Shown here: piece by piece, positions 1-64,000 of the stretch
How positions within the stretch are numbered: position 1 is the first letter of the stretch
Layout: each line of letters starts with the position of its first letter
Source: Plantactinospora sp. BC1
GTDB lineage: Bacteria > Actinomycetota > Actinomycetes > Mycobacteriales > Micromonosporaceae
NCBI RefSeq assembly: GCF_003030345.1
Contig: NZ_CP028158.1
Location: 6,386,001-6,450,000, forward strand
Direction of reading: 5' to 3'
DNA length: 64,000 nt
Translations under genes and position numbers: made by a program
The notes under the pieces: generated by a model
What the model was told of the DNA's origin: nothing
The model's database searches: none
The model's input: only the letters and a program-made list of their open reading frames with translations

Positions 1-156
1 AGCGTCACGGTTGCGTCGCTTACCGTACCCCTGTCGGTCGATCTCGTGTCCTGACGGACGGCCCGAAACCGTTCGAACCTTTGGCGCTCAGCCCATTGCC
101 GTTGCCCGCCCCAGTAACCGTTCGATAGCGTCTGGTAGCCGAACGGAGGGTTGTTT

Positions 157-918
157 GTGAGCCTGGCGCAGGTCGCTGCCTCGCTCTCGGCGGTGCTCCT
201 CGACATCGCCGGGCTTCGGGCACAGATCGCGGCCAACGCCAAGGCGGTAGCCGGAAGAACCGAAACCCTCGTCGCCCTGACCCAGGGCAGCCGGCATCCC
301 TCGGTCGAACAGGCTATCCGGAACGGCGCCGCGACGCTGGAGCGGCTACGGGAGGCCGATCAACAGGCTGCCGGTGCGGTGGCGGCGATCGTGGAGTACG
401 GGCGGGCCATCGGCATCGATCTGCCGGCGCCCGCCCAACCAGGTCCGAGTTCACCGGCCCCCCGGCCGCGACGCTCGGATCCGGAAGCGTCAGTCGAATC
501 CACGCCCTCCGACGCGATTGCCGCGATCGGGCGAAGCCTTCCGGTTCGGGCCAGCGCACGGGACCGCACCACCGGGATGTTCGCCGGTGAACTCATTGTC
601 AGCGGCGAAGATCCTGCGACGGTAGCCGACCTTCGCCCGCTCCCTGGTGGCGGATGGCCGGACTCCGTCATCAGCCACGTGGAGAGCCATGTCGCGGCAC
701 GGATGCGTCGGCAGAACCTGTCAGAGGGCGAAGTCGTACTCAACAACATCACCTGCGGTAACCGCGGATTCGACGCCGACTGGCCCGCGACCTGCGAACG
801 CTATATTCGCGACCTGTTGCCGGCCGGATCCCGGCTGACCGTCTGGGCGACGCCGGACGGCGGCGCGACCTGGTGGACGCGGACCTACCGAGGTACGGGT
901 GAGAGGATAAAGAAGTGA
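157..918 (+). CDS. SCP1.201/DddA-like cytidine deaminase toxin
   Basis: Predicted 253-aa polymorphic toxin. Residues 1-90 are a mostly helical alanine-rich N-terminus resembling small-helical type VII secretion leaders. Residues 92-125 are a Pro/Ser linker. The C-terminal ~85 residues match the SCP1.201-like deaminase fold (DddA family, which deaminates cytosine in double-stranded DNA): an H-V-E motif (H174, E176), then a strand ending in N-N, Cys200 and Cys213 as zinc ligands, then L-L-P-A-G-S-x-L-T-V. The GTG at 157 is chosen because GGAGGG at 145-150 sits six bases upstream; the TTG at 151 would touch it. The stop overlaps the next start by GTGA. Seen: motifs and coupling. Inferred: DNA as substrate and secretion by a type VII system. 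Confidence 0.8.
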   Translation: MSLAQVAASLSAVLLDIAGLRAQIAANAKAVAGRTETLVALTQGSRHPSVEQAIRNGAATLERLREADQQAAGAVAAIVEYGRAIGIDLPAPAQPGPSSPAPRPRRSDPEASVESTPSDAIAAIGRSLPVRASARDRTTGMFAGELIVSGEDPATVADLRPLPGGGWPDSVISHVESHVAARMRRQNLSEGEVVLNNITCGNRGFDADWPATCERYIRDLLPAGSRLTVWATPDGGATWWTRTYRGTGERIKK

Positions 919-1307
919 CATACCGGGTCAGTTACGACATGGACGAAGAGACTCTGCCCGATGCCGAGGCTGTTTCCGCCTTCTTCGACAAACGGGCACA
1001 CCGGATCGCCCCGCACGGCCGCCGAGCGAACACGTACTGGATCGGCCCGGCCGGCGGCGAGGACGTTCTGCGGGTGGACCTGGACTACGACGCGGGCCGC
1101 GCGGCACTGCGCTGGCTCCCCGACAACAGCCACGGCGTGGAACTGGGGCCGGGTGCCCCCATCGTGGTCCTCGAATCCTCCGATCATCCGCCGGTCACCA
1201 TCCCCGGCAACCTGGCTCGGGTCTCGATCGACCTGGCCCGTGCGGCCGTCGCCGCCTACATCCGGACCGGGCAACGTCCATCCACCGTCGCGTGGTCCGC
1301 CGGCTGA
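915..1307 (+). CDS. Imm1-family immunity protein
   Basis: Predicted 130-aa soluble acidic protein, translationally coupled to the deaminase toxin through a GTGA overlap. The pattern fits Imm1 immunity proteins: an N-terminal Y-x-V-S-Y segment, a central strand-rich part with G-G-E-D-V-L-R-V-D and a conserved Trp, and a C-terminal helix followed by T-G-Q-R-P-S-T-V-A-W. Imm1 proteins commonly accompany SCP1.201-type deaminases in actinobacteria. Its likely job is to bind and block the deaminase in the producing cell. There is no signal peptide, so cytoplasmic action is expected. Family assignment rests on motif recall and context, not on an alignment. Confidence 0.75.
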   Translation: MTYRVSYDMDEETLPDAEAVSAFFDKRAHRIAPHGRRANTYWIGPAGGEDVLRVDLDYDAGRAALRWLPDNSHGVELGPGAPIVVLESSDHPPVTIPGNLARVSIDLARAAVAAYIRTGQRPSTVAWSAG

Positions 1308-1344
1308 CCGGCAACAGCAGAATGGCCTTCGCCGGCAGCGGGAC

Positions 1345-1378
1345 CGCCAGGCGAGCCTGGCGACTCCACCCGAGTCGC
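1345..1378. terminator. two overlapping hairpins between convergent genes
   Basis: Hairpin A has a 7-bp stem (CGCCAGG, loop CGAG, CCTGGCG) at 1345-1362. Hairpin B has a 7-bp stem (GCGACTC, loop CACCC, GAGTCGC) at 1360-1378. They share bases 1360-1362, so they cannot both form fully. They sit 38 bp after the immunity stop and just after the stop of the opposing gene, the position expected of a bidirectional terminator. No U tract is present, as is usual in high-GC actinobacteria. Confidence 0.55.
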
Positions 1379-1385
1379 GGGTGAC

Positions 1386-1664
1386 TCATGGATTGGTATT
1401 TCGGAGACAGGCACCGGGGTGGCCGTCCCGGGCGTCGCATCGGCCACCTGCCGGAAGCAGCCGATCGCAATAGACCCGACGGCGTACGTCCTGGGCGTCC
1501 TCGGCCGAGACGGTGATCTCGCCGACATCCACCAGGCCGAGGAAGGCCAGCGAGTCGGCCAGGCAGGCCGCCAGGTCGGCGGCGGCCTCGATGTCGGATA
1601 CGACAACCGGCAGGTGGATGACGTGCCGACCCGACACGTCAGCCACCCGGTCACCGTCGTTCAT
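1386..1664 (-). CDS. small Cys-rich hypothetical protein, paralogue A
   Basis: Predicted 92-aa protein of unknown function. The ATG at 1664 overlaps the stop of the upstream DivIVA-domain gene by ATGA, which supports this start over a longer frame beginning at 1709. The centre contains H-V-I-H-L-P-V, then a helical alanine/leucine stretch, then E-I-T-V-S-A-E-D-A-Q, and the end has C-D-R-L-L-x4-R-C-x6-G-x4-C. The three Cys and the His may bind metal or form disulfides. A clear paralogue with the same Cys pattern is encoded at 13638-14051, and the two are also similar in DNA. No function can be assigned. Confidence 0.7.
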   Translation of the reverse strand: MNDGDRVADVSGRHVIHLPVVVSDIEAAADLAACLADSLAFLGLVDVGEITVSAEDAQDVRRRVYCDRLLPAGGRCDARDGHPGACLRNTNP

Positions 1665-1975
1665 CGCCGCTCCGCGCGATGGCGGCCGGACGAGTTCCGG
1701 CTCTGCCACTGCCGAAGGTGCACCTTGAGCCGTTCGTTCTCGGTGCGGACCATTGCCAACTCGTCCTGGAGCGCTGTCAGGGTCTCCGCCAGCGCGGTGA
1801 GGAAGAGCCGCACCTCCGACGGTCGGTACCCACGCCGGCCAAACGGCGTGAGTGGGAAGGTCGCTGTCCGGATCTGGCCGGGGATCGGCGGGGGGTGGAC
1901 GCCGCCGCCGTAGAGCGTGCCGCTCGGCCGAGCCTCGGCGGGCGTGCGCCGTGCTCGCCGACCGTAGTCGCTCAT
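1661..1975 (-). CDS. DivIVA-domain small protein
   Basis: Predicted 104-aa protein. After a basic N-terminus there is F-P-L-T-P-F-G-R-R-G-Y-R-P-S-E-V-R-L-F-L (about residues 40-60), the signature of the DivIVA N-terminal domain, in which a G-Y-x3-E-V motif precedes a coiled coil. A short coiled coil follows to about residue 90, then a basic tail. DivIVA proteins sense membrane curvature or serve as polar scaffolds; this one is much shorter than the cell-pole Wag31 encoded at 40928-41737, so it may be an accessory paralogue. The start overlaps the stop of the upstream frame (ATGA), and the stop overlaps the next gene's ATG. Confidence 0.7.
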   Translation of the reverse strand: MSDYGRRARRTPAEARPSGTLYGGGVHPPPIPGQIRTATFPLTPFGRRGYRPSEVRLFLTALAETLTALQDELAMVRTENERLKVHLRQWQSRNSSGRHRAERR

Positions 1976-2317
1976 TGGGTTGACCCCTCGCCGATGAGGG
2001 TGGTCAGGTCGATGTAGGGGTCGGCCCGTCGCACCACGACATCGATGGCCCCGTCGGGAGAACCCACGAGCCGCCAGCACCCGGCGCCCCCACCTGGCGA
2101 GCCGGCACGGGTGTGGGTGCGCGTCCCAGAGACAACGCGGTCCCGTCGGCTCGTCGTCGGACACGTGCAGGACGAGCGCGCGAACGGCGAACCGGACGTG
2201 CTCCTCACCGATCCAGACGGGAAGCGGGATCTCCCACTCCTCCGACGCTTTCGGCTCCTCCGGCTCCGGCTCTTCCGACTCCGGTGGCTGCGCGGCGGCC
2301 GGCAAACCATCCACCAC
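1972..2317 (-). pseudogene. frameshifted small hypothetical gene upstream of the DivIVA-domain gene
   Basis: Two overlapping minus-strand frames together make one sensible protein of about 114 aa. The first part runs from GTG 2317, preceded by GAGGGGAGAG, through an acidic Glu/Pro stretch, then W-E-I-P-L-P-V-W-I-G and H-V-S-D-D-E-P-T-G-P-R-C-L-W. The second part ends with D-G-A-I-D-V-V-V-R-R-A-D-P-Y-I-D-L-T-T and a stop overlapping the next ATG. Removing one G from GGG at 2056-2058 joins them, and the total length minus one is divisible by three. This is a real decay mutation, a programmed slip, or a sequencing error. Function unknown. Confidence 0.6.
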
Positions 2318-2500
2318 AGCTCTCCCCTCGATCGGGTTCTCTGGAGTGGCACCGAGGCGGGCGGGGTCGTTCGTCACGTAAGGGGGAAGGCGACGACCGG
2401 CGGCCCAGCACCCGCCCCGGGCCATGGAACGAGACTGCCGAAGACCCGACGCCACAAGCGAGACGCGCAGTAGATCGCCAACATCAATCGCGAGTGTTCT

Positions 2501-2533
2501 GTTGTGCTGATAGGTCCCGCCGATCAGCACAAC
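2501..2533. promoter_or_regulatory. perfect 11-bp inverted repeat, candidate operator
   Basis: GTTGTGCTGAT at 2501-2511 and its exact reverse complement at 2523-2533 are separated by 11 bp. The element lies in the divergent gap, 71 bp upstream of the HTH regulator start and upstream of the minus-strand small-gene run. The position suits an operator, perhaps for the neighbouring HTH protein. A weak promoter-like TTCCAA-N17-TAGCAT follows between it and the gene. Binding is inferred only. Confidence 0.45.
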
Positions 2534-2604
2534 CGATCGCCTCTTCCAAATGGCCTTGTGCAGCTATAGCATGCCGTCATGGACAGCCACTGGCCGGAGA
2601 CAGG

Positions 2605-3954
2605 ATGAACGTTCATCCAGGCTCAGGACCGGCGATCCCCAAAAACTTCTGGGAGCGAGATGATATCCGTCCGGCCCTCGCCAAGCGAGATGTTGCAACC
2701 GTGTTCCGATTTCTACAACGGTGCGGTGTATCTCAGCGGCATATAGCAGCCTTGACCGGCCAGTCACAGTCAGAGATCTCCGAGATCATAAAAGGGCGCC
2801 AGGTAATGGCGTACGACGTACTCCTCCGCATCGCCGAAGGTCTCAGCATTCCTCGTGGCTATATGGGGTTGGCATCCAGTACGGATCACGGCGAGCAAAG
2901 TTCGATGTCGGCCGCAGTCACCATCAGTAGTTGGTCCGCGAAACAGTCGCTTGCACGCTCGGCGCAAGTCGTAGTCGGCGATGTCGCCTCCAACATCTGG
3001 ACTCAGCCACTACGCCTGGAGTCCACGCCGGTCCCCGAGCAAATAGGTCTCGTGGACGTCGACCGACTCCGGAACATAGCCGCCGGCCTACGTGCGCTCG
3101 ACTATCAGTTCGGCGGTGGCTACTGCCGGGACGCGGTCGGCGCCCAGGTCCGATGGGCGCAGCAACTTCTGACGTGCAAGCAGGAGGATGCGGTTAAGCG
3201 CGTGTTGCACATCGCGCTCGCGGATCTCCACAACCTCGCAGGGTGGACCTCGTTCGACGTCGGTCTGGACATCTCTGCCAAGGAGCACTTTGTGCGCGCC
3301 CTTGAGCAGGCGAAACACGCCCAAGAGCCGTCACTAATGGCCAAGGCGCTCTACTGTCTCGGCCGCCTCCACCTGCACCATCACCTGCTGCCCGAAGCAT
3401 TGAAATTCTTCCAGCTCGGTCAGATTGCCGCACAGGAGTCGGGATCCGAACTGGCCGTGGCGTTGCTCTGTGCCAATGAGGCATGGACATACGGCCTACT
3501 CGGCGACGAGGGTCAGGTGCTCAAGTCCGCCGGCCGCGCAGAAGACGAGTTCTCCCGCGCACACGAGAGCAAGGCACCAACCTGGATGACCTTCTTCACC
3601 AGGGCAGATTTGAACGCATGCATCGCGATGGCCAAGGCGTCCCTGCCGCAGGCTCCACCCCGACACAGGCAGGCAGCGATCGCCGGCTTCCATCTGAGCC
3701 TCTCCATGAGGGCAGAGCACATGGCGCGAAGCCGAGCGTTCGAGCTGACTGCCCTCGCGAGGCTGCACCTGATGGACGGCGATTTTGATCATGGCTCGGC
3801 TGTGGGTCACCTGGCCGTCGACGCGGCGCAACAGGTGCGGTCGTCACGTGTCCTTGACCGGCTGACGCCGCTGCTCACAGAGGCCCAGCGACATCGGCAC
3901 CATGCCGACGTGCTGTGCCTCCAAGAAAGGATTGCTACGCTGCGCGAGGTATGA
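2605..3954 (+). CDS. XRE-type HTH regulator with TPR-like C-terminus
   Basis: Predicted 449-aa cytoplasmic regulator. Residues about 30-85 form an XRE-like helix-turn-helix (V-S-Q-R-H-I-A-A-L-T-G, then S-E-I-S-E-I-I-K-G-R). The remaining ~350 residues are all-helical with repeated A-L-x2-A and L-x2-A-x4 patterns resembling tetratricopeptide repeats, as in large actinobacterial HTH-TPR regulators. The ATG at 2605 is preceded by GGAGA at 2596-2600; the open frame upstream is not coding in character. It is joined to the following kinase gene by an ATGA overlap, an arrangement common in Micromonospora and Streptomyces. GC content is lower than in the flanking core genes. The ligand and targets are unknown. 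Confidence 0.8.
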   Translation: MNVHPGSGPAIPKNFWERDDIRPALAKRDVATVFRFLQRCGVSQRHIAALTGQSQSEISEIIKGRQVMAYDVLLRIAEGLSIPRGYMGLASSTDHGEQSSMSAAVTISSWSAKQSLARSAQVVVGDVASNIWTQPLRLESTPVPEQIGLVDVDRLRNIAAGLRALDYQFGGGYCRDAVGAQVRWAQQLLTCKQEDAVKRVLHIALADLHNLAGWTSFDVGLDISAKEHFVRALEQAKHAQEPSLMAKALYCLGRLHLHHHLLPEALKFFQLGQIAAQESGSELAVALLCANEAWTYGLLGDEGQVLKSAGRAEDEFSRAHESKAPTWMTFFTRADLNACIAMAKASLPQAPPRHRQAAIAGFHLSLSMRAEHMARSRAFELTALARLHLMDGDFDHGSAVGHLAVDAAQQVRSSRVLDRLTPLLTEAQRHRHHADVLCLQERIATLREV

Positions 3955-4862
3955 GCGCGCATGCTGACCCCCTACAAGGTCGCCTCGGACCGGCCAGGTT
4001 GAAGATGATCGTGGCTGCCACATGCCGCGAGACAGGGCTTGACCCAACCGACGCCACTCTGATCAAGTTCACCAACAACGCCGTCTTCCGGCTACCCCGA
4101 GAGTCTGTCGTGCTGCGAATCGCAGGTTCGGCGACGATGCGCAACCGGGTGACTAAGGTGTTGCAGGTCACTAACTGGCTTGCGAAACACAACTTCCCCG
4201 CCGTACGCCCCCTAAAGAGCATCGAGCAACCGCTGCTTATCGATGGCGATGTTGTCACCCTTTGGAAACAGGTACCCGAGGGTGGGCCACCGGCCAACGG
4301 AAGGCATCTCGGCGAAATACTCAAACAGCTCCATCATATCGCCGACAGGCCACCAATGCTCCCACTCTGGGACCCGATCAGCAGCATCCGCAGCAGACTC
4401 GATGAAGCAGAAATACTTGGCGCCGAAAATTACGCTCGACTACTTGACGTAAGCAGTGAAATCGAGAGTGACCTGAGTGGCCTCGCATACGATCTGCCGC
4501 CAGGCTTGATTCACGGCGACGCGACCGTCGCGAACCTCATTACAGGAAACACCCATCCGATTTTATGCGATTTTGACGCAGCAAGTTTGGGCCCACGCGA
4601 ATGGGATCTGACGCCCGTGGCGACCGGCCATCTTCGCTTTGAGCCAACAGGAAACAACCAATCACTAATAGTCGAAGCCTATGGATTCGACATCACGGAA
4701 TGGCCCGGCTTTTCTGTCCTGCGGCGTCTTCGAGAGCTGCAATTGGTCACAAGCGTTCTGCCTGTCTTGCAGAGCAATTCAAGCCTCCAACCGCAATGGC
4801 AACACCGGTTAAGGACTTTCCTTGGCAAAGACACTGGGCAACGTTGGCACCTGTACGGATAG
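3951..4862 (+). CDS. APH-family phosphotransferase (aminoglycoside phosphotransferase-like)
   Basis: Predicted 303-aa kinase-fold protein. The catalytic loop H-G-D-x4-N is at residues 188-195 and the metal-binding D-F-D at 207-209, typical of the APH/choline kinase family. An N-terminal lobe with V-V-L-R-I-A (residues 53-58) supplies the nucleotide-binding part. The start is ATG 3951, overlapping the HTH-TPR stop (ATGA), so the two are probably co-expressed and functionally linked. The real substrate is unknown: members phosphorylate antibiotics, sugars, amino alcohols or proteins. DNA here is visibly AT-richer than the genome core, which suggests acquisition. The gene ends convergent with the methylase gene, with a 49-bp gap that shows no clear hairpin. 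Confidence 0.75.
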   Translation: MSAHADPLQGRLGPARLKMIVAATCRETGLDPTDATLIKFTNNAVFRLPRESVVLRIAGSATMRNRVTKVLQVTNWLAKHNFPAVRPLKSIEQPLLIDGDVVTLWKQVPEGGPPANGRHLGEILKQLHHIADRPPMLPLWDPISSIRSRLDEAEILGAENYARLLDVSSEIESDLSGLAYDLPPGLIHGDATVANLITGNTHPILCDFDAASLGPREWDLTPVATGHLRFEPTGNNQSLIVEAYGFDITEWPGFSVLRRLRELQLVTSVLPVLQSNSSLQPQWQHRLRTFLGKDTGQRWHLYG

Positions 4863-4911
4863 CGGCTAGGCGAATGACAGGACATGGCATGGTCAAGCTC
4901 CTGCCTGACGC

Positions 4912-7704
4912 TCAGTCGAGATCCTCGAAATCGAACGCCCTCTGACCATCGGTAGCATCGCCATTGGTGGGCACACTCTTAGCTGACATAATGTCTGACC
5001 AGGACGTTACCAAGCTATTGAAGCGGAGTGCGGTCTGGGGCCATCTATTCCTGGCGGCACCGAATAACAAATAAGAAAGCTCTCTGACTGCATCCACGTT
5101 GACTCGCTTCTCAAGCCTTAACATCAACGCACCAGCCGCCTGTACCCCTTGTTCCTCCAGCGTCCTAGACAGGTGAAGTGCGCCCTCCCATACTGTCGGC
5201 CGGTCGTCGCGCTCTGGATCGTACCTCGGATCAAGTTCGTTTGGCGCCACAAGACATGCCTTACCGGCACGGGCTCGTGCAACTCGCGCCCGCTCGAGGC
5301 CCCCTAGCGATATATTCAAAGCTCTTGCCAGCGTTTCCGCGTCACCAGAAGTACCCTCATCAAACCCGTAGCCTTCGAACCATTTGACACACCAACGAGT
5401 GACGGGGTCAAAATCTCCCTCCTGCTCCGAAAGTACCTCTGCTAAAACCTCGTTGATCAAGATGAGGGCGGTATGCACACGCATTGTCGCGCCACTTGGC
5501 TCCGAGACCCTCGCATAACGAGAAAATACCTTCATCCCGGGCCCAATTGCGGCCTGAGCCAAATCAACTGGCGCGATATTCTTGTGCTGTAGCTCGCGCA
5601 GCGCTCCTGGCAGTTCCTCCTCTAGTGCACCAATAAAGGTCCGCCGGTCTACGACTTCAGCATCCTTGGGGCGCGGTCGGAGCACGAGAACGACTGAAGA
5701 TGCCAAGGCATTAGAACCCACATCGCGAACCCGACCGGATCGCTCGCTACGAACAGGCCATGTTCCGGTCACGGTCCAACCCGCGTCAATCATTCCCTCA
5801 AGAAGAGTCTGCCAGCCAGTCGACACCTCACCTTCGTTGGATTGCTCCGATTGCTTGTAGGCGTAATATACCGTGAGTGGAACCTCGGAATTGGCCTGCC
5901 TCCTAGCGGCCGAGAATACCGCTCTGAAGCCGTCCTCGAAAAAGTCGTCCGCCGCCTTAGCGCCACCATGTCGAGCCGGATCCGCTACCAACTCGTCGGC
6001 CTTCGGCACAAGCAGCGTCTGCATCAAGGTGCCCGCGATGTCGCCCAACGCTTGCCGAAGCCATACGTAGTAGAAGTCAGAAAGACTCGCATACCCGACA
6101 TTGCTGTAATATGGTGGATCAGTTGAGACCGCGAGCCCCTGGTACTCGCGGGCTTTCGCGTCTCGCTGGACGGCAACGCCTGCTGAACGCGAGGGCAGGA
6201 ATGCAAGCACTTTTGATACCCAGCTCGCGCTAGTGCCAATTTCCGCCGGCCCTACATAGAAGGGGTTCGCCTCAGCGAAGTCCCAACTCATGGAGATCGT
6301 CTGGAGTTTGAAGAGCCCGCCAATTCCTTCTTTACTCGGCGCAGGATTCCACATGTTCAAACGAGTCATTGAGCCACAGGTCCGACTGAATGCAATCGCT
6401 AGATACAACGCCACAGTGTCAGCATAAGCGACCGAATCAGTACCGCCGTCCGCCAATCGGGAACCCGCGAGACGCCCAGTCGCAAGGATCGTTTGCAGTA
6501 CCTGACTGCGAACCTCTTGAACAAGATCCCGGATGTACACGAGCGTCGTTAGCTGACGATTTGTGAAGAGATCGACATGGCGCGTCATGCCATATCCCTG
6601 TACCCGGAAGCCGAGCGCCTGTTCGGGCAACTCAGTATCCGGAACATCGGCGGGGCGGGGGACAGTGGCAGCAATCAAATGTTCGTCAGTGGGCGCGAGG
6701 TAGGTACGTCGCCGATTCCCTTCAACAGCAAGCGCCATGAGTTGCTCGGCTAACCGGCCCTCCTTGCCCTCGGTCCGAATATAGACCAAAGGCACGACAG
6801 TATCGCAGCCGATACAAAAGGCACGGTTATCGCCTACGGTTCCGTCACTCAGCTTCGTCGGAGCCTGGCGTACGTCGTGGCCGATGGAGAATTCGACACG
6901 GCCGTTGACGACGGATGGGACGACGTACGCCTCCTTGCCCTTCTTCTTGCCGAGCCACCAGGAGCGGACCAGCGGCATCATGATGCCGCAGGCGGGATTG
7001 GGACACTTCACGGTGCGGGCCCAGATCCATGCGATGACGGTGGCCTCCGAGCCGTCCGGCAGCTTCGCCTTCGGATACAGGTGCCCGATGCGCTTCTCCG
7101 CCTCGTCGCGCATCCACTGGCCATACCGGCGTACGTCCTCGGCCAGTCCGGTGGCGCCCGGCCAGCCGCCGAGCTTCGACTCGGCCGCGCCGGGAAAGAC
7201 CGGCGGCATGCCGGCCCACTTCGGCGGGATCTCGATCAGTGCCTTGTTGATGAGCACCGCCACCGGGTTCAGGTCCGAGGCGTGTGCCTCCAGGCCGAGC
7301 CGCTGCGCCTCCAGCGGGATCGTGCCGCCGCCCGCGAACGGGTCCAGGATCGGCGGAGGGTTGCCGTCGCAGGACTTCCAGATCTCGGCCCGCGCCTTGG
7401 CCAGCACTCGCTCGTCGTTGGAGTTCTCCCACTTCACCAGCTCGCGGATGATGTCGAAGAGCCGCTCCCGCTCGACCTGCTGTGCCTCCGATGTGGGGAA
7501 CTGGTCGGGATGCGCCGACGGATCGTCGACGAGTTGGGCGAAGAGGACCGCCCGTGCGGCAGCCAGCGGCCGGCGGGCCCACCAGAGGTGCAGGGTCGAG
7601 GGGTGGCCGTGCCGGATCGACTTCTCCCGCGCCGCCTCGCGGTTGATGTCCTCCAGCGGCAGCGCAACCTCGATCAGCTTGCGCTTGTACGGCTGCTTCC
7701 CCAT
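4912..7704 (-). CDS. DUF1156-containing Zn-ribbon DNA methylase
   Basis: Predicted 930-aa SAM-dependent DNA methyltransferase of the COG1743/DUF1156 type. The N-terminus carries the DUF1156 signature (K-L-I-E-V-A-L-P-L, then R-H-G-H-P-S-T-L-H-L-W-W-A-R-R-P). The SAM motif D-P-F-A-G-G-G-T is at 121-128, Zn-ribbon cysteines at 234-239 and 297-300, and the catalytic D-P-P-Y-Y at 529-533, which indicates amino (N6-A or N4-C) methylation. ATG 7704 is chosen for its strong GGGAGGGGG ribosome site. The family occurs in anti-phage operons with large helicases, and here a SNF2-type helicase lies 1 kb away. Odd: the last two thirds of the gene are much poorer in GC than the first third, changing near 6850. 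Confidence 0.85.
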   Translation of the reverse strand: MGKQPYKRKLIEVALPLEDINREAAREKSIRHGHPSTLHLWWARRPLAAARAVLFAQLVDDPSAHPDQFPTSEAQQVERERLFDIIRELVKWENSNDERVLAKARAEIWKSCDGNPPPILDPFAGGGTIPLEAQRLGLEAHASDLNPVAVLINKALIEIPPKWAGMPPVFPGAAESKLGGWPGATGLAEDVRRYGQWMRDEAEKRIGHLYPKAKLPDGSEATVIAWIWARTVKCPNPACGIMMPLVRSWWLGKKKGKEAYVVPSVVNGRVEFSIGHDVRQAPTKLSDGTVGDNRAFCIGCDTVVPLVYIRTEGKEGRLAEQLMALAVEGNRRRTYLAPTDEHLIAATVPRPADVPDTELPEQALGFRVQGYGMTRHVDLFTNRQLTTLVYIRDLVQEVRSQVLQTILATGRLAGSRLADGGTDSVAYADTVALYLAIAFSRTCGSMTRLNMWNPAPSKEGIGGLFKLQTISMSWDFAEANPFYVGPAEIGTSASWVSKVLAFLPSRSAGVAVQRDAKAREYQGLAVSTDPPYYSNVGYASLSDFYYVWLRQALGDIAGTLMQTLLVPKADELVADPARHGGAKAADDFFEDGFRAVFSAARRQANSEVPLTVYYAYKQSEQSNEGEVSTGWQTLLEGMIDAGWTVTGTWPVRSERSGRVRDVGSNALASSVVLVLRPRPKDAEVVDRRTFIGALEEELPGALRELQHKNIAPVDLAQAAIGPGMKVFSRYARVSEPSGATMRVHTALILINEVLAEVLSEQEGDFDPVTRWCVKWFEGYGFDEGTSGDAETLARALNISLGGLERARVARARAGKACLVAPNELDPRYDPERDDRPTVWEGALHLSRTLEEQGVQAAGALMLRLEKRVNVDAVRELSYLLFGAARNRWPQTALRFNSLVTSWSDIMSAKSVPTNGDATDGQRAFDFEDLD

Positions 7705-7883
7705 ACGTCCCCCTCCCGAGCCCACACGCGGCGTCAGCACGATACCGCCACCGTCCCGAACCGCCTCCGAGACTGTCTGCTTGCGGTCAGCTACCGCAAC
7801 AAAATCCCCTGTTCGGCACCAAATGCCACCAGGTCGGCTCGCCGCAATCGCGAAGCAGTGGATTGACCTTCAGTAACGGAACA

Positions 7884-7924
7884 CTCACTCTCGATTCGCG
7901 AAACGACCGACTGGAGAGAGTGAG
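7884..7924 (+). promoter_or_regulatory. inverted repeat over the ribosome site of the RNase H-like gene
   Basis: CTCACTCTC at 7884-7892 is the exact reverse complement of GAGAGTGAG at 7916-7924, with a 23-bp spacer. The second arm overlaps the purine-rich ribosome-binding region just before GTG 7931. If transcribed, the stem could hide the ribosome site; as DNA it could be an operator between the divergent methylase and RNase H-like genes. Either role is inferred. Confidence 0.35.
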
Positions 7925-7930
7925 GCGGGC

Positions 7931-8743
7931 GTGACCCAGCCGGATGCGACCACCGAACCCCAAGCAAGAATCTGCTGCAACTGCTACCTCGTGACCGTGC
8001 CCGAGGACGGGACCTGGCGACACTCTGCCGAGGCCCTGCTCAAGTTTCCGTCGAACATTTGCGACGAAACTCGTCCCGGGCCGAAGGCGGGGCCCCGAGA
8101 CATCCGGTCCGGTCGGGGCAGCATCAGACAAGTCAAGGCCGACCCGTTCATGGAGGACAAGGGGAGCGTCGAAGTCCCCGGCTGGCAGCGTGACGGTCAA
8201 CCGCTGGTCATCGGCACCGATTGCTCGTACCGGAAACGTCGCAACGCCGATCGGCCCCCATACGGCGGGCCGACCTGCTGGGGGTACGTCGCCGCCAACG
8301 GCAACTATGGCTTTGGCGGCGTCTTTATGCCCCGCCGGATCGGCGGCGACCCGGTGAGCAACGGCGAGATGCGGGCCGTCTTCTGGGCCGTCCACCGGTT
8401 GGTCCCACAGCACCGCGTCGTGCTGGTGACCGACTCGATGGACACCCTGGAACTGATCGAGGAGTGGCGTACCGGCAGCACCCGGATGCCGCGCGGCTAC
8501 ACGGTGCACCGGGAGAGCTGGCGGACTGCCAAGTTGGAGTTGCTGCGCCGCAAAGTCGTGGAGCACTCCGAGCTCATCGCCGTTCGCTGGGTACGTGGCC
8601 ACACCGGCCACCCGCTGAACGAAGGCGCTGACGCGCTGGCGAAGTTCGCCGGCCTGTGGGCCACCGGACGGGTCTCGGAGGACGTGGCGAAGGCAGACGC
8701 CTATCGCACCGCCGCCGCCGTACTCGGCCGGTTCCGGCAGTAG
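7931..8743 (+). CDS. RNase H-fold protein
   Basis: Predicted 270-aa protein. The N-terminal ~90 residues have a C-C-x-C cluster (15-18) and no recognised domain. Residues ~92-240 fit RNase H type 1: D97 in G-T-D-C-S, E146 in N-G-E-M-R, D168 in V-T-D-S, H224 in R-G-H-T-G-H and D234 in E-G-A-D-A-L-A. All acidic catalytic positions are kept, so it is probably an active RNA:DNA-hybrid nuclease. It is divergent from the methylase and its stop is only 4 bp from the convergent helicase stop. The position between two putative defence genes suggests a linked role, but it could be an independent rnhA-like gene. Confidence 0.75.
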   Translation: MTQPDATTEPQARICCNCYLVTVPEDGTWRHSAEALLKFPSNICDETRPGPKAGPRDIRSGRGSIRQVKADPFMEDKGSVEVPGWQRDGQPLVIGTDCSYRKRRNADRPPYGGPTCWGYVAANGNYGFGGVFMPRRIGGDPVSNGEMRAVFWAVHRLVPQHRVVLVTDSMDTLELIEEWRTGSTRMPRGYTVHRESWRTAKLELLRRKVVEHSELIAVRWVRGHTGHPLNEGADALAKFAGLWATGRVSEDVAKADAYRTAAAVLGRFRQ

Positions 8744-8747
8744 GCGA

Positions 8748-11700
8748 TTACGACGGCTCCCGGCCGAGTTGCCACATCTTCGGCCAACTGAACCGCACCC
8801 CGTCGACCAGGGCCGACACCCGCTCCCCCGCGAACGGGTCATGCACATAGCGCACCTGGTCGCCGGCCGGGCCGTCCGGGTGCAGCGCCACCAGGGCCAG
8901 CCGGTAGCGGTCGGCGTTCTGGCCCACCCGGATCTCGTTGTTGGTGACGAAGAAGTCCTCCGCGCCGTCGACCCGGCCCTTCACCTCGATGTGCACCAGG
9001 TGGCCGTCGAGGGTGCGTGAACGGATGTCGTACCCCGGATTGTTGTGTGCCATCTCCTCGGGTTCGCGGCCGAGCCGCCGCTCGGCCGCGAGCACCGCGT
9101 CGACCGCGCGCCGCGCCGAGGTCATCGTCTCCGTCGGGTACGTCGAAGCCGCCGCTCCGGCCAGACCGTCCAGCAACCCCTGCGGCACCACCACGGCGAG
9201 CGCCCCGACGACCGGTGGCCGGGCGTGCAGGTGCCCCTCCCGGTCCAGCTCGGCGAGCCGGCGTTCCAGTCGCCGCTCCAGTTCGGTGGCCCGTGCCTCG
9301 GCGGCCCGGGGCTGGATCCGCGGCTTCCGACCGTCACTGACCAGCGTGGCCAGCCGCTGCGCCTCGGTGTACCAGTGGTTGATCTCGGTGGCGAGCCGCT
9401 CACGCACCAGCCGGCGGGTCCGCTCGATCTCCGCTGCGCGCCGCTCGCTGACCTCCGCGTACCACTGCGGCAGCTCGACCCCGGCGGCCCACTGCTCGGC
9501 GGTCCGGCTCGCCTCGGCCAGCCACGGTGCCGAGGTCGCCTCGGACAGGCCCGCCCGTTCGGCGTCCGTGGCCGGCGCGTAGTCGAGGAACGGCGCCGTG
9601 CCCGGTCGGGACCTGCCGTCCTGCCACAGCTCGACGTAGCTGAACCGGCGTGCCACCATCCGGTCGTTGCCGTCGACGATCTCCTCGCGGATGGCCACCA
9701 ACAGCCGGGGCTGCTCGGTGCGGTCCAGCCGGTCGACCAGGACGCAGCCCCGCTCCAGCGCGGGGGTATAACGCTTGATGGTCTGCCCGATCACCGCGTC
9801 GTGCAGCGGATGACCGGGGGCGAGCAACTCGGCGCTGACCTGGTCTTCGACCCTGACTCTCGCGCGGTCGAAGCAGACCCGCTCATACCGGGCGACCACC
9901 GGGCCGGCCGGTCCCCGCTCCTCGCGCACCAGGTTCGGCACATGTGAAATCTGATACCTGCCCGGCTCCCGGGGGCCGAGCCGGCCACCCAACCGGCTGA
10001 ACGCGTCCCGGAAGAACCCCTCGATGTAGTGCGGCTGGAGGCGACGGGCCCGCGCCTCCTCCATCCGCAGCCTGATCCGCTCGACGTCGGCCAGCGAAAG
10101 CAGGTCCCGGTGCAGCGCCCGGTCGGCGATGAGCTTCTTGACGCCCTCGCCCACCCGATCGTCGATGACCTTGTTGAGGTGTTCCCGGACCTCCGGCAGC
10201 TCCCCGGTCCGGATCGCCTGGACCAGCAGCTCCCGCAGCGGCTGGCCCTCGAACGCCTCGCCGAGCACGTCGAAGACCTGGCCGCCGAGATCCCGCGCCT
10301 GCTCCTCCAGCTTGGCCAGCAGCCGCAGGAAGACGTCGCCCTCCCGGGTGTTCACGGCGACGAGATTCCACAGGTGGCACATTTCGGTCTGGCCGATTCG
10401 GTGCACCCGGCCGAACCGCTGCTCGATCCGGTTCGGGTTCCAGGGCAGGTCGTAGTTGACCATCAGGTGCGCCCGCTGGAGGTTCAGACCCTCCCCCGCC
10501 GCGTCCGTGGCGACCAGGATCACGCAGGTCGGGTCCGAGGTGAACCGCACCTGCGTCGCCTTGCGCTCCTCCCGGCGTACGCCGCCGTGGATCGACACCA
10601 CCGCCTCCGGGCGGCCCAGCAGGGTGCCAATCCGCTCGACCAGATAGTTGAGCGTGTCCCGGTGCTCGGTGAAGACGATCAGTTTGCGCGGGTCGCCGTT
10701 GCCGTCCCGCAGCTCCGGGTTGTCCTGCAACAGGCCGCGAAGCTGCGTCCACTTCCGGTCCGTCTCCGCGTGCCGGACCCGTCGGGCGATCGCCACCAGA
10801 TTCCGGAGTACGGCAATCTCCTGGCGCAGCTCGGCGGCGGACCGGGCGGCGGTGGCCGCGTCGACGACCTCCTCCTCCATGCTCTCCCGCTGCTCCGCGT
10901 CCAGGTCGTCGAGCAGGTCGTCCGGGTCCGCGTCCCCGAGCAGCCGATCGGCGGCGTCGGGCGACGGCGTCCTGTTCAGCGTCTCCTTGAGCCGCTGCTC
11001 CAACCGCTGCTGCCGGCGCTCCAGCGAACGCAGGATCGCCTCGGGGCTGGACGCCAGCCGACGCTGGAGCACGGTCAGCGCGAACCCGACGGTGTTGCCC
11101 CGGCGTGCCTCGCCCACACTTCGGAGCTGGTCGACCCGGTTCCACTCCCGCCGCACATAGTCGGTGACCGCCTCGTAGAGGCCGCTCTCCGCACTGGAAA
11201 GCTCGTAGTCCACCGTGTAGGCCGCCCGCTTGGGAAAGAGCGGCCTGCCCTCGAAGGTGAGCAGCTCCTCCTTCACCCGGCGCAGCAACACGCCGTCGGC
11301 CCGTGGCGCATGGCCACGCGCCCGGCCCTCGAACCGATCCGGATCCACCAGGGCCAGGAAGAGATGGAAGTCGTCCTCCTTGCCGGCGTGCGGAGTGGCG
11401 GTCATCAGCAGCAGGTGCTGGCTGACCCGCCCCAGGAGCTGCCCCAACTGGTATCGACGGGTGGTCTTGAGTTCGGCGCCGAAGTAGTGCGCCGACATCC
11501 GGTGTGCCTCGTCTACCACCACAAGATCCCAGTCGGTGGCTTCCAACTGGGTGAGCAGTCCCTCGTTCCGCGCGAGCTGGTCCATCCTGGCGATCAGCCA
11601 AGGATGCTCCGCGAAGACGCTGTCGCCGAGCGCCGTCGCGTTGATCAGGTCTCCGGTCAGCAGCCGGAACGGCAGGCCGAACTTTTCCCGCAGCTCGTCC

Positions 11701-12197
11701 TGCCACTGTTCGACCAGCCCGCCGGGCGCGACGATAAGGCAGCGCCCCAGGTCGCCACGGAGCAGCAGCTCCTTCATGTAGAGACCAGCCATGATCGTCT
11801 TGCCCGCGCCCGGGTCGTCGGCAAGCACGAACCGCAGCGGCACCTTGTCGAGCATGTGGCCGTAGACCGCCTCGATCTGATGCGGCAGCGGCTCCAGGTC
11901 GCTGGTGGTGACCGCGACCATTCCGTCGGACTGGGCGGCGCATTGGATCCGTAGCGCCTCGGCCGCGAGCTTGAACTCCGCCGGATCCGCATCGAACGCC
12001 GCGACCCGAGGCGCTTCCTCCGTCAGGCCGGACTCGTCGGAGCGGAGCATGATCCGGTGGTCGGGTCGTTCTCCCGGCGCCTGGTAGACGACGAGGATCG
12101 AGTCGGGCCCCATCGGGGTCACCGCGATGACCTCGACCACCTTGTCCACGACAATGCCACGTACCCGTACGCTCCGGTCGAGGTCCTCCAGCCGCAC
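8748..12197 (-). CDS. SNF2-type DEAD/DEAH helicase with C-terminal DUF3883 domain
   Basis: Predicted 1149-aa superfamily 2 ATPase. Walker A D-D-P-G-A-G-K-T is at 127-134, D-E-A-H at 229-232, then T-A-T-P-H-A-G, and motif VI Q-R-F-G-R-V-H-R-I-G-Q. A long charged linker follows. The C-terminal ~100 residues contain G-Y-D-I...H-I-E-V-K-G-R, matching DUF3883, whose D...E-x-K pattern resembles the PD-(D/E)xK nuclease fold. The start is GTG 12197. SNF2/DUF3883 helicases partner methylases in several anti-phage systems (DrmD of DISARM is a SNF2 helicase); no DrmA, DrmB or DrmC is present here. Together with the DUF1156 methylase it may form a restriction-like module. GC content resembles the host. 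Confidence 0.85.
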   Translation of the reverse strand: MRLEDLDRSVRVRGIVVDKVVEVIAVTPMGPDSILVVYQAPGERPDHRIMLRSDESGLTEEAPRVAAFDADPAEFKLAAEALRIQCAAQSDGMVAVTTSDLEPLPHQIEAVYGHMLDKVPLRFVLADDPGAGKTIMAGLYMKELLLRGDLGRCLIVAPGGLVEQWQDELREKFGLPFRLLTGDLINATALGDSVFAEHPWLIARMDQLARNEGLLTQLEATDWDLVVVDEAHRMSAHYFGAELKTTRRYQLGQLLGRVSQHLLLMTATPHAGKEDDFHLFLALVDPDRFEGRARGHAPRADGVLLRRVKEELLTFEGRPLFPKRAAYTVDYELSSAESGLYEAVTDYVRREWNRVDQLRSVGEARRGNTVGFALTVLQRRLASSPEAILRSLERRQQRLEQRLKETLNRTPSPDAADRLLGDADPDDLLDDLDAEQRESMEEEVVDAATAARSAAELRQEIAVLRNLVAIARRVRHAETDRKWTQLRGLLQDNPELRDGNGDPRKLIVFTEHRDTLNYLVERIGTLLGRPEAVVSIHGGVRREERKATQVRFTSDPTCVILVATDAAGEGLNLQRAHLMVNYDLPWNPNRIEQRFGRVHRIGQTEMCHLWNLVAVNTREGDVFLRLLAKLEEQARDLGGQVFDVLGEAFEGQPLRELLVQAIRTGELPEVREHLNKVIDDRVGEGVKKLIADRALHRDLLSLADVERIRLRMEEARARRLQPHYIEGFFRDAFSRLGGRLGPREPGRYQISHVPNLVREERGPAGPVVARYERVCFDRARVRVEDQVSAELLAPGHPLHDAVIGQTIKRYTPALERGCVLVDRLDRTEQPRLLVAIREEIVDGNDRMVARRFSYVELWQDGRSRPGTAPFLDYAPATDAERAGLSEATSAPWLAEASRTAEQWAAGVELPQWYAEVSERRAAEIERTRRLVRERLATEINHWYTEAQRLATLVSDGRKPRIQPRAAEARATELERRLERRLAELDREGHLHARPPVVGALAVVVPQGLLDGLAGAAASTYPTETMTSARRAVDAVLAAERRLGREPEEMAHNNPGYDIRSRTLDGHLVHIEVKGRVDGAEDFFVTNNEIRVGQNADRYRLALVALHPDGPAGDQVRYVHDPFAGERVSALVDGVRFSWPKMWQLGREPS

Positions 12198-12300
12198 GTC
12201 GCTTCACCACCTTCACATCCCTGGCCCTTGAACCTTACGGCCGCAAGTCCCCTATGGATGCTGTCCCTACCGAGCAGCGGTACTTGTCGGACACCGCTGC

Positions 12301-12306
12301 TAGGGT
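12301..12306 (+). promoter_or_regulatory. candidate -10 element for a leaderless transcript
   Basis: TAGGGT fits the actinobacterial -10 pattern TAnnnT and ends eight bases before GTG 12315, so transcription would begin at or near the start codon. No Shine-Dalgarno sequence precedes the GTG. No good -35 element is visible. Confidence 0.4.
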
Positions 12307-12314
12307 TCGCCGCC

Positions 12315-13160
12315 GTGGACGGTGGAGACGACGCCGACAAGTTCCGGCACCTGGTCGAGGAGTACGTCCGGCGGCACGTCGCGCTCGGCGAGCTGCCGTA
12401 CGACGCGATGGTGGCCGGTGCGGTCGAATACCTGGCCGACGAATACGATCCGGCCCGAGTCGACGCGCTGGCCCGGGATGTGGCCCGGGCCGAGTTCGCC
12501 GCGCACGCCGCCGCGCAGGCGGACTGGCCGGAGGTGACCGACAGCGATCGGCTCACCCTCGCCTTCCGGGCCCTGGACGCGGCCGGGATCGTCGCCCGGG
12601 AAAACTTCACCTGCTGCCAGAACTGCGGCCTCGCCGAGATGGGCGCCGAGGTCGCCGACGGCGAGACGCCGCGCGGGTACGCCTTCTACCACCAGCAGGA
12701 CGCGGAGCGCGGTGCCGACGGCGAAGCCGTGTACGTCGCGTACGGGCTCTTCGAGCAGCCGCCGTCGGCGGAGATCGGCGCGGAGGTGGCGGCGGCACTG
12801 CGCGAGCACGACCTGCCGGTGGACTGGGCGGGGGACACCGGCGCTCGGATCCGGGTCCCGCTGACCTGGCAGCGGCGCCGTACCGGCCGGTTGGCGGCCT
12901 TCCCGCCCCCGGTCGACGACGACGTCACCGTCGAGATCGAGGTCCCAGACACCTGGCGCGGGGTGTACGCCCCGACCACCGGGCCGATCTCGGCCACCCG
13001 GCTGGCCAGCCTCTACCTGCCCTGGCTGCCCACCGGCACCCGCATCGGACTCACGTTGGACGGCACCACCCTCACCGTGCGGCGGGACTGGGACACCCTG
13101 GTCGGCTCCTTCGCCGACCTCGACCGGCCCGACTCCCGGGCGACCGGTACGCCGGGATGA
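12315..13160 (+). CDS. DUF6891-like hypothetical protein
   Basis: Predicted 281-aa soluble protein. The first ~95 residues are helical and acidic. A Cys cluster C100-C101-x2-C104 follows in N-F-T-C-C-Q-N-C-G, then G-Y-A-F-Y-H-Q-Q-D and a strand-rich half with V-P-L-T-W-Q-R-R-R. The pattern is that of the DUF6891 family found in actinobacteria, whose function is unknown. The start is GTG 12315, with a TAGGGT box eight bases upstream and no ribosome site, suggesting leaderless expression; the open frame upstream of it reads as non-coding. Its stop overlaps the next ATG (ATGA). It is divergent from the helicase, so any link to defence is only positional. Confidence 0.65.
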   Translation: MDGGDDADKFRHLVEEYVRRHVALGELPYDAMVAGAVEYLADEYDPARVDALARDVARAEFAAHAAAQADWPEVTDSDRLTLAFRALDAAGIVARENFTCCQNCGLAEMGAEVADGETPRGYAFYHQQDAERGADGEAVYVAYGLFEQPPSAEIGAEVAAALREHDLPVDWAGDTGARIRVPLTWQRRRTGRLAAFPPPVDDDVTVEIEVPDTWRGVYAPTTGPISATRLASLYLPWLPTGTRIGLTLDGTTLTVRRDWDTLVGSFADLDRPDSRATGTPG

Positions 13161-13582
13161 CACTGGTCCGGCAACTCCGGTCCGGCGGTACGGCCGACAC
13201 CGCCCCGGAGGACCAGGGTGGGCCGGGTGGAGCGTCCGGTGACGGCGGCGACGGCGGGCTGGTGGAGGCGACCTGGGAGCATTCGGCGGGGCGCGAATAC
13301 CAGGGCGTGCCGCTCTCCCTCCGGGAGAGTGTCGACCTGCTGCGCCGGATGCCGGTCCGCACGGGTGCCTGGGTCTCCTTCCTCGGCCGCTCCGGCGGGA
13401 TCGTGCAGATGCGGTGGAAGGAGCGCAGGCTCTGGCTGGAGACGCCGGATCCGGAGGCCGCCGCCTCGCTGGGCCGACACGTGACGATTCCGGAGGCCGA
13501 GCGGATGGTCGGGGTACTCGCGGTCGAGGACCGGGTCGCGGTGGCCGATCTGGGCGACGTGCGTATGGTGCCCTGGGGCTGA
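13157..13582 (+). CDS. hypothetical protein coupled to the DUF6891-like gene
   Basis: Predicted 141-aa protein with no recognised domain. A Gly/Asp-rich N-terminus (to ~40) precedes a compact part with S-L-R-E-S-V-D-L-L-R-R-M, G-A-W-V-S-F-L-G-R-S-G-G-I-V-Q-M-R-W, and R-L-W-L-E-T-P-D-P. The end resembles a small beta-rich fold. It begins inside the stop of the upstream gene (ATGA overlap), so the two are co-translated. No membrane segment or signal peptide is visible. Function unknown. Confidence 0.65.
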   Translation: MTLVRQLRSGGTADTAPEDQGGPGGASGDGGDGGLVEATWEHSAGREYQGVPLSLRESVDLLRRMPVRTGAWVSFLGRSGGIVQMRWKERRLWLETPDPEAAASLGRHVTIPEAERMVGVLAVEDRVAVADLGDVRMVPWG

Positions 13583-13637
13583 CCCCTCGGTGGTCCGCCG
13601 CCCTTCGGCGGGTTCGCCCGGCCCCGTGCCCGGGTGG

Positions 13638-14051
13638 TTATCCGGCCGGCGGCAGCGCTCCGGCCCAGCCCGAGGTCGCGTCGATCAGTGCCCGGCGCCC
13701 GGTCGTCGCCCCGGTCGCGGCCGGCGGGCCGGCGACGCAGGCGCCCCGGTGACCCTCCCGCTCGCCGCACCGGCCGGCGCCGAGGAGCAGCCGGTCGCAG
13801 AAGACCCGGTACCGCTCGTGCTGGGCGTCCTCGGCCGACACGGTGACCTCGCCGGCATCGAGTTCCGGGAGGAAGGCCAGCGACTCGGCCAGCCGCGCGG
13901 CCAGTTCGGTGGCGGCGTGCAGGGTGTCCACGGCAACCGGAAGGTGGATGACGTGGCCCGGCAGCCCGTCGCCGGGACCGGAACCTCCGGTGGCCGGTCC
14001 TGGCTGACCCAGGGTGGATGACCTCAGATGACCCATGGTGGATGACCTCAC
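13638..14051 (-). CDS. small Cys-rich hypothetical protein, paralogue B
   Basis: Predicted 137 aa if GTG 14051 is the start, or 132 aa from ATG 14036; the start is uncertain because both lie in a 22-bp tandem repeat. It matches the protein at 1386-1664 in H-V-I-H-L-P-V, E-V-T-V-S-A-E-D-A-Q and C-D-R-L-L-x4-R-C-x6-G-x4-C, then adds a tail with an Ala/Thr-rich segment. DNA of the two loci is clearly alike over roughly 170 bp. Unlike copy A, it has no adjoining DivIVA-domain gene. Function unknown. Confidence 0.65.
   Translation of the reverse strand: MRSSTMGHLRSSTLGQPGPATGGSGPGDGLPGHVIHLPVAVDTLHAATELAARLAESLAFLPELDAGEVTVSAEDAQHERYRVFCDRLLLGAGRCGEREGHRGACVAGPPAATGATTGRRALIDATSGWAGALPPAG
14005..14050. 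repeat. 22-bp tandem direct repeat
   Basis: Two copies (14005-14026 and 14029-14050) of TGACCCAGGGTGGATGACCT plus CA, period 24 bp, differing at one position. They cover the two possible starts of the Cys-rich paralogue B, so they duplicate its translation start region or an operator. Confidence 0.7.
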
Positions 14052-14368
14052 CCGAAATTCGGTTACCTTCGCGCTCCGCCCGCCTGGGGCGGTGCCGCCG
14101 GCCCGGCCAGCCTGGGCCGACGCCCCGATAGCTTGCCAGACGTACTCGGAAATTTCGGGTTTGCCACTCTGAGTCGGCCGAGCCTACCGGCGGGAACGGC
14201 GCGCTGCCGAGCCGGTCGACCCGGCGGCAGCGGCGACCCCGGTCCGATCGGTACGGCCAGCCGGACCGATCGGCACTAGCCGAGGCCCCGGGGCACCCAA
14301 TACCCTTCGGTAACCGCGACTCAACGTGATCACCGTCACGCGACGATATCTCGGAGGCACCCCCCGCC
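14052..14368. other. 317-bp divergent intergenic region
   Basis: Gap between paralogue B and the divergent acyl-CoA ligase gene. It holds a perfect 9-bp inverted pair, CCCGAAATT at 14051-14059 and AATTTCGGG at 14151-14159, whose second member includes the palindrome GAAATTTC. These AT-containing patches stand out in very GC-rich DNA and may be promoter or operator sites. No open frame with coding character was seen. Confidence 0.45.
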
Positions 14369-16195
14369 ATGGCACTCGACGTCCCCTACCGGTCCATCCC
14401 CGACATGTTCCTGAAGCGTGTCTCGGCCACCCCCGACCGGGACGCTTTCGCCCACCCCGCCCCGGACGACTCCGGCCCGGTCTGGCTGAGCTGGGCGCAG
14501 GTCGGCCAGCGCGCGAAGGCGATCGCGGCCGGGCTGCGCGGCCTCGGCGTCGGCTCCGAGGACCGGGTGGCGATCCTGGCCAACACCCGGCTCGACTGGG
14601 TCCTCGCCGACCTCGGCATCATGTGCGCGGGCGGCGCGACCACCACGGTCTACCCGACCACCGAGCCGGAGGACACCGCCTACATCCTGGCCGACTCCGG
14701 CTCGAAGGTGCTGATCGCCGAGGACGCCGGACAGGCGGCCAAGATCGCCGGGGTGGAGCTGCCGGCGCTGACCCACGTCGTACTGATCGACGGGCCGGCC
14801 GACCCGGGCGCCACCCCGCCGCAGCTCACCCTCGCCGACCTGGAGGTGCAGGGCGCGCTGGCCCTGGAGAGCGACCCGGAGCTGATCGACCGGGTGGTCG
14901 CCGAGATCGACCAGGACGACCTGGCCACCCTGATCTACACCTCCGGCACCACCGGCCGGCCCAAGGGCGTCGAACTGCTGCACGCCGGCTGGTGCTGGGA
15001 GGGCGTGGCACAGGCACAGCTCGGACTGATCAAGGCGGAGGACCTGCAGTACCTCTGGCTGCCGCTGTCGCACTCGTTCGGCAAGACGCTGATCTGCGGC
15101 GTGATCCACGTCGGCATGCCCACCTACGTCGACGGCCGGCTGGACCGGCTGGTCGAGCTGCTCGGGGTGGTCCGGCCGACCCTGATGTGCGGCGCGCCCC
15201 GGATCTTCGAGAAGGTCTACAACCGGGCGGTCACCACCGCGCAGACGGCGGGCGGCGCGAAGGCGAAGATCTTCGCCTGGGCGGTCCGGACCGGCAAGCA
15301 CAAGGTGGCGCTGGAGCAGGCCGGCCAGCCCGTCTCGGCCGGGCTGCGGCTGCGCTACGGGCTCGCCGAGAAGCTGGTCTTCAGCAAGCTCCAGGCCCGG
15401 CTCGGCGGCCGGATCCGGGTACTCGTCTCCGGCGCCGCGCCGCTGAGCCAGGAGATCGCGCACTTCTTCGCCGCGGCCGGCCTGCCGATCTCCGAGGGGT
15501 ACGGGCTGACCGAGACCAGCGCCGGCAACTTCGTCAACCGGCCCGGCGCCCTCAAGATCGGTACGGTCGGCAAGGCCATGGGTGACCTGGAGTGCCGGAT
15601 CGACTCCGACGGCGAGATCCTGCTCCGGGGCATGCCGGTGATGCGCGGCTACCACAACCTGCCCGAGGAGACCGCCGAGGCGTTCACCTCGGACGGCTTC
15701 TTCCGGACCGGTGACATCGGCGAACTCGACGACGACGGCTTCCTGAAGATCACCGACCGGAAGAAGGACCTGGTCAAGACGTCGGGCGGCAAGTACATCT
15801 CGCCGTCGCACATCGAGGGCATGTTCAAGGCGCTCTGCCCGTACACCTCGCAGGTGGTGGTGATCGGGCAGGCCCGCAACTACTGCACGATGCTGGTCAC
15901 CCTGGATCCGGACGCGATCGGCACCTGGGCCGCCGGGGGTCCGCTCGCCGGCCGCCCGTACGCGGAGATCGTCTCCTCGGCCGAGGTGCGTGCCATGGTC
16001 GACGGCTACGTCGCCGAGCTGAACCAGAAGCTCAACCGCTGGGAGACGATCAAGAAGGTGACGGTGCTGACCCGTGACCTGACCGTCGAGGACGGCGAGA
16101 TGACGCCGTCGATGAAGATCAAGCGTCGTGCCGTGGAGAGCAGCTTCAAGGCGGAGATCGACCAGATGTACGAGGGCACTCTCGCCCAGATCTGA
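14369..16195 (+). CDS. long-chain acyl-CoA synthetase (AMP-forming)
   Basis: Predicted 608-aa adenylate-forming enzyme that activates fatty acids as acyl-AMP, then acyl-CoA, at the membrane's cytosolic face. The ATP-binding loop Y-T-S-G-T-T-G-R-P-K-G lies at about 191-201, the adenine-pocket motif G-Y-G-L-T-E-T near 376, and the hinge/fatty-acid motif D-G-F-F-R-T-G-D-I-G...D-R-K-K-D-L-V-K-T near 447-472. Length matches FadD15-like bacterial long-chain ligases. ATG 14369 follows GGAGGCACC. It is monocistronic and followed by a hairpin. Chain length preference cannot be read from the sequence. Confidence 0.9.
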   Translation: MALDVPYRSIPDMFLKRVSATPDRDAFAHPAPDDSGPVWLSWAQVGQRAKAIAAGLRGLGVGSEDRVAILANTRLDWVLADLGIMCAGGATTTVYPTTEPEDTAYILADSGSKVLIAEDAGQAAKIAGVELPALTHVVLIDGPADPGATPPQLTLADLEVQGALALESDPELIDRVVAEIDQDDLATLIYTSGTTGRPKGVELLHAGWCWEGVAQAQLGLIKAEDLQYLWLPLSHSFGKTLICGVIHVGMPTYVDGRLDRLVELLGVVRPTLMCGAPRIFEKVYNRAVTTAQTAGGAKAKIFAWAVRTGKHKVALEQAGQPVSAGLRLRYGLAEKLVFSKLQARLGGRIRVLVSGAAPLSQEIAHFFAAAGLPISEGYGLTETSAGNFVNRPGALKIGTVGKAMGDLECRIDSDGEILLRGMPVMRGYHNLPEETAEAFTSDGFFRTGDIGELDDDGFLKITDRKKDLVKTSGGKYISPSHIEGMFKALCPYTSQVVVIGQARNYCTMLVTLDPDAIGTWAAGGPLAGRPYAEIVSSAEVRAMVDGYVAELNQKLNRWETIKKVTVLTRDLTVEDGEMTPSMKIKRRAVESSFKAEIDQMYEGTLAQI

Positions 16196-16205
16196 GCCCG
16201 TCCGC

Positions 16206-16235
16206 GATCCGGTCCCTCCCCTCCGGGATCGGATC
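16206..16235 (+). terminator. hairpin after the acyl-CoA ligase gene
   Basis: An 11-bp stem: GATCCGGTCCC at 16206-16216 pairs with GGGATCGGATC at 16225-16235, one pair being G-U in RNA, around an 8-base loop. It starts 11 bases after the ligase stop. No U tract follows, as is common for actinobacterial terminators. Confidence 0.6.
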
Positions 16236-16331
16236 CGGCACCCCACCGGACCGCCGTGCGACCCGCGATCGCCCGGCGGTCCGGTGCTCTCCGGGGCCTG
16301 CGGGCGACCCGGCCGACGGCCCGGCCACCCT

Positions 16332-16406
16332 CCGGCTCGGCCACCCCCGGCTCAGCCACCCCCGGCTCGGCCACCCCCGGCTCGGCCACCCCCGGCTCAG
16401 CCACCC
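16332..16406. repeat. 15-bp tandem repeat, five units
   Basis: Five consecutive 15-bp units of CCGGCTCGGCCACCC; units 2 and 5 have A for G at one position. A decayed unit follows. The array is the most notable content of the 382-bp gap between the acyl-CoA ligase and the STAS/HATPase gene; apart from the hairpin at 16206-16235, the rest of that gap shows no coding character. Confidence 0.85.
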
Positions 16407-16577
16407 TGGCTCGGCCGGCCGGGGCGCTACCGACGGTTCCGGCTCGACTACCGGCGACAAGGTGACATCGGGGCGGCTTCACCGACCCGTCACCGGGGTA
16501 AGAGCAGAGTCAGGCGCACGGCGGGCTCAAGATCAGGTGCCCGGTCGTGACGGTACGCGGGCGGTAAGGGGGTTCCG

Positions 16578-17393
16578 GTGATGGTGGCCACGGTGGCAGC
16601 GCACGTGGAGACCGGTGCCTTGGTGATCACCTTGGCAGGCCGGTGGAGCGTGGCTCAGGCATACACACTGCAACGGGCGATTTCGCGCTGCGCCGCGCAC
16701 CACCCGCCGTACGTGGCGGTGGACTGCACCCGGATCGCCCCGGACAAGCTGCTGCCGACCCTGCTGCCGGCGATGGTGATGCTCCGGGAGTCGTGCCGGC
16801 GCGGCATGACCGTGCTGGTCTGCGCACCGGCCTCGGCCCTGACCGTGCTGCTGCGCCGCCTGCCCACCCGGCGGGTCCGGATCTATCCCCGGCTCACCGA
16901 CGCGCTGAGCCGGATCCGGCCCTACCCCGTGTCGGCCCGCGCCCGGCGGGCCCACCGTCGGCTGCCGCCGGTGCCGCAGGCGGTGAGCGCGGCGCGCGGA
17001 CTGGTCCGGGAGTGCTGCGAGCGGTGGCGCCTCTCCGACGTCGCCGAAGAGGCCCAGCTCGTCGCCTCCGAACTCGTGGCGAACGCCGTCGAGCACGCCG
17101 GTACCGACATCGACCTCACGCTCTGCCACCACCGGCAGCGGCTGCGGATCGCGGTGGCGGACCGGCACCCCGGCGTACCGGCGCTGCCCCGGCGGGAGTC
17201 GGCCCCGGATCCGCGGCAGCCGCTCGCGCTGCGCGGTCGCGGGCTCGGCATGGTGAGCCGGTCGGTCGCCAACTGGGGCGTACTGCCCGGCAGCGACGGC
17301 AAGATCGTCTGGGCCAGCCTGGCCGCCACTCCGGCGTCCCGGCTGCGCCTGCCCAGCCTGGTCACCATCCCCCGGGCCGGCTATCCCGCCTGA
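16578..17393 (+). CDS. STAS domain fused to RsbW-like anti-sigma ATPase
   Basis: Predicted 271-aa soluble protein. Residues ~5-110 look like a STAS domain (G-A-L-V-I-T-L-A-G-R-W-S, then V-A-V-D-C-T-R-I-A, where anti-anti-sigma factors carry the phosphorylatable Ser/Thr region). Residues ~135-255 are a HATPase_c_2 kinase domain: N box E-L-V-A-N-A-V-E-H-A-G, G1 V-A-D-R-H-P-G, G2 R-G-R-G-L-G-M. Such kinases usually phosphorylate STAS partners and sequester a sigma factor; having both in one chain suggests internal control. GTG 16578 or ATG 16581 may start; GGGGG precedes both. No sigma factor gene is nearby. It ends convergent with the NUDIX gene. Confidence 0.75.
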   Translation: MMVATVAAHVETGALVITLAGRWSVAQAYTLQRAISRCAAHHPPYVAVDCTRIAPDKLLPTLLPAMVMLRESCRRGMTVLVCAPASALTVLLRRLPTRRVRIYPRLTDALSRIRPYPVSARARRAHRRLPPVPQAVSAARGLVRECCERWRLSDVAEEAQLVASELVANAVEHAGTDIDLTLCHHRQRLRIAVADRHPGVPALPRRESAPDPRQPLALRGRGLGMVSRSVANWGVLPGSDGKIVWASLAATPASRLRLPSLVTIPRAGYPA

Positions 17394-17494
17394 CCGGACG
17401 CTGTACCCGGCCACCGGCCCGACCGGACCCTGGTCAACCGCCGGCCTGACCGGGGGCTGTGCCAGCGACGGGCTCAGCCTGGGCGGGAACGGGC

Positions 17495-17899
17495 TCAGCG
17501 CAGCTCGCCGGTGCCGTGGAAGTGGTCGAAGATGACCTGGTCGACCGGGGAGACCCGGTGCCGGTCGGCATAGCCCAGCCAGACGATCTCGGCGATCTCG
17601 TTGGCGGGTCGCAGCACACCCCGGTACTCGGCCGCGTAGCAGGTCATCCGGACGACCGTACCGGCCGGGTGCCCGTGCGCCGCTGCCGTGAAGACGCCGA
17701 CCGGCTCGGCGGTACCGGCGACGACGGCGACGCTGAGTTCCTCCTCGATCTCCCGTACCAGGGTTTCGAGGTCCGTCTCGCCGGGCTCCCGTTTGCCGCC
17801 CGGCAGGTAGTAGACGTCCTTGCCGTGCGAGCGGGAGCTGAGGATCCGGCCCTCTTCCAGCCGGATCCAGGCGATCTTGTCGATCGTCTTGTCGATCAT
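17495..17899 (-). CDS. NUDIX hydrolase
   Basis: Predicted 134-aa hydrolase of nucleoside diphosphates linked to another group. The full Nudix box is visible: G-G-K-R-E-P-G-E-T-D-L-E-T-L-V-R-E-I-E-E-E-L at about residues 35-56, with the metal-binding R-E-x2-E-E core. The ATG at 17899 is taken; a GTG at 17905 would add two residues. Substrate cannot be predicted. It stands alone on the minus strand between the STAS/HATPase gene and the MocR gene. Confidence 0.85.
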   Translation of the reverse strand: MIDKTIDKIAWIRLEEGRILSSRSHGKDVYYLPGGKREPGETDLETLVREIEEELSVAVVAGTAEPVGVFTAAAHGHPAGTVVRMTCYAAEYRGVLRPANEIAEIVWLGYADRHRVSPVDQVIFDHFHGTGELR

Positions 17900-17954
17900 C
17901 GTCACCGGGCCGATGATCGCAGGAAGGCCGGTCGGAGACCCCGGCGGGGCCCGC

Positions 17955-19412
17955 TCAGGCGATCACCACCGGCTCCCGCCAGAGCGGGCGCTCCGCCCGG
18001 TCGATGTCGTACCGGACGGCCGCGATCCGGCGTACCGCCTCGGTCAGCTCGGCGGCGGGCAGCGTGAACGGCAGCCGGAGGAAGCGTTCCAGGGTGCCGT
18101 CGAGGCCGAACCTCGGGCCGGGGGCGAGTCGTACCCCCGCCTCCTCGGCGGCCCGGGCGAGCGCGCTGGCGATCGGGCCGTCCAGCTCGGCCCAGAGCGT
18201 CACCCCGCCCGCCGGGGTCCGCACCCGCCAGTTCGGCAGCTCCGCCCGGAGCGCGGCGAGCAGCGCGTCGCGCTGGGCGGCCAACTGCGCCCGCCGGGCC
18301 CGCACGATCGTCCCGGCGTGACCGAGCAGCCGTACCGCGACCAGTTGGTCCAGTACCGGACCGGCCATGTCCACCCCGACCCGGGCCGCCGCCAGCCGCT
18401 GCACCTGGGGTGCCGAGGCGCGGATCCAGCCGATCCGCAGGCCGCCCCAGTACGGCTTGCTCATCCCGCCGATGGTGACGACCCGGGAATGGCGGTCGAA
18501 GACGGCGGTCGGCGGGGGCACCTCGGTGCCGTCCAGCGCGAGGTCCACGAAGGACTCGTCGACCACCAGGTCGGTGCCGCTGGCGTGCGCGGTCGCCACC
18601 ACCCGCTCGCGCAGCTCGGCCGGCATCAGGTGGCCGGTGGGATTCTGGAACTCGGGGATCAGGTAGGCCAGCCGGGGACGGGTCTGCCGGAGGCTGCCGA
18701 GCAGCAGGTCGGCGTCCCAGCCGGTGCCCTCGGTGGCGAGGCCGTGGGTGGCGATCCGGGCCCGGCGCGCGGCGAGCGCGGCGAGCGCGTTGGGATAGGT
18801 CGGCGACTCCACGAGTACGCTGCCGCCGGTCGGCAGGGCGAGTCGGAGCACCAGGTCCAGGGCGTGCTGCACCCCGTTGGTCACCATGATCTGCTCGGGG
18901 CTGGTCGGCAGGCCCCGCTCGGTATACCCCCGGGCCACCGCCGCGCGCAGCTCGACGATCCCGGTCGGGTGGTAGCCGGCGCCGCCGAGATAGCGGGGCA
19001 GGTCCTCGGCGGCGGCCCGGGCGGCCGAGGCGAGTTCCGCCGGGGCGGCCAGCGCGGCGCAGCCGAGGTCGATCATGTCCAGGTCGTCCTGCGGGGTCCA
19101 GAGTCCCGAGCTCGCCACCCGGTGCCCGCCCGGCAGGGTGGTCCAACTGCCGGCCCCCCGGCGGCTGTTCAGGTGCCCGCTCTCCCGCAGCTCCCGGTAG
19201 GCGGCGGTGACGGTGGTCCGGCTGACCCGCAGCGCCTCGGCCAGTTCCCGCTCGGCCGGCAGGCGTACCCCGAGCGGCAGCCGGCCGTCCGCGAGCAGCC
19301 CGCGCACCGCGCCGGCCAGCGCGACGTAGTCGGGGCTGCGCCGGCGCCCCGGCAGGGCGTGCCACTGCCCGAGCATCCGGCCGAGCTGTGCGCCTCGAAC
19401 GAGGCTGGTCAT
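17955..19412 (-). CDS. MocR-family (GntR-HTH plus aminotransferase fold) regulator, YczR-like
   Basis: Predicted 485-aa regulator (start ATG 19412; GTG 19418 is an alternative). The N-terminal ~85 residues are a GntR winged helix (R-L-P-A-E-R-E-L-A-E-A-L-R-V-S-R-T-T-V), the rest a class I aminotransferase fold with PLP lysine in G-G-M-S-K-P-Y-W-G-G-L-R-I-G-W and the N-P-T-G-H motif. MocR proteins use PLP or an amino compound as effector rather than catalysing transamination. It is divergent from a yczE-type gene, the known YczR-YczE pairing, and two direct repeats lie in the shared promoter. Probably it controls that gene. Confidence 0.85.
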   Translation of the reverse strand: MTSLVRGAQLGRMLGQWHALPGRRRSPDYVALAGAVRGLLADGRLPLGVRLPAERELAEALRVSRTTVTAAYRELRESGHLNSRRGAGSWTTLPGGHRVASSGLWTPQDDLDMIDLGCAALAAPAELASAARAAAEDLPRYLGGAGYHPTGIVELRAAVARGYTERGLPTSPEQIMVTNGVQHALDLVLRLALPTGGSVLVESPTYPNALAALAARRARIATHGLATEGTGWDADLLLGSLRQTRPRLAYLIPEFQNPTGHLMPAELRERVVATAHASGTDLVVDESFVDLALDGTEVPPPTAVFDRHSRVVTIGGMSKPYWGGLRIGWIRASAPQVQRLAAARVGVDMAGPVLDQLVAVRLLGHAGTIVRARRAQLAAQRDALLAALRAELPNWRVRTPAGGVTLWAELDGPIASALARAAEEAGVRLAPGPRFGLDGTLERFLRLPFTLPAAELTEAVRRIAAVRYDIDRAERPLWREPVVIA

Positions 19413-19426
19413 AGCCACTTCACCTC

Positions 19427-19461
19427 GATTGGCCCTTCAGTACCGCTGGATTGGCCCTCAG
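19427..19461. promoter_or_regulatory. two direct repeats in the mocR-yczE divergent promoter
   Basis: GATTGGCCCT followed by a CAG occurs at 19427 and again at 19449, 22 bp apart, about two helical turns on the same face. MocR-family dimers are known to bind direct repeats between divergent genes, so this is a good operator candidate. It also argues against the TTG at 19451 as the yczE start. Confidence 0.6.
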
Positions 19462-19471
19462 AGTGGCATGC

Positions 19472-20137
19472 ATGGCAAAAATTGGCAACAGTGGCGATCG
19501 GCTCGTCCGGCGTCTCGGACAGCTCTACGTCGGACTGACGCTCTACGGCGTCAGCATGGCGCTGATGGTCGAGGCGTCCCTCGGGCTCGACCCCTGGGAC
19601 GTCTTCCACCAGGGGCTCTCCCGGCTCACCGGGGCGTCGATCGGCACCGTGACCATCGCCGTCGGCGCCCTGGTGCTGTTGCTCTGGATCCCGCTGCGGC
19701 AGCGTCCCGGCCTCGGCACGGTGAGCAACGTCGTCGTCATCGGGCTCGCCGTCGACCTGGCGCTGGCCCTGTTGCCGACCGTCGAGGCACTGCCGACCCG
19801 GATCGGCTTCCTGGTCGCCGGCATCCTGCTCAACGGCATGGCGACCGGCCTGTACATCGGCGCCCGGCTCGGCCCCGGCCCGCGCGACGGCCTGATGACC
19901 GGGTACGTCGCCCGCCGGCCGCACCGCTCGCTCCGGCTGGTCCGTACGGTCATCGAGCTGGCCGTACTGGCGATCGGGTTCGTCCTCGGCGGCCAGGTCG
20001 GGATCGGCACGGTCGCCTACGCCCTGGCCATCGGCCCGCTGGTGCACGCCTTCATCCCGATGTTCACGGTGCCACCCGCGCAGCCCGTACCACCGGCGCG
20101 GCCCGACCCGGTCTCGCAGCCCGACCCCGTTCCGTAG
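19472..20137 (+). CDS. yczE: YczE/YitT-like integral membrane protein
   Basis: Predicted 221-aa membrane protein with about five hydrophobic segments. It has the family features L-Y-G-V-S-M-A-L-M-V-E-A-S-L-G-L-D-P-W-D-V-F-H-Q-G near the N-terminus and G-L-Y-I-G-A-R-L-G-P-G-P-R-D-G-L-M-T mid-chain. YczE proteins are of unknown transport role, implicated in membrane homeostasis and lipopeptide production in Bacillus, and are typically controlled by the adjacent MocR regulator. ATG 19472 is chosen because upstream starts would lie in the operator. The C-terminal Pro/Asp tail is encoded by the start of an 18-bp minisatellite that runs past the stop. Confidence 0.8.
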   Translation: MAKIGNSGDRLVRRLGQLYVGLTLYGVSMALMVEASLGLDPWDVFHQGLSRLTGASIGTVTIAVGALVLLLWIPLRQRPGLGTVSNVVVIGLAVDLALALLPTVEALPTRIGFLVAGILLNGMATGLYIGARLGPGPRDGLMTGYVARRPHRSLRLVRTVIELAVLAIGFVLGGQVGIGTVAYALAIGPLVHAFIPMFTVPPAQPVPPARPDPVSQPDPVP

Positions 20138-20241
20138 CCCGCCCCCGTTTCACAGCCCGACCCCGTCTCACAGCCCGGAGCCGTTCCGTAGCCCGACCCC
20201 GTTTCGTGGCCCGGAGCCGTTCCGTCGCCCGGGGCGCCGCG
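20098..20241. repeat. 18-bp tandem repeat across the yczE stop
   Basis: About eight 18-bp units resembling GCAGCCCGACCCCGTTCC, several differing by one to four bases. The first two encode the P-D-P-V-type tail of YczE; the stop codon (20135-20137) lies in the third and the array continues about 100 bp into non-coding DNA. Confidence 0.8.
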
Positions 20242-20380
20242 CGAAGCCCGGCGGTGCGGCCGAAAAAGATCGTCGATCCGGCTCGGATCGTCCCACGTGG
20301 AGGGCGGGTGTCCTTGGTTCGACGGAATGAAGCGGTGCACAACGGTTCCGTCGGATGGCGCGGCACGGCATCATTTCCCC

Positions 20381-20836
20381 ATGGGGGATGAGGGATGGCG
20401 TTGGTCCGACGCTTGGATCTTCGTATCGCTGATCATCGCGGGCGGTGCCGGACGGCACCGGCGGTCGAGCAGCACCCGCCGGCCGGAGGGCGTCCGGCTC
20501 GCCGACGTGCTCTCCACCGCCGACCATCTCAACCGGGCCCTCCCGGCCCGGCACGAGATCGAGGCCGCGGTGCGCCGCCTGGTGGGCGCCGGCCTGATCA
20601 CCGTCTCGGACGGCTGGTTCCGGGTCACCTCCGCCGGTGAGCACCTGTGGCGTACCCGGCCGCACGGCGGGCTCGCCACCACCGTCGAGACGGTGCACGG
20701 GGTGCTGACCCGCCGGCACTCCCCCGGCAGCCACGACTGGGAACTCGCCGAGGACGAGCACGCCGCGGCGATTCAGGAGTACGCCGCCCGGTTCACCCTG
20801 CCGATGCCGCGCCGCTCACCGGAGAACGGCAGATAG
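20381..20836 (+). CDS. hypothetical winged-helix-like protein
   Basis: Predicted 151-aa soluble protein. Residues ~35-90 read like a winged helix: V-R-L-A-D-V-L-S-T-A-D-H, then E-I-E-A-A-V-R-R-L-V-G-A-G-L-I and a wing V-S-D-G-W-F-R-V-T. The first ~20 residues include W-R-W-S-D-A-W-I-F-V-S-L-I-I-A-G-G, as in a common actinobacterial hypothetical family. The ATG at 20381 has a G-rich but weak ribosome site. Function and DNA binding are unproven. It ends convergent with hisF. Confidence 0.6.
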   Translation: MGDEGWRWSDAWIFVSLIIAGGAGRHRRSSSTRRPEGVRLADVLSTADHLNRALPARHEIEAAVRRLVGAGLITVSDGWFRVTSAGEHLWRTRPHGGLATTVETVHGVLTRRHSPGSHDWELAEDEHAAAIQEYAARFTLPMPRRSPENGR

Positions 20837-20884
20837 TCCACCGGGGCCGACCGGCGGGCAGCGCCGCGTCGGAAAGCGGCGGGG

Positions 20885-21655
20885 TCAGCGGACCGGGTGC
20901 CCGGCGCCGCGCAGCGCGTCCTTGACCTCGCCGACGCTCAGCTCACCGAAGTGGAAGACGCTGGCCGCCAGGACCGCGTCCGCACCGGCCGCCACCGCCG
21001 GGGGAAAGTGGGCGACCGCGCCGGCCCCGCCGCTGGCCACCACGGGTACGTCCGCCACCCGCCGGACCGCGCCGATCAACTCCAGGTCGAAGCCGGCCTT
21101 GGTGCCGTCGGCGTCCATCGAGTTGAGCAGGATCTCCCCGGCGCCCAACTCGGCGGCCCGGGCGGCCCAGCCGACCGCGTCGATCCCGGTGCCGCGCCGG
21201 CCGCCGTGGGTGGTCACCTCGAACCCGCTCTCGGTGCTGGTCCCGGCCGGGGTACGCCGCACGTCCAGGGAGAGCACCAGCACCTGCCGGCCGAACCGCT
21301 CGGCGATCTCGGCGATCAGCTCCGGTCGGGCGATCGCGGCGGTGTTCACCCCCACCTTGTCCGCACCCGCCCGGAGCAGTACGTCGACGTCGGCGACCCG
21401 GCGTACCCCGCCGCCGACGGTGAGCGGGATGAAGACCGTCTCGGCGGTCCGGCGTACCACGTCGAGCATGGTGCCCCGGTCGTCGGAGGAGGCGGTGACG
21501 TCGAGGAAGGTCAGCTCGTCGGCACCGGCCTCGTCGTACGCCCCGGCCAGCTCGACCGGATCGCCCGCGTCCCGCAGGTCGACGAAGTTGACCCCCTTGA
21601 CGACCCGCCCCGCGTCCACGTCGAGACAGGGGATCACCCGTACCGCCACCGTCAT
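20885..21655 (-). CDS. hisF: imidazole glycerol phosphate synthase subunit HisF
   Basis: Predicted 256-aa TIM-barrel cyclase subunit. With HisH-supplied ammonia it converts PRFAR to imidazole glycerol phosphate and AICAR. The start [18 protein letters not shown] carries the first catalytic Asp, and the phosphate-binding loops V-G-G-G-V-R and A-S-G-G-A are present. Length is normal for the family. It is the last gene of the his operon, 49 bp after priA. Confidence 0.95.
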
Positions 21656-21704
21656 GCGCCGAGCCTAACCGGCGCGGCCACTACCGCCTCCGCCGCGCGG
21701 ACCA

Positions 21705-22430
21705 TCACGCCGCCCGCAGTACGGCGAGGGCCTCGGCGACGGTGAACGCACCGGCGTAGAGCGCCTTGCCGGCGATCACGCCCTCCACCCCGATCGGTTC
21801 CAGCGTGGCGAGCGCGCGCAGGTCGTCCAGGGTCGAGACGCCACCGGAGGCGATCACCGGGGCGTCGGTACGAGCGCAGACCTCGCGCAGCAGGTCGAGG
21901 TTGGGGCCGCGCATCATGCCGTCCTTGGTGATGTCGGTCACCACGTAACGGGCCGCGCCGGCCTTGTCCAGCCGCTCCAGCACCTCGAACAGGTCGCCGC
22001 CGTCCCGCGTCCAGCCTCGGGCCGAGAGGGTACGGCCGCGCACGTCCAGCCCGATCGCCACCCGGTCGCCGTACTCGCCGACCACCCGGTCGCACCACTG
22101 CGGGTCCTCCAGCGCGGCGGTGCCGATGTTGATCCGGGCCGCCCCGGTGCCCAGCGCGGCCCGCAGCGACGCGTCGTCCCGGATTCCGCCGGAGAGTTCG
22201 ACCTTGACGTCGAGCCGGCCGACCACCTCGGCCAGGAGTTCGGCGTTCGAGCCCCGGCCGAACGCGGCGTCGAGGTCGACCAGGTGGACCCAGTCGGCGC
22301 CGTCACGCTGCCAGGCCAGGGCGGCCTCCAGCGGCTCGCCGTAGCTGGTCTCACTGCCGGCGGCGCCCTGGACCAGGCGGACGGCCTGGCCGTTCGCGAC
22401 GTCGACGGCGGGAAGCAGGGTCAGGCTCAA
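21705..22430 (-). CDS. priA: bifunctional phosphoribosyl isomerase PriA (HisA/TrpF)
   Basis: Predicted 241-aa TIM barrel that isomerises ProFAR in histidine synthesis and, in actinobacteria, usually PRA in tryptophan synthesis as well. Visible: [14 protein letters not shown] at the start, E-L-S-G-G-I-R-D-D, the catalytic T-D-I-T-K-D-G-M, and S-A-R-G-W-T in the loop typical of PriA. The start is a TTG (22430) with GAGGAG seven bases upstream; no ATG or GTG in frame fits better. It is preceded by hisH and a small membrane protein gene. Confidence 0.9.
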
Positions 22431-22466
22431 CGTGCACTCCTCGGTTGGCGAAACGACGGTGGTGGC

Positions 22467-22793
22467 TCAGGTCCGGCGGCCCAGCGCGATCACCACGACC
22501 GCCGGCAGTACCAGCAGCAGCAGCGCGATCAGGAGAAGCCGCAGCGCGAGGTCGTCGACGAGCAGCCAGATGACGATCACCGCCGCCACGGAGAGTACGA
22601 CCACTCCGGCCCGCTCACCCCGGCTGCGCCGCGCGAACAACCGCCCGGTACGCCGGTCCGGCAGTCGCGGGGCGAGCCGGCGCAGCAGGGTACGGCGGCG
22701 TTGCCGGCGGGCGACCCGACGGGCCCGGACGGCGCGTTCCCGTTCCGCCTCGGCGAGCCGTACCGCGCGGCGGCGGGCCCGTTCCTTGCTCAC
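22467..22793 (-). CDS. small basic membrane protein in the his operon
   Basis: Predicted 108-aa protein. The first ~60 residues are strongly Arg/Ala-rich and basic, as a cytoplasmic helix. Two closely spaced hydrophobic segments follow (about 66-82 and 84-104), ending in G-R-R-T. The GTG at 22793 begins V-S-K-E-R-A-R-R-R, after a G-rich but weak ribosome site. It lies between hisH and priA on the same strand, so it should be co-transcribed. No family is recognised; a link to histidine synthesis is not implied by its sequence. Confidence 0.6.
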   Translation of the reverse strand: MSKERARRRAVRLAEAERERAVRARRVARRQRRRTLLRRLAPRLPDRRTGRLFARRSRGERAGVVVLSVAAVIVIWLLVDDLALRLLLIALLLLVLPAVVVIALGRRT

Positions 22794-22848
22794 CGGGCGA
22801 CCCCCGCCCCGGCACGGCACCTCGGGACGGCCCCGGTCCGGGGCGCGG

Positions 22849-23490
22849 TCACAGCGTGGCCAGCCAGTTGCGCAGCAGGATCCGACCGGCCTCGGCGGAC
22901 TTCTCGGGATGGAACTGGGCGGCCGACAGCGGGCCGCGCTCCACCGCAGCCACGAACCGTCCACCGTGCTCGGCGGTGGTCGGCAGCGCACCGGAGGCGG
23001 TCAGGGCGGCCGCGTCGGTCGGGGCGTAGGAGTGCACGAAGTAGAAGCGGGCGTCGGCCGGCAGCCCGGTGAAGAGCCGGGACTCCGGCGGTGCGGCGAC
23101 GGTGTTCCAGCCCATGTGCGGCACCCGCCGGGCGGCCAGCCCGGTCACCCCGCCGGGCAGCAGCCCGAGCCCCTTGGTGACGAGGCCGTGCTCCTCGCCG
23201 TACTCGAAAAGGATCTGCATGCCGACGCAGATGCCCAGCACCGGGCGGCCCGCCGCGACCCGCTCGGCGATCACCGGCCCGGCCCGCAGCGCCTCGATCC
23301 CGGCCATGCAGGCGGCGAAGGCGCCGACCCCGGGCACCACCAGACCGTCGGCGGCGGCCGCCGCGTCGAGGTCGTCGGTGACCGTCACCTCGGCGCCGGC
23401 CCGGGCCACCGCCCGCTGCGCGGAGCGGAGGTTGCCGGAGCCGTAGTCCAGCACCACCACCCGGGGCAGCGCCGGCACCTCGGCGGTCAT
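22849..23490 (-). CDS. hisH: imidazole glycerol phosphate synthase glutaminase subunit HisH
   Basis: Predicted 213-aa class I glutamine amidotransferase that releases ammonia for HisF. The oxyanion region P-G-V-G-A-F, nucleophile elbow G-I-C-V-G-M-Q, and the His-Glu pair in Q-F-H-P-E-K-S are present. The start ATG 23490 overlaps the stop of the upstream 57-aa gene (ATGA), indicating coupling. Confidence 0.95.
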   Translation of the reverse strand: MTAEVPALPRVVVLDYGSGNLRSAQRAVARAGAEVTVTDDLDAAAAADGLVVPGVGAFAACMAGIEALRAGPVIAERVAAGRPVLGICVGMQILFEYGEEHGLVTKGLGLLPGGVTGLAARRVPHMGWNTVAAPPESRLFTGLPADARFYFVHSYAPTDAAALTASGALPTTAEHGGRFVAAVERGPLSAAQFHPEKSAEAGRILLRNWLATL

Positions 23491-23660
23491 CCGCCCTCTC
23501 CGGGTACGAGCCAGAGCACGCCACCGGCGGTGGCGAGCAGGGCGAGCAGGCCGACGATCCAGAGCACCCGCTGCGGTGCGCCCTGGCGGTGCAGCGACCA
23601 GGCGCCACCGATCAGCACGCCACCCAGCGCGAAGAGCGCCACCGGCAGGACGACGTCCAT
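23487..23660 (-). CDS. 57-aa membrane protein between hisB and hisH
   Basis: Predicted 57-aa protein (starts M-D-V-V-L-P-V-A-L-F-A-L-G-G-V-L, ends L-V-P-G-E-G-G). Two hydrophobic segments, about 3-21 and 32-52, flank a short basic loop (H-R-Q-G-A-P-Q-R). Both ends overlap neighbours by ATGA: its ATG with the hisB stop and its stop with the hisH ATG. This tight fit and normal third-position GC support a real gene despite its size. Function unknown. Confidence 0.75.
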   Translation of the reverse strand: MDVVLPVALFALGGVLIGGAWSLHRQGAPQRVLWIVGLLALLATAGGVLWLVPGEGG

Positions 23661-24271
23661 CAGAGCAGCCCCTTGGTGCTCGGCACCGCGCCGGCCGACC
23701 GGGGATCGATCGCCACCGCCTCGCGCAGCGCCCGGGCGACCGCCTTGAACTGCGCCTCCACCACGTGGTGCGCGTCGGGGTGCCCGCCGGGCCGGGCGGC
23801 CCGGAGCACCGAGACGTGCAGGGTCAGCCGGGCGGACTGGCCGAAGGACTCCCAGATGTGCCGGGTCATGCTGGTCGGATAGACCGGCCCGATGTACGGG
23901 GCGAGCGCCGGCTCGTCGTGCACGACGTAAGGCCGGCCGGAGAGGTCGACGGCGGCCCGGACCAGCACCTCGTCCATCGGGATCGTGGCCGACCCGTACC
24001 GCCGGATGCCGATCTTGTTGCCGAGGGCCTGGTCGAACGCGGTACCGAGGGCCAGCGAGGTGTCCTCGATGGTGTGGTGCGCGTCGATCTCCAGGTCGCC
24101 GACCGTGTGCACGGTCAGGTCGAAACCGCCGTGCCGGGCGATCTGGTGCAGCATGTGGTCGTAGAAGCCGACCCCGGTGGTGATGTCGGCCTGTCCGGAG
24201 CCGTCGAGATCCAGCTCGACGAGCACCTTGGTCTCGGCCGTGGTCCGCTCGACCCGGGCGGTTCTGCTCAC
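23660..24271 (-). CDS. hisB: imidazoleglycerol-phosphate dehydratase HisB
   Basis: Predicted 203-aa manganese enzyme converting imidazole glycerol phosphate to imidazole acetol phosphate. The two metal-site repeats are seen as D-A-H-H-T-I-E-D-T and D-A-H-H-V-V-E-A, plus G-V-G-F-Y-D-H-M-L. The GTG at 24271 (V-S-R-T-A-R-V-E-R) is chosen over the longer open frame because AAAGG lies just upstream and homologues begin here. It follows hisC by 71 bp. Confidence 0.92.
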   Translation of the reverse strand: MSRTARVERTTAETKVLVELDLDGSGQADITTGVGFYDHMLHQIARHGGFDLTVHTVGDLEIDAHHTIEDTSLALGTAFDQALGNKIGIRRYGSATIPMDEVLVRAAVDLSGRPYVVHDEPALAPYIGPVYPTSMTRHIWESFGQSARLTLHVSVLRAARPGGHPDAHHVVEAQFKAVARALREAVAIDPRSAGAVPSTKGLL

Positions 24272-24342
24272 GGTAGGACCTTTCGCTGTCCGGGGCGGCC
24301 GACCGGTTGCCCGGCTCGGCCGACCTGCTGTTCGGTAACGCA

Positions 24343-25491
24343 TCACGCCGTCCCGGAGCCGGTCGGCGCCGCGCCCGAGCCGGCCGGACCCAGGCCGGAG
24401 CCGGTCGGTTCGGAGCCGGTCGGCACCGATTCTAGGGCCCGGAAGAAGGCATCGGTCTCCTGCGGCGTGCCGGCGGTGACCCGCAGCCAGCCGGGCAGCC
24501 CGACGTCGCGGACGAGTACCCCGTGCTCGAGCAGCGCCCGCCAGGCGACCCGCTGGTCGCCGCCGACGGAGAAGAGCACGAAGTTGGCGTCGCTGTCGGC
24601 GACCGTCCGGCCGGCCGCGCGCAGGCCGGCCACGATCCGGTCCCGCTGCTCCTTGATCGCCTCGACGGTGCCGAGCAGCCGGTCACGGTGGGCCAGGGCG
24701 GCCCGGGCGGCGGCCTGGGTGAGCGCCGAGAGGTGGTAGGGCAGCCGGACGAGCTGCACCGCGTCCACCACCGCCGGATCGGCGGCGAGGTAGCCGAGCC
24801 GGCCACCGGCGAAGCCGAAGGCCTTGCTCATGGTCCGGGTCACCACCAGCCGGGGGTGGCCGGGCAGCAGGGCCAGCGCGGTCGGGGTGCCGGGGCGGGC
24901 GAACTCGGCGTACGCCTCGTCCACCACCACCATCCCGGGCGCCTCGGCCAGCACCGCGTCCAGCACCGCCGGGTCCAGCGCGGTGCCGGTCGGGTTGTTC
25001 GGCGAGCAGAGGAAGACCAGATCGGGCCGGTGCTCGCGGACCTGCGCGACGGCGTCGGCGGCGGTCAGCCCGAAATCGGCGTCCCGCCGGCCGTCCCGCC
25101 ACGTGGTACCGGTGCCGGTGGCGAGCAGCGGATGCATCGAGTACGCCGGGGTGAAGCCGAGCGCCGTCCGCCCCGGCCCGCCGAAGACCTGGAGCAGTTG
25201 CTGCTGGACCTCGTTGGAGCCGTTCGCCGCCCAGACGTTGGCGGTGCCGAGCCCGTGCCCGAGATAGTCGGCGAGGTCGGCCCGGAGCGCCACCGCGTCC
25301 CGGTCGGGATAGCGGTTCAGGTCCCGCAGCTCGGCCGCGACCGCCTTGCCTATCGCCTCCACCACCGGCTCCGGCAGCGGGTACGAGTTCTCGTTGGTGT
25401 TCAGCCGCACCGGCACGTCGAGCTGCGGCGCACCGTACGGGCTGCGCCCGCGCAGGTCGTCCCGGATCGGCAGGTCGGCGAGCGAGGTCAC
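24343..25491 (-). CDS. hisC: histidinol-phosphate aminotransferase HisC
   Basis: Predicted 382-aa PLP enzyme transaminating imidazole acetol phosphate to histidinol phosphate. N-x-N-E-N near the start, S-P-N-N-P-T-G, D-E-A-Y-A-E-F and the PLP-lysine segment [13 protein letters not shown] are all present. The GTG at 25491 overlaps the hisD stop (GTGA). Odd: the last ~25 residues are a low-complexity P-T-G-S/G-S-G tail coded by short imperfect DNA repeats, beyond the normal family end. Confidence 0.93.
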
Positions 25492-26822
25492 GTCGTCGCC
25501 CCGTCGGTGCGCTCCGGGAACCGGACCCGCACCGCCTGGCCGTGCGCGGGCAGGTCCTCCACGCCGGCCAGCGTCACCACGTGCGGGGCGGTCTCCCGCA
25601 GTGCCGCCTCGTCGTACTCCACGATGTGGATGCCGCGCAGGAAGGACTGCACCGACAGTCCCGAGGAGTGCCGGGCGCAGCCGCCGGTCGGCAGCACGTG
25701 GTTGGAGCCGGCGCAGTAGTCGCCGAGCGACACCGGCGCGTACGGGCCGACGAAGATCGCCCCGGCGTTGCGTACCCGCATCGCCCAGGCGCGGGCGTCC
25801 CGGGTCTGGATCTCCAGGTGCTCGGCGGCGTAGAGGTCGACCACCCGCAGCCCCGCCTCCAGGTCGTCGACCAGCACCGCACCGCTCTGCGGCCCGCCGA
25901 GCGCGGTGCCGATCCGGTCGGCGTGCTTGGCCTCGGGCACCTGCCGGCGCAGCTCCCGGTCGACCGCCTCGACCAGCTCCACCGAGGGCGTGACCAGCAC
26001 GCTCGCGGCCAGCGGGTCGTGCTCGGCCTGGCTGATCAGGTCGGCCGCCACGTGCACCGGGTCGGCCGTCTCGTCGGCGAGTACGGCGATCTCGGTCGGG
26101 CCGGCCTCGGCGTCGATCCCGACCACGCCCCGGAGCAGCCGCTTGGCGGCGGTGACCCAGATGTTGCCCGGTCCGGTGATCATGTCGACCGGCTCGCACC
26201 GGGTCTGCCCGTCGGCGTCCGTGTCCGCCCCGTACGCCAGCATGGCGACCGCCTGGGCGCCGCCGACCGCGTACACCTCGTCGACGCCGAGCAGCGCGCA
26301 CGCGGCCAGCACCCGGGCGTCGGGCAGGCCGCCGTTCTCCTGCTGCGGCGGGCTCGCCACCACCAGCGAGCGGACGCCGGCCGCCTGGGCCGGCACCACG
26401 TTCATCACCACGGTCGACGGATACATCGCGAGGCCGCCGGGGACGTAGAGCCCGACCCGGTCGACCGGGACCCAGCGCTCGGTGACGGTGCCGCCCGGCA
26501 CCACCTCGGTGGTCACGTCGGCCCGCCGCTGGTCGGCGTGCACCCGGCGGGCCCGGTCGATCGCCTCGACCAGCGCGGCCCGGACCTCCGGCTCCAGCGT
26601 CGACTCGGCCTCGGTGATCGTCTCGGCCGGCACCCGGAACCGGTCCAGCCGCAGGCCGTCGAGCCGATGGGTGGCGTCCTGGATCGCCGCGAAACCATGC
26701 TCGCGGACCGCCTCCACGATCGGGCGGATCTTCTCCACCGCCACGGAGACGTCGAGCTGGGCACGGGGCAGCAGCGGGCGTGGATCACGCCAACCGCCGC
26801 GCAGGTCGATCCGGTTCAACAC
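25488..26822 (-). CDS. hisD: histidinol dehydrogenase HisD
   Basis: Predicted 444-aa zinc enzyme that oxidises L-histidinol to L-histidine in two NAD-dependent steps. Seen: G-L-Y-V-P-G-G, the [11 protein letters not shown] region, D-E-T-A-D-P, A-E-H-D-P and the C-terminal [13 protein letters not shown] 26822 gives the usual start L-N-R-I-D-L-R-G. First gene of the his operon here; hisG and hisI are not in the window. Confidence 0.95.
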
Positions 26823-27046
26823 CCTTGGCAGTCTATTCGGCACCCACCGATCGGTCCGCGTCCGCCCAGCCGGCGGGACGGTGACCCGGGCCACCCGGTC
26901 GGGGACACCGGACACGCCCGGCGCGGCAGCGGCTCCACGCCGGGCGGCGCGACCCGGTACCAGCGGTGCCGGACGGACCGGTCGAGCGGGCCGACCGGCG
27001 GCAGGATCTCCCCGGGCGGGGCGGTTCGCCGCCGGTGCCGACGGGC

Positions 27047-27052
27047 TAGGCT
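27047..27052 (+). promoter_or_regulatory. candidate -10 for a leaderless transcript
   Basis: TAGGCT, fitting TAnnnT, ends six bases before GTG 27059; no ribosome-binding sequence is present. The 236-bp gap back to hisD shows no other clear element. Confidence 0.4.
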
Positions 27053-27058
27053 CGGACG

Positions 27059-27814
27059 GTGGACGCGCGGCTGCCGGTGTTTCCGCTCGGGACGGTGCTC
27101 TTTCCCGGCCTGGTCCTGCCGTTGCACATTTTCGAGGCGCGCTATCTCGACCTGATGCGGCACCTGCGCGGCCTGCCGGAGGGCACGCCCCGGGAGTTCG
27201 GCGTGGTCGCCATCCGCAGCGGCGGGTCGGCGTCGGTCTCCGCCGGCCCCGAACCGGAGTCCCGGACCGGGCCGGAGTCGCGGCCGGGCCAGCCGGAGCT
27301 GACCGACCGGCGCCCGGACGGTTCGCCGGTCACCCTGCACGACGTCGGCTGCACCGCCGAGCTACGGCAGGTCACCGAGCTGCCGGACGGCCGGCTCGAC
27401 ATCGTCACCGTCGGCCGTCGGCGGTTCCGGATCGCCCGCGTCGAGGCAGGCAGCACGCCGTACCTGACCGCCGAGGTGGAGTGGCTGCCCGAGCCGGTCG
27501 GGCAGGAGCAGCTCGCCGACCTGCTGGCACCCCGGGTGCTCGCGGTCTTCCGGCGCTATCTCACGCTGGTCCGGGACGATCCCGAGGAGCTTTCCGAGCA
27601 GTTGCCGGACGACCCCACCGTGCTGTCGCACCTGGTCGCCGCGACCGCCGCGCTCACCCTCACCGACCGGCAGCGGCTGCTGGCGACGCCGGACACCGCC
27701 GGCCGGCTGAGTGCGGAACTCCGGCTGCTCAATCGCGAGGCGGCTCTGCTGCGCCAGGTACGGGCGGTGCCGGTGCCACTGGCGGAGCTGGCGGTACCGG
27801 CAAGTCCCAACTGA
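27059..27814 (+). CDS. Lon N-terminal (substrate-binding) domain protein
   Basis: Predicted 251-aa protein with only the Lon substrate-binding domain: [25 protein letters not shown] at the start is diagnostic. There is no AAA or protease domain. A ~25-residue Ser/Pro/Glu-rich insertion sits near residues 57-85. The helical C-terminal half includes L-L-A-D... and R-Q-R-L-L-A-T-P-D. Function in bacteria is unclear. The last 86 bp overlap the 3' end of the opposing DUF2567 gene. Confidence 0.85.
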
Positions 27815-28700
27815 CCGGCCGGGATGCCGGCTCGGCCTCGGGCCGGAACACCGGCTCGGCCTCCGGCCGCAGTCCGGGGTAACGGGACCAGCCGGCCAGC
27901 AGGGTGTACATCACCGCCGCGCCGAACGCCGGCACCAGCAGGTCCCCGATGGCCGGGACGAACCCGAGCAGCAGGTCGTACTGCCCGCCGTACAGGTCCG
28001 GTGGCTTGCTGAACGTCGCCCCGGGCGGGGCGCTGGCCAGCAGCCGCTCGTAGCCGGAGAGGCCGATCTGCCGACCGAGCTGCCAGGCGAGTACGGCGGC
28101 GCCGAGCATGCCGAGCACCGTCACCAGCATGCCGACCGGCCCCCGGTGGCGGCGCAGCAGCAGCCACATCGCGATCGCGGCCAGCACGCCCAGGCCGAAC
28201 CCGAGCACGCTGAACCAGCCGTCGGCGGCGATGAACTCCTCCGGCTGCGGCGCCGCCAGCAGCGCACCGTCCTCGGTCTGCACCACCGGCACACCGGGCG
28301 ACACGGCCGACCAGAGCAGGCCGAACGGAACTCCCAACAGGATCAGCGCCAGCAGCACGGCGACGTTGGCCGCCGCGCCCCGGAGCAGCCGGCGGGCCGG
28401 TTCACTCCCGGCCGGCGGCGCAGCGGTCGGATCCGCCGGGACCGGCCAGCTGCCGTTCGCGGCGGCCGGATCCGGGCCGGGTCGGGTCAGCGGGTCCGGG
28501 GTCGCACCGGCCGGCGTACCCGGGTCGGTCCGGCCCGGCGCGTCCGTGACCGGTCCGCCGGGCGCGCCCGGCGCTGTCCCGGCCGGTACGCCGTGCGGCG
28601 GGCCCGGCGCCGCCGCCGGAGCAGGTGCCGGCGGTACGACGGGACCGCCGTGGTCGCCGTCGCCGAGCGGGCCGTCGGAAGGGGAGGTTGCCGGACTCAC
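27729..28700 (-). CDS. DUF2567-like membrane protein
   Basis: Predicted 323-aa protein. A ~105-residue Pro/Gly/Ala-rich N-terminus precedes four hydrophobic segments (about 112-132, 166-182, 191-208 and 250-268) with a conserved periplasmic-like loop (P-V-V-Q-T-E-D-G-A and A-P-Q-P-E-E-F). This fits DUF2567, known from mycobacteria and relatives. GTG 28700 follows GAGAGGA. A second Pro/Glu tail covers the region overlapping the Lon-domain gene; the true end may be debated but no earlier stop exists. Function unknown. Confidence 0.75.
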   Translation of the reverse strand: MSPATSPSDGPLGDGDHGGPVVPPAPAPAAAPGPPHGVPAGTAPGAPGGPVTDAPGRTDPGTPAGATPDPLTRPGPDPAAANGSWPVPADPTAAPPAGSEPARRLLRGAAANVAVLLALILLGVPFGLLWSAVSPGVPVVQTEDGALLAAPQPEEFIAADGWFSVLGFGLGVLAAIAMWLLLRRHRGPVGMLVTVLGMLGAAVLAWQLGRQIGLSGYERLLASAPPGATFSKPPDLYGGQYDLLLGFVPAIGDLLVPAFGAAVMYTLLAGWSRYPGLRPEAEPVFRPEAEPASRPVSWDLPVPPAPPVAPAPPVPGAAEPPRD

Positions 28701-28850
28701 GAGATGATCCTCTCAGGCCCGGCCGCCCTCCGGAGGCCCGACCCGGAGTTGCCCGCTCCCACCGCGACGGCCGGCGAGACGTCCCCGCTCGGAGCGCCGG
28801 CCGACCAGGCAGCCGGCTCCGGTCGCGGTGCACGAGCACGCCGGCCCCGG

Positions 28851-31800
28851 TCAGCCCGCGACGGCGCTCGGTCCGAGCAGCGCCTTGAGGTCGGCCATCA
28901 GCGCGGTGGTGGGAGCCACCCGGAGCGGGCTGAGCCGCAGCAGGGTGGCCCGGGAGCCGTTGACCAGCTTGACGTGCACCTCGGCCGAGCCGGGATGGCT
29001 GGCCAGCACCTCGCGGAGCCGCTCCACCAGCGGCGGCGTGCAGCGGGACGGCGGCAGGGCCAGCACCACCGGCTTGACCTCGTCCGGTGCGGTGATGTCG
29101 GGCATCGACAGGTCCATCGCCATCAGCCGGGGCTGGTCGTCGCGGCGGTCGATCCGGCCCTTGACCACCACGATCGCGTCCTCGGCGATGTACTGCCCGA
29201 CCAGTTCGTAGGTGTTCGGGAAGAAGAGCACCTCGACCGCGCCGCCGAGATCCTCCAGGGTCGCCGAGGCCCATGCCCGGCCCTGCTTGGTGATCCGGCG
29301 CTGCACCCCGGAGAGGATGCCGGCCAGGTTGACCACCTGCCCGTCGGCGACCCCGCCCTCCTCGGCCAGCGCCGAGATGGACATGTCGGCGGCGGCGGCG
29401 AGCACGTGCTCGACGCCGAAGAGCGGATGGTCGGAGACGTAGAGGCCGAGCATCTCGCGTTCGAAGGTGAGCAGGTCGGTCTTGTCCCACTCGCCGGTCG
29501 GGATCGGCGGGGTCACCACCATGCCGCCGCCCCCGCCGTCGTCCCCGCCGCCGAACGCGTCGCCGAAGAGGTCGTACTGGCCGACCGCCTCGTTGCGCTT
29601 GAGTGCGATGAACGAGTCGATCGCGTCGGTGTGTACGGCGAGCAGCCCCTTGCGGGTGTGCCCGAGCGAGTCGAACGCACCCGCCTTGATCAGCGATTCG
29701 ACGGTCTTCTTGTTGCAGGCCACCGCGTCGACCTTGCGCAGGTAGTCGTAGAAGTCGGTGAAGTTGCCCTTCTCCTTGCGGGACCGGCGGATCGACTCGA
29801 CCACGTTCGCGCCGACGTTGCGGACGGCGGCCAGCCCGAACCGGATGTCCTGGCCGACGGCGGCGAACCGGGCGTTGGACTCGTTGACGTCCGGCGGCAG
29901 CACCTTGATGCCCATCCGCCGGCACTCGGCCAGGTAGACCGCCGACTTGTCCTTGTCGTCGCCGACGGAGGTGAGCAGCGCGCTCATGTACTCCGCCGGA
30001 TAATTCGCCTTCAGGTAGGCGGTCCAGTAGGAGACGACGCCGTACGCCGCGCTGTGCGCCTTGTTGAACGCGTAGTCGGAGAACGGGACCAGGATGTCCC
30101 AGAGCGTCTTGATCGCCGCGTCGCTGTAGCCGTTGTCCTTCATGCCGGCGGCGAACGGCGCGAACTCCTTGTCGAGGATCTCCTTCTTCTTCTTGCCCAT
30201 CGCCCGGCGCAGCAGGTCGGCCTTGCCGAGCGAGTAGCCGGCCACCTTCTGGGCGATCGCCATGACCTGCTCCTGGTAGACGATCAGCCCGTAGGTGTCG
30301 CCGAGGATCTCCGCGAGGGAGTCGGCGAGTTCGGGGTGGATCGGTACCACCGGCTTGCGGTTGTTCTTGCGGTCGGCGTACTCGTTGTGCGCGTTGGCGC
30401 CCATCGGACCGGGCCGGTAGAGCGCGCCGACCGCCGAGATGTCCTCGAAGTTGTCCGGCGCCATCGAGCGCAGCAGCGCCCGCATCGGACCGCCGTCGAA
30501 CTGGAACACCCCGAGGGTGTCACCCCGGCCGAGCAGGGCGTACGTCGCCTTGTCGTCCAGCGGCAGGTCCTCCAGCACCAGGTCCTCGCCCCGGTTCTCC
30601 CGGATCGCCTCCAGCGCGTCGTCCATGATGGTCAGGTTGCGCAGGCCCAGGAAGTCCATCTTGAGCAGGCCGATGGTCTCGCAGGCACCCATGTCCCACT
30701 GGGTGATGATCGAGCCGTCCTGCTCGCGCTTCTGGATCGGCAGCACGTCGACCAGCGGATCCCGGGACAGGATCACCCCGGCCGCGTGCACCCCCCACTG
30801 CCGCTTCAGCCCCTCCAGGCCCTTGGCGGTGTCGACGACCTTGCGTACCTCGCCGTCGCCGTCGTAGAGCTGCCGGAACTCGGCCGCCTCGGGATAGCGC
30901 GGGTGGCCCGGGTCGAAGATGCCGCCGAGCGGGATGTCCTTGCCCATCACCGCCGGGGGCATCGCCTTGGTGATCCGGTCGCCCATCGCGAACGGGTACC
31001 CGAGGACCCGGGCCGCGTCCTTGATCGCCGCCTTCGCCTTGATCGTGCCGTACGTGATGATCTGGGCGACCCGCTCCTCGCCGTACTTCTCGGTGGCGTA
31101 GCGGATCATGTCGCCGCGCCTACGCTCGTCGAAGTCCATGTCGATGTCGGGCATCGAGACACGGTCGGGGTTGAGGAACCGCTCGAAGAGCAGGCCGTGC
31201 GCCATCGGGTCCAGCTCGGTGATGCCGAGCGCGTACGCGATCAGGGCGCCCGCCGCCGAACCACGCCCCGGCCCGACCCGGATCCCCTCCCGCTTGGCGT
31301 ACGCGACCAGGTCGGCGACGACCAGGAAGTAGCCCGGGAAGCCCATCTTGAGGATCACGTCGAGCTCGTACTCGGCCTGCCGCCGACGGTCCTCCGGCAC
31401 CCCGCCCGGGAAGCGCCGCTCCAGCCCGCGCATCACCTCCTTGCGCAGGAAGGTCTCCTCGGTCTCCCCCGCCGGCACCGGGAACTGCGGCATCAGGTTG
31501 CGCGGCGCGAAGAGCTCGGAGTAGTCGCCGATCCGCTCCGCGATCTCCAGCGTGCTGTCGCAGGCCCCCGGCACCTCCGAGTCCCAGAGCGCGCGCATCT
31601 CGGCCGCCGACTTCAGGTAGAAGTCCCGGGCGTCGAACTTGAACCGCTTCGGGTCGGCCAGCGTCGAGCCGGACTGCACGCAGAGCAGCACCTCGTGCGC
31701 GTCCGCGTCCTTCTCGTAGGTGTAGTGCAGGTCGTTGGTGGCCACCGGCTTCAGGTTGAGCTTCTTGCCCAGCCGGATCAGGTCCTGCCGGATCCGGGTC

Positions 31801-32387
31801 TCGATGTCGAGCCCGTGATCCATCACCTCCAGGTAGTAGTTCTCCGCCCCGAAGATGTCCCGGAACTCCGCCGCCGACTCGCACGCCTTGTCGAAGTTCC
31901 CGATCCGCAGCCAGGTCTGCACCTCGCCCGACGGGCAGCCGGTGGTGGCGATGATCCCCTTGCCGTACTGGTGCAGCAGCTCCCGGTCGGCCCGCGGCTT
32001 GAAGTAGTAGCCCTCCAGGCTGGCCCGGGACTGCATCCGGAACAGGTTGCGCAGCCCGTCGGCGTCCCCGGCCAGCATGGTCATGTGGGTGTAGGCGCCA
32101 CCGCCGGAGACGTCGTTCTCGCCGCCGTCGGCCCAGCGGACCCGGGTCCGCTCCCGCCGGTCGGTCCCCGGCGTGAGGTACATCTCGCTGCCGATGATCG
32201 GCTTCACCCCGGCGGCCGTGGCCTGCTTGTGGAAGTCGTACGCGCCGAAGAGGTTGCCGTGGTCGGTCATCGCCAGCGCCGGCATGCCCAGCCGGTTGGT
32301 CTCGGCGAACAACTCCTTGAGCCGGGCCGCCCCGTCGAGCATCGAATACTCGGTGTGCACGTGCAGGTGCACGAACGAGTCAGACAC
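28851..32387 (-). CDS. dnaE: DNA polymerase III alpha subunit DnaE
   Basis: Predicted 1178-aa replicative polymerase. The N-terminal PHP domain begins [15 protein letters not shown]. The palm carries P-D-I-D-M-D-F and the G-P-G-R-G-S-A-A-G signature; V-Q-I-like [10 protein letters not shown] follows. Toward the end are the helix-hairpin region and an OB fold (V-N-L-A-G-I-L). GTG 32387 gives the standard start V-S-D-S-F-V-H-L. The protein acts in the cytoplasmic replisome. Length fits the DnaE1 class, not the shorter ImuC/DnaE2. Confidence 0.95.
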
Positions 32388-32715
32388 CCAGGGCCCCCTT
32401 CCCTCACGCGGCTGCCGGCCGGCACGCCGACGACAGCTCGACGGCGGTGGCCGGTCACCCAGCGACGCATCCCCCAACGGCACCACGCAGCGCCTGGCGA
32501 GCGCGGGCCGGACGGCACGATCCGTGCCCCGACGGCAGGGCGCGTACCCCGACGCGCGACCGCCGGTCCCCGAGCCTAGTCCCAGGGCGGCGCGGTCTCC
32601 AGGCTTGACACCCGCCCGGGCGAGCTGTCCCACATTCCGCCCCCGGGTGTGTCGTCCGACCGGTTCGTCCCGGCCGAACGGGGCGGTCGCGACGCCGATG
32701 CGGCAGCGCGCCGGG
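32388..32715. other. 328-bp gap upstream of dnaE
   Basis: Non-coding region between the EspI-like gene end and the dnaE start. It should hold the dnaE promoter. I see a purine-rich stretch (AAGGGGGCC on the minus strand) before the GTG but no clear -10/-35 or hairpin, and no frame with coding character. Confidence 0.4.
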
Positions 32716-34431
32716 TCAGCGGGCGAACGGCTCCAGCATCATCGACGCCGCCTGGAGCCAGGCGTCCCGGGTCTCCTGGGCGAGCTGGGCGTACTCGATC
32801 GACGAGCCGGTCTCCAGCGCCGGGTCGTACGGCACCACCGCCACCGCGCGGGTCCGGGTGGCGAAGTGCCGCTTCAGGTCGTCGAGCAGCGGCGAGCGGC
32901 CCGGCGTCGGGCAGGAGAGCAGGGTGACCGCGTTGTCGGCCAGCTCGCCCATCCCGATGTCGTGCAGCAGGTCGAGCATCCAGTCGGCGGTGAAGGCGGC
33001 GTCCTCCCGGGGCACCGTGGTGACCACCAGCTGGTCGGCCGCGCGCAGCACCGTCTGCCAGTTGGAACTCTCCACGTTGTTGCCGGTGTCCACACAGATC
33101 ACGTCGTGGGTGCGGCGGAGCAGCTCCAGCACCCGCCGGACGGTGTGCTGGTCGAGGCGCTGGGCGAACCGGGGGCTCTCCTCGCCGGCCAGCACGTCGT
33201 ACGAGCCGTCGGAGGCGTGCCGGAGATAGTCGTCGAGCCGTTCGATCAGCTGGGTACTCGGCAGCGCCTCGATCTCGATCAGGTCGGCGACCAGATGCCG
33301 GATCGTCCGGGCGTGCCGGGCGCTGCCGGCCCGCAGGCCGAGGGTGCCGCGCAGTTCGTTGTCGTCCCAGGCGAGCACGCCACGGCCGCGTACGCTGCCC
33401 ACCGTCGCCGCGCCGAGCACCGTCGCGGTGGTCTTGTGCACGCCGCCCTTCGGGTTGGCGAAGGCGACCACCCGGGGTGAGCCGAGGTCGCGGCGCAGCA
33501 CGTTGCGGGCGCGTTCCACCTCGGGGTCGGCCGACCGCTGCTGCCGGGTCGGGTAGGGGTCGATGGTGGCCCGCCGGGACACCGGGGCGTAGCCGACGTC
33601 CACCGCCGGATAGCCGGCGGGCGGCGCCGGTGCCGGGCCGGACGGCGGGACTACCGACGGGACGACGGGCGGGGCGACGGCCGGCGGCGGAGTCACCGGC
33701 GGCGGGGCCAGCGAGTTGCGCGGTGCCGGGACCGACCGGCCGGTGGCGGGAGGCGGCAGCGGCCGCTGCGCCGGGGGCGGGTCGGTGCGCCGGACCGCGG
33801 GCGGCGGGCTGGGCAGGGCCGGTCGCGGTGCCGGCACCACCGGCGGCGGAGGCTGGTAGCCGCTGCCGAGCGCCGCGTAGCGGGACTCGCCGGCGAAGTC
33901 CGGTCCCGCCGGCTCCGGCCGGTACGGCTCCACCGGCTCGGGGCGGTAACCGGGGTCGGGCCGGTAGCCGCCGGGCGGATAGCCGGGCTCCCGCCGGTCG
34001 GTGCCGGGCCGGTAGTCCGGGCCGGGCCGGTAACCCGGCTCGGCGGGATGCCCCGGGCCGGGGCGGTACCCGGGCTCGGCCGGGCGTCCGGGACCGAAGC
34101 CGGGATCGGGCCGGTAGCCCTCCTCCAGGGCGGCGTAGCGGGACTCCCCCGGATGACCGGCGCCGCCGTAACCGGGGGCGGCCGGATAACCGGGCCCGGC
34201 CGGATAGCCGGGGGCCGGCGGGCGGGGGTCGGGCTCCGGCCTGCCGGGGTAGCCGTTGCCGGCGTACCGACCGGTGGCCTGACCGCCCTCGGCGGGCGGC
34301 TCCGGCCCGCCTCGTTCGTCGAGAACCTGCTGCTCGTCGGTGCGACCGCCGTGCAGGGCCCGGTCGAGCAGCGCCCGCCAACGCGGCGCTGATTCCGCCG
34401 GCCGGCCCCAGCCGGTCTCGGTGCCGTCCAC
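32716..34431 (-). CDS. EspI-like MinD/ParA-family ATPase with Pro/Gly/Tyr-rich N-terminus
   Basis: Predicted 571-aa protein. Residues ~55-290 are Pro-rich, with many G-Y-R-P-x-P-G units and the segment G-E-S-R-Y-A-A-L occurring twice. Residues ~320-571 form a MinD/SIMIBI ATPase: deviant Walker A K-G-G-V-H-K-T-T (328-335), later V-I-C-V-D-T-G-N-N and V-V-T-T-V-P-R-E-D. This layout matches EspI/mycobacterial ESX-associated ATPases. Odd: the usual Gly before the catalytic Lys is His. GTG 34431 follows GGGAGGGCGAG. No ESX core gene is adjacent, so a secretion role is inference. Confidence 0.75.
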
Positions 34432-34565
34432 GGCTCGCCCTCCCAGCACCATCGGTCCCCGCCCTGACAGGCTACGAAGCAAACCCTATTCGGGCCACCT
34501 GTGCCAGCGCACCACCGCCGTCGGCGTGCCCGCCGTCGACCAGACGTCCATCGTGCCGCCCACCG

Positions 34566-35696
34566 TCACGCCCCGCCGCTCGCCCCGGTGGTGGGCGGGT
34601 CGGCCGGCGGCGCCTCGGCCGGCGGCCGGTCCGACGGTATCTCGGCCGAGGGCGACTCGGTCGCCGGGTCCGGCTCCGGCGGAAGGTCGTCGACCGGAGA
34701 GTCCACCGTGGGCGGCGGCTCCGTCGCACCCGGACCGGCCGGGCCGGCGGTCCCGGTGGCCGGCGGGTCGACGGGCGGATCGGCCGCCGGGCGGGCCGAG
34801 GTCGACGGGGCGAGCGGGTCCGCCTCCGGCGCATCCTCGGCGCCCGGGCCACCGGTCCCGTCGGCGTGGGTGGCCGGCAGGCTCGCGTCGGCGGGCGGCC
34901 GGGCCACGTCGGCCTGCTCGGGCAGGGGCGGGGTGAAGACGGTACGGTCCAGCCGGCGTACCTCCGGTGCCGGGTCGACGGCCCGTACCTCCGGTCGGGC
35001 GGCGATCCGCTCCAGTGCGGCCGGTTCGCCCCGCACCACGGCGGCGTAGACGCACGAGCACCCGGCCCGGTACGCGGTCGCCTCCTCGTCGGCGACCCGG
35101 GCGCCGCTGGAGTAGTACCGGCGCAGTTCCCGCTCCCCGGCACCGTCGCCGGTGACCCCGGCGGCCCGCTCCTGGTAGTCCCGGGCCTCCTGCTCCTTGC
35201 GGGCCGCGACCTCCGACATCCCGGCGACCACGTCGTCCGGGACGCGCAGCGCCGGGATGCGGACGATCTCGGTCTGGGTGCCGGGGCGCCACAGCCGGGC
35301 GAAGACCTCCGAGACACCGATCCCGGTCAGCACCGGGGTCAACCGGTCCGGCGCCAGGTAGGCCGACATCGTGACCAGGGCGTACGTCGGCTGGGCCGGC
35401 TCGGAGGCGCCGGCCGCGACCAGCGAGCGCAGCTCTCCCCGGGTCGCCTCCAGATAGCCGGGGATCGACTCGCCCTGCATCACCCCGACCCGGGTCACCT
35501 CGCCGACGGTCTGGTCGCCGGCCGGCCGCCGGTCCGCCGCCCAGACCGCGGTGACCAGTACGGCCGCCGAGCAGAGCAGCGCCACCGTGGTCAGCAGGCG
35601 GAGCCGGAGCCGGCCGTGCCCGAGCCGGGCCATGCCCCGGGCCAGGGGCGGCAACAGTCGGCTGTCCAACTGTCGCAACAGGTCGCCGAGGCGCAC
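34566..35696 (-). CDS. membrane-anchored hypothetical protein with Pro/Asp-rich tail
   Basis: Predicted 376-aa protein. A short basic N-terminus, one membrane helix at about 32-53 (L-L-T-T-V-A-L-L-C-S-A-A-V-L-V-T-A-V), then an extracytoplasmic helical region with a charged stretch (E-V-A-A-R-K-E-Q-E-A-R-D-Y) and a C-S-C pair in Y-R-A-G-C-S-C-V-Y-A-A-V. The last ~110 residues are Pro/Ala/Asp/Glu low complexity. GTG 35696 is preceded by GAGGGAG. It lies between the RluD-like and EspI-like genes on the same strand; co-function with the ATPase is possible but unproven. No family recognised. Confidence 0.7.
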   Translation of the reverse strand: MRLGDLLRQLDSRLLPPLARGMARLGHGRLRLRLLTTVALLCSAAVLVTAVWAADRRPAGDQTVGEVTRVGVMQGESIPGYLEATRGELRSLVAAGASEPAQPTYALVTMSAYLAPDRLTPVLTGIGVSEVFARLWRPGTQTEIVRIPALRVPDDVVAGMSEVAARKEQEARDYQERAAGVTGDGAGERELRRYYSSGARVADEEATAYRAGCSCVYAAVVRGEPAALERIAARPEVRAVDPAPEVRRLDRTVFTPPLPEQADVARPPADASLPATHADGTGGPGAEDAPEADPLAPSTSARPAADPPVDPPATGTAGPAGPGATEPPPTVDSPVDDLPPEPDPATESPSAEIPSDRPPAEAPPADPPTTGASGGA

Positions 35697-35733
35697 GGAC
35701 GAACTCCCTCGTCGGGTGATCCCTGCCGGTCGG

Positions 35734-36693
35734 TCAGTCGCGCAGGATGCGGAGTGCAACTTCCAGGTCGTCAGGGTAGTCGCTGACGAACCGGACCTGC
35801 TCGGCCGTCCGGGGGTGCGCGAAGGCCAACTCGCGGGCGTGCAGCCACTGTCGGGTGAGCTTGAGCCGGGCCGCCAGGGTGGGATCGGCGCCGTATGTCA
35901 GATCACCGACACAGGGGTGCCGCAGGGTGGAGAGGTGCACCCGGATCTGGTGGGTACGCCCGGTCTCCAGCCGTACGTCGAGCAGGCTCGCCGCCGGGAA
36001 CGCCTCCAGGGTGTCGTAGTGGGTGATGCTCGGCTTGCCGCCGGCCACCACCGCCCAGCGGTAGTCGTGGCTCGGGTGCCGGTCGATCGGCGCGTCGACG
36101 GTGCCGCGCAGCGGGTCGAGGTGACCCTGCACCACCGCGTGGTAGCGCTTCTCCACCTCGCGGGCCTTGAACGCCCGCTTCAGCAGGCTGTACGCCTGCT
36201 CGCTCTTGGCCACCACCATCACGCCGGTGGTGCCGACGTCCAGCCGGTGCACGACGCCCTGCCGCTCGGCCGCGCCGCTGGTCGCGATGGTGTGCCCGAG
36301 CGCGGCCAGCCCGCCGATCACCGTCGGGCCGGTCCAGCCGGGGCTCGGGTGCGCCGCCACCCCGACCGGCTTGTCGACCACCACGATGTCGTCGTCGGCG
36401 TAGACGACCCGGAGTCCGGGCACCGTCTCGGGGATGACGGTCGGCGCGACGGGTGGCGCGGGGAGCACCACCTCCAGCCAGGAGCCGGCCGAGACCCGGT
36501 CGGACTTGGGCCGGGCGGCACCGTCGACGAGGGCGTCGCCGGCCTCGACCAGGGCCGCCGCCACGGTGCGGGAGAGGCCGAAGAGCCGGGAGACCGCCTG
36601 GTCCAGCCGCATGCCGTCCAGGCCGTCGGGTACCGGCAGGGAGCGGCGGTCGCCGGCGGGCCGCAGCGGGCCGGCGTCGGAGATGGAGGTCAC
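35734..36693 (-). CDS. RluA/RluD-family 23S rRNA pseudouridine synthase
   Basis: Predicted 319-aa enzyme. An S4 domain ([14 protein letters not shown]) leads into the catalytic domain with the H-R-L-D-V-G-T-T-G motif bearing the catalytic Asp, then [11 protein letters not shown] and G-R-T-H-Q-I-R-V-H. It isomerises specific uridines in rRNA. The GTG overlaps the lspA stop (GTGA), a common lspA-rluD pairing in actinobacteria. The exact target uridines cannot be read from sequence. Confidence 0.9.
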
Positions 36694-37241
36694 GACAGGT
36701 CCCGTCGCTCGGTCTCGGACTCGGACTCGGTGTCGGCGCCCTTGGGCCGGGAGCGCAGCCGGGTGCCGTCCCGCTGCCGACCGGTCAGTTCCAGCAGTAC
36801 CGCCAGGACGACGCCGCTGACCAGGGCGCTGTCCGCCAGGTTGAAGATCGGCCAGACCCGACCGTACGGGTCGAAGAGGCTGACCATGTCGACCACGTGT
36901 CCGACGAAGACGCCGGGGGCCCGGAAGATCCGGTCGGTCAGGTTGCCGAGCGCGCCGCCGAGGACCAGGCCGAGCGAGATCGCCCAGGGCAGTGAGCGGA
37001 GCCGGACCGCCATCCAGCCGATCCAGCCGATCACCCCGGCGGTGACCAGCGGGAAAACCCAGGTGTGGTCGGAGGCGAGGCTGAACGCCGCCCCGCTGTT
37101 GCGGGTCAGGGTGAGGTAGACCGCGCCGCCGAGCAGGCGTACCGGGTCACGGTCGGTCAGGGCCTCCAGGGCGAGGTGCTTCGTGCCGAGATCGGCGAGC
37201 CAGGCCAGTACGGCGGTGGCCAGCAGTACCGTGACGGCCAC
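36690..37241 (-). CDS. lspA: lipoprotein signal peptidase LspA
   Basis: Predicted 183-aa inner-membrane aspartyl peptidase that cleaves prolipoprotein signal peptides. Four hydrophobic segments, N-S-G-A-A-F-S, G-N-L-T-D-R-I, V-V-D-M-V and F-N-L-A-D-S-A are present, the last two carrying the likely catalytic Asp pair. GTG 37241 is used; the frame stays open ~40 codons upstream with an acidic Thr/Asp-rich sequence but lacks a standard start, so the true N-terminus may be longer. Its stop overlaps the pseudouridine synthase start. Confidence 0.92.
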
Positions 37242-37385
37242 CCGCCGGGCCCGCCCCGGTGCGGGCGCCTCCGACCCGGACCCGGTCGCCCGGGTCTGCG
37301 CGGTCGGCTCGTCGTCGGTGGTCGTCCGCTCGTCGTCGATGTTCAGCAGGAGTCCCTTTCCGTCAGCTTCACCGCCCGGTGGGGC

Positions 37386-37805
37386 TCACCGGCGTTCCTC
37401 CAACTGCTTGCACGAGACGCACAGCGTGGCGGAGGGGAACGCGGCGAGCCGCTCCACCGGGATCGGGTTGCCGCACCGCTCGCACCAGCCGTAGCTGCCC
37501 TCGTCAAGCCGCTCCAGGGCCCGCTCCACCTGTGTGATGCGTTCCAGGATGCTGTTGGCGAGGGAGATCTCCTGCTCCCGCTCGAACGTCTTGGTGCCGG
37601 TGTCGGCCTGGTCGTCCCCGGCCGAGTCGGTCAACCGGTCGCGCTGCAGCTCGGTGATCTCGCTCAGCGTCTGATCGTACTCGGCACGGAGTTCGTCCCG
37701 GCGGGCCGCCAGCGCGGCACGGATCTTCTCGGTCTCCGCGGCGCTGCGCGACGTCTTCGGGGCCGACTTGCGCCCGGCGGTCCTGGTCTCTGCTGGCTTA
37801 GCCAT
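37386..37805 (-). CDS. DksA/TraR-family zinc-finger protein
   Basis: Predicted 139-aa protein. A Lys/Ala-rich N-terminus, a long coiled coil (about 25-95) with D-x2-D-T-G-T in the turn region, then a four-Cys zinc finger C-E-R-C-G-x-P-I...C-V-S-C-K. DksA-like proteins act in the RNA polymerase secondary channel. ATG 37805 follows GAGGGAGCGACG; the open frame upstream is basic and probably non-coding. About 145 bp separate it from lspA. Confidence 0.85.
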   Translation of the reverse strand: MAKPAETRTAGRKSAPKTSRSAAETEKIRAALAARRDELRAEYDQTLSEITELQRDRLTDSAGDDQADTGTKTFEREQEISLANSILERITQVERALERLDEGSYGWCERCGNPIPVERLAAFPSATLCVSCKQLEERR

Positions 37806-38236
37806 CGTCGCTCCCTCGGCCGCGGACTCCGCGGCGATCGGCCGTGCCTGGACAGGAACCTCCGACGCTCCCGTGACGGTCCGGCGGGTCCTGCGCGGTC
37901 CGGTCGCTACGGCGGGCGCGACCGGTGGGGTGCTGCCGGCGGGCTCCACCGCCGCCGGGTCCCGGAGGCGCCGGACGTCGACGCCGCGCGGCGGTGCGGG
38001 GCTGCCGGGCCGGGTCCGGCGTGGGCGACAAACCGGACTTTCCGGATGTCTCGCCTCCGACCCTCGCCCGTCCGACCACGACGTCCCCCATTGCAAAAAC
38101 GGGCGCGCGGCGGGACGCCGCGCACTCCGGAGGTTGGCAAGAATACGGAACGTACAGACGTCCGACAACATGCCGCACCGATGTTACCGATTTCAACCCG
38201 TAATAATCCGCAAACCGGGCAAAGGGAACAATAACA

Positions 38237-39748
38237 CTATTTGCCGCGATCGTCGCCGGACTCCCCAAACCACCGGGCCAGTCGACCGCGCCGGTTCACC
38301 GCCCGGAGCCGGCGCTCCACCTCGTCCCGGACCCGGGCGGTCGCCACGATCAACAAGCTGTCCCCGACCTTCAGCCGGGTGTCCGGCCCGGGCACGAACC
38401 CGACCCCGTCCCGGGAGACCAGGGTGACCGAGGCACCCACCGGCAACCGCAGCTCGTCCAGGTGCACGCCGACCAGCCGCGAGCCCGGCGGGATCTCCAA
38501 CTGCAACAGGTCCGCCTGCATCCGCTCCAGTGGAGCGGTCTCCACCCGCAGCTCGGTCAACTCGGCCGGGGCGATGATCCCGAACCGGCGAGCCACCGGG
38601 GCGAGGGTGCCGGCCTGCACCAGAGTGAAGATCACCACCAGTACGAAGACGGTGTCGAAGAGCAGGTCGGCGCCGGGCAGCCCCTCGGAGAGCGGAATGG
38701 TGGCGAGCACGATCGGCACCGCCCCGCGCAGTCCGGCCCAGGACAGGAACGCCTGCTCCCGCAGCCCCACCCGGAACCCGGCCACGCTGACCAGTACCGA
38801 CAGCGGCCGGGCCAGGAAGGTCAGGGCCAGCCCGGTCACCACGGCCGGCCAGAGCGCGTCCTCCAGCCGGCCCGGCGAACTGAGCAGGCCGAGCAGCACG
38901 AAGAGGCCGATCTGGGCCAGCCAGGCCAGCCCGTCGGCGAAGCCGAGAATCGCCTGCCGGTGCGGCAACCGCGAATTGCCCAGCACCACCCCGGCGACGT
39001 AGACCGCGATGAAGCCGGAGGCGTGCAACACGGTCGCCACCCCGTACGCCAGCACGGTGAGGCCGACCGCCGCGATCGGATAGAGCCCGGAGGAGGGCAG
39101 GGCGGCCCGGCGCAACGTCCAGCGCCCGAGCATTCCCACCCCGAAGCCGAGTACGGCGCCGACGGCGAGCTCGTAGCAGACCAGCAGCACCTCGTACCAC
39201 CAGACGTGCCCGGCCAGCGACGAGGTGGAGAGGAGCACCACCAGCAGTACCACCGGGGCGTCGTTCATCCCCGACTCGGCCTCCAGGGTGGTCACCAGCC
39301 GGCGCGGCAGCCGCAGCCAGCGCAGCGTGGCGAAGACCGCCGCCGCGTCGGTGGAGGAGAGCACCGCCCCGTAGAGCAGTGCGAGCCGCCAGTCCAGCCC
39401 GAGCAGGGCGTGCACCACCACCCCGACCACCCCGATGCTGACCACCACGCCGACGGTGGCCAGCGTGACGGAGATGCCGAGCACGGGTCGCAGGGTGCTC
39501 CACCGGGCGGTCAGGCCACCCTCGGCGATGATCACGATCAGCGCGCAGAAGCCGAGTGCCCGGGTCAGCTCGGCGTCGTCGAACCGGATGCCGAGGCCGG
39601 ACTCGCCGATCGCCACCCCGATGGCGAGATAGACCAACAGGCTCGGCACGCCGAGCCGGGTCGAGAGCCGGACAGCGCCGACGGCGACGAGCAGTACCGC
39701 CGCGCCGATCAGCAGGGCGACGTCGAGCCGATCGGTCACGGCCGCCAC
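38237..39748 (-). CDS. NhaP2/CvrA-type cation:proton antiporter
   Basis: Predicted 503-aa membrane transporter with about 12 hydrophobic segments to residue ~390, including L-S-S-T-D-A-A-A-V-F-A and E-S-G-M-N-D-A-P typical of CPA1 antiporters with ion-binding Asp residues. The cytoplasmic C-terminus contains a TrkA-C/RCK-like regulatory domain (G-S-R-L-V-G-V-H-L-D-E-L-R-L-P). It probably exchanges K+ or Na+ for protons. The start is GTG 39748 or GTG 39739. Upstream, 38107-38236 between it and the DksA-like gene is relatively AT-rich and may hold that gene's promoter. Confidence 0.88.
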   Translation of the reverse strand: MAAVTDRLDVALLIGAAVLLVAVGAVRLSTRLGVPSLLVYLAIGVAIGESGLGIRFDDAELTRALGFCALIVIIAEGGLTARWSTLRPVLGISVTLATVGVVVSIGVVGVVVHALLGLDWRLALLYGAVLSSTDAAAVFATLRWLRLPRRLVTTLEAESGMNDAPVVLLVVLLSTSSLAGHVWWYEVLLVCYELAVGAVLGFGVGMLGRWTLRRAALPSSGLYPIAAVGLTVLAYGVATVLHASGFIAVYVAGVVLGNSRLPHRQAILGFADGLAWLAQIGLFVLLGLLSSPGRLEDALWPAVVTGLALTFLARPLSVLVSVAGFRVGLREQAFLSWAGLRGAVPIVLATIPLSEGLPGADLLFDTVFVLVVIFTLVQAGTLAPVARRFGIIAPAELTELRVETAPLERMQADLLQLEIPPGSRLVGVHLDELRLPVGASVTLVSRDGVGFVPGPDTRLKVGDSLLIVATARVRDEVERRLRAVNRRGRLARWFGESGDDRGK

Positions 39749-39764
39749 GCACGCGGCCGGGGCC

Positions 39765-40148
39765 TCACCGTGCCGGTCCGTCGCGCAGTTGGCGCAGCCG
39801 CGCGTCGAGGTCGGGATCGGCCCCGTCGACCAGGAAGAGCTTGTCGCGGCTGGCAGCGCCGGTACGCAGGCGCACCGCCGCCGGCCGCAGCCGGAGCGCC
39901 TCGGCGAGCGCCCGCCGGGCCGCCTCGGTGGCCCGGCCGTCGGCCGCCGGTGGATGTACCGCGATCACCAGCGCGGGTCCGTACGGGCCGTCGAACCGGC
40001 CGCCGACCCGGGCCCGGGACGCCCCGGGCTTGACCCGGACCGCGACGGTCAGCACCGCCGGCCCGGTCACCGCCTCGACACCGGAACCCTCCGCGCCGCC
40101 GGCACGCGACGGCCGCGCCGGCGCCCCACCGTCAGGCCCGGGGCGCAT
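39765..40148 (-). CDS. DUF167 (YggU-like) protein
   Basis: Predicted 127 aa. The family core V-A-V-R-V-K-P-G-A-S-R, H-P-P-A-A-D-G-R-A-T-E-A and S-R-D-K-L-F is clear. DUF167 proteins are small alpha/beta proteins of unknown role. ATG 40148 would overlap the upstream gene by 17 bp; an alternative GTG at 40070 gives the usual shorter family length (~101 aa). Sixteen bases separate it from the antiporter gene. Confidence 0.82.
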   Translation of the reverse strand: MRPGPDGGAPARPSRAGGAEGSGVEAVTGPAVLTVAVRVKPGASRARVGGRFDGPYGPALVIAVHPPAADGRATEAARRALAEALRLRPAAVRLRTGAASRDKLFLVDGADPDLDARLRQLRDGPAR

Positions 40149-40854
40149 CGGTGAGCAGGGCCGTGGCCGGCTCGCAATGCCCGCACGGGGTGAAGCCGAG
40201 CTCCACCGCCTCGCTCACCGGAAGCGGTTCGCTCTCCCGACCGGCGAGGTGTGCACAGTCGGCGAGGTGGTAGCGCGGCCGGCCGTCGACCACGTACACG
40301 TCGTCGAGCAGGGCGGCGACCAACGCGGCGTCGGCCTCGGAGACCGGCTGGGGTGCCGGCTCGTCCGCCGGGACGTCGTCGTCCGGCTCGCCCTGCCCGA
40401 CCGGGCCCGCCACGGTCGGCTCCGACGCGCCGGCCGGTTGCCGCCAGCCGGTGTCGTCGTCGGCGCCGGCCCGGGTGGCCTGGGCCGGAACCGTGGCCTC
40501 CACCGGCTCGGTCAGCACCGAACCGCTCTCGGCGAACGGGTCGGTCGCGTCGCTGCCGCCGAGGCGTGGATCGTGCGGTGCCATCCGGGTGCTGGTCGGT
40601 GGCCGGCGACGGCGCGGTTCGTCCCCGTCGCCGCCGCCACGCGCGGCCAGCCCGTCGTCATCGGGCCCGTCCGGGGCGAAGCCGCTGGCCACGCCCCGCT
40701 CCCCGGCCGCCTGCCGGGCGCCGACCACCAGCGCGACGGCGGCCAGCAGGCTGACCGCGATCGAGCTGATCAGCAGCCCGCTCGACCCGCTCGCCAGGCC
40801 GAGCACGAGCAGCGCGACGGCGGCGAGGATGAGCACCAGACTGCCGACTATCAC
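40132..40854 (-). CDS. membrane protein with C-terminal His/Cys motif
   Basis: Predicted 240-aa protein. Two hydrophobic segments at 3-22 and 27-46 anchor it; a long acidic/Pro linker follows (50-185). The C-terminal ~55 residues contain Y-V-V-D-G-R-P-R-Y-H-L-A-D-C-A-H-L, then F-T-P-C-G-H-C, a His/Cys arrangement that could bind zinc, as in small MTTB/Ada-like metal-binding tails. GTG 40854 is the start. Unknown function; conserved-looking position upstream of the DUF167 gene. Confidence 0.7.
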   Translation of the reverse strand: MIVGSLVLILAAVALLVLGLASGSSGLLISSIAVSLLAAVALVVGARQAAGERGVASGFAPDGPDDDGLAARGGGDGDEPRRRRPPTSTRMAPHDPRLGGSDATDPFAESGSVLTEPVEATVPAQATRAGADDDTGWRQPAGASEPTVAGPVGQGEPDDDVPADEPAPQPVSEADAALVAALLDDVYVVDGRPRYHLADCAHLAGRESEPLPVSEAVELGFTPCGHCEPATALLTDAPRA

Positions 40855-40927
40855 GGCTCACCCCCGACGCATCGGTTCCGGTTGTCGTACGGCGTCCTGA
40901 CGTACCACGCTGGTCCCCGTCGGGGGA

Positions 40928-41737
40928 TCAGCGCCCGGTCTCGAGTGCGCCGGAGCGCCCGCTCCCGCCGTACGAGTTCGCCAGGCCCGCGGTGGCGAGG
41001 CCGGGGGTGCTGCCGCCGGACCGATTGCCGTCGGTCCGGGTCATCTCCACCTCAAGGCCCTGGCCACGCCCGTCGAGGTCCCGCAACTGGCTCTCCAGGT
41101 ACGCCTTGAGCCGGGTGCGGTACTCGCGCTCGAACTGCTTGAGCTCCTCGATGTGCTTCTGCAAGGCGGTGCGCTTGGCGTCCAGCCCGCCCATCGCCTC
41201 CTGGTGCCGCTGGCGGGCGTCCCGCTCCAGCGCGTCGGCCTTGGCCCGCGCCTCACGGGTGACCTCCTCGGCCTTGGTGCGGGCCTCGGAGAGGAGCTGG
41301 TCCGCCTCGCGGCGCGCGTCGGAGACGTGGTCGTCCGCCGTGCGCTGCGCCATCATCAGCACCCGGAGCGCCTGCTGCTCCCCGTCGCCGCCGCCGACCG
41401 CCGGGCCGCCCTGGGCCCGGACCTGCTCCAGCTCGGCCTGCATCGCCCGGGCGGCCTGCTCGGCCGCGGCCTTGTCGCGCTGCACCCGGTCGAGCTGGGC
41501 CTTGACGTCGTTGAGCTCGGCGGCCAGCCGTGGGTCGGGGCCCGGGCCGGCTGGTGCGCCGCCACGGCCACCGCGCTCCACCTGGGCGCGCAGCTCGTTG
41601 TTCTCCTCGATCAGACGGGCGAGCTCACGCTCGACCTCGTCCAGAAACGCGTCGACTTCCTCCTCGTCATACCCCCGCTTGCCGATAGGCGGCTTCTTGA
41701 AGGCGACGTTGTGCACGTCGGCCGGGGTCAGCGGCAT
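40928..41737 (-). CDS. wag31: polar growth scaffold DivIVA/Wag31
   Basis: Predicted 269-aa coiled-coil protein. The DivIVA lipid-binding domain [16 protein letters not shown] and [15 protein letters not shown] is at 1-40, followed by two coiled coils separated by a Gly/Pro linker (~65-85) and a G-rich tail. It marks cell poles and directs peptidoglycan insertion in actinobacteria. ATG 41737 has GAGGAG upstream. It ends the ftsZ-yggS-sepF-yggT-wag31 order. Confidence 0.95.
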
Positions 41738-41789
41738 CGAAACTCCTCGGGTCAGTTGCGGCCGCGCGGCACGCCGGTCACCAGGTTGT

Positions 41790-42092
41790 TCAACTGAAGA
41801 TCAACGGCCTTAACACGAACTCCATCAGCACGAACAGGATAACCAGGAGCACAAGGGAGGCCAGGTCGATGCTCACGGTACCAATTCGCAATGGAGGGAT
41901 CACACGCCTCAACGCCTTGAGAGGCGGATCAGTGACGCTCCACACCGACTCCATTCCTGCCGACGCCCCCCGGCTCGGCTGCCAGCGGCGACCGTACTGG
42001 AGGACGGCACTTAGGACAAACCGGGCCAAAAGCACCAGGAGGAAGACGTAGAGAATCAGGTAGAGGACCTGAAACAGGATGGGCAGAAACAC
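41790..42092 (-). CDS. YggT-family membrane protein
   Basis: Predicted 100-aa protein with two hydrophobic regions (about 3-26 and 75-98) around a loop with [13 protein letters not shown], the YggT/YlmG signature. It sits between sepF and wag31, its standard place in actinobacteria; YlmG proteins affect osmotic response or cofactor and nucleoid distribution, with the bacterial role unclear. Start GTG 42092. Confidence 0.9.
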
Positions 42093-42115
42093 GGCAGGCG
42101 GATCCCTCGGTCGGG

Positions 42116-42826
42116 CTAGCTCAGGCTGAAAAACCCACCCTCAGCGATCTTGGCCTTGTCCTCCGCGGTGACCTGGACGTTAGCCGGTGAGAGTAGGAAC
42201 ACCCGGTTGGTCACGCGCTCGATCGTACCGCGCAGCCCGAACGCCAGACCGGCGGCGAAATCGACCAATCGGCGGGCATCGGCCTCGTCCATCTCGGTGA
42301 GGTTGATGATCACCGGGACGCCGTCCCGGAAGTGCTCGCCGATGGTGCGACCCTCGCGATAGGTGGTGACGTGCAGCGTCGTGATCTGGTAGCGCTGCTC
42401 CGGCTGCTCCACCGGCACGGGCCGCTCCCGCAACTGGGCCTGCGGGGCGAGCGCGAGATTGTCCCGGGTCTGGTACGTCAACGCGCTGGACGGCTCGGTG
42501 CCGCTCGGCCGGCTGATCGACCGCACGCTCGATCGCTCCGCGCGCTCGGTCCGCTCCGGACGGTCACCGTCGACGCGGTCACGGTCGTGCTCGACGGAGC
42601 GGCCGACGTTGCGCTCGGCGAGCCGGGTCCGCTCACCGGCCCGGGGCCGGGGCGGCGGCGCCTCGTCCTGCTCCTCGTCCTCGTCGGCGAACTCGTCGGC
42701 GTACCGGCTCTGCCGGTAACGCGACTCGCGGTAGCCACTCTTCTCGTAGCCACCGTCGTCGTAGGCCCGCTCGTCGTCCTCCTCGACGAGCCCGAGCCAG
42801 ACCCCCGCCTTGCGCAGTGCACCCAT
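42116..42826 (-). CDS. sepF: cell division protein SepF
   Basis: Predicted 236-aa cytoplasmic membrane anchor for FtsZ. The first ~12 residues are an amphipathic helix ([13 protein letters not shown]). A long acidic/Arg linker spans 15-140. The core SepF domain has [18 protein letters not shown] and the ending [14 protein letters not shown] 42826 follows GGAGGGG. The linker, with repeated Y-R-x-S-R-Y, is longer than in Bacillus. Confidence 0.93.
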
Positions 42827-43019
42827 CCCGCGCCCCTCCGTCCGCCGTGCGACACACACCCCCCGTGCCGTGCCCCTGTCACGCGCGTGAACACTGCAGT
42901 GCCCACCGGCCCGAGACGGCAACCCCTGGCACGACCGTGAAACCGGTCTCACCCCGACCCCCGCCAGTGGGGATGTCGCCTCAAACAACACTGATGTAGT
43001 TTGGTGTCCGGTTATCAGG

Positions 43020-43769
43020 CTACCGCAGCGTGCTACGCATTCCGAGCAACGCGCTGCCGATCCGCACATGTGTCGCGCCGTGCGCGATCGCCGCCTCCAG
43101 GTCACCACTCATCCCGGCCGAGACCGCGACCGCCTCCGGATATCCGGCCCGCAGCCTGGCGGCGACCTCGGCCAACCTGGCGAAGGCCGGCTCCGGATCC
43201 GCACCGAGCGGGGCCACCGCCATCACCCCGGCCAGCCGCAGCCGGTCCGACCCGGCCACCGCCGCCGCGACCTGGTCGACTCCGCGGTCCGGGTCGTCAC
43301 CGCCGACCAGCGCACCGCCCCGGTCGGCGGCACCGTCCAGGTTGACCTGCACCAGCACCTCCAGCGGGTGCTCCCGGTGCCGCGCCGCCGCGTCGGCGAG
43401 GGCGCCGGCCAGCCGTACGCTGTCCACCGAGTGCACCAGGTCGGCGTACCGGACGACGGAGCGGGCCTTGTTGCGCTGAAGCTGCCCGACGAAGTGCCAC
43501 CGCACCCGGGCACCGGTCGCCGCCACCTCGGCCGCCTTCGGTGCCGCCTCCTGGTCGCGGTTCTCCCCCACGTCACGCACGCCGAGCCCGGCCAGCAGCG
43601 CCACGTCGGAGGCCGGATAGGTCTTGGTCACCGCGACCATGGTGACGTCGGCCGGATCCCGCCCCGCCGACGAGCAGGCGGCGTCGATCCGGGAACGTAC
43701 CCGGGCCAGGTTGGCCGCGAGTTCTGCCCGGCGCTCGTCGTCCGGCGCCGGGAGGGGTGGTTCGGTCAT
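43020..43769 (-). CDS. YggS/YlmE PLP-binding protein (PLP homeostasis)
   Basis: Predicted 249-aa TIM barrel binding pyridoxal phosphate: V-A-V-T-K-T-Y-P-A holds the PLP Lys, and [10 protein letters not shown] and M-S-G-D-L-E-A-A-I[10 protein letters not shown] complete the family pattern. It buffers free PLP. It begins 8 bp after ftsZ; the ylmD/pgeF gene usually lying between is absent. Confidence 0.92.
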
Positions 43770-43777
43770 CTGGCGGC

Positions 43778-44875
43778 TCAGGAACCGTTCTTGAGGAAGT
43801 CCGGCACGTCCACGTCGTCGAAGAGCACCCGACGCGGGGCCTGCACCGGCGGCGGAGGGGGCGGCGAGACCGGCGCGACGGCCGGCGGGCTGACCTTGCG
43901 GGCCTGCTCCACCGGCTTGTACGCCGGAGTGCCACCGTCGAAGCCCGCCGCGATCACGGTGACCCGGACCTCGTCGCCGAGGGCGTCGTCGATCACGGCA
44001 CCGAAGATGATGTTCGCGTCCGGGTGGGCGGCGTCGGTGACCAGTTGCGCCGCGTCGTTGATCTCGAAGAGGCCGAGGTCGGAGCCGCCCGCGATGGAGA
44101 GCAGCACGCCCCGGGCACCGTCCATGCTCTGCTCCAGCAGCGGGCTGGAGATGGCCGCCTCGGCCGCCTCCACCGCCCGGTTGTCACCCCGGGCGCTGCC
44201 GATGCCCATCAGCGCGCTGCCGGCGCCGCTCATCACGCTCTTGACGTCGGCGAAGTCCAGGTTGATCAGACCCGGCGTGGTGATCAGGTCGGTGATCCCC
44301 TGCACACCGGAGAGCAGCACCTGGTCGGCCTGCCGGAACGCGTCCATCATGCTGATGCCGCGGTCGCCGAGGGCGAGCAGCCGGTCGTTCGGGATGACGA
44401 TCAGGGTGTCGCACTGGTTGCGCAGCTCGTCGATGCCGGCCTCGGCCTGCACCTGCCGGCGCTTGCCCTCGAACGAGAACGGCCGGGTCACCACACCGAT
44501 GGTGAGCGCGCCGAGCTTGCGGGCGATGTTCGCCACCACGGGCGCGCCGCCGGTACCCGTGCCGCCGCCCTCGCCGCAGGTCACGAAGACCATGTCGGCG
44601 CCCTTGAGCACCTCCTCGATCTCGTCGCGGTGGTCCTCGGCGGCGTTCTTGCCGACGTCCGGGTTGGCGCCGGCACCCAGCCCCCGGGTCAGTTCCCGGC
44701 CGACGTCGAGCTTGACGTCGGCGTCACTCATCAGCAGGGCCTGTGCATCGGTGTTGATCGCGATGAACTCGACGCCCTTGAGCCCGACCTCGATCATCCG
44801 GTTGACGGCGTTGACGCCGCCGCCGCCGATGCCGACGACCTTGATGACCGCCAGGTAGTTGTGCGGAGGTGTCAT
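43778..44875 (-). CDS. ftsZ: cell division GTPase FtsZ
   Basis: Predicted 365-aa tubulin homologue forming the Z-ring. [13 protein letters not shown], the GTP signature [12 protein letters not shown] and the T7 loop G-L-I-N-L-D-F-A-D are present. The C-terminal peptide ends D-V-D-V-P-D-F-L-K, the SepF/FtsW-binding tail, after a Pro-rich linker. ATG 44875 gives [13 protein letters not shown]. Own promoter candidate at 44981-45009. Confidence 0.97.
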
Positions 44876-44980
44876 CGCCGGTCCTTTCCTTCGATCTCGG
44901 CGGCCGCTACCCCGCCCGGCGATCCGGCCGGAGCGAGGCCGACAACCATTCGGTACGAGGATGCGAAGGGTAACCCTCAC

Positions 44981-45009
44981 CCTCTACTAGAGGCTTACAG
45001 TTATGTCAA
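44981..45009 (-). promoter_or_regulatory. candidate ftsZ promoter
   Basis: On the minus strand, perfect TTGACA (45009-45004) and TAGAGG (44986-44981) are spaced by exactly 17 bp, about 105 bp before the ftsZ ATG. The spacer contains CTCTAGTAGAG, an inverted repeat over the -10. The ftsQ-ftsZ gap is the known place for ftsZ promoters in actinobacteria. Confidence 0.6.
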
Positions 45010-45166
45010 CCATTGATCCTCTCGGGGCAACGTATGCGTACGCGCGGCCGAACCCAAGGACCTGCGCGGCGTGTCGGCACGCCCGCCGACAAACGTCACC
45101 GGCGAGCGACCGACCGGCGTGTCGACGCGACCGACCGGCGGAGCGGACCGCAGGGCCCACCAACGG

Positions 45167-46114
45167 TCAGCGGATGGTCACCACGTCCGGCGTGCGTACG
45201 TCGATGGTCTCCCCCTCGCGGGCCAGCAACGACGTCGCCACCTGCGCCTTCGCGTCGCTGCGCGAGGCGTCGCCCCAGAGCACCGTACGGCCGCCGCGCA
45301 GCTTCACGGTGATCCGGGCCGGACCCTCCACCACCAGCTCGACGAGGCGCTCCCGCAGCTCCGGGGTCAGGTTGGCCAGCACGGTCAACGCCCCCTCGGT
45401 GGCGGTGTCGTCGGGGCCGGGCGTGCGGAGCCGGGCCAGCGGCAGCCCCGCCGGCCGGTCCGACCGGGTCTGGAAGACCACCCCGGCGGCGTCGATGACG
45501 AGGAAGCGCCGGTTCTGCGGCACCGCCGCGACCGGGGTGCGCTCCACCACCTCCACCCGCAGGGTGTTCGGCCACTGCCGGGAGACCGTCACCCGGGCCA
45601 CCGGCGGCAGCTCGGCGACCCTGGCCCGGACCCCGTCGAGGTCGACCCGGGCCAGCGGAACGCCCTCGGTCACCGAGGCCGCCTGGCGTACCTGGTCGTC
45701 GGTGACCAGCGTGGTGCCGACGACCCGCAGGGTACGGAAGCCGAGGAGCGGGGTGGCGTACACGATCGCGGCACCGGCCAGGCTGAGCACCAGCACTCCG
45801 GCGAGCACCGTCCACGGCAGCGCGGCCCGTACCCGCCGCTGCCGGGCCCGGCGGGTGAACCGGCGTACCGACGGAGGCACCGCGTCGGTGCCGGCCCGGA
45901 CCAGCCGCCAGCCCCGGTCGGCGCCACGACCCGTACCCGACCGGCCGGCCGGCGGACGACCCGCGCCGGACCGGGCACCGCCGACGGCCGGACCACCCCG
46001 GACCGAACGGCCCGCGCCACGCCCGCCGGCTCCCCGGCCACCCTGCCCGGGACCGCCGGCGCGACCACCCGGAGCCGGACCGCCGGAGCGGCCCCGGGAC
46101 GTGCCCGGACTCAT
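45167..46114 (-). CDS. ftsQ: cell division protein FtsQ
   Basis: Predicted 315-aa bitopic membrane protein of the divisome. Residues 1-95 are a Gly/Arg-rich cytoplasmic region, the membrane helix is ~98-120, then a POTRA domain (T-L-R-V-V-G-T-T-L-V-T-D-D-Q-V-R, L-P-P-V-A-R-V-T-V-S-R-Q-W-P-N-T-L) and a beta domain ending near D-V-V-T-I-R. The ATG overlaps the murC stop (ATGA). Confidence 0.93.
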   Translation of the reverse strand: MSPGTSRGRSGGPAPGGRAGGPGQGGRGAGGRGAGRSVRGGPAVGGARSGAGRPPAGRSGTGRGADRGWRLVRAGTDAVPPSVRRFTRRARQRRVRAALPWTVLAGVLVLSLAGAAIVYATPLLGFRTLRVVGTTLVTDDQVRQAASVTEGVPLARVDLDGVRARVAELPPVARVTVSRQWPNTLRVEVVERTPVAAVPQNRRFLVIDAAGVVFQTRSDRPAGLPLARLRTPGPDDTATEGALTVLANLTPELRERLVELVVEGPARITVKLRGGRTVLWGDASRSDAKAQVATSLLAREGETIDVRTPDVVTIR

Positions 46115-47625
46115 CCGGCGTCGCTGGCTGCCCCGGCGCCGCGCGGGGTCGCCCCCGACGCCTGCTCGGCGGCGCCCGCCGTCGCGGCCGGCCGGCCGGT
46201 CGCAGCGCCACCGCCGGCCAGCGCGTCGAGCAGCTCGTCGCCCATCAGCGAGATCGGCGGCGCACCCATGGTCACCACCACGTCACCCCGGCGGGCCCGC
46301 CGGGCCACCTCGGCCGGTACGTCCTCCCAGGAGGGAAGGAAGATCTTCCGCTCGGCCGGCAGGTCGATCGCGTCGGTCAGCGCCGCCCCGCCCTCACCGG
46401 GCGCCCGCACCTCACCCGGGCCGAAGACCTCCAGCATCACCACCTCGTCGGCGATGGCCAGCGCGGTGGCCATCTCGGCCTGGAGGTCCCGGGTGCGGTA
46501 GACCCGGTACGGCTGGAAGACGACGATCAACCGGCCGTCACCGGCCACCTCGCGCAGGGTCCTCAGCGCGGCGGTCATCGAGGTCGGGTGGTAGGCGTAC
46601 TCGTCGTAGACCTGGACGCCGGCCACCACCCCCTTGCGCTCGAACCGGCGGCGTACCCCGGGGAAGGAGGCCAGCGTCGAGGTCACGGAATCCATCGGCA
46701 GGCCGAGCTTGCAGGCGGTGAGCACCGCCGAGGCGCTGTTCAGCCCGATGTGCGCGCCGGGCACCGGCAACCGGACCTCGCCCAGCGACTCGCCGTGCAG
46801 GGCGGCGAGATAGCGTACGCCGCCGGCCGAGGAGACCACGTCGGTCAGCCGCAGGTCGGCGTCGGCGGCCGTGCCGTAGGTGTAGACGGTCCGGCCCTCG
46901 TCGCGCAGCCGCTCGGCCATCCGCCGGGTGCCCGGGTCGTCCGCACAGGTCACCACGAACCCGTCCGGGTCGGTCAGCCGGGCGAAGTCGGCGAACGCCT
47001 CCTCCAGGCCGGCGTAGTCGCCGTACGTGTTGAGGTGGTCCTCGTCGATGTTGGTGACGATCGAGACGTACGGCCGGTAGAGCAGGAAGGAGCGGTCGCT
47101 CTCGTCCGCCTCGGCGACGAAGTACTCCCCGCTGCCGTGGTGGGCGTTCGAGCCCACCTCGGAGATCTCGCCACCGATCACGAACGACGGGTCCTGGCCG
47201 GCGTGCTGGAGGATCAGCGTCACCATCGAGGTGGTGGTGGTCTTGCCGTGCGTGCCGGCGACCGCGATCGTGCGCCGGCCGGTCATCGCGGCGGCCAGCG
47301 CCTCCGACCGGTGCAGCACCCGCAGCCCGCGCTCCCGGGCGGCGACCAGCTCCAGGTGGTCCTGCGGGATCGCGGTCGAGTAGACCACGGTGTCGACGCC
47401 GTCCAGGTTGGTCGGCGCGTGACTCATGTGGATGGTGCCGCCCAGCGCCCGCAGCCCGGCCAGCGCCGGCCACTCCCGCAACTCGCTGCCGGAGACCTGG
47501 AGGCCCCGGGTGAGCAGCAGTCGGGCCAGCCCGCTCATGCCGACCCCGCCGACCCCGATCAGGTGGATCCGGCCCAGGTCTTCGGCGGCCAGCGTGCCGA
47601 CCGGGCTGAACTGCGCGGTGTTCAT
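46111..47625 (-). CDS. murC: UDP-N-acetylmuramate--L-alanine ligase MurC
   Basis: Predicted 504-aa cytoplasmic ligase adding L-Ala to UDP-MurNAc. The Rossmann motif G-V-G-G-V-G-M-S-G is at ~24-32, the ATP loop A-G-T-H-G-K-T-T at 123-130, and E-A-D-E-S-D and D-E-D-H-L-N-T-Y follow. The C-terminal ~40 residues are an Ala/Gly extension. GGAAGG precedes the ATG by about 8 bases. The gene is separated from murG by a 310-bp spacer filled with 60-bp repeats. Confidence 0.96.
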   Translation of the reverse strand: MNTAQFSPVGTLAAEDLGRIHLIGVGGVGMSGLARLLLTRGLQVSGSELREWPALAGLRALGGTIHMSHAPTNLDGVDTVVYSTAIPQDHLELVAARERGLRVLHRSEALAAAMTGRRTIAVAGTHGKTTTTSMVTLILQHAGQDPSFVIGGEISEVGSNAHHGSGEYFVAEADESDRSFLLYRPYVSIVTNIDEDHLNTYGDYAGLEEAFADFARLTDPDGFVVTCADDPGTRRMAERLRDEGRTVYTYGTAADADLRLTDVVSSAGGVRYLAALHGESLGEVRLPVPGAHIGLNSASAVLTACKLGLPMDSVTSTLASFPGVRRRFERKGVVAGVQVYDEYAYHPTSMTAALRTLREVAGDGRLIVVFQPYRVYRTRDLQAEMATALAIADEVVMLEVFGPGEVRAPGEGGAALTDAIDLPAERKIFLPSWEDVPAEVARRARRGDVVVTMGAPPISLMGDELLDALAGGGAATGRPAATAGAAEQASGATPRGAGAASDAG

Positions 47626-47710
47626 GACACCAGCCTTCCACTCGGAATCCGTCCGGTCACCGGCTTGCCCACACTCACCACAGGTACGCCCACCATCATC
47701 GGGCCGCTCT

Positions 47711-47939
47711 TCGTTCGCGACTGCGGGGCTCGCAAACCCGGCTCACTCCTCGCGCTCACGGGTTTTCCGTTCGTTCGCGACTGCGGGGCTCGCAAACCCG
47801 GCTCACTCCTCGCGCTCACGGGTTTTCCGTTCGTTCGCGACTGCGGGGCTCGCAAACCCGGCTCACTCCTCGCGCTCACGGGTTTTCCGTTCGTTCGCGA
47901 CTGCGGGGCTCGCAAACCCGGCTCACTCCTCGCGCTCAC
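47711..47939. repeat. 60-bp tandem repeat, 3.8 copies, between murG and murC
   Basis: Three identical 60-bp units (47711-47770, 47771-47830, 47831-47890) and a fourth of 49 bp (47891-47939). The last copy contains the murG stop codon (47936-47938). On the minus strand each unit begins GTGAGCGCGAGGAGTGAGCC, and includes GGGTT-TGCG-AGCCC, which can form a small hairpin. One reading frame stays open through the array with a 20-residue period, but nothing indicates it is translated. The copies are identical, suggesting recent expansion. The rest of the murG-murC gap (47626-47710) shows nothing else. Confidence 0.95.
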
Positions 47940-49042
47940 CGGGCCACCGCCTCGTAGACGAAGTCGAGCAGTGCCTCGTCGCCGTCGCGCCGGCCGTACG
48001 CGGCGGCGGCGGCGCCCATCGCGGCCAGCCGGCGCGGGTCGCGGATCAGCGGGATCACGGTCTGCTCGACCCAGGCCGCCGTCATCTCCGAGTCGTCGAC
48101 CAGCAGCCCGCCGCCGGCCTCGACCACCGGCAGGGCGTTGCGCTTCTGCTCCTGGTTGCTGTGCGGGTACGGCACGTAGACCGTGGGCAGACCGATCGCC
48201 GCCACCTCGGCGCAGGTCATCGCCCCGCCCCGGCCCAGCATCAGGTCGGCGGCGGCGTAGCCCAGCTCCATCTGCGAGAGGTACGGCAGGGTCACGTACG
48301 GCACCGGCAGGTCGGCCGGGACGTGCACCGGCTCGTTGCGGGCGCCGATCACGTGCAGTACCTGCACCCCGGCGGCGGCGAGCGCCTTGGCCGCACCGGC
48401 CACCGCCAGGTTGATCGAGCGGGCGCCCTGCGAACCGCCGGCCACGAAGAGGACCGGCAGGTCCGGGTGCAGGCCGAACTGCCGGCGTGCCGCCGCCCGG
48501 TGCGCGACCCGGTCGATGGTGGTGATGCCGCGTCGCAGCGGCACCCCGACCACCCGGGCGTTTCGCAGCGACTCGGCCTGGGCCGGCTGGTGCGGGAAGC
48601 CGACCGCCACGTGCTTGGTGAACTTCATGCCGAGCCGGTTCGCCACTCCCGGCGGCACGTTCACCTCGTGGATCACGATCGGCAGCTCCCGGCGCCACGC
48701 GGCGAGGTAGGCCGGCACCGAGACGTAGCCGCCGAACCCGATGACGACGTTGGCGCGTACCTCGTCGATCACCTTTCCGGCGGCCCGGGCGGCTTTCCAC
48801 ATCCGGTCCGGCGTACGCATCAGGTTCATGTTGACCGACCGGGGGAGCTGATAGGCCGGGATCTGCCGCAGATCGTAGCCGTGCGGCGGGATCAGGTCGT
48901 TTTCCAACCCTTTCGGGGTGCCGAGGCAGGTGATCCGTACTCCCGGGTCGTGCCGGCGCAGGCAGTCGGCGAAGGCGAGCAACGGGTAGATGTGCCCACC
49001 CGTGCCGCCTCCCGCTAGTACCACCGACCGCAGCGGACCCAT
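47936..49042 (-). CDS. murG: MurG, lipid II-forming N-acetylglucosaminyltransferase
   Basis: Predicted 368-aa GT28 enzyme transferring GlcNAc from UDP-GlcNAc to lipid I at the inner membrane. G-G-T-G-G-H-I-Y-P is at 12-20; G-F-G-G-Y-V-S-V-P, H-E-V-N-V-P-P-G, G-G-S-Q-G-A-R and P-Y-P-H-S-N-Q-E-Q-K are present. The ATG shares a base with the ftsW stop (TGATG). The stop lies in the last unit of the 60-bp repeat array. Confidence 0.96.
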   Translation of the reverse strand: MGPLRSVVLAGGGTGGHIYPLLAFADCLRRHDPGVRITCLGTPKGLENDLIPPHGYDLRQIPAYQLPRSVNMNLMRTPDRMWKAARAAGKVIDEVRANVVIGFGGYVSVPAYLAAWRRELPIVIHEVNVPPGVANRLGMKFTKHVAVGFPHQPAQAESLRNARVVGVPLRRGITTIDRVAHRAAARRQFGLHPDLPVLFVAGGSQGARSINLAVAGAAKALAAAGVQVLHVIGARNEPVHVPADLPVPYVTLPYLSQMELGYAAADLMLGRGGAMTCAEVAAIGLPTVYVPYPHSNQEQKRNALPVVEAGGGLLVDDSEMTAAWVEQTVIPLIRDPRRLAAMGAAAAAYGRRDGDEALLDFVYEAVAR

Positions 49043-50682
49043 CAGCGTCTCCTCTCGCTCGCCGTACCGGCGCGCCCTCGCCTCGCCCGACCACCTGCTG
49101 GCCCGGCCTCCGGCTCCCGTCGCCGCCCGGATCCGGACCCGGACAGGGGTTCCCGGGGAGCCGGCGCGGATGGCTTCCCACGGCGGCGCGCCGAGGGAAG
49201 CGGCGGCAACGGGGCCCAGAGTAGCCGTACCCATCGGGGCGCCGGACGGGCGTGCAGGGCCCGGGCGGCGTCCGGTTCGGCGCGGGCGAAGGAGGCGAGC
49301 ATGCCGATGGCGGCGAGGGTGACCACCAGCGCGCTGCCGCCGTCGGAGATGAACGGCAGCGGCAGGCCGGTGATCGGGAGCAGCCCGACCACCCCGCCGA
49401 TGTTGATCACCGCCTGGCTGACCAGCCAGGCGGTCGCGGCGGTCGCGGCGAGCCGGCGGAACGGGTCGGCGACCCGGCGGGCGATCCGCAACCCGGTGTA
49501 CGCCAGCACGGCGAAGAGGGTCAGCACCACGGCACAGCCGACCACGCCGAGGTCCTCGGCGAGGATGGCGAAGATGAAGTCGTTGTGCGCCTCGGGCAGC
49601 CAGTTCCACTTCAGGCTGCTCTTGCCCAGCCCGACGCCGAACCAGCCGCCGTTGTCGATCGCGTACCGGGCCTGGAGGTACTGGTAGCAGTCGGTGAGCC
49701 CGCACTCGTCCGGCGGCGGCGGGTTGAAGAACATGGTGAGCCGGGCCAGCCGGTAGTTCTTGGCGTCCTCGTCGCCGGATCCGGCGCCGATCGAGGCGGC
49801 GGCGACCAGCAGCCCGACCCCGACCAGGCCGAAGACCGAGAGGGTGGCGAAGACCCGCTTGCGGATGCCGGCGGCCCAGAGCAGCCCGACCACCACGGCG
49901 AGCAGGCAGAGCATGGTGCCCAGGTCGTTGTAGCCGACCAGCAGGAAGAGCAGGCCGACCACCGGGAAGAGCGGGGTGGCCAGCTCCCGCCACCAGCCGA
50001 GCGCGGCGCCCTTGCGGGCGATCATGTCCGCGCCCCAGAGCACCAGGCCGAACTTCGCCAACTCGGAGGGCTGCACCTGGATCGGGCCGATGTACAGCCA
50101 GAGCAGCCGGGCCTCCAGCGGGCCGAGGACGGCGTCCCGGTCCCCGTTGAGCTTGTCCCACAGGTGCAGGACGTCCAGCACCACCAGCAGTACGACCGCG
50201 ACGCCGAGGGTCGGCAGCCCGACCGCCCGGAAGGTACGGGCCGGCAGGCGCTGGCAGATCCAGAACGCGACCAGCCCGATCAGGGCGAAAAGCGCCTGCT
50301 TGGCCAGCATCGCGAAAGCGTTCCCGTCGCTGGCGTACGCCCGGACGCTGGTCGCCGAGAAGACCATCGTCAGCCCGATCAGCAGCAGCAGTCCGGAGCT
50401 GGAGATGAGCAGGTAGTAGGAGGCGAGCGGCCGGGCCAGCAGCCCGCGCAGCGCGGCCAGGCCACCGGCCACGTCGACCCCGGTCGGGGCGCCGGGTGGA
50501 CGGCCGCCGCCGACCGGTTCGCGGCCGGTGCCGACCGGCTCCCGCCCGGGGCCGACCGGTTCGCGGGCGGTGTCGTCGGCCGGCCGGCCGCCCTCGTCGG
50601 TGGACCGACCGCCGCCGGCCGGCCGCCCGCTCGCACGGGGGCCGGCGGGACCCGCCGGCCGTCGTGGCTCTTCCCCGGTCAC
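49042..50682 (-). CDS. ftsW: FtsW peptidoglycan glycosyltransferase (SEDS)
   Basis: Predicted 546-aa polytopic membrane protein, about ten hydrophobic segments between 85 and 470. SEDS marks: L-I-G-L-T-M-V-F-S-A-T-S, Q-P-S-E-L-A-K-F, the loop D-N-G-G-W-F-G-V-G-L-G, E-A-H-N-D-F-I-F-A-I-L-A-E-D-L, and L-P-L-P-F-I-S-D-G-G-S. The N-terminal 75 residues carry a repeated R-E-P-V-G-x-G motif, and the C-terminus is basic. GTG 50682. Upstream is mraY with only 112 bp between, where murD is usual. Confidence 0.94.
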   Translation of the reverse strand: MTGEEPRRPAGPAGPRASGRPAGGGRSTDEGGRPADDTAREPVGPGREPVGTGREPVGGGRPPGAPTGVDVAGGLAALRGLLARPLASYYLLISSSGLLLLIGLTMVFSATSVRAYASDGNAFAMLAKQALFALIGLVAFWICQRLPARTFRAVGLPTLGVAVVLLVVLDVLHLWDKLNGDRDAVLGPLEARLLWLYIGPIQVQPSELAKFGLVLWGADMIARKGAALGWWRELATPLFPVVGLLFLLVGYNDLGTMLCLLAVVVGLLWAAGIRKRVFATLSVFGLVGVGLLVAAASIGAGSGDEDAKNYRLARLTMFFNPPPPDECGLTDCYQYLQARYAIDNGGWFGVGLGKSSLKWNWLPEAHNDFIFAILAEDLGVVGCAVVLTLFAVLAYTGLRIARRVADPFRRLAATAATAWLVSQAVINIGGVVGLLPITGLPLPFISDGGSALVVTLAAIGMLASFARAEPDAARALHARPAPRWVRLLWAPLPPLPSARRRGKPSAPAPREPLSGSGSGRRREPEAGPAGGRARRGRAGTASERRR

Positions 50683-50794
50683 CGCGCCGTCCCCTCGTCC
50701 TCCCCCATCCGCCCATCATCGGCGCTGGTCCGGCCACCCTGGCGCAGGTGGCCGACCGGCGTGTCGGAACGGTACGGCGTGTCCCGGGCCGAGG

Positions 50795-51898
50795 TCAGGT
50801 GACGGAGGCGAGGAACTCGCTGTAGAAGAGGCCGAGGGCGATCGCCACGCCGATCCCGGCGATGATCCAGAACCGGACGACGATGTTGACCTCGCTCCAG
50901 CCGGCCAGCTCGAAGTGGTGCTGGAGCGGCGACATCCGGAAGACCCGTTTTCCTGTGGTCCGGAACGAGATGATCTGGATGACCACCGACATCGTGATGA
51001 TCACGAAGAGTCCGCCGAGGATCAGCAGCAGCAGGAGCGTCCGGGTGGCCATCGCCATCCCGGCGATCAACCCGCCCAGACCGAGCGCCCCGGTGTCGCC
51101 CATGAAGATCCGGGCCGGCGAGGTGTTCCACCAGAGGAAGCCGACGCACGCCCCGGCCGCCGCCCCGGCGATCAGCGCGATCTCCAACGGGTCCCGCACC
51201 GTGTAGCAGTACGCACCGCCCCGGGCGTAGTCGGTGTCCGCGCACCAGTGCCGGTACTGCCAGAACGCGATCAGCGCGTACGCGGCGAGCACCATCACCG
51301 AGGCGCCGGTGGCCAGCCCGTCCAGCCCGTCGGTCAGGTTCACCCCGTTGGTCGTCGCCATCACCACGAAGATGAAGATGACGACCGAGGCGACCTTCCC
51401 GACCTCCAGCGCGTTGATGTCCCGGATGAAGGAGAGCGCCGTGCTGCCGACCGTCACGCCCGCGGTACTCGGGAAATAGAGCGCGACCACCCCGAAGACG
51501 GCGCCGACCAGTATCTGGCCGAGCAGCTTGCCCCGCTTGTTCAGCCCGGCGCTGTTCCGCTTGCGGACCTTGAGGAAGTCGTCGATGAAGCCGACCGCAC
51601 CGGAGAAGACCATCAGGCCGAGCAGCACCAGCGCGGTGATGGTCGGGGTGACCTGGGCGATCTGCGCCTCGGGCAGGGTGGTCAGGGCGAGGTGCCCGGC
51701 GACGTACGCGATCACCGTGGCGACGATGAAGACCACGCCGCCCATCGTCGGGGTGCCCTTCTTGCCCTGGTGCATGATCGGGCCCTCGGCCCGGATCGGC
51801 TGCCCGGCCTTCAACCGGGTGAAGACCTTGATCGCGACCGGGGTGACGAAGAGCGAGATCAGGAACGCCACGAAGATGGCGACGATGACCGCCCTCAC
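50795..51898 (-). CDS. mraY: MraY, phospho-MurNAc-pentapeptide transferase
   Basis: Predicted 367-aa polytopic membrane enzyme making lipid I. G-T-P-T-M-G-G, the D-D-F-L-K-V-R-K segment with catalytic Asp pair, N-L-T-D-G-L-D-G-L and the H-H-F-E-L-x-G-W cytoplasmic motif are all visible. GTG 51898 lies 49 bp after murF. Confidence 0.96.
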
Positions 51899-51947
51899 GC
51901 CGGCAGACCTTCCGCCGTGACCGGCACGACAGCCGCGACCCGCCCGT

Positions 51948-53354
51948 TCATCGGGACCCGTTTCCGGGCTGGACGGCCTCGGCGCGCAGCGCGTCGGCCA
52001 CCTCCCAGGTGCGGTAGCGCGAGCCCTTCACCAGGACGACGTCGCCCGGCCGCAACTCGCGGCGCAGCGCCTCGACCGCCGCCGCCTGATCGGTAACCAG
52101 CACCGACTCTCCTCCCCAATTCGCCATCGCCACCGCGCCGTCGTGGATCGGCGCGGCCGGCTCGCCGACCACGATCAGCCGGTCGACGCCCAACTCGGCC
52201 GCGAGCCGACCGACCTGCTCGTGCCCGTCCCGTTCGAAATCGCCCAGCTCGGCCATGTAGCCGAGCACCGCGAAGGTCCGTCGCCGCTCACCCATCCCGG
52301 CCAGCGCCCGCAGCGCCGCGGAGGTCGAGGCGGGGTTGGCGTTGTAGGAGTCGTCGATCACCGTCACCCCGTCGGTGCGGTCGAAGACGTCCATCCGGCG
52401 GGTCGAGGGCAGGCCGAGCCGACCGAGCGCCTCGGCCAACTCGGCCAGCGGCATGCCGAGTTCCCGGGCCACCGCCGCCGCGGCGAGCGAGTTGCCGACC
52501 TGGTGCCGGCCGCTGATCCCGAGCCGGACCGCCGCCCGCCCCTCCGGCGTCACCAGGGTGTACGACGCCCGCCCGCGATCGTCCAGGCTGACCTCTTCGG
52601 CCCGTACCTCGGCGTCGGCGGCCTCGCCCACCAGCACGACGCGGGCGCCGGTGCGGGTCGCCATCGCGCGTACCCGCTCGTCGTCGGCGTTGAGCACCGC
52701 GAGCCCGTCCGCCGGCAGCCCCTCGACCAGCTCGCCCTTGGCCTGCGCGATCGCCTCCTGGGAGCCGAACTCGCCGATGTGCGACACGCCCACGTTCAGC
52801 ACCACCGCGATCCGGGGCGGCGCGATCTCGCAGAGGTAGCGGACGTGCCCCAGCCCCCGGGCACCCTTCTCCAGCACCAGGAACCGGGTCTGCGCGTCGG
52901 CCTGCAACGCCGTGTAGGGGTGCCCGAGTTCGTTGTTGAACGAGCCGGGCGGCGCCACGGTGGGACCGAGCCGGGTGGTGAGCTGGGCCACCAGGTCCTT
53001 GGTGGTGGTCTTGCCGGACGACCCGGTCAGCCCGATCACGGTCAGCTCGGGGAGCCGGTCCAGCACCGTCCGGGCCAGCCGGCCGAGCGCCGCCCGGGGG
53101 TCCGGGACCAGCACCATCGGCACCCCGTCGACCGGCCGGGAGCCGAGCACCGCGACCGCGCCGCCAGAGGCGACCGCCGCCGCCGCGAAGTCGTGCCCGT
53201 CCACCTTCTCACCGGGGAAGGCCACGAAGAGCCCACCGGGGCGTACCTTGCGGGAGTCGAACTCGACCGGGCCGGTGACCCGCAGGGTCGGCTCGGCCGC
53301 CAGCAGGGAGCCGTCGACGGCGGCGGCCACCTCGGCCAGGGTCAGCGGGATCAT
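51948..53354 (-). CDS. murF: MurF, UDP-MurNAc-tripeptide--D-Ala-D-Ala ligase
   Basis: Predicted 468-aa cytoplasmic ligase. The ATP loop T-G-S-S-G-K-T-T is at 110-117, then N-N-E-L-G-x-[13 protein letters not shown] and [11 protein letters not shown] 53354 overlaps the murE stop (ATGA). Confidence 0.96.
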
Positions 53355-54883
53355 CGGCGCCCCTCCACCAGGTTGCCGAACCGGGCGGTGAGCGCGGCGG
53401 CCAACTCCACCCGGTCGTCGAACGGGTACGTCCGGCCGGCGATCTCCTGACCGCGCTCGTGCCCCTTGCCGAGTACGGCGACCACGTCACCGGGCTCGGC
53501 GAGCCGTACCGCCTCGTCGATCGCCGCCCGCCGGCCGGCCACCTCGCGTACCCGGTCCGGGTCGCCGTTCCGCTCGGCCCCGCGCCGCACCTCGGCCCGG
53601 ATCACCCCGGGCTCCTCACTGCGCGGGTTGTCGTCGGTGACCACCACCAGGTCGGCGCCGGCCGACGCGGCGGCACCCATCAGGGAGCGCTTGCCGTGGT
53701 CCCGGTCGCCGCCGGAGCCGAGCACGCAGATCAGCCGGTTGCCGGCGCTGGTCAGGTCGCGCAGCGCGGCCAGCGCGGCCACCACCGCGTCCGGGGTGTG
53801 CGCGAAGTCGACCACCCCGCGCACCGGGCCGGGCGCCGCGACGAGTTCCAGCCGGCCGGGCACACCCGGACAGGCGGCCACGCCCCGGGCCGCGACCGCC
53901 GGGTCGACGCCCGCGCCGGCCAGCACGGCGATCGCCAGCAGCGCGTTGGCCACGTTGTGCCGGCCGGGCAGCGCCACCCCGGCCTCGACCGCGAGTCCGT
54001 CCGGGCCGTGCGCGGTGAAGGTCTGGGTGTAGCCGGACTCCCGGACCGCGTCGGCCCACCAGGTCGCGGTCGGGTCACCGGCGGCCGAGTACGTGACGGT
54101 GCCGGGCTTGCGCAGCGGCGCGAGCGCCGGATCGTCGTGGTTGAGCACCTCGACGTCGCAGCGGCCGTCGAAGAGCCGCGCCTTGGCCGCGAAGTAGTCG
54201 TCGACGTCGGCGTGGAAGTCCAGGTGGTCGTGGCCGAAGTTGGTGTAGCCGCCGACGGTGAACCGCACCCCGCCGACCCGCCCCATCGCCAGGGCGTGGC
54301 TGGAGACCTCCATCGCCACCGCCGTGACGCCGCGTTCCCGGGCCGCCGCGAGCATGGCGTGCAGGTCGGTGGCCTCCGGGGTGGTCCGGACACTCTCCAC
54401 CACCAGGTCGCCGAGCCGGCACTCCACGGTGCCGATCAGCCCGGTCACCTCCCCGGCGGCCCGCAGCCCCGACTCGATCAGGTAGGTGGTGCTGGTCTTG
54501 CCGGCCGTGCCGGTGACGCCGACGACGGTCAGCCCGGCCGTCGGGTCGCCGTAGACCGCGCTGGCCAGTTCGCCGAGCACCGCACGCGGCTCCGGCACCA
54601 CCAGGGCGGGCAGCCCCGCCTCGGCCGCCGCCGGGGCGCCGGCCGGATCGGTGAGTACGGCCACCGCGCCGGCCGCCACCGCCGCCGCCACGAACTCGGC
54701 GCCGTGCCGGCGGGCGCCCGGAAGCGCCGCGTAGAGGTCACCGGGGTGGACCTCGCCGCTGGCATGGGTCACCCCGGTGACAGCCAGTTCGGCGGCGTCC
54801 GGGGGCGACTCGGCGGCGACTCGCGCGGCGAGATCGGTGAGCCGGACCGGCGTCACGGCGCGGGGACGGGGATTGCCGGGCAC
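53351..54883 (-). CDS. murE: MurE, UDP-MurNAc-dipeptide--diaminopimelate ligase
   Basis: Predicted 510-aa ligase. The ATP loop is V-T-G-T-A-G-K-T-S-T-T; T-T-P-E-A and H-D-H-L-D-F-H follow. D-N-P-R in the C-terminal domain is the motif for meso-diaminopimelate recognition, so the cell wall should be mDAP type. GTG 54883 is selected with a G-rich ribosome site; a GTG at 54922 would lengthen it by 13. Confidence 0.94.
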   Translation of the reverse strand: MPGNPRPRAVTPVRLTDLAARVAAESPPDAAELAVTGVTHASGEVHPGDLYAALPGARRHGAEFVAAAVAAGAVAVLTDPAGAPAAAEAGLPALVVPEPRAVLGELASAVYGDPTAGLTVVGVTGTAGKTSTTYLIESGLRAAGEVTGLIGTVECRLGDLVVESVRTTPEATDLHAMLAAARERGVTAVAMEVSSHALAMGRVGGVRFTVGGYTNFGHDHLDFHADVDDYFAAKARLFDGRCDVEVLNHDDPALAPLRKPGTVTYSAAGDPTATWWADAVRESGYTQTFTAHGPDGLAVEAGVALPGRHNVANALLAIAVLAGAGVDPAVAARGVAACPGVPGRLELVAAPGPVRGVVDFAHTPDAVVAALAALRDLTSAGNRLICVLGSGGDRDHGKRSLMGAAASAGADLVVVTDDNPRSEEPGVIRAEVRRGAERNGDPDRVREVAGRRAAIDEAVRLAEPGDVVAVLGKGHERGQEIAGRTYPFDDRVELAAALTARFGNLVEGRR

Positions 54884-54974
54884 GGCGTCAGACCCTACCC
54901 CGTCGGGGGGTCCACCCCGCACAGCCGCCCCGGTGGTTTGCCCGCACCCACCGATGATGTCCCGTTTCGGCAGG

Positions 54975-57209
54975 TCAGCGCGGATAGACGACGAACTTGG
55001 GTGGCGCGGTGCCGGTGGCGGGCACCCGATAGTGCGCCAGTACGAACTCCATCATCTCCTTGAAGGCCGGTGCGGAGACGTCCCCGCCGCCACCGGAGGG
55101 GGTGTGCGCGAAGACCGCGATGACGTAGCGCGGGTCGTCCGCCTGGTCCATCCCGATGAAGGAGGCGACCTCGCCGGGGGCGTACCGGCCGTCGACCACC
55201 CGCGATCCGGTGCCGGTCTTGCCGGCGACCCGGTAACCCTTGATCGCCGCCTGTCTGGCCGTGCCGCCCTCGATGTTCACCGGCGCCTCCAGCAGGGTAC
55301 GCAGCGCGGCGGCGGTCTCCGGCCGGAGCACCTGTCTGGTCTGCGGTGCGGGTACCGGTTTCCGCTTGCCGTCCGGGCCGATGATCTCGCGTACCAGGTG
55401 CGGCTGCACCCAGGTGCCGTCGTTGGCGATCGCGGCGTACGCGGCGGCCATCTGCAACGGGGTGACGTCGACGCTGTGCCCGATCGGCACCGACCCGTAC
55501 GTCGAGCCGCTGTATTCCGACGGCTTGAGCACCCGGCCGGACGCCTCGCCGAGCACCCCCTCCCCGGTCGGCCGGCCCAGCCCGAACCGGAGCTGGTATT
55601 CGTAGACCTTCTCCGCGCCGAGCCTGTCGGCGACCCGGATGGTGCCGACGTTGGAGGAGAACCCGAGCATCCCGGCGACGCTGAGCCGGCGGCCCTGCGC
55701 GTTGTGGGTGTCCCGGAACTTCTGGTCGCCCTTGCGGATGCTGTACGGCGTCGGCCAGGCGGTCTCCGGGGTGATCACCCCTTCCTCCAGTCCGGCGCCG
55801 AAGATGATGGCCTTGTGCACCGATCCGGGGTCGACCACGAAGCTGGTGGCCGCGTCGTTGCGGTCGCTGGCATCGTATTTCCGCCAGTCGGCGGCGTCGT
55901 AGGTCGGATAGCTCGCCTGGGCCAGCACCTCGCCGGTGCGTACGTCGAGCACCACGGCGGCCCCGGTGGTGCCGTTGACCTCCTGCATCCGTTTGGCGAG
56001 GATCCGCTGCACCATGAACTGGAGGTCCCGGTCGATGGTGAGTTGCAGCGAGCTGCCCGGCCGGGCCGGGGTGACCCGGCTGTAGCCGCCCGGGATCTCG
56101 GCGGCGAGTTCGCCCTTGCCGACCTCGTACTCCCGTTCGCCGTTCACCCCGCGAAGCAGCTCGTCGTAGCGGGCCTCGATCCCCTCCAGGCCGACCCGGT
56201 CCTGGCTGGTGAAGCCGAGCAGGTTGGCGGCCAGGTCGCCGCCGGGGACCTCGCGCCGCTCGTCCCGCCCGGTGCCGATGCCGGCCAGGTTGAGATCCAT
56301 GATCTTCTCGGCGGTGCCGACCTCGACGCTGCGGGCCAGGTATTCGAAGTTCGACGGGCGTCCGTCCGGCCGCTTCCGCTTGCGCATCTCCTCGGCCAGT
56401 TTCGAGGGGGCGATGCCGAGCAGCGGCGAGAGTGCCGCGGCGGTCCGGGCCGGATCCTCGACGAGTTCCGGGTCGGCGTAGACGTAGCGGGCCTCGACGC
56501 TCTGCGCCAGCGCCGCCCCGGAGCGGTCGTAGATGGCTCCCCGGGGGGCGGGCAGGACGACGGTACGCAGCCGGTCGCCGACGCCGCCGCCGTCGTACTC
56601 CGGTGCGTCGACGACCTGGAGTGCGACCAGCCGGATGCCGATGGTGGTGAACATGGCGAGCGCGAGCAGCGTGCCGAGGCGTAGCCGCCGGTGCGCGTCG
56701 GCGAGTCGGGGTGGCCGGCGGGGTCGCCGGGTCGGGCGGCGGGCTGGCGCTCCGGCGCCGGTCCGGTTCGGGCCGCCGGCCGGGTCGGGCGTTCGCCGCC
56801 GGACCGGCTTGGCGACGTCGGCGCCGCGGACCGGGCGCGGGGTGACGGTGCGTCCGGTGCCGGTCGGCGCGGTGCGCCGGGCGGTCCGGGCCGCGCCGGC
56901 ACGGCCGCCGTCGAGCACCTGCAACGCCGGCCGGAACGGGTCGGCCGACCGTCCGGTCCTGGGGGTACGCCGGGATCGCCCACCCTGGTCGCCGGAGCCG
57001 CCGACGGATCCGGGCGTACGTCGAAGTTCCGGGGTGTCCCGCACGGTCCGCCCGCGCGGGGTGTAGGCCCGGGCGTCGGAGATGCCGCCCAGCCCGGAGC
57101 CGGACCGGCCGCCCTGCTCGGCGCCGCGTTCGGGGTCCCGACCGGCACGCGACGAGCCGCGCCGGGACACCGAAGCGTCCCGGCGCGGCTCGTCGGACCG
57201 CGGCGTCAC
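54975..57209 (-). CDS. ftsI: FtsI/PBP3, class B penicillin-binding protein
   Basis: Predicted 744-aa septal transpeptidase. A ~180-residue basic low-complexity cytoplasmic region, then one membrane helix (L-G-T-L-L-A-L-A-M-F-T-T-I-G-I-R), the dimerisation domain starting R-G-A-I-Y-D-R-S-G, and the transpeptidase with S-V-H-K (nucleophile Ser), S-S-N and K-T-G-T. GTG 57209 begins 4 bp after the ftsL stop. The long N-terminus is characteristic of Micromonosporaceae. Confidence 0.95.
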   Translation of the reverse strand: MTPRSDEPRRDASVSRRGSSRAGRDPERGAEQGGRSGSGLGGISDARAYTPRGRTVRDTPELRRTPGSVGGSGDQGGRSRRTPRTGRSADPFRPALQVLDGGRAGAARTARRTAPTGTGRTVTPRPVRGADVAKPVRRRTPDPAGGPNRTGAGAPARRPTRRPRRPPRLADAHRRLRLGTLLALAMFTTIGIRLVALQVVDAPEYDGGGVGDRLRTVVLPAPRGAIYDRSGAALAQSVEARYVYADPELVEDPARTAAALSPLLGIAPSKLAEEMRKRKRPDGRPSNFEYLARSVEVGTAEKIMDLNLAGIGTGRDERREVPGGDLAANLLGFTSQDRVGLEGIEARYDELLRGVNGEREYEVGKGELAAEIPGGYSRVTPARPGSSLQLTIDRDLQFMVQRILAKRMQEVNGTTGAAVVLDVRTGEVLAQASYPTYDAADWRKYDASDRNDAATSFVVDPGSVHKAIIFGAGLEEGVITPETAWPTPYSIRKGDQKFRDTHNAQGRRLSVAGMLGFSSNVGTIRVADRLGAEKVYEYQLRFGLGRPTGEGVLGEASGRVLKPSEYSGSTYGSVPIGHSVDVTPLQMAAAYAAIANDGTWVQPHLVREIIGPDGKRKPVPAPQTRQVLRPETAAALRTLLEAPVNIEGGTARQAAIKGYRVAGKTGTGSRVVDGRYAPGEVASFIGMDQADDPRYVIAVFAHTPSGGGGDVSAPAFKEMMEFVLAHYRVPATGTAPPKFVVYPR

Positions 57210-57213
57210 CGGG

Positions 57214-57873
57214 TCATCCCCCGGCGCCCTGCTGGCTGGTGATCGCCGGCTCGCCACCGGCCGGCTGCGGCACCCCGATCACCCGGCCGTCGGGCAGCCG
57301 GATGAAGGCGGGCGGCCCCGAGTCGACCAGGCCCAGCTGGCGGGCCCGGGCGGTGAGGTTGCCCGGCACCTCGGCGTCGGCGATCTTCTGCTTCAGCTCC
57401 TGTTCCTGGATGTCCAGCGTGGACTGCTGCTGCTGCAACCGCTCCAGCCGGAACGCGTTCTCGTTCACCTTGCTGTTGACCACCAGGATGCCGAGCATCC
57501 CGCCGACCACCAGCACCAGGATCAGCGCCACGAAGGAGACCCGGGGTCGGGCCACCGGCATCGGTGGCGCCACCCGGAGCCGGGAGCGCCGGGCCGGCGT
57601 CGCCGACTCGGATGCCCCCTCCGGCCGCTCCTCGGAGCTGTCCCAGACCCGCACCGCCGGCTCTTCCCAGTCCGGCTCCCGCAGCGCGGCACTGCCCTGG
57701 GTCGGATACCGTCGCGCCCCCCGCACCCGGGCTTCCGACGCCGGGTTCGACCGGCCGCCGCCCGCCCGCTGCGCCCGCTGCACCGTGGTCCGGCCCCCCG
57801 ACCGCGGTGCGCGCTGCTGCGCGTCGCGCGTCGCGTCGGGCTGTTCCCGGCGCTCGCGCTTGTTGACGTTCAT
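57214..57873 (-). CDS. ftsL: FtsL-like septum protein
   Basis: Predicted 219-aa bitopic protein: a charged cytoplasmic part to 110, a membrane helix at 113-132, a coiled coil ([17 protein letters not shown]) to about 165, and a tail with [11 protein letters not shown]. Position between rsmH and ftsI and topology identify FtsL, which scaffolds FtsW-FtsI. The ATG overlaps the rsmH stop. Confidence 0.85.
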
Positions 57874-59006
57874 CTTCCCTCCCCCTGTACTGTCGTGCCG
57901 CCGCCGTCGGATGCCGGCGGCGACAAGTCCCGTCGCGCTCCGTCGGATCCGCCCGGTGCCCCCGCACCGGCCGGACCTGTTGCCCCGACGACTCGCCCGG
58001 GCCGTTCGCGGCTGGCCCGCCTCGTCGTCGTACTCGTACCGCCGTCCCGTTCGATCCGTTCGGCCGCCCGCAGCCGCACCGATGCGGCCCGCGGGTTGGC
58101 CTGGACCTCCGCCTCGCCCGGCAGCTCGGCTCCCCGGCTGAGCAGCCGCAGCATCGGCCCGGTACCGGGCAGTTCGACCGGGAGGTCGACCGGCCCGGTG
58201 CTCCGGGCACGCCCGGCGAACACCTGCTTGGTGATCCGGTCCTCCAGTGAGTGGTAGGACAGCACCACCGCGCGACCGCCCACGGACAGTGCGTCCAGGG
58301 CGGCCGGCAGCGCCGTTTCCAGCGCGGCCAGTTCCCGGTTTACCTCAATCCGTAAAGCCTGAAACGTCCTCTTAGCCGGATGTCCACCAGTTCGTCGGGC
58401 TGGTGCTGGAATGGACTCCCTGACCAGTTCGGCCAACCGGGCCGACGAGGTGAGCCGGTGGCGCTCCCGTTCCCGGATGATCGCCGAGGCGATCCGGCCG
58501 GCGAACCGCTCCTCGCCGTAGACCCGGAGCACCCGGGCCAACTCGCCGTGCGAGTAGCCGTTGACGACCTCCTCGGCCGTCGTACCGGCCGACTGGTCCA
58601 TCCGCATGTCCAGCGGCGCGTCCTGCGCGTAGGCGAACCCGCGGTCGGGCGCGTCGAGTTGCAGCGAGGAGACGCCCAGGTCGAAGAGGACGCCGTCCAC
58701 CCGGTCGTGGCCGAGCCGCTCCAGCACCTCGGGCAGCTCGTCGTAGACCGCGTGCACCAGGTGGATCCGGTCGGCGTACCGGTCGAGCCGGGCCCGCGCG
58801 TGCGCGAGTGCCTCGGTGTCCCGGTCGAGTCCGATCAGGACGGTACGCGGATGCGCGGCGAGCACCGCCTCGGCGTGCCCGGCCAGCCCGAGGGTGGCGT
58901 CGACGTAGACGGTCGTCCGGTCGTCGGCCCGGTCCAGGGCGGGGGCGAGCAGCTCGAGACATCGCTCAAGCAGCACCGGCACGTGCGTACCGCGTAGCTC
59001 CCCCAT
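57870..59006 (-). CDS. rsmH: RsmH (MraW), 16S rRNA m4C1402 methyltransferase
   Basis: Predicted 378-aa SAM enzyme. [39 protein letters not shown] and K-R-T-F-Q-A-L-R-I-x-V-N-R-E-L are family hallmarks, with S-Y-H-S-L-E-D-R. The last ~50 residues are an added Gly/Arg tail. ATG 59006 is chosen; a 202-bp gap with no coding character separates it from mraZ. Confidence 0.95.
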
Positions 59007-59208
59007 GTCGACCCCCAGTGACCCCTGTCTCGTCCGGACGTGCCCGGTAGTTGTGGCGCTCGTCGTACCGCCAGATCCCCATCCGCTCTGCTCCTCCGGG
59101 CCGACCTTCGGACCTTCGGAGGAATCGCGCCTGGCACCGGGGAAGAGGCGCCAGGAACCTCGAGCGGGTGGAGATCTCGCAGTACGTCGGGCGTCGGCAC
59201 GCGCCGCC

Positions 59209-59640
59209 CTACAGTCCGCCGGGCAGCACCCCCTCCTCGATGTCGGCGAAGTCCTCTTCGCTCTCCGCGAGGTAGGTCTCCCAGGACCGCTTGTCCCAGA
59301 TCTCCACCCGGGTGCTCGCCCCGATGACCACCAGCTCACGATCCAGCGCGGCGTATTCCCGCAGGTGGATCGGGATGGTGACCCGACCCTGCTTGTCCGG
59401 GATCTCGTCGTGCGCGCTGGCGAAGAAGACCCGGCTGTAGGCTCGGGCCGCCTTGTGCGTCATCGGCTGCTCGCGCAACTGCCCGGCGATCCGCTGGAAC
59501 TCGGGCATCGGGAAGACGTAGAGGCAGCGCTCCTGCCCTTTGGTGATCACGACACCTCCCGCCAGCTCGTCCCGGAACTTGGCCGGAAGGATCAGCCGGC
59601 CCTTGTCGTCCAGGCGCGGGGTGTGCGTGCCGAGAAACAC
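59209..59640 (-). CDS. mraZ: MraZ transcriptional regulator
   Basis: Predicted 143-aa ring-forming DNA-binding protein with two SpoVT/AbrB-like halves, each with D-x-[12 protein letters not shown] at 11-19 and D-K-Q-G-R-V-T-I-P in the second half. It represses the dcw cluster by binding repeated boxes upstream; such boxes are visible at 59724-59749. GTG 59640 follows GAGGGGG. Confidence 0.95.
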
Positions 59641-59723
59641 CGGCCCAACCCCCTCGCCCTACCAGCGGCGTTCGCGGCGCCGCTGCCCCCCGGGCCGGCG
59701 GGCCCTCCTGGCCCCCCATCGCG

Positions 59724-59749
59724 CCCCACTCTACTCCACTTCCCTCCAC
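59724..59749 (-). promoter_or_regulatory. MraZ-box-like triple repeat
   Basis: On the minus strand GTGGAG, GTGGAG and GTGGGG begin at 59749, 59739 and 59729, exactly 10 bp apart. MraZ boxes are known as three TGGGN-type direct repeats with 5-bp spacers, i.e. the same period. The set lies 84-109 bp before the mraZ start, where autoregulation is expected. Confidence 0.65.
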
Positions 59750-59811
59750 CCGCAACCGGAATCGCCCGGAAAGACCGGCTGTCCGCCGGATGAAACCGCA
59801 CGTCAGGAGGG

Positions 59812-59966
59812 GTGGCCGGCGGTGGAGGGAAATGGGCCTGCCGACGGGAAGGTCCGCTATCCGACAGCGGTACACCGGCCGTACGGTGCCCGGATATAGA
59901 GGTTTTTTCCGACCCATCCGGGCACCTCGGCACCCCCGGTGGAGCGGAGTGGAGAGGGAAGTGGAG
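59812..59966 (+). promoter_or_regulatory. two further MraZ-box-like clusters in opposite orientation
   Basis: GTGGCC, GTGGAG and ATGGGC begin at 59812, 59822 and 59832 (10-bp steps). GTGGAG also begins at 59939, 59949 and 59961 (10 then 12). Both read on the plus strand, opposite to the proximal set. They occupy the 332-bp non-coding gap between mraZ and the helicase gene's end; a T run at 59903-59908 is the only other feature. Confidence 0.4.
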
Positions 59967-59972
59967 GAAAAA

Positions 59973-62909
59973 TCAATGGCGGGCCGCGACCTCCAGGGCG
60001 GCCCGGACGGGATCTCCGCCCCACCGGCTGGCGAACGCGTCGACCACCACCCAACCGGCCTGGACCAGCGCCCGGTGCCGGGCGATGTGCGCCGCCGGGC
60101 CGGCCGGATGGGCGACGCAGTTCAGCCCGATCGCCGACTCGCCGGTGCCGACGCAGAGATCCACCGTCCAGCGCCCGACCGGATAGCGACGCCGGACCGG
60201 CAGCCCGATCCGGGCCAGCTCCACGGCCAACTCGCCCGGCCAGCCCTCCGACCCCGGAGCTCCCGACCCGGCCGGCGCGACACCGGGCCGGGCCGGCACC
60301 GGCTCCGAGGCGCCGCCACCTGCCGGGGCGCCGCCACCTGCCGGGGCGCCGCCGAACCTGGTGGCGACGGCCACCGGTCCGCCGCCGACCGTACTGGCGA
60401 CGGCGCCCGGACCGGCGGCGAACGGGGCCGGGACGGCGACCGGCTCGCCGCGCGGCCGCGGTGGCAACGCCGCGTACCGCAGATAGTCGCCGAGCAGGCC
60501 GTTCGGGGCGGACTGCGAGGTCAGCACCACCATCCGGCGCCGGGCCCGGGTGACCATCACGTTGAACAGGTTCGGGTCGGTCAGGAACCGCCGCCGCCCG
60601 GCGGGGACCGGATCGGTCACCGCCAGCGACACGATCACGGTCTCCGCCTCGCTGCCCTGGAACGAGTGGACGGTGCCGACCCGCAGCCCGAGCCGCTCGA
60701 TCTCGGTCACCGGAAACGCCGCCACCAGCGCCGCTTCCAGCGCGTCGGCCTGGGCCCGGAACGGGGTGATCACCCCGATCCCGACCCGGCCCGCCTCGGC
60801 CAGCCGGCGGACCTCGGCCACCGCCGCCGCCACCTCGGCCCGGTTCACCCCGGCCTCGGTGGGCTCCGCCGGCACCGCCAACACGTCGATCACGTCCGCC
60901 GTCTCGTTGCCCGGATGGCGGGTGGCCACCGCGATCCGGTCGTCGTAGAAGCGGTGCGCGGAGAACTCGATCAGGTGCGGGGCGCAGCGGTAGTGCTCGT
61001 CCAGCCAGCTCACCGGGGCGGCCCCGGCGGCCAGGTCGAAGGCGCTCACCCGGCGTACGTCGACCCGGTTGTCCAGGCCGTACCGCTGGAGGGTCGCCGC
61101 CACGTCGACGTCGGCGACGAACGAGACGAACCGCAGTTGCCGGGGATCGCCCACCACCAGCGCCCGGCGGGCCCGGGCCAGGGCCGGCGCCGCCCGGATC
61201 TGGTCGGTGTGCGACGCCTCGTCCATGATCACCAGGTCGAAGAGCCCGGCGATCGGCGGCAGCAACTCCTCGACGTCGGTGACCGTACCGATCCAGAGTG
61301 GCAGCGCCCGGACCAGCGACTCCCCGCTCAGCTCGGCGAGGAGTTCCCGGCGCCGGTTGCGACCGGCCCGCAGCGCCCCGGCCAGCGCGGCCGCGCTGCG
61401 CCGGCCGGCCGGGTCCCACCGGTCCGGGCCACGGCTGCGATGCCGCATCGCGGTGCCGAGCGCCGCCGACAACCGCTGCCGGGCCGCCGCCAGCACCGGC
61501 CACAGCGGACCCGGGTCGGCACCGCCGACCGTCGCCAGCCGGGCCGCCGCCACCTCCGCCCGGGCCGCCGCGATCGCGTCGTCGATCCGGTCCAGCGGCA
61601 CCGTCCGGGCCGCGCCCAGCCGGCGGCGCAGCAGCCGGCCGGGCGGTCCGGGCAGCCAGCGCCGCCACCAGGCACCGGCCGAGGCCCGAACCCGGCCGGC
61701 CGCCCGGGCCGCCGCCGCCAGGTCCGCACCGGGCTCGAAGGCACCGGGTACGTCGAGCCGCAGCCCGCCGACCACCGGCGCCCAGCGTGGCACCTCGCCG
61801 GCCAGCAGTTCCAGGTCGAGCAGCTCGGTGAGCTGGCCGGTCACCCGCTCGACCTCGGTCGCCGCCTCGGCCACGGCGGCCCGGTCCGCCGCCAGGGTCG
61901 CCGCCGTCACCTCCGCCTCGACGGTCAGCTCCAGCGAGGCGGCCAGCGCCGCCCGGCGTTCCGCGTCGCCGAAGAGCACCGGTCGCGGGCCGGGATAGCG
62001 CTCCAGCAGTTCGCCGAGTACGTCGGCGGCGTGCGCCGACTGCGTGACGACCAGTACGCTCCCGCCCCGGTCCACCACGTCCAGCGCGGCGGCCACCACC
62101 GCATGGCTCTTCCCGTTGCCGGGCGGACCGGAGACCACGGTCACCGGCTGGTGCCGGACCCGGCGTACCACCTCGGTCTGGGCCTCGTTCAACGGCAGCG
62201 GCGAGTCGACCGGGTCGGCGGCGTCGACCGGGTCGGCGGCGTCCGGGGCGGCGGTGCCGTACACCACGGCCAGGGCGGTGGACTCGACGTCGGGCCGGGC
62301 GGCCCAGGCGCGCAGCCGGTCGCCGAGCGCCAGCCCGGCGACGTCCCGCACGCTGAACAGCACCGCCGAGACGTAGAGCACCGGCGGCCGGGCCGGAAAG
62401 CTCGCCCGACCGGTACGCCGGACTCGGTCGAACTCGCGTACCGGCAGGCCGGCGGCCCGGGCGACGGTGCGCAACCAGGCCTCACCGCCGGGACTGGTCA
62501 GCCACCCGGCTCCGCCCAGCCCCGGCGCCACCTCCAGCCGGGCGGCCAGGTCGCGGTCCTCGACCAGCGGGGTGACCTCCAGGTCGCCGGCCGGGACCAC
62601 CCGGTATCCGCGCAGCGTCCGCTCCAGCCGGACCGGCTCGCTGAGCAGCGGAAACCGCACCTTCCGGGTCACCCCGTCGGTCTCGACCACCCCGGCGACC
62701 AGGCCCCAGCCTCGGCGCAGGGTCCGATCGTCGCGGTGCAGCAGGTCGGCCGCGGCCAACCGGTCCACCTCGCGGGACTGCCGGCAGGAGTCCGGATCGG
62801 CCAGCCAGATCAACGGCTGGCCGGGACGGGTCACGTCGAGCACCCGCTCGGGGGCGGCCGGGGCGAGGTCGGCCAGGGCCCGCAGCACTGACGCGACGGA
62901 GGGGCTCAT
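59973..62909 (-). CDS. SF1 (UPF1-like) helicase with C-terminal nuclease-like domain
   Basis: Predicted 978-aa protein. After a ~240-residue N-terminal region, the SF1 motifs appear: G-P-P-G-N-G-K-S at 261-268, I-M-D-E-A-S, V-G-D-P-R-Q-L, H-S-F-Q-G-S-E-A-E-T and N-V-M-V-T-R-A-R-R-R. A Gly/Ala/Pro linker with repeated A-P-A-G-G-G leads to residues 890-978, which resemble the Vsr/DUF559-type PD-(D/E)xK fold (E893, D917, then L-N-C where E-x-K/Q is expected). Such proteins act on nucleic acids; repair or defence is possible. The loss of the acidic residue at 930 may mean a non-catalytic domain. Just upstream of the dcw cluster. Confidence 0.78.
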   Translation of the reverse strand: MSPSVASVLRALADLAPAAPERVLDVTRPGQPLIWLADPDSCRQSREVDRLAAADLLHRDDRTLRRGWGLVAGVVETDGVTRKVRFPLLSEPVRLERTLRGYRVVPAGDLEVTPLVEDRDLAARLEVAPGLGGAGWLTSPGGEAWLRTVARAAGLPVREFDRVRRTGRASFPARPPVLYVSAVLFSVRDVAGLALGDRLRAWAARPDVESTALAVVYGTAAPDAADPVDAADPVDSPLPLNEAQTEVVRRVRHQPVTVVSGPPGNGKSHAVVAAALDVVDRGGSVLVVTQSAHAADVLGELLERYPGPRPVLFGDAERRAALAASLELTVEAEVTAATLAADRAAVAEAATEVERVTGQLTELLDLELLAGEVPRWAPVVGGLRLDVPGAFEPGADLAAAARAAGRVRASAGAWWRRWLPGPPGRLLRRRLGAARTVPLDRIDDAIAAARAEVAAARLATVGGADPGPLWPVLAAARQRLSAALGTAMRHRSRGPDRWDPAGRRSAAALAGALRAGRNRRRELLAELSGESLVRALPLWIGTVTDVEELLPPIAGLFDLVIMDEASHTDQIRAAPALARARRALVVGDPRQLRFVSFVADVDVAATLQRYGLDNRVDVRRVSAFDLAAGAAPVSWLDEHYRCAPHLIEFSAHRFYDDRIAVATRHPGNETADVIDVLAVPAEPTEAGVNRAEVAAAVAEVRRLAEAGRVGIGVITPFRAQADALEAALVAAFPVTEIERLGLRVGTVHSFQGSEAETVIVSLAVTDPVPAGRRRFLTDPNLFNVMVTRARRRMVVLTSQSAPNGLLGDYLRYAALPPRPRGEPVAVPAPFAAGPGAVASTVGGGPVAVATRFGGAPAGGGAPAGGGASEPVPARPGVAPAGSGAPGSEGWPGELAVELARIGLPVRRRYPVGRWTVDLCVGTGESAIGLNCVAHPAGPAAHIARHRALVQAGWVVVDAFASRWGGDPVRAALEVAARH

Positions 62910-63136
62910 CGGCAGCCGAGCCTAGCAACCGGGTACGTCCCGGGTCGGGTCCTCGGTCCGAGTCGCCGGGCAGCCGCGCGACCGGCCCGGACAAGCAGGT
63001 CGCGCAGACCCGGTCCCCGGCATCCGGGGCCGGCGGACCCGGTCCGGGCGGTTCGGCGGGACCGGCCCGGCCGCCGGGGCGTGTCCCGGGCCGTCCGGTA
63101 CTTTCGTGCGGCGGTCACCCAGCCGGCGCCGTCCGG

Positions 63137-63142
63137 TAACCT
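63137..63142 (+). promoter_or_regulatory. candidate -10 for leaderless murT
   Basis: TAACCT (TAnnnT) ends seven bases before GTG 63150; no ribosome site is seen. The 240-bp gap shared with the divergent helicase shows no other clear element. Confidence 0.4.
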
Positions 63143-63149
63143 CGCTCGC

Positions 63150-64000
63150 GTGACGGACGGGAAGATGCCTCTCCGGGCAAAGGTGGCCAGTTCGGTATCG
63201 CGGACCGCCGCGGCCCTGTCCCGGGCTGCCGGCCGGGGCGACGGCTCGGTGATCGGCGGGTGGATCGGTCTCAAGATCGATCCTGATCTCCTGGCCCACC
63301 TGTCGTCCGGCCGGGCCATCGCGCTGGTGTCGGGCACCAACGGCAAGACGACCACGACCCGGCTGACCGCGGCGGCGGTCGGCGTACTCGGCCGGGTGGC
63401 GACCAACTCGTTCGGGGCGAACATGCCCACCGGGCACACCTCGGCGCTGGCCAAGGCCGGCAGTACCCCCTATGCCGTGCTGGAGGTCGACGAGCACTAC
63501 CTGGCCCAGGTGCTGGAGGCGACCGAGCCACGGGTGGTGGCCCTGCTCAACCTCTCCCGGGACCAGCTCGACCGGGCCAAGGAAGTGGCGATGATGGCCC
63601 AGCTCTGGCGGGCCGCGCTGGTCCGGCACCCGTCGGTACGGGTGGTCGCCAACGCCGACGACCCGATGGTGGTCTGGGCGGCGACCCCACCGGCGACCCG
63701 CAGCCCGCAGTTGACCCCGGCACCGGTCACCTGGTTCAGCGCCGGCCAGCGCTGGCACGACGACTCCTGGGTCTGCCCCGAGTGCGGCTCCCCGATCGAG
63801 CGGCTGGCCGACCAGTGGTGGTGCACCGGCTGCTGGCTGCGCCGGCCCGAGCCGCAGTGGGTGGTCGAGGACGACGGCGTGGTCGACCCGGCCGGTGACT
63901 GGCACAAGGTGGTCCTGCAACTGCCCGGCCGGGTCAACCTCGGCAACGCGGCGACCGCGCTGGCGGTGGCCGCCGAGTTCGGGGTACGCCCGACCGACGC
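63150..64000 (+). CDS. murT: MurT, lipid II isoglutaminyl synthase subunit (partial, runs off the end)
   Basis: First 283 residues of a Mur-ligase-like protein that, with GatD, amidates the D-Glu of lipid II. ATP loop G-T-N-G-K-T-T-T is at 62-69. The family's Cys4 zinc ribbon insertion is seen as C-P-E-C (209-212) and C-T-G-C (225-228). V-D-E-H-Y and N-L-S-R-D-Q-L-D-R match MurT. GTG 63150 is taken; ATG 63165 is a shorter option. gatD would be expected just beyond the window. The frame is open to base 64000. Confidence 0.93.
   Translation, partial: MTDGKMPLRAKVASSVSRTAAALSRAAGRGDGSVIGGWIGLKIDPDLLAHLSSGRAIALVSGTNGKTTTTRLTAAAVGVLGRVATNSFGANMPTGHTSALAKAGSTPYAVLEVDEHYLAQVLEATEPRVVALLNLSRDQLDRAKEVAMMAQLWRAALVRHPSVRVVANADDPMVVWAATPPATRSPQLTPAPVTWFSAGQRWHDDSWVCPECGSPIERLADQWWCTGCWLRRPEPQWVVEDDGVVDPAGDWHKVVLQLPGRVNLGNAATALAVAAEFGVRPTD

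Follow-up and report, generated by a model that had tools for sequence, protein, structure and literature searches.

The genes examined here very probably belong to a complete anti-phage island of the Hma (Type-1 BREX-related) type and make up its right-hand part, the remainder being cut off by the edge of the window, the stretch of 64,000 nucleotides from Plantactinospora sp. BC1 that was analysed. Hma (helicase, methylase, ATPase) was described as a three-gene operon by Payne et al. (Payne et al., 2021; PMC8565338), and this kind of system was named Type-1 BREX-related (BR) in 2026 (PMC12839542). An earlier reading made from the sequence only had identified a DUF1156 methylase, an RNase H-fold protein and an SNF2-DUF3883 helicase, and these assignments are correct, with Pfam matches far above chance. 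The same reading took the three genes for a possibly reduced or distinct system, which fails, since all three Hma components lie within approximately 16 kb and the third is cut off by the window. The main value of the analysis is therefore a correction, in which an apparently new reduced defence module becomes a known system truncated by a window edge. The Hma locus is largely ordinary and of an already known kind, and the RNase H gene is a modest lead.

Core genes of the island

The defence genes are encoded on the minus strand throughout, in the order hmaA, hmaB, hmaC and a HEC-05-like GmrSD nuclease gene. A PADLOC search, which had been suggested as a check, matched the known system, with the helicase as HmaA and the methylase as HmaB. 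The hmaA gene (8748..12197, minus strand) encodes an SNF2/SF2 helicase of 1149 amino acids that matches PDLC00659 with 1319.6 bits over residues 1-1125 and contains the Pfam domains SNF2-rel, Helicase_C and, at the C-terminus, the nuclease-like NOV_C (59.8 bits), which we take to be DUF3883. The Walker-A lysine K133, D229 of the DEAH motif and the D...ExK residues D1057, E1071 and K1073 are the same in all 20 aligned HmaA sequences, and the NOV_C domain may correspond to the PD-(D/E)XK nuclease of the Type-1 BR helicases (PMC12839542). The hmaB gene (4912..7740, minus strand; a start at 7704 is also possible) encodes a DUF1156 adenine-type DNA methylase of 942 amino acids, which matches PDLC00660 with 1045.5 bits over residues 19-922 and DUF1156 (PF06634) with 109.9 bits. 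Its DPPY motif at 541-544 is the same in 12/12 aligned rows, and F135 and G137 are found in 11/12, the twelfth being a truncated row with a gap at this point. The assignment of the methylase to NF042963, an anti-phage-associated DUF1156 protein, was rejected, as it scores 109.1 bits against the NCBIfam cut-off of 1000.

The absence of DUF499 noted previously proved to be an artefact of the window edge. A search of the whole genome with PF04465 (DUF499) gave a single match, at G000:C1:6383891-6385051 on the minus strand, just outside the window, which begins at 6386001. This match belongs to hmaC (L012:12634-15966, minus strand), the start codon of which lies 34 bases to the left of window base 1. 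The encoded HEPN-DUF499 ATPase contains HEPN_Swt1 (97.1 bits) and DUF499 (75.9 bits) domains and matches PDLC00662 with 867.3 bits over residues 161-1109, i.e., after the HEPN part. R91 and H96 of the HEPN domain are the same in 12/13 rows, the remaining row lacking that region, and the P-loop residues K247 and T248 are the same in all 13. Directly after hmaC follows the gene of a GmrSD_N protein of 657 amino acids (138.5 bits to PDLC04151, HEC-05).

In the whole-genome search, HmaA, HmaB and DUF499 each have one strong homolog, all within this block; six further HmaA matches are limited to short helicase motifs and score at most 44 bits. DISARM was rejected, because the helicase scores 370.9 bits to DrmD (NF038317) against a cut-off of 610 and, in PADLOC, 386 to DrmD versus 1320 to HmaA. 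Dpd was likewise rejected as the best home, with scores under the cut-offs or far below those of Hma. Among 20 HmaA loci fetched from the family, 12 contain A, B and C together, and in the other eight HmaA is found without B and C within the stretch fetched, so that HmaA alone is no proof of Hma. The GC3 of HmaB (0.69) is lower than that of HmaA (0.91) and HmaC (0.90), as if HmaB had a different history from the other two.

Both junctions between the core genes carry opposite-strand genes, which is unusual: the RNase H gene lies between hmaA and hmaB, and a toxin/immunity pair, a regulator and a kinase lie between hmaB and hmaC. The latter, all on the plus strand, are a DddA-like deaminase toxin gene (151..918; PF14428, 65.2 bits), its paired Imm1 immunity gene (915..1307; PF14430, 28.8 bits, cut-off 22.4), an NsdA-family TPR regulator (2605..3954, start approximate; NF053720, 262.6 bits, cut-off 75) and an APH-family phosphotransferase (3915..4862; Pfam APH, 53 bits). 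A link between APH and Hma was not accepted: the two are neighbours in three loci (the window, G281 and G258), which is weak evidence because the APH family is common (128/300 family genomes at E<=1e-20).

The RNase H gene between hmaA and hmaB

The RNase H-fold gene (7931..8743, plus strand) is indeed oriented opposite to both flanking genes, as first described, and lies tail-to-tail with hmaA at a distance of 4 bases. It encodes a protein of 270 amino acids (Pfam RNase_H, 42.7 bits), the best solved relative of which by sequence is E. coli RNase HI (1f21, E 9.9e-6). The top Foldseek matches of its AF2 model (pLDDT 72.7) are RNases H, with an identity of 17-24% to the 50 matches listed. It shares with E. 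coli RNase HI the type 1 RNase H fold and the DEDD residues, the catalytic set of RNase HI, but differs in its N-terminal CCHC zinc-finger-like part, and it scores only 35.7 bits to the RNase HI equivalog model NF001236 (cut-off 160). Both the DEDD (D97, E146, D168, D234) and the CCHC residues (C15, C18, H31, C44) are invariant in four aligned members.

The RNase H gene does not recur with the other two: it is present in 0/20 of the relatives' HmaA loci and was therefore rejected as a conserved fourth Hma gene. Conversely, one of the 54 RNase H-homolog loci fetched, which include two present twice, contains a HmaA-like match, partial, 30.7% identical and approximately 9 kb away. Homologs are rare (13/300 family genomes at E<=1e-15). 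In a profile search at class level (18/394 at E<=1e-12), the matches outside the family begin at profile position 79 or later, i.e., without the CCHC part, and the CCHC-bearing form appears to be limited to the window's family, Micromonosporaceae. A phage origin is unsupported by the searches of 50,697 phage records (no match at E<=1e-5), plasmids (three weak matches, 28.8-34.0%) and IMG/VR (eight loci, the best with 34% over about 150 residues). The most fitting reading of the RNase H gene is that of an optional accessory embedded in the island and not of a core part of Hma.

That this accessory is a working nuclease effector embedded in Hma, comparable to Septu and the HEC candidates at other Hma loci, and either attacks the RNA:DNA hybrids of invaders or defends independently, is possible rather than probable. 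Its location within the island, with a core gene on each side, and its intact DEDD residues argue for such a role, as does the precedent of defence genes embedded within Hma (PMC12255303; PMC12988326). In addition, part of its relatives are located in or near defence genes. The closest relative found, from Micromonospora chokoriensis (43% identical), lies inside a defence island: its neighbour in tail-to-tail orientation, at about 40 bases, is a gene resembling PglW (1597 bits), and SduA (390 bits) and a PycTM match, the latter weak (36 bits), are nearby. G003 has a degenerate homolog with a fused RAMA domain, and in Catellatospora coxensis 6 bases separate the homolog from a preceding GTPase gene. 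However, its rarity and the lack of recurrence with Hma speak against this role, no PADLOC model matched the protein at E<=0.001, and the member from G209 (L070), one of the four with the CCHC motif and intact DEDD residues, is surrounded by genes of housekeeping appearance, neighbours without a family match having been named by eye. If the protein does act in defence, our guess is that cutting RNA:DNA hybrids would be its most plausible job. More speculative, and rather unlikely, is the idea of a hitherto unrecognised mobile anti-phage nuclease that inserts tail-to-tail next to genes of BREX-type systems (hmaA in the window, the PglW-like gene in M. chokoriensis) and targets phage RNA:DNA hybrids, with the RAMA-fused degenerate homolog as a sensor version. 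A zinc-finger-like RNase H inside a Hma island, and beside a PglW-like gene in another genus, is the testable remainder of the original observation.

Island boundaries and the state of the locus

Two congeners (G032 and G104) are without the whole block, and their flank matches meet 89 and 171 bases apart, which places the edges of the island at approximately -5.42 kb and 12.28 kb of the window and gives it a length of 17.7 kb. Remnants were found in two others: G058 retains approximately the first 132 residues of hmaA together with Imm1 (91.5%), and G113 a HmaC fragment and the C-terminal 23 residues of GmrSD. Intact, eroded and absent states of the island within one genus thus constitute a natural series. 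A direct repeat of 76% (1408-1625 and 13738-13955) looks more like two paralogous small genes than like the ends of an insertion, because all six congeners match it in the right flank. An insertion of the tRNA or integrase type was not established, and the window contains no tRNA gene. Gene calls in the relatives, made with a home-made GC-frame script, are approximate.

The eroded remnants and the interruption of both junctions by apparently unrelated genes could mean that the island of the window is itself broken and no longer working. This is improbable, as none of the three core genes is shortened or interrupted by a stop, and their catalytic residues are intact. Still less probable is that HmaA acts alone, as perhaps in the HmaA-only loci, with HmaB and HmaC as a separate modification unit. 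HmaA is closest to that of the HmaA-only locus G044 (64%) and forms with G044, G027 and G017, all HmaA-only, a clade with a support of 100/100; two of these loci were checked on both sides, and one is cut by a contig end. However, at all three loci hmaA is accompanied by a divergent ParA-like gene and a partner of 136 aa, neither of which has a match in the 80 kb stretch of the window's own genome, and within this clade B and C were found at the window locus only, where their order and strand are canonical. A new three-gene module without an ATPase agrees with the contents of the window taken alone but is scarcely credible, with hmaC only 34 bases beyond it and the absence of DUF499 refuted.

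Proposed mechanism and comparison with known systems

The restriction-like role suggested initially, with a methylase that marks self DNA and a helicase-nuclease that attacks foreign DNA, agrees with what has been inferred for the family in PMC12839542, from which the following scheme is adopted; it is only the qualification as reduced or distinct that did not hold. In the most likely mechanism, drawn from that literature, HmaB would methylate adenine in a target motif of the host DNA, and HmaC would scan DNA together with the other subunits. HmaA would translocate on unmethylated invader DNA and cleave it by means of the PD-(D/E)XK-like domain at its C-terminus, and HmaC, through its HEPN RNase, and the GmrSD protein may serve as backup effectors.

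The GmrSD_N protein resembles HEC-05, a Hma-embedded candidate (via PMC12988326), in adjoining hmaC, but the match to the model of 600 positions is moderate, and the gene follows hmaC instead of lying between core genes. With the Type-1 BR systems as outlined in PMC12839542, the locus shares a DUF499 ATPase, which there often carries an N-terminal HEPN domain as it does here, a DUF1156 methylase and a Swi2/Snf2 helicase with a C-terminal nuclease-type domain. It differs in the RNase H, which is not among the auxiliary nucleases listed in the first part of section 35 of that paper, nor did a term search of its main text find it. The likeness to Hma is closest: A, B and C are all present on one strand, with PADLOC matches of nearly full length, in the A-B-C order found in 11/12 complete loci of relatives. 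However, the three genes are not adjacent in a tight operon, since A and B are split by the antisense RNase H gene and B and C by about 4.9 kb with four annotated opposite-strand genes and one or more probable small genes on the minus strand, and co-expression is therefore uncertain. Because all three components are present, we read this interrupted layout as an architectural variation of Hma.

Hma genes across the window edge

The three genes which the sequence-only reading had proposed as a reduced or distinct module are present where it placed them. The methylase gene hmaB (4912-7740, minus strand) carries a DUF1156 domain (109.9 bits) and matches the PADLOC HmaB model with 1045.5 bits over residues 19-922 of 942. 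For the helicase gene hmaA (8748-12197, minus strand), the domains are SNF2, Helicase_C and NOV_C, and the match to HmaA scores 1319.6 bits over residues 1-1125 of 1149. The product of the embedded gene (7931-8743, plus strand) matches the RNase H domain with 42.7 bits. The claim that DUF499 is lacking was wrong, because the start codon of the ATPase gene hmaC (1110 aa; minus strand, 12634-15966 of L012, a stretch of the same genome at the left window edge) stands 34 bases to the left of the first window base, so that the absence was an artefact of the window cut. HmaC (867.3 bits) combines an N-terminal Swt1-type HEPN domain with DUF499, and its gene holds the single DUF499 match (6383891-6385051, minus strand) in a search of the whole genome, which is one 8.33-Mb contig with the window starting at base 6386001. 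The gene of a GmrSD protein (L012 10654-12627, minus strand) starts 6 bases past the hmaC stop codon. The genome search gave one full-length HmaA and one HmaB, and six further HmaA matches, none above 44 bits, cover short helicase motifs only.

The Hma core is intact at the sequence level, since the catalytic residues of all three proteins are kept in alignments with relatives. In HmaA (window plus 19 relatives, excluding a partial copy from G279), the Walker-A K133, D229 of the DEAH motif and D1057, E1071 and K1073 of NOV_C are identical in 20/20 rows. The DPPY motif of HmaB is identical in 12/12 rows and F135 and G137 in 11, all but a truncated one; G270 was excluded because its row was too short. 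K247 and T248 of the HmaC P-loop are identical in all 13 rows, and the HEPN residues R91 and H96 in 12, the thirteenth row being without this region.

An accessory island and its relatives in the family

The locus was compared with all six further congener genomes present in the search set. In G032 and G104 the left-flank match runs to -5423 and -5419 and the right-flank match begins anew at 12285 and 12277, the two ends lying 89 and 171 bases apart, respectively. In G092 the left match runs to -5435 and the right starts again only at 13643, while G078 cannot fix the edges because its left match stops sooner, at -10241, and its right restarts at 13671. Since congener flank matches stop and resume near -5.42 kb and 12.28 kb, the block of 17.7 kb between these positions is an accessory island; it is bounded by the GmrSD gene on one side and hmaA on the other, and it encloses the RNase H gene. 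At the same site, G058 (L188) and G113 (L190) hold eroded remains of this Hma island. G058 retains approximately the first 132 residues of hmaA (91.7%), with an additional short out-of-frame match reaching residue 144. It also keeps the terminal portion of the deaminase gene and Imm1 (91.5%); HmaB, HmaC and the GmrSD protein were unmatched within its 19.5-kb stretch. G113 retains the last 23 GmrSD residues (82.6%) and an 87-residue HmaC-like fragment (45.7%), and other genes separate these remnants from the right flank. Counting the window's own, G058 and G113, no fewer than three genomes of the genus seem to have carried related genes at this site.

In the window (2605-4862) and in two loci from the genus of M. 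chokoriensis (L054 4026-6385; L056 3982-6455), a pair of genes for an NsdA-family regulator and an APH-family kinase runs convergently towards the 3' end of an hma gene; the APH family by itself is common. Two direct copies with 76% identity, each a stretch within a small minus-strand gene, lie in the island (1408-1625) and the right flank (13738-13955), and a 113-base tandem duplication with 99% identity occupies 47710-47942.

In a sample of 300 family genomes, HmaA is present in 23 at E<=1e-100, including that of the window. The HmaA loci of 20 relatives were fetched, leaving out the fragmentary matches of G038 and G154. All three hma genes occur together in 12 of them, and in 11 of these hmaA and hmaB are adjacent, their matches overlapping slightly or lying up to about 140 bases apart; in the remaining one, G046, hmaA is convergent to hmaB-hmaC. 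A window-like GmrSD gene follows hmaC in 2/20 loci (G213, G095). Past this gene, which resembles HEC-05, one of the Hma-embedded candidates (HEC) of PADLOC, lies a gene of about 700 aa (L049 4215-6275 in G213; L050 13663-15777 in G095), whose L050 copy matches HEC-07 with 104 bits; it was unmatched by tblastn in an 80 kb stretch of the window's genome.

In the other eight loci, hmaB and hmaC were unseen in the fetched stretch, and for seven of them also within about 16 kb on the opposite side; the eighth, G027, stops at a contig edge. In G044 (L048/L154), G017 (L051/L155) and G027 (L066), all without detected HmaB or HmaC, hmaA is divergent from a ParA-like ATPase gene, for which PADLOC gives weak PDC-M28B matches only, and is accompanied by a 136-aa protein. 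This trio, common to three genera, is possibly a distinct HmaA-based system. A recurrent two-helicase pair is formed by hmaA and a divergent gene for an SNF2 helicase of about 886 aa in six loci: L055/L156 (G106), L057/L157 (G064), L058/L158 (G060), L062/L159 (G020), L054 (G281) and L056 (G258). The G106 copy matches DpdE in PADLOC with 881 bits, and in four of the six neither HmaB nor HmaC was found.

The window HmaA falls in a tree clade with G044, G027 and G017 (100/100). HmaC has its shortest path length to G213 and G095 on a branch without resolution, and HmaB is closest by identity to G281 (58%). The GC3 is 0.91 for hmaA, 0.69 for hmaB and 0.90 for hmaC, and hmaB also lies below its neighbours in the G213, G095, G281, G258 and G229 loci. 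Possibly the locus is a mosaic in which hmaB was exchanged.

The embedded RNase H gene

The RNase H gene did not recur with the Hma genes in relatives, being found in 0/20 of their HmaA loci. These loci do hold embedded nucleases, because a GmrSD-type gene lies between hmaB and hmaC in two of them (G281, G258, by gene lists); the G281 copy, the one scanned with PADLOC, is HEC-06/Orf5-like. Conversely, an HmaA match occurs at 1/54 RNase H loci, which include two duplicates and many weak domain matches only: L097, 30.7% over residues 26-285, about 9 kb off and ended by the locus end. A scan of genome contigs for the RNase H gave 38 loci, mostly covering the domain alone.

Homologs at E<=1e-15 occur in 13/300 family genomes, the window's own counted, and nine were aligned, the other four matching just part of the domain region. 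D97, E146, D168 and D234 are all kept in six: the window, G206 (M. chokoriensis), G118 (Catellatospora coxensis), G209, G213 and G195. C15, C18, H31 and C44 are in addition common to the first four, a CCHC pattern read as a putative zinc-binding site; as translated, G213 and G195 are without this part. The N-terminal part is retained in G275, G104 and G003, all of which have lost D97, and the latter two also the last D. Built on no more than four sequences, an AlphaFold model (mean pLDDT 72.7, pTM 0.65; other four models 56-62) matches RNases H (best E 3.3e-6).

No PADLOC model matched the window protein at E<=0.001. In M. chokoriensis (L068), its homolog's gene is tail-to-tail with an opposite-strand PglW-like gene (1597 bits), with about 40 bases between them. 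SduA (390 bits) lies nearby, as does a weak match to PycTM (36 bits); 7/9 other scanned neighbours were without PADLOC match. In C. coxensis the gene follows a GTPase gene, and the G209 neighbours, judged by eye, resemble housekeeping genes. In G003 (L073 7641-9923, minus strand), the degenerate RNase H lacking D97 and D234 is fused to RAMA (78 bits), with a weak CBS match, and is possibly a sensor version. Based on these homolog counts and neighbourhoods, the RNase H gene appears to be rare and to associate to some extent with defence islands, rather than to be an Hma component. A literature search on DUF1156/DUF3883/DUF499, Hma, and RNase H with anti-phage, zinc or BREX gave no report of this RNase H, a weak negative as the preprint defining HEC was outside its scope.

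Proposed mechanism and comparison with known systems

Following PMC12839542, HmaB would modify host DNA by methylation, HmaC as the DUF499 ATPase would assemble a scanning complex, HmaA would degrade DNA without the modification as a helicase-nuclease, and the HEPN domain would act as a last-resort RNase. The paper also reports experimental confirmation of the role of the HmaA helicase in phage defence, citing its reference 112. The sources differ on the type of HmaB, which is an m5C methyltransferase in Payne 2021 (PMC8565338) and an adenine methylase in PADLOC and PMC12839542. The GmrSD protein encoded behind hmaC resembles HEC-05 (138.5 bits).
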